Below, piece after piece: positions 1 through 43,365 of a stretch of DNA of 43,365 nucleotides. Positions within the stretch are counted from its first letter, which is position 1; every line of letters starts with the position of its first letter. The stretch spans positions 1 through 43,365 of the forward strand of contig CAJVXN010000016.1 in NCBI GenBank assembly GCA_913009335.1, read 5' to 3'. Below the pieces are notes generated by a model, which worked only from the letters and a program-made list of their open reading frames with translations, was not told where the DNA came from and did no database searches. Origin of the DNA: an uncultured bacterium. Its GTDB lineage: Bacteria > Omnitrophota > Gorgyraeia > Ghiorseimicrobiales > Ghiorseimicrobiaceae. The translations under genes and the position numbers were made by a program.

Positions 1-565
1 TAAAATATCCTAAGTCCGCCCCTAATTTTCTATGGTCGCGCTTCTTGGCTTGCTCAAGAAGATCTAAATAAGCAGCCAGTTCTTTTTTTGTAGAAAACGC
101 TGTGCCGTAAATTCTCTGCAGCATGGGGTTTTTCTCATCCCCCCGCCAATAAGCTCCGGCGATAGAAAGCAACTTAAAAGCCTTGATCTCTCCGGCAGAT
201 TTTAGGTGCGGCCCGCGGCATAAATCCGTAAAAGCATCTCCTGTTTTATAGATAGAGACTTTCTCACCCGGTAATTCGCTTATTAATTCCAGTTTGTATT
301 TCTCGTGAGTTTCCTCAAATAATTTATTCGCCTCATCTTTTAAAATATCTTCCTTCACAAAAGGAATCTTTTTATTTATAATCTGGCGCATCCTCTCTGT
401 TATTTTTTTTAAGTCCTCCGGAGTAAAAGGTTCTTTCTTGTCAAAATCATAATAAAACCCATCATCTATTGAAGGACCAATACCCAGTTTAGTTTCAGGC
501 CATAGCTCTTTTACGGCGCAAGCTAAAACGTGCGAACAAGAATGTCTTAATATATCTAAATCCAT
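1..565 (-). CDS. thrS: Threonyl-tRNA synthetase, N-terminal part (runs off the window edge)
   Basis: Reverse-strand translation [47 protein letters not shown]...[49 protein letters not shown]: ThrS editing-domain motifs; starts without a TGS domain. Confidence 0.93.
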
Positions 566-640
566 ATTACCACTTATTTTAATGGTGGACCGTAAAATTG
601 CCTACGGCAATCACGCCCCTGCAACCGCTACCAAATATTC

Positions 641-677
641 CTACGAAGCCAAAGGCGAAAGCACTTTGGCAAAGTAG
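641..677. repeat. Intergenic hairpin (CTACGAAGCCAAAGGCGAAAGCACTTTGGCAAAGTAG)
   Basis: GCCAAAG/CTTTGGC stem capped by GC-GAAA-GC, with outer CTAC/GTAG arms. Confidence 0.6.
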
Positions 678-679
678 AA

Positions 680-756
680 TGGTGGGCCCAAGAGGACTCG
701 AACCTCTGACCCCTTCCATGTCAAGGAAGTACTCTAACCAACTGAGCTATGAGCCC
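680..756 (-). tRNA. tRNA-Val (GAC), CCA encoded
   Basis: RC GGGCTCATAGCTCAGTTGGTTAGAGTACTTCCTTGACATGGAAGGGGTCAGAGGTTCGAGTCCTCTTGGGCCCACCA; cloverleaf stems pair, anticodon loop TTGACAT. Confidence 0.95.
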
Positions 757-760
757 ACAA

Positions 761-844
761 TGCCGGGGGAGGGACTTGAACCCTCAGGGCCTTGCGGCCG
801 ACGGATTTTAAGTCCGTTATGTTTGCCAATTTCATCACCCCGGC
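761..844 (-). tRNA. tRNA-Leu (TAA), long variable arm, no encoded CCA
   Basis: RC GCCGGGGTGATGAAATTGGCAAACATAACGGACTTAAAATCCGTCGGCCGCAAGGCCCTGAGGGTTCAAGTCCCTCCCCCGGCA. Confidence 0.95.
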
Positions 845-869
845 GCATAAAATTAATAAATACTCTTTA

Positions 870-1658
870 TCAAATAACTTTGGAGGCGTGGACCGGGCTC
901 GAACCGGTGAATAGTTGTTTTGCAGACAACTCCCTTAGCCTCTTGGGTACCACGCCATATCTTATTTTATCTATAACGCTCCACTGCGGATGCTCTCTCA
1001 TAAAACTTAAATATATGTTGTATTTTCGCGATAAAAATAGATCTTCTGAAATAGAACCATAAATTACTTCTAATAATCTTATGGCTTCTCTCGTAGAATA
1101 TCTAATCTGGAACGCTCTGCTACTAAAAGATATCTTGTGTTTTCTAGCGCCGCATAATTTACTTATGGCTAATAACAACCCCTCTAAAAATAGTTTGCTG
1201 CCCGAAGTAAACACGACTGCGAGCCGCGCCTTTTTTCTATAATAGGATATGCAGCCATCGCCATCCAAATACCCTCTTATAAAATGCGGCAAATACTTAA
1301 ACGGAACATTAATAAATTTCATTGTCTTTGATTTTCGCGGTGTCAAGCCGAGACTAACTAGGTCATCAAAAATTTCATGGCTCCCGATTCGAAGCATGTA
1401 TTTTTCTTTCCGTTCATATTTTTTACCCCTACTTAAAAATGGCGGCGGATTAGTCACAACCACCCTATGCTCTGAACGCATTACTCTTTTTATCTTTTCA
1501 ATAATTTCTCCGTCGCTACTATAAAGCCTTAAATATTTACCTTTGATATATGACGCGTCTTCCAGGCTACCATCCGCAGCAATAAAGCCTAAAACATACG
1601 ACATTTCAGGTGTCCAGGTTTTAAAAAAACCTGAATTTATTTTGTACTTAACGCCCAT
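870..1658 (-). CDS. Free-standing LAGLIDADG homing endonuclease whose ORF reads through tRNA-Cys
   Basis: YVLGFIAADGSLE and FIRGYLDGDGCISYY LAGLIDADG-type motifs; C-terminal codons ...YGVVPKRLRELSAKQLFTGSSPVHAS are the translated tRNA-Cys. Confidence 0.9.
   Translation of the reverse strand: MGVKYKINSGFFKTWTPEMSYVLGFIAADGSLEDASYIKGKYLRLYSSDGEIIEKIKRVMRSEHRVVVTNPPPFLSRGKKYERKEKYMLRIGSHEIFDDLVSLGLTPRKSKTMKFINVPFKYLPHFIRGYLDGDGCISYYRKKARLAVVFTSGSKLFLEGLLLAISKLCGARKHKISFSSRAFQIRYSTREAIRLLEVIYGSISEDLFLSRKYNIYLSFMREHPQWSVIDKIRYGVVPKRLRELSAKQLFTGSSPVHASKVI
881..956 (-). tRNA. tRNA-Cys (GCA), CCA encoded
   Basis: RC GGCGTGGTACCCAAGAGGCTAAGGGAGTTGTCTGCAAAACAACTATTCACCGGTTCGAGCCCGGTCCACGCCTCCA; U73 discriminator, anticodon loop CTGCAAA. 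Confidence 0.95.
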
Positions 1659-2274
1659 TTTTCTTTATCTCGTTTTTTACCGCTTTAATAATATCTTCTA
1701 CTGCGGCCAGACAACCCTCCCCTGTCTTGCCACAAGCTAGCTTGCCCTTCCGGGGCGGAATAAATTTATATTCTATTTTTTCTAATTTTACGATATTTTC
1801 TTTAACAATTTTATTATGATACATATTCTCATTCATCGCCGGAGCGATTAACACCTTTGAAGTTGAGGCACACACTGTAGTAGTTAATAAATCATCACAG
1901 ATACCTGCGGCAATTTTTGCAATAACGTTAGCGGTTGCAGGCGCGATTAAAATTAAACTTGCCTCATCCGCAAGAGAAATATGTTCGATCCTTCGATTTG
2001 ACTCAGGATCGAATCCTGAGCGGCTTGTGGTGAGCGAAGCCGAACCAAGTCGAATGGATTCGATGTCCGAATACTCGCGCCCGGCAAACATATCCCGATA
2101 AACCCTGCCTCCGGAAAGAGTCGCAAGTGTTAAAGAAGTAATAAATGCTTCTGCCTCTTTAGTCATTATTACGGACACAGCAAAACTTTCTTCTCGAAGC
2201 CTTCTTATAATATCGCCCGCCTTATATGCCGCAATGCTTCCGCTTACCCCTAGAATTATTTTTTTCTGCTTCAC
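1648..2274 (-). CDS. coaC: Phosphopantothenoylcysteine decarboxylase (CoaC/Dfp N-terminal half)
   Basis: GVSGSIAAYKAGDIIRRL...HISLADEASLILIAPATANVIAKIAAGICDDLLTTT...APAMNENMYHN flavoprotein motifs; no CoaB half. Confidence 0.9.
   Translation of the reverse strand: MKQKKIILGVSGSIAAYKAGDIIRRLREESFAVSVIMTKEAEAFITSLTLATLSGGRVYRDMFAGREYSDIESIRLGSASLTTSRSGFDPESNRRIEHISLADEASLILIAPATANVIAKIAAGICDDLLTTTVCASTSKVLIAPAMNENMYHNKIVKENIVKLEKIEYKFIPPRKGKLACGKTGEGCLAAVEDIIKAVKNEIKKNGR
1984..2058. repeat. 75-bp palindromic element inserted in frame in coaC
   Basis: TTCGAT direct repeats at 1984-1989 and 2059-2064; internal perfect hairpin CTCAGGAT-TCG-ATCCTGAG and imperfect terminal inverted arms; adds 25 codons between SDIE and HISLADEA. 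Confidence 0.75.
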
Positions 2275-2480
2275 TTCTTTCCCTTGGAAAATTTACACTT
2301 CAGCCTGCCTTCGACGATTTCCTGAAGAGCAACACTTGCCGGCTTTACCGACGGACTAACATCACATAGCTTGGGAGAACCCTCGGCTATTTCTATTGCC
2401 CTCTTTGAAACCACAAGTACTAATTTAAACAAAGACTTATCCGTTATTGCTAACAACTTTTCTAAAGGAAAAACTTCCAT
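2271..2480 (-). CDS. rpoZ: RNA polymerase omega subunit
   Basis: Small ORF with KLVLVVSKRAIEIAEG...PASVALQEIVEGRL; located next to gmk and coaC as is common. Confidence 0.8.
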   Translation of the reverse strand: MEVFPLEKLLAITDKSLFKLVLVVSKRAIEIAEGSPKLCDVSPSVKPASVALQEIVEGRLKCKFSKGKK

Positions 2481-2517
2481 TTATTGTACCCTCCTTACCT
2501 GCGTTTATTTATGCTTT

Positions 2518-3144
2518 CTATTTAGATGTTTTTTTGCGCCACTTTCGTTCTGATAAAATAATCTCGCCTAATTCCTCAGTTGCCTGATTTATGTTTTTAT
2601 TTATAATAATGTACTCGTAATCGTTACTGCTCATGATTTCTTTCTCCGCCAACTCTAAACGGGCCCTTACCTGCGCGGTAGTTTCACTGGAGCGCATTTT
2701 TAGTCTTTTTGCAAGCGTTACGCGCCAATTCCCTGCCGATGGTAAGATAAAAATATATGAAAAACAAAAACTCCTGTTTTGCTTAAGAGACTTTGCGCCT
2801 TTTACATCAATACATAAAATAACATCTTTGCCAGAGGCTGCATATTCCGCAACTGCTGCTTTTGGCGTTCCATAATACTGGCCCAAAACTTTCTGCCATT
2901 CTAAAAACTCGCCACGTTTAATTTGTTTTTTAAACTCTGCCGGTTTTATAAATATATAATCGCGGCCATCGCGCTCTTTCCCTCTGGGCGCCCTGGTGGT
3001 AAAAGTTGTAACTTTCACAACGCTCTTTTTAAAACTATTTCTTTTCAACAATTGCTTTATCAGTGTAGTCTTGCCTGATCCCGACGGACCAGATACGATA
3101 AAAACAACTCTCTTCCTTTTATTTGCTACTTTAGGCTTTACCAT
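2518..3144 (-). CDS. gmk: Guanylate kinase
   Basis: VFIVSGPSGSGKTTLIKQLL...TTFTTRAPRGKERDGRDYIFI...FLEWQKVLGQYYGTPKAAV. Confidence 0.95.
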   Translation of the reverse strand: MVKPKVANKRKRVVFIVSGPSGSGKTTLIKQLLKRNSFKKSVVKVTTFTTRAPRGKERDGRDYIFIKPAEFKKQIKRGEFLEWQKVLGQYYGTPKAAVAEYAASGKDVILCIDVKGAKSLKQNRSFCFSYIFILPSAGNWRVTLAKRLKMRSSETTAQVRARLELAEKEIMSSNDYEYIIINKNINQATEELGEIILSERKWRKKTSK

Positions 3145-3165
3145 ATGCGCCTGCCTTTACAAGCT

Positions 3166-4029
3166 CTATTCCACATTCTGAACCTGTTCCCTAATTTTCT
3201 CAACCTGGCTTTTTATTTCAATAACTGCTGCCCCTAAAAGCGCATCCTGGCATTTAGCCCCCATTGTGTTTGCTTCGCGCTGCATCTCCTGAGCGATAAA
3301 ATCCAATTCTTTGCCTATAGGATTGTGGTGCCTATTAGAATACACTTTTGCTGCAAAATTTTTTAGATGAAACCCCAGACGCATAACTTCCTCGCTAATA
3401 TCACAAGCCTTGATAATCCCGCTAATCTCTTCAATATTGCCGGCTATTTCTTTAATACGCCTGCGTTTAGCAGCAATAACTACTGGTGTTCTGCGCTTAA
3501 CAAACAATAACTTCTTGTGTATCTTACTTGCACGAGAGAGCATATCTTTACTTACTGCTCGCCCTTCCTTTAGGCGCATAGCGCGTAAATCAGAACATGC
3601 ACTACGCAATAATTTCTCTACCGCGGGCCAGACCATCTTATCCGAGAGCCCGACTTCTCGCAGGCCTAAGACCCCGGGGAAATTACTTAGTTGCGCAAGA
3701 CTGATTTCGCCGGATAAATTCAAAGTCTTCTTTAAATTGCGCAAAGACCGGAAATAACGCCTTGCCAACTCCTGGTCGATAATAACTTTTGCGTCGAGAT
3801 TTCCGTGGATAGACAGATTAACTGTAACCCTGCCTCGCTTAACATATTTCTGTATATATTTTTTAATTCTTCCTTCCAGGCAAATAAAATTTTCCGGGAT
3901 ATGAAAGACCACTTCGCAGAAACGATGGTTAACACTTCTTATCTGAAGATTTAATTGCAGCTGTTTGTATTGACATTGCGCCCGGCCAAAGCCGGTCATG
4001 CCCACGATCATATTTTTGCCTGTCTTCAT
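3166..4029 (-). CDS. yicC: YicC family endoribonuclease-like protein
   Basis: MIVGMTGFGRAQ...IRSVNHRFCEVVFHIPENF...GKELDFIAQEMQREANTMGAKCQDA. The ORF track extends the start to 4050. Confidence 0.9.
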   Translation of the reverse strand: MKTGKNMIVGMTGFGRAQCQYKQLQLNLQIRSVNHRFCEVVFHIPENFICLEGRIKKYIQKYVKRGRVTVNLSIHGNLDAKVIIDQELARRYFRSLRNLKKTLNLSGEISLAQLSNFPGVLGLREVGLSDKMVWPAVEKLLRSACSDLRAMRLKEGRAVSKDMLSRASKIHKKLLFVKRRTPVVIAAKRRRIKEIAGNIEEISGIIKACDISEEVMRLGFHLKNFAAKVYSNRHHNPIGKELDFIAQEMQREANTMGAKCQDALLGAAVIEIKSQVEKIREQVQNVE

Positions 4030-4535
4030 GCCCAAACCCTTCTTTTGCATTCCTTATCCGTCCTGACTTGGGCAGGATATAAATCCACGATAATATCATC
4101 CGGGGAGAACCAAAGCTTGATTTCTCTTTCTGATTCTTCTTCATTGGCTGAGGCATGAATTACGTTTTCGTATAAACCTTTTGTAGTAATCCTGCCGAAT
4201 GAACCCCTAATAGTTGTAGACTCCGCCTCTTCAGGATTAGTAGCTCCGGCAAGCTGACGCACCTTGTTTATCGCATCAGGCCCCCAATAAACCATAGCCA
4301 TTGTTTTCTTACGGTTATGCATTTCTCCCTGGATATATTTTATCAGTTCCCCAAAAAAAGGCTCATCTTTTAAATGACTATAATGTTCCTCGGCTAATTC
4401 CTTTGACACTCTTAATACCTTAGCAGCTACAATTTCAAGTTTTGTTTCCGATAGGCGTGTCAGGATATTACCGGTTAAGGATTTCTTTAGCCCGTCGGGC
4501 TTAACAACTATTAGAGTGGCTTGATTATGTTTCAT
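4026..4535 (-). CDS. ndk: Nucleoside diphosphate kinase
   Basis: TLIVVKPDGLKKSLTGNIL...VYWGPDAINKVRQLAGATNPEEAESTTIRGSFG...NVIHASANEEESEREI. Confidence 0.95.
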   Translation of the reverse strand: MKHNQATLIVVKPDGLKKSLTGNILTRLSETKLEIVAAKVLRVSKELAEEHYSHLKDEPFFGELIKYIQGEMHNRKKTMAMVYWGPDAINKVRQLAGATNPEEAESTTIRGSFGRITTKGLYENVIHASANEEESEREIKLWFSPDDIIVDLYPAQVRTDKECKRRVWA

Positions 4536-4582
4536 TTTTACTCCTAAAATTTCCAGCGCAATAACAATTTAAATATATGCTA

Positions 4583-5449
4583 TTACAGTTTATCTTTTAA
4601 CACTTCCAGTATTCGCTTAAGGTCCTCTTGAGAATAAAACTCTATCTCGATACGGCCGCGTTTTTTGCGTTGCACGATTTTAACCTTCGTACCAAACATG
4701 TGCTGTAGTTGTTCCTCAAGCGCGGATATGTGCGGAGGTTGATTTAAAGCAGCTGTTTTTTTCTTCTTATGCCTAAGAGGTGTTTTTTGTTTTAGCAACC
4801 CCTCCAGCTGTCTCACAGAAAGCTCTGAAGCAATAATCCTATCCGCTAAAACTGTCTGCTCGCTAGCATCCTCTATCTCTAATAAAGCTCGCGCGTGACT
4901 AAAAGAAAGTAGATTGCTGCTAATGTATCCCTGGATCTTTTCCGGCAATCTTAATATTCGTAACGTATTATTAATTGTTGTCCTTGCCTTGCCCATTGCC
5001 TGAGCAATCTTTCCCTGAGTAAATTTAAACTTATCAATTAGCTCCTGATAGGCGCGGGCCTGCTCTAAGGGATTTAACTCCTCTCGCTGAATATTTTCGA
5101 TTAACGAAAGTTCCAGCGACTCTTCATCATTAACCTCTTTAATAATTACTTGTATCTCTTTGTGCTGCAACAACTTAGCAGCACGTAATCTTCGCTCTCC
5201 AGCAATTAATTCATAGCCCCCTGCTTCGCGCTTGCGCACAATAACCGGCTGAATCAAACCTTTTTCTTTTATAGAAGCTGTCAGATCTTGCAAGGCCTGA
5301 GGATCAAATTCCTTACGCGGCTGATAAGGGTTTGGAACGATTTCTTCAATCCTTAAATTTGTAATGCCGCCTACTATCACGTGGTCCTGCTTAATCGGTT
5401 TCTCGGGAATCAATGCGCTTAGCCCTCTACCTAACGCTTTTTTCTCCAT
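4583..5449 (-). CDS. parB: Chromosome partitioning protein ParB/Spo0J
   Basis: ALGRGLSALIPE...IVPNPYQPRKEFD...YELIAGERRLRAAKLL...ENIQREELNPLEQARAYQELI. Confidence 0.96.
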   Translation of the reverse strand: MEKKALGRGLSALIPEKPIKQDHVIVGGITNLRIEEIVPNPYQPRKEFDPQALQDLTASIKEKGLIQPVIVRKREAGGYELIAGERRLRAAKLLQHKEIQVIIKEVNDEESLELSLIENIQREELNPLEQARAYQELIDKFKFTQGKIAQAMGKARTTINNTLRILRLPEKIQGYISSNLLSFSHARALLEIEDASEQTVLADRIIASELSVRQLEGLLKQKTPLRHKKKKTAALNQPPHISALEEQLQHMFGTKVKIVQRKKRGRIEIEFYSQEDLKRILEVLKDKL

Positions 5450-6309
5450 TAGCTTCCTTCCCCTTCTGTGTTTTGGACAACTGTATCTTCGGAATTAACC
5501 TGCTCTGAAGTCAATCCCAGCATTTCTTGGGACAACTCAAAATATTTTTTAGCGCCCAACGAGTCTTTATCGTATAGTGCTATTGGTTTACCAAAACCCG
5601 GTGCTTCACTCAGACGGATATTACGCGGAATAATTGTATTATACACCCTAACTTTGGGTTGCGCTGAAGCAAAATGCGCCCTTGTCTCGGCAATAACCTC
5701 CCGTGTCAAATTAGTACGGAAATCTGCCATGGTCAAAATAACGCCTTCGATATTCAATTCCGGATTCAGATTTTCCCGCACCAGAGATATTGTATTAATC
5801 AACTGACCCAATCCTTCAAGCGCATAATACTCGCACTGCACCGGAATACATACCGTATCGGCAGCACAAAGTGCATTTATAGTAGATAAACCCAAAGAAG
5901 GCGGACAGTCAATAAAAATTATCTCAAACTCTTCTTTTACTGGTTGCAGGGCTTTTTTAAGGCAATACTCTCTAGACATCATCCCTACCAGTTCCACTTC
6001 GCATCCGCTCAAATCCGCATTTGCGGGAACAAGACTTAAGCCAACTATCTTTGTATCAAGGATTAACTCTTTTAGCGCTACATCGCCTAAAATAGCATTG
6101 TAAATACTTTTCTCTACAGTTGCCTTATCTATGCCTAACCCGCTAGTAGCATTTGCCTGCGGGTCAATATCAATAAGCAGAGTCTTCTTGCCCCCCAAGG
6201 CCGCATAAGACGCAATATTTATCGCCGATGTGGTTTTACCTGTTCCACCCTTCTGATTACAGATTGCGATTACCTTACCCCGTTTAGAGATACCGTCTCC
6301 TATACTCAT
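5449..6309 (-). CDS. parA: Chromosome partitioning ATPase ParA/Soj
   Basis: GKVIAICNQKGGTGKTTSAINIASY (deviant Walker A), DIDPQANATSGLG, FIDCPPSLGLSTINAL. Confidence 0.97.
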   Translation of the reverse strand: MSIGDGISKRGKVIAICNQKGGTGKTTSAINIASYAALGGKKTLLIDIDPQANATSGLGIDKATVEKSIYNAILGDVALKELILDTKIVGLSLVPANADLSGCEVELVGMMSREYCLKKALQPVKEEFEIIFIDCPPSLGLSTINALCAADTVCIPVQCEYYALEGLGQLINTISLVRENLNPELNIEGVILTMADFRTNLTREVIAETRAHFASAQPKVRVYNTIIPRNIRLSEAPGFGKPIALYDKDSLGAKKYFELSQEMLGLTSEQVNSEDTVVQNTEGEGS

Positions 6310-6356
6310 ATATAATTACCTTTTTTATGAAAGCAATTCTTTCTATTCGATAATTT

Positions 6357-6404
6357 CGTTATAGACGTCCGCCAAGGAAACGTGGCGGACTATCTCTAAC
6401 GGGG
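6357..6404. repeat. Hairpin repeat: outer arms CGTTATAGAC / TATCTCTAACGGGG, inner stem GTCCGCCA...TGGCGGAC
   Basis: Perfect 8-bp inner stem; outer arm shared with 24788-24832. Confidence 0.6.
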
Positions 6405-6435
6405 CTTACCCATTATAAATCAACGAGTTATGAAA

Positions 6436-6451
6436 CGTTCCACGTGGAACA
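6436..6451. promoter_or_regulatory. parS: Candidate parS centromere site (cGTTCCACGTGGAACa)
   Basis: 14-bp perfect palindrome GTTCCACGTGGAAC, close to the parS consensus TGTTtCACGTGAAACA, adjacent to parAB. Confidence 0.8.
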
Positions 6452-6476
6452 CCCCCCAGGGGAAGTATCCACACGC

Positions 6477-6659
6477 CTATTTTTGCTTTATGGTTGTAGC
6501 CCTGATTTTCGCAGGCTTAGCCCCAGGCATACCAAATAATCCCTTGGTTTCTTCGGAGAGAATTTTAATATCAACTTCCAAACGCTTAGCTTTAAGCTGC
6601 TTCAAAGCCTTTTTTATTGCCTCTTCAACGGTTCTACCTTCTATTTCAATACTTTCCAT
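6477..6659 (-). CDS. Stand-alone Jag N-terminal domain protein (no KH or R3H domains)
   Basis: MESIEIEGRTVEEAIKKALKQLKAKRLEVDIKILSEETKGLFGMPGAKPAKIRATTIKQK matches the Jag_N pattern; upstream of parA, downstream of yidC. Confidence 0.75.
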   Translation of the reverse strand: MESIEIEGRTVEEAIKKALKQLKAKRLEVDIKILSEETKGLFGMPGAKPAKIRATTIKQK

Positions 6660-6701
6660 AATTTATCTTTTCGGCTACAGCCCACCCTCTTGTGATAGGC
6701 C

Positions 6702-8258
6702 TCAAGACGTTTTTTTGCGAGTATTAAACCACTGATTTAATCCGCTTAATGTACCGTATATTAACCAATATAAAACTAATCCTGAAGGCATGCGATAAAA
6801 AATAAACCCAAAAAGCAACGGCATCATAAACATCATCATTCGCTGCTGGTCCGAAGAACCCCCTCCAGACATTGCTGCTGCGCTAAATTTCTGTTGCATA
6901 AACATGCTCCCCATCATTAAGATAGGCAAAAGATTAAATCCATCACCAATAATTGGATATTCCTGGGAAAAAGGAATAAGCCTATCTGGCTGAGATAAAT
7001 CTTTTATCCATAAAAATGTCGCTCCGCGCAAACCAATAAACCGCATTAATGCTTGATACAGGGCAAAAAACACAGGTATCTGCAAAATCATAGGTAAGCA
7101 CCCGCCCAGAGGGTTAACTCGATGTTCTTTGTATAACTCCATTGTCGCTTTATTTAACTGCTGAGGATTCTCCTTATAACGCTCTTGCAGCTCTTTAACC
7201 TTAGGCTGTAATATCTGCATCTCTTTCATTGAGCGTATTTGCTTAAGCGACAGTGGATACAGAATAAGAGAAATAAATATACCAAATAGCAGAATCGCTA
7301 CTCCCCAATTATGCGTAAACCTAAAAAAGAATTTTAGCACTGCCAAAAGCACCTGGCTTATTGGATCAAAAAAACCAAAATGCACGATATTCTCAAAACC
7401 TACGTTCAGCTTTGATAACTCGTCTAGATCTTGAGGTCCGCAATAAATCGTAAAAACATCTACCTGTTGCGATGAACTTAAAGAAGTAACAGGGGCATCA
7501 CCAACAGTTAGGCCAATCTTCACGCCAGATGCATCTTTTCCAATAAACACATTTTGTGCTGCTGCTGATGGGCGGACAAGAAAAGTAAAATAGCGATCAC
7601 GCACTCCAACCCAGTCACTCATCTGAGAAAACAATGTGCCGTCCCGCAGGCTTAGAAGTTTCTTACGAATTGTTTTCTTGGGCGTGTTAATTGCCAACTC
7701 CATAAATCTATTTTCATAAGCAGAACGCTCAACGACTTTAGATGCAAGTAAAATCTGCCGGGCAGGATTAGAAACATCGCCGCTTAATCCGCGCTCACTT
7801 CGTTCTAACACTATGCTATAGCTATCGTTAGAGATAGAAAAACGCCTGATAATTTCCCTGCCATTGCCCTTGAAGGTAAAAGTTATAACGCCCGGAAGCT
7901 GCCTCACCTTAAACTTAGAATTTAGCTCTTCCGGAACGATAAACAAATCTTCAAGGAAAAATTCCTCTGAATACTCCTTTAAAATAATCTTGTGGATATA
8001 AGCGCCAGGATTGGCAAAGATGATCTTAAACTTATCATTTTCAAACTCTACATACTCCTGAGGCTCAAGAACAGGAGATAGAGACTCCGTTGGCATAGAC
8101 GTTAGTTTGCTTGAAGGCACAGAGACAGAAGAAAGAATGTCCACACTTTTTGCCACATTCTCTTTGTTTTCAGTAGGATACATCTTTGAAACCAATAAAG
8201 AATAGCCAAATAATACAGTGGCAGATAATACAATAGCTAAAACTGTACGTTTTCCCAT
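6702..8258 (-). CDS. yidC: Membrane protein insertase YidC
   Basis: MGKRTVLAIVLSATVLFGYSLL..., periplasmic domain, C-terminal NWGVAILLFGIFISLILYPLSLKQIRSMKEMQILQPKVKELQERYK...PLGGCLPMILQIPVFFALYQAL. Confidence 0.97.
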   Translation of the reverse strand: MGKRTVLAIVLSATVLFGYSLLVSKMYPTENKENVAKSVDILSSVSVPSSKLTSMPTESLSPVLEPQEYVEFENDKFKIIFANPGAYIHKIILKEYSEEFFLEDLFIVPEELNSKFKVRQLPGVITFTFKGNGREIIRRFSISNDSYSIVLERSERGLSGDVSNPARQILLASKVVERSAYENRFMELAINTPKKTIRKKLLSLRDGTLFSQMSDWVGVRDRYFTFLVRPSAAAQNVFIGKDASGVKIGLTVGDAPVTSLSSSQQVDVFTIYCGPQDLDELSKLNVGFENIVHFGFFDPISQVLLAVLKFFFRFTHNWGVAILLFGIFISLILYPLSLKQIRSMKEMQILQPKVKELQERYKENPQQLNKATMELYKEHRVNPLGGCLPMILQIPVFFALYQALMRFIGLRGATFLWIKDLSQPDRLIPFSQEYPIIGDGFNLLPILMMGSMFMQQKFSAAAMSGGGSSDQQRMMMFMMPLLFGFIFYRMPSGLVLYWLIYGTLSGLNQWFNTRKKTS

Positions 8259-8274
8259 AATTTAGATTTTTATT

Positions 8275-8487
8275 TTAGTTGACTGGATCATAGCCACCGG
8301 CAGAGAAAGGATGGCAGCGGATAATGCGCTTTAAAGTCTTGAATCCGCCTTTCAGCGCGCCATATCTTTCTATTGACTCGTGGGCATAACAAGAACAGCT
8401 CGGCCTAAAACGACAAGAAGGAGGCAACAAGCCGGAAATATAACTCCTATAGATATTAAGACCCCAAAGAATTGTTTTCTTAATCAT
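8275..8487 (-). CDS. yidD: Membrane protein insertion efficiency factor YidD
   Basis: LNIYRSYISGLLPPSCRFRPSCSCYAHESIERYGALKGGFKTLKRIIRCHPFSAGGYDPV. Confidence 0.96.
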   Translation of the reverse strand: MIKKTILWGLNIYRSYISGLLPPSCRFRPSCSCYAHESIERYGALKGGFKTLKRIIRCHPFSAGGYDPVN

Positions 8488-8627
8488 AAGCTAGAGAGCG
8501 ATGGTTTGGCATCCGATAGCCAAAGCCATAACTCTTTACCGTCTGCGCCTCTGCAGCCTTGTCACCCCAGATGAAACTAACAATTCCTCCCGCAAAGCTC
8601 ACACCACAGCCCCACAAAACAGACAGG

Positions 8628-8765
8628 CTACTTAGTAAGAACCTTGCGTCCTTTACGTCTTCTTCTTTTTAGAATTATTCTCCCCGCTGACGTACTCTTT
8701 CTCCGACGAAAACCGTGTACACGTTTACCCTTTATTTTTGTAGGCGTAGTTAAATTTTTCTTCAT
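8628..8765 (-). CDS. rpmH: 50S ribosomal protein L34
   Basis: RC translates to MKKNLTTPTKIKGKRVHGFRRRKSTSAGRIILKRRRRKGRKVLTK* (45 aa); not in the ORF track because of its size. Confidence 0.93.
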   Translation of the reverse strand: MKKNLTTPTKIKGKRVHGFRRRKSTSAGRIILKRRRRKGRKVLTK

Positions 8766-8773
8766 GATGTCAA

Positions 8774-8801
8774 ATTATAACATATTAACATTTTAAGTCA
8801 A
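8774..8801 (-). promoter_or_regulatory. Sigma-70 type promoter for rpmH (TTGACT-16-TATAAT)
   Basis: RC TTGACTTAAAATGTTAATATGTTATAAT; -10 ends 8 nt before the rpmH ATG. Confidence 0.65.
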
Positions 8802-8885
8802 GAAAAATAACCTGGACGCCGGGAATTAAGTAGGATAAATTATACCACTATTCAATCTCTATATTTAAGCAAATTAAAATTTCTC

Positions 8886-8913
8886 TTGCAAAAAAAACCT
8901 ACTTTGATATAAT
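8886..8913 (+). promoter_or_regulatory. Sigma-70 type promoter for dnaA (TTGCAA-16-TATAAT)
   Basis: TTGCAAaaaaaacctactttgaTATAAT about 85 nt upstream of dnaA. Confidence 0.6.
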
Positions 8914-8969
8914 ACCCACCAGCCAGCAAAAAGGTGCCAGTCGATAAAGTAATTTTCTCATAACCTCGC

Positions 8970-8978
8970 TGTGAATAA
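8970..8978 (-). promoter_or_regulatory. Consensus DnaA box (TTATTCACA on minus strand)
   Basis: tgtgaataa = RC of TTATTCACA (TTATNCACA consensus), 22 nt before dnaA. Confidence 0.65.
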
Positions 8979-8999
8979 CTTGTGAATTTTTAAATAATC

Positions 9000-10361
9000 A
9001 TGGATATACTACCCGTCTGGACAAAAGTTCAAAAAATTATTGAGGGGAAAATCGGTTTAACCGCTACACAAACCTGGTTTAGCCCGGTAAAACCCAGCAT
9101 CAGAGGCGTAGACACCCTTGTGCTTGAAATGCCGGATAATTTTTTCAAAGATTGGTTTAATCAGCACTACCTAGGCTTAGTGGAAGAGACTTTAAAAGAT
9201 ATCGCTCCTACATTTCAAATTAGTCTGGCTGTCGCAGCAACTATTCCTAGCGATAAAAAGTCCCCGCCTATAACACCCCTTGTAAATTCTACCGGATCTC
9301 CAAATATAGAAGCAAAGCCCAAACCGGCGCAAACTGCAAAAACCCCCTACATGAACCCGCGGTATTCTTTTAATAATTTCGTTGTTGGCCCGTCTAATAG
9401 ATTTGCCCACGCCGCAGCCCTGGCAATAGTCGATGCTCCGGCTAAAGCCTACAACCCCTTATCTATCTACGGTGGGGTGGGGTTAGGAAAAACTCATTTA
9501 ATGCAAGCAATATGCCTGGGAATATACAATAAAAACCCTAAAGCAAAAATTTTCTACACAACATCGGAACGTTTTACTAACGAATTAATCAACGCTATAC
9601 AACATCACTCAACATCATCATTTCGTGCCAAATACCGTAATGTTGATATTTTACTTATCGATGATATCCAGTTTATCGCCGGGAAAGAATCCACGCAGGA
9701 AGAATTTTTTAATACCTTTAACGCTCTTTATGACACACATAAACAAATTATTTTCTCTTCAGACAGACCAACCAAAGAAATACCCAACCTGCAAGAACGG
9801 CTAGTTAGCCGCTTTGGATGGGGCCTTGTTACCGATATCCAACCCCCGGATTATGAAACCCGGGTTGCGATTCTTAAAAAAAAGCTGGAGCGGGAGCCGG
9901 TGAAAGTTCCCGATGAAGTGGTTTTATTCATTGCTGAACGTGTTAAAACCAACATAAGAGAATTAGAGGGAGCACTTATACGGGTTGTTGCTTATTCATC
10001 GCTCGAAGAAAAACCGGTTTCATTATCCCTGGCCCAAGAGATATTAAAAGACATGCTTAGAGAAACTAAAAAAATCATTACTATTGAACTAGTGCAGCGT
10101 TCAGTGGCAGAGTTTTTTAACCTAAGCGTTTCAGATCTTAAGAATAAAAAACGCAATAAAAACATAGTCTTACCTCGCCAAATTGCTATGTATTTAGCCA
10201 GACAGCTTACAAATCTTTCTTTTCCTGATATTGGCGACGCGTTTGGAGGGAAAGACCACACAACAGTACTTTACGCGTGTAATAAAATTAAACAACTTAT
10301 TAACAAGGATACAAAAGTATTGGATTTTATCAACAAGTTAACCACAGATATTAAACTTTAA
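9000..10361 (+). CDS. dnaA: Chromosomal replication initiator DnaA
   Basis: YSFNNFVVGPSNRFAHAAALAI...GGVGLGKTHLMQAI...VDILLIDDIQFIAGKESTQEEFFNTFN...C-terminal GDAFGGKDHTTVLYACNKI. Confidence 0.98.
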   Translation: MDILPVWTKVQKIIEGKIGLTATQTWFSPVKPSIRGVDTLVLEMPDNFFKDWFNQHYLGLVEETLKDIAPTFQISLAVAATIPSDKKSPPITPLVNSTGSPNIEAKPKPAQTAKTPYMNPRYSFNNFVVGPSNRFAHAAALAIVDAPAKAYNPLSIYGGVGLGKTHLMQAICLGIYNKNPKAKIFYTTSERFTNELINAIQHHSTSSFRAKYRNVDILLIDDIQFIAGKESTQEEFFNTFNALYDTHKQIIFSSDRPTKEIPNLQERLVSRFGWGLVTDIQPPDYETRVAILKKKLEREPVKVPDEVVLFIAERVKTNIRELEGALIRVVAYSSLEEKPVSLSLAQEILKDMLRETKKIITIELVQRSVAEFFNLSVSDLKNKKRNKNIVLPRQIAMYLARQLTNLSFPDIGDAFGGKDHTTVLYACNKIKQLINKDTKVLDFINKLTTDIKL

Positions 10362-10500
10362 TTAAAAGGTTATTAACAGGGTTTTATTTTTACAACATAT
10401 TGGTATTAAATAAGTTTTGTTTCTATTAAATAAAAAACGTCCCTCTATTACCACGACTACTATTTTTTTATTTAATAATTAATTATATTATAGCCCGAAC
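10297..10500. other. oriC: Candidate oriC core: four near-consensus DnaA boxes followed by AT-rich DNA
   Basis: TTATTAACA (10297), TTATCAACA (10327), TTAACCACA (10338), TTATTAACA (10370), all same orientation, then a strongly AT-rich stretch up to dnaN. Confidence 0.55.
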
Positions 10501-10535
10501 ACATGTTAAAAACTCGGGTGTATTGGAGAAAATCA

Positions 10536-11627
10536 ATGAAAATACAAATTTTTAAAGATGATTTATTAAATAGTATCCAGATTGTACAGAATATAGTAAA
10601 CCCGAAAGCCAGTTTACCTATTCTTTCAAATATTTTACTTGAAGCAAAAGACAATAAACTTAAATTAATCACAACTGATTTAGATGTAGGTATTTTAGTT
10701 TCTATTCCAGTTAACATACAAGAACCTGGGAGTATTACTATTCCCGCGCGTAAGATATTCGAAGTAATTAGGGATTTACCTAGCGGTACCGTGAATATTA
10801 CTGTGAGGAAGAATAATATTGTCATAATCGAATCACAAAAATGCCAATTTAAATTAATGGGGCTCCCAAAAGACGAATTCCCTAATCTACCAACTTTTGA
10901 AGATAAAAAAGTGGTTAAAATAGAGCAAAAAATATTTAAAGAGATGTTGAATTTAACCTATTTTTCTTTATCTCGTGATGAAACACGTTATATTTTAAAT
11001 GGTATTTTAATGGAGATTAAACAAGATACTATAAAACTAATTTCTACTGATGGGAGGAGGTTGGCTGTTGTTGAGAGAAAACTAAGTACCCATACAAATC
11101 AAGAGATAAAAATAGTCGTGCCGACTAAGACAATTCAGGAACTACTCCGTAATTTAAAAGACGACGACATCCTATCTATTGTTTTAGGTTTAAATCAGGT
11201 AATGTTTGATTTATCGGGGATGTTGATAATCTCAAGGTTGATTGAAGGGGAATTTCCTAATTATCAACAGGTTATTCCACAGCCTGTGGATACGAAAATC
11301 AAGATAGATAAGGGTGATTTTTTACTAGCTTTAAAACGAGCGAGTTTGCTCTCCACGCCTGATTATCAGGCAGTAAAGTTAGAGGTGTTTAAGAATAAAA
11401 TGGTTGTTTCAAAATCTACCCCTGATATCGGAGAATCAAAAGAAGAGATAGATATAGAATACGGAGCAAAGGAATTAGCCGCGGGCTTTAATCCTAATTA
11501 TCTAATTGACGTGTTGAAGAACTTGAAATCCGAAGACATTGAGATTGAATTAACAGATAGCGAAAAACCCTGCGTTATAAGGCAAGAGGGGTATGTTTAT
11601 GTTGTTTTACCTATGAGGCTGAGCTAG
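10536..11627 (+). CDS. dnaN: DNA polymerase III beta subunit (sliding clamp)
   Basis: MKIQIFKDDLLNSIQIVQNIVNPKASLPILSNILLEAKDN...C-term YVYVVLPMRLS. The ORF track start at 10503 is probably 11 codons too early. Confidence 0.96.
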   Translation: MKIQIFKDDLLNSIQIVQNIVNPKASLPILSNILLEAKDNKLKLITTDLDVGILVSIPVNIQEPGSITIPARKIFEVIRDLPSGTVNITVRKNNIVIIESQKCQFKLMGLPKDEFPNLPTFEDKKVVKIEQKIFKEMLNLTYFSLSRDETRYILNGILMEIKQDTIKLISTDGRRLAVVERKLSTHTNQEIKIVVPTKTIQELLRNLKDDDILSIVLGLNQVMFDLSGMLIISRLIEGEFPNYQQVIPQPVDTKIKIDKGDFLLALKRASLLSTPDYQAVKLEVFKNKMVVSKSTPDIGESKEEIDIEYGAKELAAGFNPNYLIDVLKNLKSEDIEIELTDSEKPCVIRQEGYVYVVLPMRLS

Positions 11628-11637
11628 TTTTAATGAT

Positions 11638-11934
11638 ATGGGAAAACCAATTGCTATTAAAAGTATTATCAAAGAAGTTATTAATGGTTTAAGCCCGGCC
11701 GACGGGAATAATAAACAAAATATTACACGCGCATTAAATAAAGCTGTAGATGTAAAAACACTAAAACATATAAAACTAGAGGATTGTAAGGATGATAAAT
11801 TAATAATACGGGTAGATTCTTCCGTGTGGCTTTACACTTTAAATTTACGGGCACCAAAAATACTCTTACGTATAAATGACGCGCTTGGCGCCCCGGGTAT
11901 TAAAAGGTTAGTGTTTAGAATTGGGCGTGTGTAA
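11638..11934 (+). CDS. DUF721 / DciA-like protein
   Basis: 98-aa protein between dnaN and gyrB; KLIIRVDSSVWLYTLNLRAPKILLRINDALG pattern typical of DUF721. Confidence 0.7.
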   Translation: MGKPIAIKSIIKEVINGLSPADGNNKQNITRALNKAVDVKTLKHIKLEDCKDDKLIIRVDSSVWLYTLNLRAPKILLRINDALGAPGIKRLVFRIGRV

Positions 11935-11972
11935 ATATATAAACTTGTAAAATAAAAAGATGACGGAGATAG

Positions 11973-15707
<3,735 letters not shown>

Positions 15708-15716
15708 TTTATAGGA

Positions 15717-18700
15717 GTGGAAAATATGTATGCTAGAGGAGAAAGAGTAATTTCGGTTTATATAGAAGAGGAAATGAAGGATTCGTATATCTCTTATGCG
15801 ATGAGTGTTATTGTTGGGCGCGCGCTTCCGGATATAAGAGACGGATTAAAGCCGGTGCATCGGCGAATTCTTTATACGATGCATGAGCTTAATCTGCGCC
15901 ATAACCAGCCATACAAGAAGAGTGCGCGTATTGTTGGTGACTGTTTTGTTAAAGACACGATGATCCTTACAGAAGAAGGGCTTGTATCTATCCAGGATGT
16001 TAAACGGGGGGATGTCGTTTATACGCAGAGAGGATGTGGGCGTGTTAGCGAACTTTATGTGATGCCTCCGAAGGAATTGTTGCGAATAGAGCTTGATAAT
16101 GGAACATATAATACGGTTACGCCGTCACAGAAAATAAAGGTTTTAAACAGCGATTTTAAGCTGGAATGGAAAGAAGCCAACAGGTTAAAAAGCGGCGATT
16201 ATATTGTGGTAAAAAGCTGTTATCCGGATATAAAACGCAAGGCAAAATTGCGGAAAACCCATTTTTTAAATCCCGGGTGTTTGAATGAAAACATTGCTTA
16301 TCTATTAGGTCTTTTTGTTTCGGAGGGGTGGATAGAAAAAAACAAACAGAGAAAAGATACCTATAGGATTAGCATTGCCTGTAATAGCCGCCAGATTATA
16401 GAAAAGGCAGCAGATATATTAATGCAGGAATTTGATTACCTAGCGAATATAGAGAAGAAGCGCTATGTATATCAAAACGCCAAGGCAGAAGAGGCGGTAA
16501 ATTATAGATATACGCTAAGGATTAATAGGGAATATATAACCAAATTTTTCATTAGTAACTTTAAAATCGCGGGCCTTAAGGCGCCCACCAAGCAAATTCC
16601 TCGCCAAATTTTTATCTCTCCTGAATCCGTTATTTATGCTTTTATATCCGGCTTGGTAGACGGCGATGGCAGCGTGCATAATAAGCGTAATACTATTCAT
16701 TATGGCTCTGTGTCGGAGAAGTTAATAAACCAACTACAAATTTTACTTCAGCATTTAGGGGTGTTCGCGGAAAAATATAGTGATGATAATTTTAAAAAGA
16801 TTCATTTTATTTGCGGCAGGAGGGTGAAGCGTAGATTACCATTTCATAGCCTGGAATTGGGAGGGGTTAATGCTAAATTGCTTGCTTCTAAGATTTCCTT
16901 GTGCCAACAGAGCAAGGAAGCAAGGCGCACCCGGATTATCAGCCAAAGATTGAAAAAGGCAGCTTTTGAGGTAGTTCCTTATGCGGGTGAAAATATATTC
17001 GCGGAATTGACCAATAAACATATAGGCGGTGGATGGTATAAATCTGCTTCCGGCGAAAAATTCCGAGCGGGAATAAAATATTCCGCGGGATCTAAGATTC
17101 GATATTCAAAAGAGCTGAGAAGTTTGCCTCTACGGAAAACACAAATTATTGAATGGGGCATTAAGGAGAAACTAGAAAAGATAAAATCACCGCTCTATGA
17201 TTTTGTAAACCACATTATAAAAGATAATATATATTTTATAAAAGTCGCCTCCATAACTAAGGCGCCCAGCCAAACTACATATGATATCCAGGTAGACGGC
17301 GACCATGAATTTATTGCCAATGGTATGGTGTCGCATAATTGCTTGGGAAAATTTCATCCCCATGGCGATACTGCGGTCTATGACGCTTTGGTGCGCATGG
17401 TGCAGGATTTTTCTTTGCGCTATCCGCTTATCGATGGCCAGGGAAATTTTGGTTCTATTGACGGGGATTCCGCTGCGGCAATGCGTTATACAGAGGCCCG
17501 AATGAGCCCTATCAGCAATGAAATGCTGCTAGACATAGAAAGAGATACTGTAAATTTCTCTCCGAATTTTGACGCTTCCTTAAAAGAGCCGGTAATTCTC
17601 CCTTCCGTATTACCTAATCTATTAATTAATGGTTCATCTGGTATTGCTGTAGGCATGGCCACTAATATTCCTCCGCACAATTTAGGCGAGGTGGTTGACG
17701 GGATAGTTTATTTGCTGGATAATCCGGATGCCGATGTGAAACAGTTAATGCGTTTAATAAAGGGGCCGGATTTTCCTACGGGGGGGGTTATTTGCGGGAA
17801 GGTTGGCATAAAAAGCGCCTATTCAACGGGGCGCGGTAAGCTTCTTGTGCGTGGAAGGGCCGCGATTGAAAGGCAGAAAAACGGAAAAGATTTAATTCTT
17901 ATAAATGAAATTCCTTACCAGGTAAATAAAACTTCTCTAATCGAGTCTATCGTGGGTTTAGTGGAAAGCAAAAGAGTAGAAGGGGTTTCGGATATCCGAG
18001 ATGAGTCGGATAAAGACGGTATGCGTATTGTTATAGAGCTAAAGCGGGGGATCGAGCCGCAGATAATATTAAATCAGCTATATAAGCATACTCAGCTTGA
18101 GACGACATACGGCACAATACTTCTTGCTTTGGTAGGGGGAAGGCCCAGAGTTTTAACCCTCAAACAAATACTCTCCGAATATATTGTTCACCGCAAGATA
18201 GTTATCCGCCGGCGCACGCAATTTGACTTAGATAAGGCTTTAAAACGCGCCCACATTTTAGAGGGTTTAAAAATTGCCATAAAGTTTCTAGACAGGATCA
18301 TAAAAACAATACGCGCATCAAAGAACACTTCGGTAGCTAAGGCCGCGTTGATGAAGAACTTTAAACTTTCTGATTTGCAGGCGCAGGCAATTTTGGAAAT
18401 GCAACTACAGAGATTAACCGCTCTTGAGCGCGATAAGTTGGACGCTGAATACGCAGAAGTTTTAAAAAAGATTGAGTTATGCCGCGCTATCCTTGCCTCG
18501 GAGGAAAAAGTCGAGAATATCATAAAAGAGGAACTAAGCGATCTTAAAAAACGTTTTGGGGATGGGCGTAGAACCGAAATAGCCGCGGAACGCGAAGAGA
18601 TAGAGGTGGAAGATTTAATCGCCGAAGAAGATATGGTAGTGACCATATCGCATGCGGGATACGTAAAGAGACTGTCGGTGTCTGCCTATCGAAAACAGCG

Positions 18701-19775
18701 TAGGGGCGGGAAAGGTAGTACCGCGATGGGCATGAGGGATGAAGATTTTATTGAGCATTTATTTGTTGCTTCAACTAAAGATTATCTGCTTGTATTTACC
18801 AATAAAGGGAAAATCTATTGGCTTAAGGCCCATGAAATTCCCCAGGCAGGCAGGACATCTAAAGGAAAAGCGGTTGTTAATCTTTTAGAGATGTCTAATG
18901 ATGAGTCAATTTCCGGAGTAATTCCCGTTAAAGACTTTTCGCCGGATAAATATCTTTTGATGATTACAAAATACGGTTTGATTAAGAAGATAGATCTAGC
19001 GGCATTTAGCAAACCAAGGCGCGCTGGAATTATCGCTTTAGGTTTAGGTAAAGATGATCAGCTTGTAGATGTACAGCTTACCGATGGAGCAGGGGAGATA
19101 CTTATTGCGACATCTCAAGGTAAGGCCATAAGATTTAAGGATGCTGATGTGCGAGACATGGGTAGAGGGGCTCGCGGTGTGCGAGGGATTAGGCTTGCAA
19201 AAAAAGATATAGTAATCGGGACAGCACTTGTAAGGCGCGATGCGACCGTTCTTACCGTAACCGAACACGGTTTTGGCAAGAGAACTGATTTTGATGAGTA
19301 TAGACAGCAGTCCAGAGGAGGCAAGGGGATTATTAATCTTAAGACCACCGAAAGAAACGGAAATGCCGTAGCATTAAAATCGGTTATTGATGATGATGAG
19401 TTGATAATGATCACGCAAAGTGGCATGTTGGTTAGGTGTGCGATTAAAGATATCCGCGCAACCGGACGTTCGACACAGGGTGTGCGCCTAATAAGATTAT
19501 CTGATAAAGATAAAGTTGCTTGCGTGGCTCGCGTTGTACCCGAAGAAGAAGATAAAGTCGAGGCATTACGAGCAAAAGAAGAAGCAGCAAGGAAAGAAGA
19601 AGGTAAGGCCGAGGAAGAAAGCGCTCCGGGGGCAGTCGAGATAGAGCAGGAGGAAAAGGAATCAGAAGAAAATAAAGTAGTAGAAACGGCAAAGGTGGAA
19701 GAAGCAGCTAAGGGGAAAAAAGAAAAACCAAAGGAAAAGACTGTTTCTAAAAGAAAAATAAAAAGGAAAAGATAA
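15717..19775 (+). CDS. gyrA: DNA gyrase subunit A precursor with intein
   Basis: [36 protein letters not shown]...KKSARIVGD // [55 protein letters not shown]; charged Lys/Glu-rich C-terminal tail. Confidence 0.98.
15942..17339 (+). mobile_element. GyrA intein (466 aa) with LAGLIDADG homing endonuclease
   Basis: Starts [37 protein letters not shown] motifs [13 protein letters not shown] and [13 protein letters not shown]; ends [23 protein letters not shown]. Confidence 0.95.
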
Positions 19776-19780
19776 ATATT

Positions 19781-19863
19781 GACCCCATCGTCTAGTATGG
19801 CTTGGGAACCCCGCCTGCGGCCACCGCCGCTGGCGGGGCAAGCGGGGCGACACCGGTTCAAAT
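19781..19863 (+). pseudogene. Truncated tRNA-Glu copy, broken after the T-loop TTCAAAT, with GC-rich palindromic anticodon arm
   Basis: GACCCCATCGTCTAGTATGG and CGACACCGGTTCAAAT are identical to intact tRNA-Glu at 20109-20183; the middle is CCCCGCCTGCGGCCACCGCCGCTGGCGGGGCAAGCGGGG; the 3' half is replaced by the GIY-YIG start codon. Confidence 0.85.
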
Positions 19864-20133
19864 ATGTTTTATGTTTACATAGTGCAAAGCTTAAAAGATA
19901 AGAGATATTATATAGGGCACACAAAGAATTTAAAGAAAAGAATAGAGGAGCATAGTAGGGGGAAATCGAAAGCCGTTCGTTATCGGGGGCCGTTTGAATT
20001 GATCTATAAAGAAATGTATCAAACAAAAAACGAAGCTTTTTATAGAGAGCGGCAGATTAAGAGTTATAAAGGTGGAGAGGCTTTTAAGAAATTATTAAGT
20101 AGAGCATTGACCCCATCGTCTAGTATGGTCTAG
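19864..20133 (+). CDS. GIY-YIG nuclease; ORF ends inside tRNA-Glu
   Basis: MFYVYIVQSLKDKRYYIGHTKNLKKRIEEHSRGKSKAVRYRGPFELIYKEMYQTKNEAFYRERQIKSYKG; C-term LTPSSSMV* is tRNA-Glu sequence. Confidence 0.88.
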   Translation: MFYVYIVQSLKDKRYYIGHTKNLKKRIEEHSRGKSKAVRYRGPFELIYKEMYQTKNEAFYRERQIKSYKGGEAFKKLLSRALTPSSSMV

Positions 20134-20183
20134 GACAAGAGCTTTTCAAGCTCTCGACACCGGTTCAAATCCGGTTGGGGTCG
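20109..20183 (+). tRNA. tRNA-Glu (TTC), no encoded CCA
   Basis: GACCCCATCGTCTAGTATGGTCTAGGACAAGAGCTTTTCAAGCTCTCGACACCGGTTCAAATCCGGTTGGGGTCG. Confidence 0.95.
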
Positions 20184-20314
20184 CTTATAAATAGAGCAGG
20201 GTAATCAAGCAGCAAAATTTTTTACTTGCTGCTTTTTACCTTTTGGAGATTAGGGCCATGTTAAAAAAAGCATTAGTAATCTTAGCAGACGGATTTGAAG
20301 AAATAGAGGCGATA
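20177..20314 (+). repeat. Direct repeat copy A: tRNA-Glu 3' end to codon 19 of the DJ-1 gene
   Basis: ggggtcg...aaagcagg...aagcagcaaaa...gctgctttttaccttttggagattag...atgttaaaaaaagcattagtaat...gaagaaatagaggcgata, nearly identical to 21531-21662. Confidence 0.9.
20207..20237 (+). terminator. Intrinsic terminator after tRNA-Glu
   Basis: AAGCAGCAA-attttttac-TTGCTGCTT + T-tract. Confidence 0.7.
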
Positions 20315-20317
20315 TAA
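20258..20317 (+). pseudogene. 5' fragment of DJ-1/PfpI gene (19 codons then stop at the junction)
   Basis: MLKKALVILADGFEEIEAI* matches the first 19 residues of the gene at 21606; keeps the GGAG ribosome-binding site. Confidence 0.85.
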
Positions 20318-20416
20318 TCAGGGGATACAATACTAACTTGTTTAACGTTATCACTCACGAGTTGCGAGAAATAATCCAGTAGTTAGTTTTTATTAACAAT
20401 TTGAGAGGAGGAAAAA

Positions 20417-20827
20417 ATGTTTAAATTACCAGTGATTAGGTTTTTTGTGTTATCGTTTTGTTTAGTATTTATGTTGTCGGGTTGTTCTGTTTTTATGGCG
20501 GCAAAACAGCCAGGGAAAAAAGATATAAGCCTATTTAAAGTGGGTACTTCGAGAAGCTTGCTTATCGCTGAATTTGGCGCACCAATTATTAGTGAAGAAA
20601 GAAACGGTAAGAAGTATGAACTATTTAAATTTACTCAAGGCTATGGCGGTGCTTCTAAGGTCGGGAGGGCTATGTTCCATGGCGCAGCTGACGTTTTTAC
20701 GTTAGGTCTTTGGGAAGTGGTAGGTACTCCCACGGAAATGGTTTTTGATGGATCAGAGATGGCCTATGAAGTAAGTTACGACGCGGATAATCGAGTTGAA
20801 ACCGTAGCAAACTTGAAGAAAAAATAA
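20417..20827 (+). CDS. Small lipoprotein, function unknown
   Basis: Signal peptide with lipobox FMLSGCS; SD GAGGAGG upstream. Confidence 0.75.
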   Translation: MFKLPVIRFFVLSFCLVFMLSGCSVFMAAKQPGKKDISLFKVGTSRSLLIAEFGAPIISEERNGKKYELFKFTQGYGGASKVGRAMFHGAADVFTLGLWEVVGTPTEMVFDGSEMAYEVSYDADNRVETVANLKKK

Positions 20828-20876
20828 ATTGGTAAAAATAAGGAGTATTTTATAGCGTTAAATAGGGGACTAGATA

Positions 20877-21344
20877 ATGAAGAATAAGTTTTTATTAATA
20901 ATATTAGTATTATTTTTGGTAGCTGGATGCGCAACGCCTATGGTAGCCAGTTTAGAAAAACATAAAAATCACTATCTTCCTATTCTTAACCCCCATAAAG
21001 GATTGATATATCTTTATAGAGAATCGTCTTATGTAGGGAGTCTAAGAGGGCTTTATGTGGATATTGATGGGAAAAGATCTGGTGCTTTAAATAGCGGCAC
21101 ATATTTTGTATATGAAGCAGACCCTGGCGAAAGAGTAATAGTTGTAGAAAATTGGCTGGGCAAAGCTCCTTATCGCATCGTAAATGTCGAAGCCGGCAAA
21201 AGATATTACGTGAAAGCGGGCATTAAAGCGGGCTTATGGGATGCAGTCCCATATATAAATATTAGCGATAAGGAAGAAGGTAGACGGGCAATTAGCGATC
21301 TTGTTTATGCAACTATGAAACAGAAAGATTTACAGAAAAATTAG
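20877..21344 (+). CDS. DUF2846-like lipoprotein
   Basis: Lipobox LVAGCATP; HKGLIYLYRES...YVDIDGKRSGALNSGTYFVYEADPGERVI...VEAGKRYYVKAGI. Confidence 0.7.
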   Translation: MKNKFLLIILVLFLVAGCATPMVASLEKHKNHYLPILNPHKGLIYLYRESSYVGSLRGLYVDIDGKRSGALNSGTYFVYEADPGERVIVVENWLGKAPYRIVNVEAGKRYYVKAGIKAGLWDAVPYINISDKEEGRRAISDLVYATMKQKDLQKN

Positions 21345-21365
21345 GGGACATAATACTAAATTATA

Positions 21366-21392
21366 CTGTTGAGGCTTAACCTCAACAGCTTT
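21366..21392 (+). terminator. Hairpin after the lipoprotein cassette (weak T-tract)
   Basis: CTGTTGAGG-CTTAA-CCTCAACAG-CTTT, 9-bp perfect stem. Confidence 0.5.
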
Positions 21393-21530
21393 AATAGCGG
21401 GCAATTTATTTTATAGTATCTTGGTGAACATAATCTTTTGTTTGTAGTCTATTTTTGGTATAATAGTAACGAATAAGCTCTGTGGTTTTGACAGAAGGAA
21501 TTATCTATTAGAATTAAAAGAGACCCGCTG

Positions 21531-21662
21531 GGGGTCGTTAAAAATAAAGCAGGATAGGCAAGCAGCAAAATTTTTGCTGCTTTTTACCTTTTGGAGATTA
21601 GAGCTATGTTAAAAAAAGCATTAGTAATTCTAGCAGACGGATTTGAAGAAATAGAGGCGATA
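21531..21662 (+). repeat. Direct repeat copy B, leading into intact DJ-1 gene
   Basis: Near-identical to 20177-20314, including the ggggtcg tRNA-end remnant and the terminator hairpin. Confidence 0.9.
21560..21585 (+). terminator. Terminator-like hairpin (copy B of the tRNA-Glu terminator)
   Basis: AAGCAGCAAA-ATT-TTTGCTGCTT + TTT. Confidence 0.6.
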
Positions 21663-22154
21663 ACTTCAATAGATATATTGCGACGTGGGTATATTGATGT
21701 TACTGTTGCTGCCTTAAGTACAAAAGTGGTTACAGGCGCCCACGGAATTAAAATTAGCGCAGATATCTTACTGGAGCAATTTAATCAGGACATAGATGCT
21801 CTTGTTTTGCCCGGAGGCTCGCCCGGATCGGAAAACCTGAATAAGTCAAAAAAAGTCCATGAAATTATCAGCAAAACATTTAAGGCAAATAAGGTAGTTG
21901 CGGCAATATGCGCGGCTCCCGCGTTGGTGCTTGAGCCCGCAGGAATTTTAAAAAACAAAAGAGCAACTTGTTATCCGGGGATGGAAAAATTGTTCTCAGA
22001 GGATGTAAAATTTATAGACGAGGCTGTTGTACGTGATGGTAATCTTATAACCAGTCGTGGAATAGGGGCGGCATTGCGATTTGCTTTATGCATTGTCGAG
22101 ACCTTAATTGATAAATCGACAGCGGATGCATTAGCCGAGAAAGTGGTGGTTTAG
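21606..22154 (+). CDS. DJ-1/PfpI family protein
   Basis: KKALVILADGFEEIEAITSIDILRR...DIDALVLPGGSPGSENL...VVAAICAAPALVL...NLITSRGIGAALRFAL. Start ATG at 21606 preferred over the ORF-track start. Confidence 0.92.
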   Translation: MLKKALVILADGFEEIEAITSIDILRRGYIDVTVAALSTKVVTGAHGIKISADILLEQFNQDIDALVLPGGSPGSENLNKSKKVHEIISKTFKANKVVAAICAAPALVLEPAGILKNKRATCYPGMEKLFSEDVKFIDEAVVRDGNLITSRGIGAALRFALCIVETLIDKSTADALAEKVVV

Positions 22155-22156
22155 TT

Positions 22157-23983
22157 ATGTGTGGAATAGTAGGATATGTAGGTAAAAGGCAGGCCCTGCC
22201 TATATTGTTGAAAGGCCTAGAGCGCCTGGAGTATCGAGGGTATGATTCTTCAGGCATTGGAGTTGTTGGGAAACAGAAAATTTATCTGCGCAAGTGTCAG
22301 GGTAAGATAAGGAATTTGAAAGAGTTATTAAGTAGTAACCCTCTGCCGAACTCTACCATAGGTATTTCTCATACTCGATGGGCAACGCACGGGGCGCCAA
22401 ACAGTATTAATGCGCATCCCCATGCCGGCTGTAGCAAAACTTTCAGTCTTGTTCATAATGGAATTATTGAAAACCATCAGGAGCTGAAAGCCCGCCTGTT
22501 GCGCGAAGGGCATAAATTTGATTCTCAGACTGACACAGAAGTAATTGTTCATTTGATTGAAAAATATTATAAAGGTGACTTGTTAAAAGCCGTGCAAAAG
22601 GCAATAGCATTATTGCAGGGTAGTTTTGCGCTGGCGGTTATTGTGGCAGGCCAGCCGGATAAGATTGTCGTAGCACGCCGCGGCAGTCCTTTAGTACTCG
22701 GCTTAGGTAAGGAAGAAAACTTTATTGCTTCAGATCTAACACCCATTCTCACCCATACCAAAAAAGCACTTTTTTTAGAAGATAATCAAACCGCACTTGT
22801 TACTAAAGACAGGGTTTTAGTTTTTGACTCTATACATAAAAAGATTTCTCCTAAGTCATGCGTAATTAAATGGGACGCAGAAAGTGCCCAGAAAGACGGC
22901 TTTCCGCATTTTATGCTTAAAGAGATTTATGAGCAGCCTAAAGTTTTGCGTCAAATACTTGCTACCTATATTAAAAAGAATGCGATAAATTTTAGTCCGT
23001 CCCGTATAAGACCCATCTTTCTAAAAAAAATAAGTAATATAGTTATTGTTGCCTGCGGCACGGCGTATCATGCCGGCATGGTAGCAAAGTATGCCATAGA
23101 GGAACTCGCGCGCATACCTGTAAGCGTTGACGTATCGTCAGAGTTTAGATATCGAAAACCAATAATTAATCGCAATAGCTTAGTTATCGCTATAAGTCAG
23201 TCTGGAGAAACCGCCGATACTTTAGCGGCAATCAATGAGGCACGCAAACAAAAAGCAAAAATTTTAGCCGTGTGTAATGTTGTAGGCTCAACCCTGACTC
23301 GAGAGGCGGATTATGTTCTTTATACTTTAGCCGGTCCGGAGATTGGAGTTGCCTCTACTAAGGCTTATACCGCGCAGCTGGCAGTGCTATATCTTTTTGC
23401 AATATACCTTGCACATATAATGAAGAAGCAGCCCGCAGCCGCAATCCGCAGGTTGATAAACGAGTTAAAAACTATCGCGAGAAAGCAGGAAAAATTCCTG
23501 AAAAAGGAGAGACAGGTTGTGCGTGTTGCAAAATCGCATCATCAACTAGGTTCTTTTTTATATCTGGGACGTAGGATTAATTATCCTTCGGCCTTAGAGG
23601 GAGCATTAAAATTAAAAGAAATTTCCTATATCCCCAGCGAAGGCTATGCCGCAGGAGAGATGAAGCATGGCCCTATTGCTTTAATAGATGAATACCGCGC
23701 AGTTATCTGCATCGCCCCTGATTCTGACATTTATGAAAAGATGGTTTCCAATATTCAGGAGATTCGCGCAAGAGCAGGTAAGGTGGTAGCAATCGTCTCT
23801 GAAAGCAACGCACATATAAAAGATTATATTCGGGAAGTCATTTATATCCCGGAGTCTTTAGAGCTGTTTTCTCCCTTGCTTGTAGCCTTGCCTCTTCAAC
23901 TGCTAGCCTATCATATTGCGGTGAAACGCGGCTGCGACGTGGATCAGCCGCGCAATCTAGCGAAATCGGTAACGGTAGAGTAA
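22157..23983 (+). CDS. glmS: Glutamine-fructose-6-phosphate aminotransferase
   Basis: MCGIVGYVGKRQALPILLKGLERLEYRGYDSSGIG...HTRWATHGAPN...SQSGETADTLAAI...EIGVASTKAYTAQL...DQPRNLAKSVTVE. Confidence 0.98.
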   Translation: MCGIVGYVGKRQALPILLKGLERLEYRGYDSSGIGVVGKQKIYLRKCQGKIRNLKELLSSNPLPNSTIGISHTRWATHGAPNSINAHPHAGCSKTFSLVHNGIIENHQELKARLLREGHKFDSQTDTEVIVHLIEKYYKGDLLKAVQKAIALLQGSFALAVIVAGQPDKIVVARRGSPLVLGLGKEENFIASDLTPILTHTKKALFLEDNQTALVTKDRVLVFDSIHKKISPKSCVIKWDAESAQKDGFPHFMLKEIYEQPKVLRQILATYIKKNAINFSPSRIRPIFLKKISNIVIVACGTAYHAGMVAKYAIEELARIPVSVDVSSEFRYRKPIINRNSLVIAISQSGETADTLAAINEARKQKAKILAVCNVVGSTLTREADYVLYTLAGPEIGVASTKAYTAQLAVLYLFAIYLAHIMKKQPAAAIRRLINELKTIARKQEKFLKKERQVVRVAKSHHQLGSFLYLGRRINYPSALEGALKLKEISYIPSEGYAAGEMKHGPIALIDEYRAVICIAPDSDIYEKMVSNIQEIRARAGKVVAIVSESNAHIKDYIREVIYIPESLELFSPLLVALPLQLLAYHIAVKRGCDVDQPRNLAKSVTVE

Positions 23984-24088
23984 ACTAAAGCGTCAGAGAG
24001 TCATAGTGTCATAGCAAAAGATTTTAAATGCTTGATGCTTTGATGCTAGTGAGCATAAGCGAGCGGTGACACTTTGATACTTTTTAAA

Positions 24089-24787
24089 ATGCTGTATATA
24101 GTCTCAACCCCCATAGGCAATTTAAAAGATATAACCTTGCGCGCCCTGGAAGTTTTAAAGCGTGTAGACTTAATTGCCTGCGAAGATACTCGCCACACAA
24201 GAATACTGACTAATCATTATCAAATAAAAACCCCTCTAACAAGCTATTTCGAACACAATAAATTCACAAAGGCTGATTATTTATTGCGCCTGCTGAAAGA
24301 GGGCAAGGACGTTGCTTTGGTTTCCGATGCCGGCACGCCAGGAATAAGCGATCCCGGCTACCGTATCATAAAGCTGGCACTTGATAATAATATTATTGTT
24401 ACTGCTCTACCTGGCCCGTGCGCTTTGGTTAATGCTTTGGTTTTATCGTCTGCTGCGACTGATAAGTTTATATTCGAAGGGTTTTTATCACCAAAAAAAC
24501 AGGCGCGTCTTAAGCGACTCATGGAGCTTGAAAAAGAAACCCGGACAATTATTCTGTATGAATCTCCCCATCGGCTAATAAAATTATTAATGGATATATT
24601 AGAAGTTTTTGGAGATGTGGAGATTGCCTGTGTCCGGGAGATGACCAAAAAATTTGAGGAGCTTAAAAAAGAAAAGGTAGATATTTTAATAAAGCATTTT
24701 ACCAAACACCGCCCTAGGGGGGAATTTGTAGTTATTCTGCCGCGGCGCGCCAAGGTAGGCAAGAAAAATTATTTTAAAACAAGGTAA
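24089..24787 (+). CDS. rsmI: 16S rRNA (cytidine-2'-O)-methyltransferase RsmI
   Basis: MLYIVSTPIGNLKDITLRALEVLKRVDLIACEDTRHTRILTNHY...VSDAGTPGISDPGYRII...GEFVVILP. Confidence 0.95.
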   Translation: MLYIVSTPIGNLKDITLRALEVLKRVDLIACEDTRHTRILTNHYQIKTPLTSYFEHNKFTKADYLLRLLKEGKDVALVSDAGTPGISDPGYRIIKLALDNNIIVTALPGPCALVNALVLSSAATDKFIFEGFLSPKKQARLKRLMELEKETRTIILYESPHRLIKLLMDILEVFGDVEIACVREMTKKFEELKKEKVDILIKHFTKHRPRGEFVVILPRRAKVGKKNYFKTR

Positions 24788-24832
24788 ACCCCCGTTAGAG
24801 ATAGGTCATCTTTAGATGACCGTCTATTACGG
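24788..24832. repeat. Hairpin repeat: outer CCGTTAGAGATA / GTCTATTACGG, inner stem GGTCATCT-TT-AGATGACC
   Basis: Shares outer arm CCCCGTTAGAGATAG with 6357-6404; a further half copy atctctaacaggggtaaacc is at 24901-24920. Confidence 0.65.
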
Positions 24833-24935
24833 CAGGACGGTTAAATAAGTTGTTGCTTCCATAACCGCGGTTTATTACATATGAACAATGGAGTAAAAAA
24901 ATCTCTAACAGGGGTAAACCTTTTCTTGCAAGATG

Positions 24936-24975
24936 CGTCTAAATAGGTAGAAGGCAAAATTAACCTATTTAGACG
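24936..24975. repeat. 13-bp perfect inverted repeat CGTCTAAATAGGT-14 nt-ACCTATTTAGACG
   Basis: Read directly; lies in the 5' region of the collagen-like gene. Confidence 0.85.
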
Positions 24976-25024
24976 GCTGGTTTGCGCGGCAGGCAGGCAG
25001 CAAATAGAAGGGAGAGTGGGGAAG

Positions 25025-26026
25025 ATGAAAAAGACAGTGTTTGGATGGATAGTTGTGTTGCTGGCGGTTTTGTTGTTGGGTGTAGGCGCAAGAAATGTTT
25101 TAGCCCAGGAAGTGGGTGAGGATATTATTTCCGCCGCGGGAGAAGGCGATACAGTAACCCGGGATATGCCCCGCGCCCGCAAGGCCGAAATAGAAAGATT
25201 AAGGCGAATGCGCCAGAAGGATCCGGAGAAATTTAAAGAGATTATAGAAGCGCGGAAGGCGAAGCTGACAGAAAGAATTAGTGATTTAAAAGAAAACAAC
25301 CCCGAGAAATATCGGGAAGTTATGAAACGAAGACGTGTCAATCAAAAACAGCGCCTTGAGCATTTACGAGAAACAAATCCGGAAAAGTTCAAAGAAATTA
25401 CGCAGCAGAGAAGAGAAGTTCTGGAAAATAGATTAGTACAGATAAAAGAAAACAATCCTGAGCAATATGAAAGGATTATGAGGAAAAGACGTGTCAATCA
25501 AAAACAGCGCCTTGAGCATTTACGAGAAACAAATCCTAAACAGTTTAAAGAGGTAATGAAAAACAATCCTCGCTTGCGTGATCATTTAGAAGATGTCCGT
25601 GATAGACGCGAGGATAGAAGAGACAGGGACGGTAATCCTCCGGGACCAAAAGGCGGACCAGGAACTAATTGGGAAAACCCTCCGGGACCAAAAGGCGGGC
25701 CAGGTGCAAGCCCTGACATAAGGAGACGAAGAGACAGGGACGGTAATCCTCCGGGACCAAAAGGTGGACCGGGTGCAGGACCGAAGTATAGGAAAGGCAA
25801 TCCGCCAGGACCAAAAGGTGGACCGGGTGCAGGACCGAAGTATAGGAAAGGCAATCCGCCAGGACCAAAAGGTGGACCGGGTGCAGGACCGAAGTATAGG
25901 AAAAAGGGTTTGTCAGGCGCTAAGAGTGGCGGCAGCAGACCTGGTGGTGGCAAGCGTGGTGGCGGAGGCAGACGTGGTGGTGGCAAGCGCGGTGGCGGCG
26001 GCAGACGGGGCGGCGGCAGAAGATAG
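25025..26026 (+). CDS. Secreted/anchored basic protein with NPEKFKEI-type helical repeats, collagen-like GNPPGPKGGPGAGPKYRK repeats and Gly/Arg/Lys tail
   Basis: N-terminal hydrophobic signal; long in-frame repeats; followed by ECF sigma and anti-sigma genes. Confidence 0.8.
   Translation: MKKTVFGWIVVLLAVLLLGVGARNVLAQEVGEDIISAAGEGDTVTRDMPRARKAEIERLRRMRQKDPEKFKEIIEARKAKLTERISDLKENNPEKYREVMKRRRVNQKQRLEHLRETNPEKFKEITQQRREVLENRLVQIKENNPEQYERIMRKRRVNQKQRLEHLRETNPKQFKEVMKNNPRLRDHLEDVRDRREDRRDRDGNPPGPKGGPGTNWENPPGPKGGPGASPDIRRRRDRDGNPPGPKGGPGAGPKYRKGNPPGPKGGPGAGPKYRKGNPPGPKGGPGAGPKYRKKGLSGAKSGGSRPGGGKRGGGGRRGGGKRGGGGRRGGGRR
25742..25903 (+). repeat. 54-bp (18-codon) tandem repeat, about 3 copies
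   Basis: GGCAATCCGCCAGGACCAAAAGGTGGACCGGGTGCAGGACCGAAGTATAGGAAA identical at 25796 and 25850; diverged copy at 25742. Confidence 0.9.
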
Positions 26027-26050
26027 TGTATATAGCCAGGTTTATTTGAG

Positions 26051-26665
26051 ATGGACGCATATAAAGAAGAGGAAATGATCGCACAGATTCGCGCCGGTGA
26101 CTCCGGCGCCTTCTGTGAATGGGTCGAGAAACACAAAACCAAAGCTGTAAGTGTGGCTTATTCATTTTGCGCCAATTATGAAGACGCAAAAGACATCTCT
26201 CAGGAAGCTTTTATAAAAACGTTTAAGGCTATGAAACATTTTAGAGGAAGTTCAAAATTATATACGTGGTTTTATCGCATTTTAGTTAATGTATGCAAGG
26301 ACTATTTAAGACGTAAGAACAGAAATAGATTTATTAATTTTAATATTAGATTTAATTCCAGGGAAGCGACAACAGGTCAACAAGATATTTTTGAAAGAAT
26401 CGCCTCAAGCGATCCTACTCCGGGTGAGCAATTACTGAATAAGGAATTGGGCGAAGAATTAACTTCAGCAATAGCTTCTCTTCCGGAGAAGCAAAGGACA
26501 GCATTTATTTTAAAGAATATTCATGGGTTAAGTATTAAAGAGATCGCAGAAATTACCAGGTCTGCTGTCGGTACGATAAAGGCGAATTTATTTAAGGCAA
26601 CGGCTAACCTGCAGAGTAAATTAAAAATATATACTCAAGCAGAAATTCCCGGAGGTGTGATATGA
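26051..26665 (+). CDS. RNA polymerase ECF-type sigma-70 factor
   Basis: YEDAKDISQEAFIKTFKAMKHFRGSSKLYTWFYRILVNVCKDYLRRKNR...LPEKQRTAFILKNIHGLSIKEIAEITRSAVGTIKANLFKA. Confidence 0.95.
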   Translation: MDAYKEEEMIAQIRAGDSGAFCEWVEKHKTKAVSVAYSFCANYEDAKDISQEAFIKTFKAMKHFRGSSKLYTWFYRILVNVCKDYLRRKNRNRFINFNIRFNSREATTGQQDIFERIASSDPTPGEQLLNKELGEELTSAIASLPEKQRTAFILKNIHGLSIKEIAEITRSAVGTIKANLFKATANLQSKLKIYTQAEIPGGVI

Positions 26666-27324
26666 AGAACTGCCAATTTAAAAAAGAAACACTCATTGGT
26701 TATTGCTATAATGAGCTTGCGCCAGATGAAGCAAAGCAGGTCAAAGACCATCTGGGTGTATGTAAAAACTGCGAGCTAGAAGTAAGCCGATTAAAAGAGA
26801 CGATTGCTTTTTTCAAGCAGCATAAATTAAAAGAGCCACCACGGGGATTACTTGATGGCTATACCCAAAAGATAAAAGAAGCAATTGTTGAAGGCGAAGA
26901 GAAAAGCGGGATATTTTCCGGTCTAGATAAAAAACTAGCGGTTTTTATGAATAATCTTAGGCTTGCTTTTTATCCTCGGTTGATACCCGTGGCTGTTACT
27001 ATTTGTATCGTGGCATTTATTTTTCTGGTAACTAGGGGTGAGAGGGCAGAGCATTTAAATACAATAAGTCAGGAAATTGCTCTTTTTGATGAACTTAGCG
27101 GAGATGTAGCTGAACTTCTTATGTTAAGCGATGAAAACAACTTGGTAGAGGAGCTTAATAATTCCGATAGGATTTTTCTTGCTCAGCTTGAAGAAAATAC
27201 GGAGACAGAGGTAGAAGACATGCTTTACGAGCTGGAACTCCTTCAGGAGTTAGGGGAGCTTGATGAGGGGGGAGATTACCTTGAAGATGAACTCGACCTC
27301 CTAGACGAAGTAGAGGTTGGGTAA
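26662..27324 (+). CDS. Anti-sigma factor with putative zinc-finger N-terminus, one TM segment and acidic C-terminal domain
   Basis: LIGYCYNELAPDEAKQVKDHLGVCKNCELEVSRL (zf-HC2-like); TM LIPVAVTICIVAFIFLV; overlaps the sigma gene by 4 nt. Confidence 0.85.
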   Translation: MKNCQFKKETLIGYCYNELAPDEAKQVKDHLGVCKNCELEVSRLKETIAFFKQHKLKEPPRGLLDGYTQKIKEAIVEGEEKSGIFSGLDKKLAVFMNNLRLAFYPRLIPVAVTICIVAFIFLVTRGERAEHLNTISQEIALFDELSGDVAELLMLSDENNLVEELNNSDRIFLAQLEENTETEVEDMLYELELLQELGELDEGGDYLEDELDLLDEVEVG

Positions 27325-27430
27325 TTGTTTTTAGTGATCAGATACAAGGAGAAGATAGCCGGTAAAGAGTGAATATAGTGTTTAAGCTATGGTAATAGCT
27401 TAGTAAGCAGTTGCCATTAGTGTGATTAAT

Positions 27431-27462
27431 GTACCTCCGAAAATTCCGGGGGTACTTTTTTT
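27431..27462 (+). terminator. Rho-independent terminator
   Basis: GTACCTCCG-aaaattc-CGGGGGTAC-TTTTTTT. Confidence 0.85.
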
Positions 27463-27492
27463 GCGCACATTGCATATATGGAAGGATTAGAA

Positions 27493-27506
27493 TGAAAGCG
27501 TTTTCA
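27493..27506. promoter_or_regulatory. CRE/LacI-family-like operator TGAAAGCGTTTTCA
   Basis: Matches the TGNAANCGNTNNCA operator pattern; upstream of 27628 and the glycoside-hydrolase genes. Confidence 0.45.
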
Positions 27507-27627
27507 TTGGCTCTATTTTAGCACCTTGTAAAAGGAGTTATATGGTATATATTTAATATAGGGGCAAAAATACATTTTTGCACTTTTGAACTTTGTGCTA
27601 ATTAACATTTTTATTTAGGAGTGTGCC

Positions 27628-27852
27628 ATGAAAAAGAAAGATAAGCTTTATAGAGTGGTTACCTTCTTGGATAGGGAAGAGCTGGATTTCGTAGACGGTT
27701 TAGTAAAAGACATCTATTTTGAATATGGCATAAAAATCCCACGCGCGAAGCTGCTTGAAGAAATTGTTGAGGCTTTAAAGCATAGAGGCTCAAAAAACAA
27801 AGAGTCTATCGAGCAAGAACTGGTGCGGATGTTTATAGAAAAGGGAGAATAG
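27628..27852 (+). CDS. Small protein, possible ribbon-helix-helix type regulator
   Basis: MKKKDKLYRVVTFLDREELDFVDGLVKDIYFEYGIKIPRAKLLEEIVEAL; SD AGGAG; pattern is suggestive only. Confidence 0.5.
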   Translation: MKKKDKLYRVVTFLDREELDFVDGLVKDIYFEYGIKIPRAKLLEEIVEALKHRGSKNKESIEQELVRMFIEKGE

Positions 27853-27875
27853 GTGTCGCTAAATACGTAATACAC

Positions 27876-27909
27876 CCTTCCGTGATTAAGACAGGAAGGA
27901 ATATTTTTT
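27876..27909 (+). terminator. Terminator-like hairpin
   Basis: CCTTCC...GGAAGG followed by aatatTTTTTT. Confidence 0.5.
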
Positions 27910-27976
27910 GTTTGTTTCGTAAAAAGTTTTAAAAAGATAATAAAATTTGAAAATAGATTAAGCCACGGAGTGTGAG

Positions 27977-30900
27977 ATGAAAAAGAAAAATATTTCTGTT
28001 GTTTTAATTATGATGATTGCCTTTAGCATATTATCTATTTCTCAATATCCTGCTTTTTCTGAAACGCAGAGAGATTATGATAATTCCGGGCTTCCTATTT
28101 CTTTGGCGGCTCCCCAGTATGAATCTATATATGAAGATTCGCCGTTTGCTATTCATGGGGTGAGATTTTACAACCAAGATGCTGATGAAGGGGAATTAAT
28201 ACAGGGTCTTGGAGCTAGAATGGCAAGGATAGAGCCGATCGGGAGCCTTGTGTGGGATGCTATTGAAATTGAAATAGGTGTGTATGACTGGGTTAAAAGT
28301 GATTTTGTAATGAGTGAGGGGCTTAAGGCTGGAGTTAAAATTTTTGGGACAGTGGTTCCTGCAAACAAACTTTATGGGGCAGTTGAGGGAGAACCAATAG
28401 GCCTTCCCGATGACATGGGGGCGTATTTGCTTTTTTTGAAAAAGGCCGTTGAGCGTTATGATGGAGATGGGATTGATGATGCTCCTGGTTCTCCGAGGAT
28501 TGATGTAATTCAGATTTATAACGAAATTGATGGGAAGCATTCTTGGAATGATACCCCGGAGAATTATGCATTGCTTCTGCAGAAATCCTATGTTGCAATA
28601 AAAGAGGCTGATCCGACAATGAAAGTGGCAATTGCAGGTGTGGCATCTCCGCGTGGGTATTATGATTTTTACAGGTTGATTTTTGAGGAACTGGCTAAAA
28701 TAAGCCCGAATCAAAAATGTTTTGATATTTTTGATTTACATTGGCATGGAGTAACAGAGGGTGATAATGATTACGCTGTCAAACATTATTCCTATGGGGA
28801 TTATTATTTGCGGGATGTAATATCAGATATAAAAGCAGACCTAAGCATACTTAACTATAGCGATGTTAATCTGGTCATTACCGAAATGTCTGACTACAGT
28901 GATTCTCCCGCCTCCGGTAACAACCTGACATTTCCTTATCATACAGAAGTTTATCATGCCTCATCAGTTATCAAAAGGTTTGTTTATTCCTTGGCCAGTG
29001 ATGTTGATAAAATTTTTTGGGCTCAGATAATTGAACATCACAATTTTGGAGAAGAAGTTAACGGCTATTTTGACAATGTTGCTTTAATTAATAATCCGAA
29101 AAATACTGATGGTTATTCGCATAAAAAACTTGCCTATTACACATACAAAAAAATGGTTGAAATTTTAGAAGGAAGCGACTGGGATAATATTGAGATTATT
29201 CAAGAATCAGATAATGTTTATATTTATAAATTTATAAAAGACGACAAGCCTGTTTGGGTTGCCTGGAATGATAATGAATATTCTCAGACTGTTTCCTTAA
29301 GCGATTTAGGGATAACCAGCGCAAAGGTTACTGAAACTATACCTAACTTCAATGACGGATTGGAAATTGTGAATAGCGGAGCTGATTATAATGATCCCGA
29401 CTTCTTTAATTCTTACACTGCTTCAAATGATATTACCTTGGGGGATGTTCCGGTGTTTATTGAGGAATGGGGTGGGACGTCTGGTTATGAAGATTCTCCT
29501 TTTGGGTTTCATACTGCAGTACCTTATGAAGACGCAAATTATATCGGCGCAGAATGGACCAGGGGCGGAAGCGCGCCATATATATTTTGGTCGCATGTTG
29601 ATCCTAATAAAACAGGTGATCAAAATCAGTTTCAGTGGCAAGGGGAAACCGCAAAAGGCTATTTTAATTATGATAATCTCAACTTTGCAAAAGATGCAGG
29701 ATTAAACCAGATGCATAATATTGATGTCCAGCCCGCTCAAGTAAGCGGATACCGGAAAGCCGACTCGTGGCTTCCTGTCGACGAGGAGGCTTATATTAAT
29801 TTCGTAAAAGCGGCTATTAAGCGTTATCCGTTTATCCGTTATTGGCAGATAGGAAACGAGCCGGTAGCAAGAAAATCCGACTACGGAAGGTTTCTTTCTA
29901 TAACTTATGATGCCATAAAGGATGCTGATGAAGAATTGAGACAAATCGATCCGGACTTAGCGGAGTCGAAAGTATTTATAGGAGGGGTTGCGGGCCTGCA
30001 TTCACCGCGGTCTATATCGGAATACAAAGAAACTTTCAATGTTTCTTATCTTCCGCTCTTAGAAGACGTAGCAGAACAGGGTGTGAGATGTTTTGATATT
30101 TTTGATTTTCATTGGTACGGCGACGCGGTTGATTATTACAAAATGACCCGGGATATCTATGAATATATTTCAGAGAAAATAGACGAGTTAGGGATTCCTT
30201 CCCCTGAGGAATATTGGATAACGGAAATGGGGACTTACAGCGGAGACCCTAAAGCTATATCTAGGGGAGGCAATACTGGGATAGACTGGGGTTATCAATC
30301 AGAGAAGCAGCAGGCGCAGGATTTGGTAAAGAGATATATTTATCCTCTATCGAGCGGTATAAAGAAAGTCTTTATGGCCTGGGGGCTTAAAGAGGGTTTT
30401 CATTATGATGAAGGGTATTTTGATTTTACGGGTTTGATTTATGACGGCGTGTTTGATCCTGTTTATATCGAAGATGGGGATAAAAAGCTCGGCTATTATA
30501 CATACAAAAAAATGACTGAAATTTTAGAAGGAAGTGATTGGGATAATATCGAAACTGTCCAGGAAGAGGGCGATGTCTATATATATAAGTTATTAAAAGA
30601 CGGGAAGCCTATATATGTTGCCTGGAATGACAGTGGCATAGAAAAGAATATTACAATCTCCGATATTAATACAAACGCGGTCAAGATCACCGAGGCCGTG
30701 CCGCATTACGCCTTAGGCATAGATGTAGTTAATTACGATGATGCCTTTAGCATTGGAACAAACTCCGTATCAAACGGACAGGTAGATATTACTTTAGGAG
30801 ATGTCCCTATATTCATCGAGGCCCTATCTCCCGAAGACGACACCACCGGCCCCACAACTCCTGTAGTAACCGATGAGGGCGCGACTACCTCAAGCACCGC

Positions 30901-33900
30901 CCAGCTTTATGGTCAGTGGCAATCAGAAGATCCCGAATCAGGTATAACCGAGTACCAGTATAGGATTACTAAAGATTCCTCTCAAGGGGCGATTATTAGG
31001 GATTGGACCTCTACAGGAGAATATAACTATGTTACAGCGGCAGTTAATCTTGAGCAGGGCACAACCTATTACTTTTCTGTCAAAGCCATAAACGGCGCGG
31101 GCCTTGAAAGCATCGGCTATTCAGACGGAATAACTGTTAATTATAACTTCTTTGTCTCCATCACTTCACCAGAGAATGATTCTTATGTTTCCGGGCGCGT
31201 AAAAGTTGAAGCAGAGGCTTATGCCGGAGATATAGGTATTGATGAAGTAGAATTCTTTGTTGACGGCGGCTCAATAGGTACTGATTCAAGTGACCCTTAT
31301 TACCGTAATTTCTACACATCAGATTTTGCGCTTGATTCAACTCACACAATAAAAATAATCGCTTATGATGAAGAGGGTAATACGGCAACTGATTCCGTAA
31401 GTGTAACAGTTGACAACGAGGATCCTGAAATCTCCGGGATGGAGGCTACACTTAGAGAAAATAGTTCTTGTGAGATCTCCTGGACTACGGATGAGCCGGT
31501 TACCTCCAGGCTCACATATGGAGAGGCCTCTTCTATGGATAACGCGTTAGAGGATGACGCCTTAAAGACCGAACACTCTTTTACCATAGACGGCCTTACC
31601 CAGGGAACAAAGTATTACTACAAAGCCTATGCAACAGATAGGGCAGGTAATGAAGATTCCTCTTCCAGGAAGTACTTCTATGCGGACTTTGTTAATGCTT
31701 ATAGTTTATCCATTACTGCGGGTTCCTCTGGCGGGTATGTTGCAGTAGAACCCGAAAAGGAGAATTATGGCATCGGTGAAACAGTTACCCTAATAGCTAC
31801 AGCAAATACAGATTATGAATTTGCTTATTGGTCAGGGGATCTATCCGGCAGCCAAAACCCGATTACGATAGCTATGGATTCGAATAAATTCATTACGGCA
31901 AATTTTATTTTCACAGCCGATGATGCTACTCCTCCTACTATTCCAGAAGTAGAAGATGAGGGGCAATATACAGCATCGACTAATAGATTAAGCGCAGGGT
32001 GGTATTCAGAAGATCTTCAGTCAAATATTACCGGATATTATTATTGTATTGGTACTGCGCCGCTTGAGGATGACGTTTTAGCATGGAACCTAGAGCCAAC
32101 ATTAGAGACAGCAGTTACAGTAGAAGGCCTAAATTTGACAGACGGGACAACCTATTATTTTAGCGTTAAAGCTATAAACGGCGTAGGCCTTGAAAGTGAA
32201 ATAGGTTATTCTGACGGAATAACTGTTAATTATAATTTCTTTGTCTCCATCACTTCACCGGCTAATGATTCTTATGTCTCCGGCCGTGTTAAGGTCTATG
32301 CCGAGGCCTATGCTCCGGATATAGATATCGACAGGGTAGAATTCTTTGTTGACGGCGATTCAATAGGAGATGATTCATCCAGTCCGTATTATCGTAACCT
32401 ATACACAAGAGATTTTGCGCTTGGATCAATTCACACCATAAGAGTAGTTGCTTATGATGAGGTGGACAATACGGCAACTGATTCCGTAAGTGTAATAGTT
32501 GACAGCGTTGATCCTGAAATCTTCGAGTTGGAACATGTACTTGGAGAAAATAATTCTTGTACAATCTCCTGGATTACAGATGAGCCGGCTACTTCCAGGC
32601 TCGAATATGGGAACACCTCTTCCAGGGATAACACATTAGAAGATGATGTTTTAAAGACTGAACATTCTTTTATCATAGACGGTCTTACCCAGGGGGTTAA
32701 GTATTACTATAGAGCCTATGCATTAGATATAGCAGGTAATGATGATTCTTCGTCCAGCAAGTACTTCTATATGGATAGTATAGTACCTACTGTGTCTATT
32801 CTCTCTCCTGAGGATGGAGCCTATGTTGGCTCAAGACCTAAAATAGAAGTAGCAGCAGAAGATGCTGAGACAGAGGTTGATAAAGTAGAATTTTATGTCG
32901 ATGAAGAACTTAAATACACAGATTCAGGCGATCCATTTTATTATAATTGGTACACAACAGGCCTTGAAGCAGGCTCAACTCATACCATAAGAGTAGTTGC
33001 TTATGATGATTTGGGCAATACTGCAACTGATTCTATAAGTGTAACAGTTGACAGCGTTGATCCTGAAATCTTCGAGTTGGAACATGTACTTGGAGAAAAT
33101 AATTCTTGTACAATCTCCTGGATTACAGATGAGCCGGCTACTTCCAGGCTTGAATATGGAGATACCTACTCTATGGAAAATGCATTAGAGGATGATGTTT
33201 TAAAGACTGAACATTCTTTTACCATAGACGGTCTTACCCAGGGGGTTAAGTATTACTATAGAGCCTATGCATTAGATATAGCAGGTAATGATGATTCTTC
33301 GTCCAGGAAATACTTCTATGCGGACTTTGCTAGCTTGTTTACTCTAAGTATTACTGCTGACCCAGAGGGCGGGACAGTTTTTATAGAGCCCGAGAGAGAT
33401 CTTTATCCTGAGGGGGAAACAGTTGCTTTAGAAGCTGTGGCTAATGCAGGGTTTGCCTTTGACGGCTGGCAAGGAGATTTATCGGGAACTACTAATCCGA
33501 CAACAATAACTATGGATTCGGATAAAGTTATTACCGCAACTTTCCGAATTGTCCCTGTCTATGCTCTTGAGATTCTAACTTTTTCGACCAGTACAGTATT
33601 GCGAGATCCAGATCAGGAAACTTACAGCGAGGGTGTCGAGGTATCTTTGACAGCAGTTCCCGATGAAGGTTATATTTTCCGAGAATGGGGAGGTCCGGGA
33701 GGGCCTGATATCTCTGAGGCGCGAAATAATCCTGTAACAATAACAATGGATTCGGATAGGACTGTGCATGCGTATTTTATGCTTCTCGAGGATGATATCG
33801 AACCACCAGTTGTAACTATAGATTCTCCGCAAGACGGCGCGATCTTACCGGCAGCGGATTTTGATTTTAGCGGAACTGCTATAGATGCAGCAGGCATAGA

Positions 33901-36193
33901 AGGAGTGTATGTTTCTATATATAATACGGCTACTTCAAGCTGGACAGCGTCTAATGTGGCAGTTGAGGGTAGTTTAGAAGAATGGGTTTTTAATGTGATA
34001 CTAGATACTCATGTAACAGCAGGATATAGGGCGGATCTTTATGTTAATGTTCAAGACAATGCGGGAAACTGGACAATGGATACAAGAGCGTCTGTTAATA
34101 TAAGCAGTGAAACACTCTACCTTTTAACCGTCAACCCGCAAAATTGTACTGTTGAAAAAAATCCGGATCAGGCAATTTATGGGGACGGGGATGAGGTAAC
34201 ATTAACAGTTGTAGCTGATGTAGAATATAGATTCCTAGAATGGGGCGGTGACATAGCAGGAACAAGCAATCCTATCAGCATTACTATGGACTCGGATAAA
34301 ATTGTTAATGCCTACTGTGAGCCTACCTCCTCAGAGGTTTCTGTCTCTATTACTTCGATAGAGAATGATTCTTATGTTTCCGGGCGCGTAAAAATTGAAG
34401 TAGAGGCTTATGCCGGAGATATAGGCATTGATAGAATAGAGTTTTATGTTGATGGTGATCTTTTAGGTTCTGATTCTTCTGTTCCTTTCTCCCGCAATTG
34501 GTACACAACAGATTTTGCGTTTGGATCAACCCATCTAATAGAGGTAGTTGCTTATGATGATTTAGGCAATACGGCAACTGATTCTATAAGCGTAACAGTT
34601 GATAACGTTGATCCTGAAATCTTCGATATTACAGTTGAGATTGTGGAGGATTTTTGTGAACTCTCCTGGACTACAGATGAACTTTGCACAATAAGACTTA
34701 CTTATGGTGATACATATGAGATGACTAATGAAATAGAAGATGCTGAGTTTAAAATTCAGCACAGCGTAAGGATAGACGGTCTTATCCAGGGGGTTAAGTA
34801 TTACTACAGGATTTATGTAACAGATAGGGCCGGCAATGAAGAAAATACCTCCAGAAAATACTTCTATATGGATAGCATATTACCTATTGTGTCTATTGTC
34901 TTTCCTGAGGATGGGGATTATGTTGGCTCAAGACCTAAAATAGAAGTAGCAGCAGAAGATGCCGAGACAAACATTGATAAGGTAGAATTCTATATTGACG
35001 ATGTGCTTGAATATGACGATACAGGTGCTCCGTATGCCTATAATTGGTACACAACAGGTCTTGAAACAGGTTCAACTCATACCATAAGAGTAGTTGCTTA
35101 TGATGAGGCGGGTGGTACCGCAGAAGATTCTGTAAGTGTAATTGTGGACCCTGATGATCCTGTAATCTCTGATGAGATTATAGTTGAGTTTATAGGAGAT
35201 GATACTTGTGAACTCTCCTGGACTACAGATGAACCTTGTGTCTCCATGCTTACTTATGGAGAGACCTCTTCCATGGTAAATATTCTAGAAGACGATACTT
35301 TTAAAACCGAACATTCTTTTACCATAAACGGTCTCGGCCAAAGCATTAGGTATTACTATAGGATTTATGTAACAGATAGGGCCGGCAATGAAGAAAATAC
35401 CTCTAGAAAATACTTCTATGCTGACTTTGGTCTATCAACATATACCTTAACTGTAAATTTAGATTTTAGTCAGGGGTATGTATTGATAGATCCGGAATGG
35501 GCAGAATATGGTGAAGGGGAAGTGGTTACTGTATCCGCCGTAGGTAGTACAGGGTTTGCCTTTGACGGTTGGCAGGGAGATTTATCAGGAACTACTAATC
35601 CGGCAACGATAACCATGGATGCGGATAAAACTATTACCGCAACCTTTAGAAGTGTTATTGTTTATACTCTTACTGTTAATGAGCAAAACGGACGGGTTGG
35701 GATTATACCAGATACAGGAGAGTATTCTGTAGGCACTGAGGTTTCGTTAGTGGCAATACCAGATGCAGGATATATATTTGCCGGTTGGTCAGGAGATATA
35801 TCAGGATATGTTGTTTTGGCCACTATAATCATGGATAGCAACAAAACGGTTACGGCAAATTTCATTCTCCCGGGAGATGATACGACACCTCCGGATGTAA
35901 CTATAAATTCTCCGCAAGATGGCGCGATCTTGCCGGCAGCGGATTTTAATTTTAGCGGAACTGCTATAGATGCATCAGGTATAGGGGGAGTGTATGTTTC
36001 TATATATGATACGGCAACTTCAACTTGGACATTATCTAATGAGTCAGCAGAAGGGGATTTAAGAGATTGGCTCTTTAATGTAATAGTTGGTACTCATGTC
36101 ACATCAGGTTATCGTGCGGATCTCTATGTCAACGTTCGAGACAACGCGGGAAATTGGACATGGGATACGATGGTGTCAGTTAACATAGAATAA
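27977..36193 (+). CDS. Giant secreted protein (2738 aa): two tandem clan GH-A-like glycoside hydrolase domains plus Ig-like, Fn3-like and InlB-B-repeat-like modules
   Basis: Signal peptide; domain 1 IYNEIDGK and VITEMSDYS; domain 2 WQIGNEPVARK and WITEMGTYSG; repeated SITSPENDSYVSGRVKVEAEAY, SWTTDEPVTSRLTYG, GYVAVEPEKENYGIGETVTLIA...YWSGDLSGS modules. Confidence 0.85.
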   Translation: MKKKNISVVLIMMIAFSILSISQYPAFSETQRDYDNSGLPISLAAPQYESIYEDSPFAIHGVRFYNQDADEGELIQGLGARMARIEPIGSLVWDAIEIEIGVYDWVKSDFVMSEGLKAGVKIFGTVVPANKLYGAVEGEPIGLPDDMGAYLLFLKKAVERYDGDGIDDAPGSPRIDVIQIYNEIDGKHSWNDTPENYALLLQKSYVAIKEADPTMKVAIAGVASPRGYYDFYRLIFEELAKISPNQKCFDIFDLHWHGVTEGDNDYAVKHYSYGDYYLRDVISDIKADLSILNYSDVNLVITEMSDYSDSPASGNNLTFPYHTEVYHASSVIKRFVYSLASDVDKIFWAQIIEHHNFGEEVNGYFDNVALINNPKNTDGYSHKKLAYYTYKKMVEILEGSDWDNIEIIQESDNVYIYKFIKDDKPVWVAWNDNEYSQTVSLSDLGITSAKVTETIPNFNDGLEIVNSGADYNDPDFFNSYTASNDITLGDVPVFIEEWGGTSGYEDSPFGFHTAVPYEDANYIGAEWTRGGSAPYIFWSHVDPNKTGDQNQFQWQGETAKGYFNYDNLNFAKDAGLNQMHNIDVQPAQVSGYRKADSWLPVDEEAYINFVKAAIKRYPFIRYWQIGNEPVARKSDYGRFLSITYDAIKDADEELRQIDPDLAESKVFIGGVAGLHSPRSISEYKETFNVSYLPLLEDVAEQGVRCFDIFDFHWYGDAVDYYKMTRDIYEYISEKIDELGIPSPEEYWITEMGTYSGDPKAISRGGNTGIDWGYQSEKQQAQDLVKRYIYPLSSGIKKVFMAWGLKEGFHYDEGYFDFTGLIYDGVFDPVYIEDGDKKLGYYTYKKMTEILEGSDWDNIETVQEEGDVYIYKLLKDGKPIYVAWNDSGIEKNITISDINTNAVKITEAVPHYALGIDVVNYDDAFSIGTNSVSNGQVDITLGDVPIFIEALSPEDDTTGPTTPVVTDEGATTSSTAQLYGQWQSEDPESGITEYQYRITKDSSQGAIIRDWTSTGEYNYVTAAVNLEQGTTYYFSVKAINGAGLESIGYSDGITVNYNFFVSITSPENDSYVSGRVKVEAEAYAGDIGIDEVEFFVDGGSIGTDSSDPYYRNFYTSDFALDSTHTIKIIAYDEEGNTATDSVSVTVDNEDPEISGMEATLRENSSCEISWTTDEPVTSRLTYGEASSMDNALEDDALKTEHSFTIDGLTQGTKYYYKAYATDRAGNEDSSSRKYFYADFVNAYSLSITAGSSGGYVAVEPEKENYGIGETVTLIATANTDYEFAYWSGDLSGSQNPITIAMDSNKFITANFIFTADDATPPTIPEVEDEGQYTASTNRLSAGWYSEDLQSNITGYYYCIGTAPLEDDVLAWNLEPTLETAVTVEGLNLTDGTTYYFSVKAINGVGLESEIGYSDGITVNYNFFVSITSPANDSYVSGRVKVYAEAYAPDIDIDRVEFFVDGDSIGDDSSSPYYRNLYTRDFALGSIHTIRVVAYDEVDNTATDSVSVIVDSVDPEIFELEHVLGENNSCTISWITDEPATSRLEYGNTSSRDNTLEDDVLKTEHSFIIDGLTQGVKYYYRAYALDIAGNDDSSSSKYFYMDSIVPTVSILSPEDGAYVGSRPKIEVAAEDAETEVDKVEFYVDEELKYTDSGDPFYYNWYTTGLEAGSTHTIRVVAYDDLGNTATDSISVTVDSVDPEIFELEHVLGENNSCTISWITDEPATSRLEYGDTYSMENALEDDVLKTEHSFTIDGLTQGVKYYYRAYALDIAGNDDSSSRKYFYADFASLFTLSITADPEGGTVFIEPERDLYPEGETVALEAVANAGFAFDGWQGDLSGTTNPTTITMDSDKVITATFRIVPVYALEILTFSTSTVLRDPDQETYSEGVEVSLTAVPDEGYIFREWGGPGGPDISEARNNPVTITMDSDRTVHAYFMLLEDDIEPPVVTIDSPQDGAILPAADFDFSGTAIDAAGIEGVYVSIYNTATSSWTASNVAVEGSLEEWVFNVILDTHVTAGYRADLYVNVQDNAGNWTMDTRASVNISSETLYLLTVNPQNCTVEKNPDQAIYGDGDEVTLTVVADVEYRFLEWGGDIAGTSNPISITMDSDKIVNAYCEPTSSEVSVSITSIENDSYVSGRVKIEVEAYAGDIGIDRIEFYVDGDLLGSDSSVPFSRNWYTTDFAFGSTHLIEVVAYDDLGNTATDSISVTVDNVDPEIFDITVEIVEDFCELSWTTDELCTIRLTYGDTYEMTNEIEDAEFKIQHSVRIDGLIQGVKYYYRIYVTDRAGNEENTSRKYFYMDSILPIVSIVFPEDGDYVGSRPKIEVAAEDAETNIDKVEFYIDDVLEYDDTGAPYAYNWYTTGLETGSTHTIRVVAYDEAGGTAEDSVSVIVDPDDPVISDEIIVEFIGDDTCELSWTTDEPCVSMLTYGETSSMVNILEDDTFKTEHSFTINGLGQSIRYYYRIYVTDRAGNEENTSRKYFYADFGLSTYTLTVNLDFSQGYVLIDPEWAEYGEGEVVTVSAVGSTGFAFDGWQGDLSGTTNPATITMDADKTITATFRSVIVYTLTVNEQNGRVGIIPDTGEYSVGTEVSLVAIPDAGYIFAGWSGDISGYVVLATIIMDSNKTVTANFILPGDDTTPPDVTINSPQDGAILPAADFNFSGTAIDASGIGGVYVSIYDTATSTWTLSNESAEGDLRDWLFNVIVGTHVTSGYRADLYVNVRDNAGNWTWDTMVSVNIE

Positions 36194-36297
36194 ATAATAT
36201 TTGCTGATTACACAGTTTTATAGATATAGATAAAAGCTAATAAAAGATAATTATTCGCACTAAAGTCAAGCAGACTCTAAGCCACGGAGTGTATGAG

Positions 36298-39200
36298 ATG
36301 AATAAGGATTGCCAAGCGCACCTAACACTGAAAACTAGCATTTTCATCCACGAATATAGACAAATTCTGCTAGGGAGATTTATGTCTTGGTTCTTTTTTT
36401 TGCTCCTTATGCCCAGACTATTTAAAAGATTCCAAGTAGTTAAGGTAAAAACAGTCTTATGCGCTATCTTCTTAAGCATTGGTTTGAGCTACGTGCCTTG
36501 CGCTTGGAGTCAAGGGGTTATCTTTGAGGATGATTTTTCACAGACTGGAGTTGGTTGGGTAGGACCGACTAGTGGAACTTGGCAGACTGATCCAAATTTA
36601 AAAAATTGGGATTATTACAGAATAGGTGCAAGTAACGAAGACCTGAGAACTGTTGCCGGGGGGACTGGGGGTACTCCTGTAATGAGATTTGGTTATGATG
36701 CTGGGAGTGGACAAAGACTAGCTGTAAGCTTAGGAAAATTCTTGACTACTCCTGCTCAACACTCATCAGGTGTTGGTTACGATGAGGTTTATATTAGATA
36801 TAGAGTAAAATTAGATGATTATTGGCGTAGTGGGGATGGGCTTGTTAAAGATTGGAAATGGATGAGGTTATTTCAAAACAGAGATCCTTCTCAGTCATTT
36901 AGTAATCAAGGTGAGAGTGATCTTCCTAAAGACACTGGATTTATGATCTTAGCTTCTGCATTAGGGGAGAGTTATTTATCTCCTGCAACTTGGGGAGTTA
37001 CTGCTGCAATAAATGATCTTAATGGGGATAGCCATGAGTGGAAAAATAAAGTTAAATTTAGTGGAACAACATCAACCTGTTCTGATTGTGGGCATTTTGA
37101 AAGTGTTCCTGGTTGGGATTTTGATAATAATGGGTATTTAACCCAAGGATACTCTAATTCTCAACAATGGCACACATTAGAATGGCATATAAAGTTATCC
37201 ACAGGTACTTGTAATGCTGCTGGAACAGGAGATGAAAATGGTATCTATGAAATGTGGATTGATGGAGTAAAGCAAGACAATAATTATCAGAGAATATCAG
37301 TAGGAGGTACACAATTATTTGATTGTAATGCTCTTGCTACAAATAAAAGAGGTGTTGGGATAAATTGGATTATTATTTTTGACAATATGAAAGATTGGAC
37401 AGAATATTGGAATGATGCGACAAATGCTCCATCAGGCTGGCAAACTGGACAAAAATATGTTTATCTCGACGATGTGGTTATCTCAACTTCTTATATCGGC
37501 CCCAACTATGTCATCGGCGGGTTAAAGGTCGCTACAAGCTCATTACCCGATGCGACAGTCGGCAGTTCGTATTCTCAAACCCTCACCGTCCAAGGCGGCA
37601 CAGCTCCTTATGTTTGGTCGCTTACATCAGGCAATTTGCCTGTCGGTCTATTCCTGCTCTCAGATGGCACAATCTCAGGCACGCCCGTAACTGAAGGTAC
37701 ATATAATTTTACGGTGGAGGTAATTGACGCGGATGCTAACACAGCGCAAAAAGATTTAGCCCTGACTGTTAACACTCTACAGTTATCCGGAGACAAGGTA
37801 GTATCACGTTCGGTTTTAAGCGCAGGGCATGATCAAGCGCATGCGACAACTCGCGGGCATGTAACTAAAATTGCACGTTTTGGAGGCAGGTGGTATACAG
37901 CTCATGCACAGGGACCAGATACGTCACTATCTGTGTATGATGGCGCCAGTTGGAATACATCTTTTTGGGATGGCCCTAAAGAGCTTTTACGTAATGGTGA
38001 TAGGATTTACGGCGTTAAAATGGAAGATCTAGATCCTGCGCCTGATGTCTGGCAGATGAAGCTATCCGGTCAGAAGTATAAAATTAATGGCTCTGTACTT
38101 TCTTTAGAGGATGAAGGGCATATGTATACGGCAACACTCGGAGGCAGACAGACGATTTTTTATTATCCTCAAATAATAAGACAGAGTGATGGAAGGTTTG
38201 CTGTAGCGGTTGACTATGTCGATCAAGATAGAGGCACAAATAACACGACAGCCTGTAGAGTTATCTCTACTAATCCTGGAGATATTACGTCTTGGCAGCC
38301 GCATGAGTTATGTACGGATGAGTGGAGTCCTACAGAGGCACCTCATGAGTATATAGCGCTGCCGGGTGGGGCAGCTTATTCGATTATAAAGATTAATGTT
38401 AATTCTGAAAGTTCGAATACTATGTTTTTAGGGCGCTATTTTAACGGTACTAATTGGGATGCTAACGATGCATTAATTGCTAATGGGATTGCGAATTTTT
38501 GGAATGGCGACGACAGGAGGATGACCGCGCAATATGATCCGCATACAGGCATAATTCATCTTCTCTATATTGCAGGCCCGAATAATTCTTTATATTACCG
38601 CACGCTGGATATCAATAATATTTCATCTCCCCACAGAGCTTCTGATTGGTCAAGTCCTCAGGTGATTCATACGAATGTATTTACGGTTACTATGGGCATT
38701 GATAAAACTACAAATCCTTCAAGGCTTACTATGGTTTATGGGGACATAAAACATGCCCATAATACGTCCTGGGGAGATAATCGGGCCATAGTAGGAGATC
38801 TCTACCTTCAGCGTTTTGACGGGTATCAGTGGCAGCCTAACACATTACTTATCAGTGAACCTGGCTGGGATTATAATAACTATCCTAATATTTCAGAAGA
38901 GCAAGACGCGGATCAGGCAGGAATACTCTATTTACGTATGTCTAAAAACTCAGCTTGGCCAAAGGGTAATCGCGATACCATGTTTGTTGTTACGGAAACT
39001 CTTGCGTCCAATAAACCACCTGTTGCCAATGCTTCATTAAGTAATGATTCGGTAACTATTAGTCAGAGTATTAGTTTTGATGCTTCAATTTCTTTTGATT
39101 CGGATGGAAGTATTACTTTGTTTGATTGGGATTTTGGAGATGGAGCAACAGCCAGCGGGCAGAAGGCAACACACGCCTACACAACTGGTGGCTTAAAAGA

Positions 39201-42200
39201 GATAACTTTAATAGTAATAGATAATCAGGGAGGCAAAGACGTAGAGATGCTCAATGTATACGTTCAGGGTGGGCAGGATACTACGCCTCCTACAACACCG
39301 AATGTTTCCGATGAGGGCCAAGCAACTGTAAATACAAGCCAGCTTTATGCCCAATGGTCAGCAAGTGACCCGGAGTCTGGCATTAGCGAATACCAATATA
39401 AAATTACAAAAGATTCTGTTGATGGCGCGGTTATAAGAGATTGGACAACTACCGGAACCTATGATTATGTTACAGCCGGTGCATTAAGCCTAGAGGACGG
39501 CACAACCTATTACTTCTCTGTCAAAGCCATAAACGGCGTAGGCATAATAAGCGCTATTGGTTATTCTGATGGCATAACTGTATATACTTCAGGTAATGTT
39601 ACTGCATCTATAATTTCGCCTGCCGACGGAGATTATATAGGCAGAAGAGGTAAGATTGAAGCTGACGCATTTGCCCCGGCTTCCGGAATTGATAGGGTAG
39701 AGTTTTATGCAGACGGTGTGCTTTTAGGATATGATTCCAGAAGTCCTTACTACCGTACTTGGTATACAACAGGTCTTGTTTTAGGCTCAAGCCATGTTTT
39801 AAAGATAATAGTCTATGATGATCTTGGTAATACTGCCAGTGATTCTGTAAATGTTATAGTAGATGCCCAAAAACCTATTGTCTCTAATATTCAGGTTGTA
39901 TCTAATGGCACATCTTCTACAATTTCCTGGGATACGGATGAGCCGGCTACCTCGCTGCTTAACTGGGGTGATACGTATTACATGACAGAAACACCATTAG
40001 AAGATACCACATTTAACACAACACACTCCTTTACCATAAATAATCTTATCCAAGGAACTAAATATTATTATAGAATTTATGTTTATGACATCGCAGGTAA
40101 TAAAGGTTATGCTTCAAGAAAATACTTCTATATGGATACTATAGCCCCTAGCGTATCTATTACCTCGCATCAGGATGGTGATTATGTAGGATCAAGGCCC
40201 AAGATTATCGCAGCCGCGTATGATAATGAAACAGGTATAGACAAAGTAGAATTCTATATTGATAATGTGCTCAAACGCACAGATTCAAGCGATCCATATT
40301 ATCACACCTGGTATAATACCGGCCTTGCCGCAGGTTCAACACACACAATAAAAGTAATCGCTTATGATGAAGGTGGTAGTAGCGCGGAAGATTCAATAAG
40401 CCTAATCGTAGACGCGGATGATCCGGTAATATCAAATCTTGCCTATAGTCTAGATATTCAGAATACATCCTGCACTATCTCCTGGACTACAGATGAGCCG
40501 GCTACTTCACTGCTTAACTGGGGTGATACGTATTACATGACAGAAGCACCGTTAGAAGATACCACATTTAAAACAACACACTCCTTTACCTTGCCCAACC
40601 TTATTAATGGAATTAAATATTATTATAAGGTCTATGTTTATGATAGAGCAGGCAACGAAGAAAGAAGTTCTAGAAAATACTTCCTTGCAGATTTTAATCT
40701 TCCCACATATGCGATAAATATTACTGTCCAAAACGGCACTGTTACAAAGACGCCGGATAAAACAGTTTATAATCAAGATGAGCTGGTAACATTAGAGGCG
40801 TTCCCGGATACAAATTACACGTTTAATAGCTGGCTTGGCGATTTATCCGGGAGTACTAATCCGACAACTATTGCTATAGATTCTGATAAGTTGGTTACGG
40901 CGAGTTTTGTTTCCTTAGATACTAATAGAATATATGCTCTTACTACTAATGCGTCTGCAGAGGAAACAATTATTATAAAGACGCCTGATAAACAACTTTA
41001 TGCAGATGGAGAAAAAGTAGAACTAAAGGCAGTATCAAGTGATGCGCACTTTATTTTTAATCAATGGAAAGGAGATCTATCCGGAAGTACTAATCCAACG
41101 ACAATAACCATGGATAGTGATAAATTTGTTTATGCGGATTTTGATGCCGTGATATTTCTTGATACGCCTGCAGTAAACGGTGCAACTACAAAAATTCCCG
41201 ATAAACAATATTATGCCTATCAGGAAATAGTTACTTTAGAGGCAGTGCCGGATGTAGGATATAGATTTAGTCATTGGTCCGGTAATGCCTTGGGTAGCGT
41301 TAATCCTCTTGCGCTAACGCTTTATAGGGATGTATCTATTATAGCAAATTTTGTTCCTATCTCTGATGATATTACGCCTCCGCAAACTACAGCTTCACCT
41401 AAAGGAGGGATATATTCTTCTACGCAAAACGTAGTTCTTTCAACAAATGAGCCGGCAACTACTTATTACACCACAAATGGCTCAATACCTACTACTTCAT
41501 CAGGAGTTTATTCTGCGCCAATTATAATAGATAAGACTACAAACCTTAGATTCTTCTCTATGGATACGGCGGGTAATCAGGAGGCAGAACAAAGCGAAAG
41601 CTATGCGATAAATTCTTCAGCAGATGCGACTGTTACAATAAATGGTTCTGTAGAGTATCAGACAATTGACGGCTTTGGAGTTGCAGAAGCGTGGAATATT
41701 CCCGATTCTACTTTCTATCCATATCTTTTTAATGATCTTGGAGTTAGTATATTAAGATTTAGGATGCCACCGGGTATTGAGCCTTTAAACGATAACAGCG
41801 ATCCAGATGTAATTGACTGGAGCAATATTGATTTGAGTAGTTTTAATACATATTATGCTCCGGCAAAGTCAGGCCCTCTTTCAGCCCTGTTGAAGGAAGC
41901 AAAAGCAAGAGGAGTAAAAATATTAGGAACAATTTGGTCGCCTCCGGCATGGATGAAAACAAATAACGACACCAAAAATGGAGGAAAGGTTATATCGGGC
42001 TATGAAGATGAGTTTGTAGAATACGTAGTTATTTGGGTTAAGGCACTTAAAAAGTATTATGGCGTTGATATGGATTATATTTCAATACAAAATGAACCCG
42101 ATGTTACAGAAAAATGGGAAACGTGCAGATATACCGGCTCAGAGATAAATAATTTTATCAAGCTTGTTGGCGCGCGCTTTGCCTCAGAGAATATAACCAC

Positions 42201-42897
42201 AAAAATAATAGGTCCTGATACCGGGTGGTTTGGTAGCTTTGCCAGTCGTGCCGGTGCTATTTGTGCCGATAGCGTAACTACAGGCTATGTTGGTACGCTA
42301 GCAACTCATTCCTATGGTCAGAATTTCAATGATCCTGATAGTTTGATTTCCGGATGGCAGTCGATAAAAAATTTGACCCAGTCCTATAATAAAAAATTAT
42401 GGATGACAGAATATTCTAAACCGGGAGGGGATGCCTATTGGAGCACTGCGTTTAATATGGCACAGCACATTCATAATGCCCTCGCTTATGCTAATGTAGG
42501 CGCATATATCTCCTGGGAATTTTTTGATGCGCCTGAACCTATAATTTATAAAGACCAGAGTACGACGCATAGATATCACACGCAGAAACAATACTTCAGG
42601 TATATTCGTCCGCAAGCAAAAAGGGTAAATGCTCAAGCGACAGATAGTGATATACTTGTTACAGCGTTTAACCATAAACAGAATAAGACTTTTACAATTG
42701 TAGTTATAAATAGAACAGCTTCCGATAAATTGGTTGATTTTAACATTAGCGGTATCCAGGGAGTCTCTAGTTTTAACGTTATTCGTACATCGGTTAATGA
42801 AGACTCAACCGATTTAGGGAGCGTCTCAGTGGCGAGTAATTTCATTAGTTATGGTTTACCGGCAGAAAGTATTACTACTTTTATAGGATCGTATTGA
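36298..42897 (+). CDS. Giant secreted multidomain protein (about 2200 aa) with C-terminal GH30-like domain
   Basis: N-terminal lyase/lectin-like domain, putative Ig ([35 protein letters not shown]), beta-propeller/BNR-like region, PKD ([21 protein letters not shown]), Fn3/Ig/B-repeats, chitobiase-like ([22 protein letters not shown]), GH30-like [12 protein letters not shown]...[12 protein letters not shown]...[10 protein letters not shown]. Start codon uncertain (GTG 36289, ATG 36298 or ATG near 36380). Confidence 0.85.
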   Translation: [2199 protein letters not shown]

Positions 42898-42922
42898 TAA
42901 ATTGGCATGCAAAGAGTTGTAT

Positions 42923-42964
42923 AAATAGCAAGACAAGGGGGGTCGTCTTGCTATTTGTGTTTTG
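42923..42964 (+). terminator. Strong hairpin terminator
   Basis: AAATAGCAAGAC-aaggggggtc-GTCTTGCTATTT then GTGTTTT; 12-bp perfect stem. Confidence 0.75.
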
Positions 42965-42976
42965 GGACGAAAGTGC

Positions 42977-43005
42977 TTGCAATATAAGGGATTATGTGGT
43001 ATACT
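42977..43005 (+). promoter_or_regulatory. Sigma-70 promoter (TTGCAA-17-TATACT)
   Basis: TTGCAAtataagggattatgtggTATACT upstream of the 43087 gene. Confidence 0.6.
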
Positions 43006-43086
43006 TAACATACTTAAGAGATAATTAAAGTTTTTAAAAAGTAACCTGCCTCGGATACAAAATATAAATCCTATTTAACCAATCTT

Positions 43087-43365
43087 ATGAAAAATTTATT
43101 ACGTAGAATATTATTCCTGTCTTGTATATGTGTATTAAGCATAGCAGCTAGGGCTTTAGCAGAAGTTCCCCAAGAGACAAGCAATGTCTATGTGCAAGAT
43201 AGCCAGTTAATTATAGAGAAACGCTTAGAGAATGGTTCGTTGGACAGTCCTAAGGTTTATACCATAAAAGGCGTTACCTGGTCACCGGCAACGCGCGCAC
43301 CTTCCCGGGCTATTAGCCCGATTGACCCTACCAGTATTATTGATTATGGATTTTTCTTTAATTGG
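43087..43365 (+). CDS. Secreted protein, N-terminal part (runs off window), possibly carbohydrate-active
   Basis: MKNLLRRILFLSCICVLSIAARALAEVPQETSNVYVQDSQLIIEKRLENGSLDSPKVYTIKGVTWSPATRAPSRAISPIDPTSIIDYGFFFNW; open to window end. Confidence 0.65.
   Translation, partial: MKNLLRRILFLSCICVLSIAARALAEVPQETSNVYVQDSQLIIEKRLENGSLDSPKVYTIKGVTWSPATRAPSRAISPIDPTSIIDYGFFFNW

Follow-up and report, generated by a model that had tools for sequence, protein, structure and literature searches.

On the reverse strand of the 43,365-nucleotide stretch of Omnitrophota DNA analysed here (the window), an ORF encoding a LAGLIDADG nuclease runs on without a stop through an intact tRNA-Cys gene. This raises the question of whether the tRNA-encoded end is a part of the protein and, if not, what holds the two genes together. 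From sequence comparison, the window gene is likely a free-standing homing endonuclease of a tRNA-specialised family that restores or replaces the tRNA it invades, each clade being devoted to one tRNA or isoacceptor, here tRNA-Cys(GCA). The source genome assembly comprises 1.88 Mb in 67 contigs; the relevant features of the window are collected in Table 1.

Table 1. Features of the window discussed in the text
Feature	Position	Strand	Basis or remark
LAGLIDADG homing endonuclease gene (motifs LGFIAADGS, IRGYLDGDGC)	957..1658	-	Pfam, AF2, PDB fold matches
ORF read-through tail (tRNA-Cys + 11 nt)	870..956	-	not conserved, probably incidental
Intact tRNA-Cys(GCA), putative nuclease target and shelter	881..956	-	ARAGORN; Rfam; neighbour in all close homologs
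C at tRNA-Cys position 10, paired in the D-stem with G25; putative protective change	947..947	-	allele association
G at tRNA-Cys position 25, pairing with C10	932..932	-	allele association
tRNA-Leu(TAA), adjoined in related genomes by a sister nuclease clade that would target it	761..844	-	ARAGORN
tRNA-Val(GAC), end of conserved Cys-Leu-Val cluster	680..756	-	ARAGORN
coaC-type flavoprotein, conserved upstream neighbour	1648..2274	-	Pfam Flavoprotein
Partial, degenerate tRNA-Glu upstream of GIY-YIG gene	19781..19863	+	sequence comparison with 20109-20184
GIY-YIG nuclease ORF, from T-loop of partial tRNA-Glu to inside intact tRNA-Glu	19864..20133	+	
Intact tRNA-Glu(TTC) downstream of GIY-YIG gene	20109..20184	+	ARAGORN

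The ORF (870-1658, minus strand) starts with ATG, has 262 codons and terminates 11 nt past the tRNA. The ORF, its LAGLIDADG domain and the intact tRNA-Cys had been noted in a preliminary description of this DNA, and all three are confirmed by ORF calling, Pfam (LAGLIDADG_3, E=8.7e-11), ARAGORN and Rfam (complete tRNA-Cys, 58.5 bits). That description also held that the arrangement is not a tRNA intron; indeed, Rfam finds no intron within the window. The nuclease is free-standing, with its own ORF between coaC and tRNA-Cys, outside any intron or intein. AlphaFold predicts a two-motif LAGLIDADG fold (pLDDT 93, confident to about residue 231) whose folded domain spans approximately residues 1-224 and ends ahead of the tRNA. 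Its fold matches in the PDB include I-Tsp061I, I-SceI and I-DmoI; among solved structures, I-Tsp061I and further homing endonucleases and maturases come nearest. Of 103 tRNA-linked homologs, 101 retain the catalytic acid D29 and 102 retain D134, and dN/dS values of 0.06-0.18 over ten nuclease pairs reveal strong purifying selection. By its fold and catalytic acids the window protein is thus a LAGLIDADG homing endonuclease, with predicted cleavage activity.

The tail encoded by the tRNA does not appear to belong to this protein. In 91 homologs the nuclease ORF stops before the downstream tRNA in 44 cases, inside it in 38 and beyond it in only 9, so that the conserved tail looked for in homologs is not found. 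Where the stop falls inside the tRNA, its last base tends to lie at tRNA position 10, 15 or 18, the first of these being the conserved T8-A9-G10 triplet read in the right frame. Two of the three sense frames of the window tRNA-Cys are open by inspection, and the open read-through carries little weight of its own. Together with the domain end ahead of the tRNA, the scatter of stops indicates that the tail is a by-product of abutment rather than a conserved protein part. A functional role for the tail was considered and rejected, given the stop positions and the low model confidence from residue 232 (pLDDT is below 50 at residues 232-234, just ahead of the tail, which the model excludes).

The adjacency itself is another matter. 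Homologs were sampled from 285 genomes of the window's phylum and 380 of the phylum of G286, a Staskawiczbacteria MAG of the Patescibacteria. The resulting nuclease tree set holds 125 homologs from Omnitrophota, Patescibacteria and one Nitrospira MAG. In 92 of them, counting 4 intron-bearing tRNA-Asp missed by ARAGORN, a tRNA on the same strand starts directly downstream of the nuclease, where 0.4 would be expected for a random position, assuming about 45 tRNAs per 1.6 Mb. The median gap between the end of the nuclease domain and this tRNA is 33 nt. Another 11 homologs lie directly 3' of a tRNA, and 22 have a tRNA on neither side, two of these being at contig ends. A position directly 5' of a tRNA is therefore far beyond chance. 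It had been proposed that stops ahead of the tRNA in homologs would mark the read-through as fortuitous; this is borne out for the read-through, which is incidental, but not for the adjacency. Relatives on viral contigs, used as a control, adjoin a tRNA in 1/80 cases. Such contigs were considered as a reservoir and set aside: relatives are common there but distant, with 38% identity at best. Since the viral relatives are distant and not at tRNAs, they identify no vector.

Some members depart from the common arrangement. One clade (L117, L124, L126, L127, L132, L134, L136 and L138) has its nuclease genes 3' of tRNA-Leu(CAA) and not ahead of a tRNA; L127 and L138 may contain 3' tRNA fragments. 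A clade of 17 rows is situated away from tRNAs (L022, L025 and others), and two of its members come, by reading, after a DUF134-like HTH gene.

The nuclease clades track the identity of the tRNA (Cys, Leu isoacceptors, Asp, Val, Phe, Glu), not the host phylum. When the 13 tRNA labels are mapped on the nuclease tree they require 15 changes, compared with a mean of 84 for shuffled labels, and none of 200 shufflings gave a number as low. All 26 Leu-TAA members fall on one side of a branch with a support of 99, and the 13 tRNA-Cys members are grouped with a support of 79. Leu-TAG, Leu-CAG and 3'-of-Leu-CAA members form further groups; Val members are nested within the Asp group and Phe members within Leu-GAG. 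The closest relatives of the window gene precede tRNA-Cys without exception (7/7 at first, 13 in the tree), as the preliminary description had suggested should be checked, and sister clades precede other tRNAs. The host phylum, scored as three states, changes 12 times on the same tree, with Patescibacteria and Omnitrophota interleaved, indicating that the lineages cross phyla and keep their tRNA. At the N-terminus, the Asp/Val members L010, L012, L015, L016, L018 and L019 are longer by about 100 residues; this stretch looks like a helix-turn-helix, and the Cys clade lacks it.

The surroundings of the window gene allow occupied and empty sites to be compared. The order coaC, tRNA-Cys, tRNA-Leu, tRNA-Val recurs in Omnitrophota across several families. 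In the window the coaC stop overlaps the nuclease start by 11 nt; at empty sites, tRNA-Cys comes directly after coaC. Many genomes, among them two from the window's own family (L043 and L049), have no nuclease at this locus, so that the empty sites sought since the first description do exist. The locus is occupied before tRNA-Cys in the window, L004, L005 and L009, with a decayed nuclease in L057, and before tRNA-Leu by the sister clade in L052, L053, L055, L059, L060, L063 and L064. Nuclease presence on the host coaC tree requires 5 changes for 5 carriers; the window nuclease is sporadically present at a fixed site with empty alleles.

That several Omnitrophota families share this locus could be explained by a single ancient insertion before tRNA-Cys, followed by vertical inheritance, many losses and no current mobility. 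Such a history is highly improbable because six patescibacterial tRNA-Cys members (L033, L089, L091, L101, L145 and L146) are interspersed with the Omnitrophota ones in the tree, the downstream tRNA set of L033 is a different one (Cys-Leu-Arg), and tRNA alleles were replaced within one genus (L057 versus its g22 relatives). An equally slight chance is left to a domesticated protein that serves the neighbouring tRNA in processing, splicing or modification and stays adjacent through co-expression. It would account for the strong purifying selection and the fixed tRNA partner, and a maturase role is possible where partner tRNA-Asp genes contain group I introns (see below). The patchy presence with empty sites in close relatives, the nuclease remnants at L057, L141 and L158, the spread across phyla and the retention of the nuclease catalytic acids all speak against it.

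The manner in which a homing endonuclease could invade an essential tRNA gene is suggested by fragments of old tRNAs. At several loci the nuclease is flanked by two tRNA sequences of one kind, a 5' fragment directly upstream and a complete gene downstream. In L060, positions 1-31 of the native tRNA-Leu are retained upstream at 97%, and the intact downstream tRNA-Leu is a different allele. Upstream 5' tRNA-Leu fragments are also found at L131, L119, L115, L109 and L151. In L086 and L088 a tRNA-Asp fragment reaches through the anticodon (CTGTCA); the L086 contig ends before the complete tRNA. L023 is a mirror image, with a complete tRNA-Leu, the nuclease and then a 3' fragment. A reverse-strand control yielded two unrelated hits. 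Such fragments are present at a minority of the loci, and the tRNA position at which they break off varies (about 24-45), so they do not fix the cut site. A 5' tRNA-Cys fragment was sought upstream of the window's LAGLIDADG copy and is absent there, the nuclease start overlapping the coaC end. In L055, a 3' fragment of the other tRNA-Cys allele follows an intact tRNA-Cys of a different type, a sign of tRNA replacement without a nuclease remaining at that spot.

The tRNA alleles next to nucleases also differ from those elsewhere. A flipped D-stem pair, C10-G25, is found in 8/9 nuclease-bearing but in 7/84 nuclease-free Omnitrophota tRNA-Cys (Fisher 5e-7), counts that ignore relatedness and an association that stems from few independent events. 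Positions 10 and 25 are the only tRNA-Cys columns strongly associated with the nuclease, the others being weak. The exceptions are the carrier L005, which keeps G10, and the seven nuclease-free genes with C10. Three nuclease-free loci (L043, L061 and L176) have a tRNA-Cys allele almost identical to that of the window, as expected for a resistant allele left after nuclease loss. The window tRNA-Leu(TAA) allele likewise differs from the common nuclease-free allele. In intron-less patescibacterial tRNA-Asp, the canonical GCTC D-stem strand is present in 2/12 carriers versus 20/29 non-carriers (p=0.005, again ignoring relatedness; the reading of two non-carriers was shifted manually by one base to restore the register). 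When the D-stem change was compared with nuclease presence in pairs taken from the host tree, the outcome was 2:0 with 3-5 pairs, which is too few to decide and not significant alone.

These data bear on the possibility that tRNA clusters are merely tolerant landing sites for a generic free-standing nuclease, the tRNA itself being uncut. The insertions do lie in spacers and leave a complete tRNA, and one related clade is not at tRNAs. Nevertheless, this reading is unlikely, since it would not lead one to expect clade-by-clade isoacceptor specificity, strict same-strand 5' abutment, split fragments of old tRNAs or D-stem changes. The proposal of the preliminary description that the tRNA serves the nuclease as target and shelter is supported, its role as a target being suggested by the remnants, the replaced alleles and the D-stem change.

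Four tRNA-Asp(GTC) genes (L083, L092, L100 and L037) are interrupted in the anticodon loop (CTGT|CAC) by a group I intron and come directly after the nuclease gene. There, as in the window, the nuclease gene lies outside any self-splicing intron. All four intron-bearing carriers have the canonical D-stem strand.

A parallel case exists in the same window, where a GIY-YIG ORF is found at tRNA-Glu. The partial tRNA-Glu ahead of it has kept positions 1-20 and the T-arm side, its middle being a GC-rich hairpin, and it has the same form in the relatives L308-L310. Among 30 GIY-YIG relatives from the window's phylum, the window's own copy included, 17 are followed by a tRNA on their own strand (Glu, Asp, Ser, Met or Arg) and none has an opposite-strand tRNA nearby. 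Two unrelated folds thus share one architecture, GIY-YIG at tRNA-Glu and LAGLIDADG at tRNA-Cys. The convergent use of tRNA genes proposed at the outset holds more broadly than was stated then, in view of the tRNA-specific clades, the empty sites and the GIY-YIG counts. GC-rich palindromes of the ggcgggatcccgcc type lie upstream of many GIY-YIG relatives (L311, L313, L316, L318, L319, L323 and L327) and might be part of the GIY-YIG element. By reading, gyrB (11979-15707) and gyrA (15717-19775), both on the plus strand, look intein-bearing, so the contig appears to hold several homing-type elements.

We propose the following course of events. The resident tRNA gene of a nuclease-free genome would be cut within the region from the D-arm to the anticodon arm. 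Repair from a donor locus would import the nuclease gene and, with it, no less than the 5' half of the tRNA found there. This would rebuild or replace a complete tRNA downstream and strand the 5' piece of the old one upstream, where such fragments are seen in several relatives. The tRNA brought in would be altered at the target; for tRNA-Cys the main alteration would be the compensatory flip of the 10-25 pair. The observed allele association suggests that this flip, which would keep the RNA fold, spares the new locus from cutting; in the four tRNA-Asp genes the anticodon-loop intron may play the same protective part. Because the nuclease abuts the tRNA so closely, its ORF would often end in the tRNA and now and then beyond it, hence the read-through. 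Later the nuclease may decay or be lost and the resistant tRNA allele may stay, as the L057 remnant and the nuclease-free L043, L061 and L176 suggest.

On balance, we favour a still broader interpretation, with rather less assurance than for the window gene itself. A guild of minimal mobile elements, each a nuclease plus part of a tRNA and drawn from at least two unrelated folds, would home into essential tRNA genes isoacceptor by isoacceptor. Host tRNAs would be replaced by recoded, cut-resistant alleles, driving tRNA sequence turnover and spread between phyla. Homing into essential and highly conserved tRNA genes would then be routine in bacterial chromosomes, which would account for the tRNA alleles with a foreign look and the unusual D-arms of Omnitrophota and Patescibacteria. 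The family would also provide a natural set of nucleases that have switched specificity between tRNAs. Where a nuclease and a group I intron occur together at one tRNA, a stage that has been proposed in the origin of mobile introns would have been caught. The open-access literature searched holds no report of chromosomal tRNA-specific LAGLIDADG nucleases; this seems to be a widespread, apparently unreported way of parasitising essential genes in little-known bacteria.

Several known systems share part of this picture. Group I intron-encoded endonucleases that target the tRNA anticodon region share with the present family the kind of enzyme and the putative target region, but the genes described here are not located in an intron, and the majority of their partner tRNAs are intron-less. 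In the known cases of collaborative (trans) homing the targets are phage protein genes, whereas here the target would be tRNA-Asp in bacterial chromosomes. The four loci where a group I intron interrupts the putative target gene and the nuclease gene stands outside, next to it, resemble these cases (reviewed in PMC3984707) and are candidates for collaborative homing in bacterial tRNA genes. The LAGLIDADG endonucleases of CPR rRNA insertions (I-ShaI) reside inside the insertions and are mostly single-motif homodimers (PMC11270868, the main text of which does not mention tRNA). The resemblance is that LAGLIDADG proteins are common in Patescibacteria, related ones occur at the same insertion site, and they spread horizontally. 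Integrative elements with tyrosine recombinases split a tRNA gene, restore it with element-borne sequence and leave a fragment (PMC9897764); the old-tRNA fragments of several relatives would suggest something similar, though the window's LAGLIDADG copy has none. No integrase is present in our case, the unit consists of one nuclease ORF flanked by coaC and the tRNA, and it is usually the 5', not the 3', part of the tRNA that is restored.

The closest precedent is SegB of phages T4 and T6, a free-standing GIY-YIG homing endonuclease that sits beside tRNA genes, makes its cut within such genes and promotes the spread of the region (Brok-Volchanskaya 2008, cited and extended in PMC13096335). Many phage SegB homologs are near tRNAs, with no isotype preference reported, and a T-loop-like motif, RAWTSGAAC, has been described (PMC13096335); we found in that paper neither split-and-restored tRNAs nor a chromosomal family with one clade per isoacceptor. 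Like SegB, the LAGLIDADG family is free-standing and located at tRNA genes. The two differ in that SegB is a GIY-YIG enzyme of phage genomes and the window gene is a chromosomal LAGLIDADG_3 member. The GIY-YIG gene of the window, which begins in a T-loop, may be nearer to SegB than the LAGLIDADG gene is.
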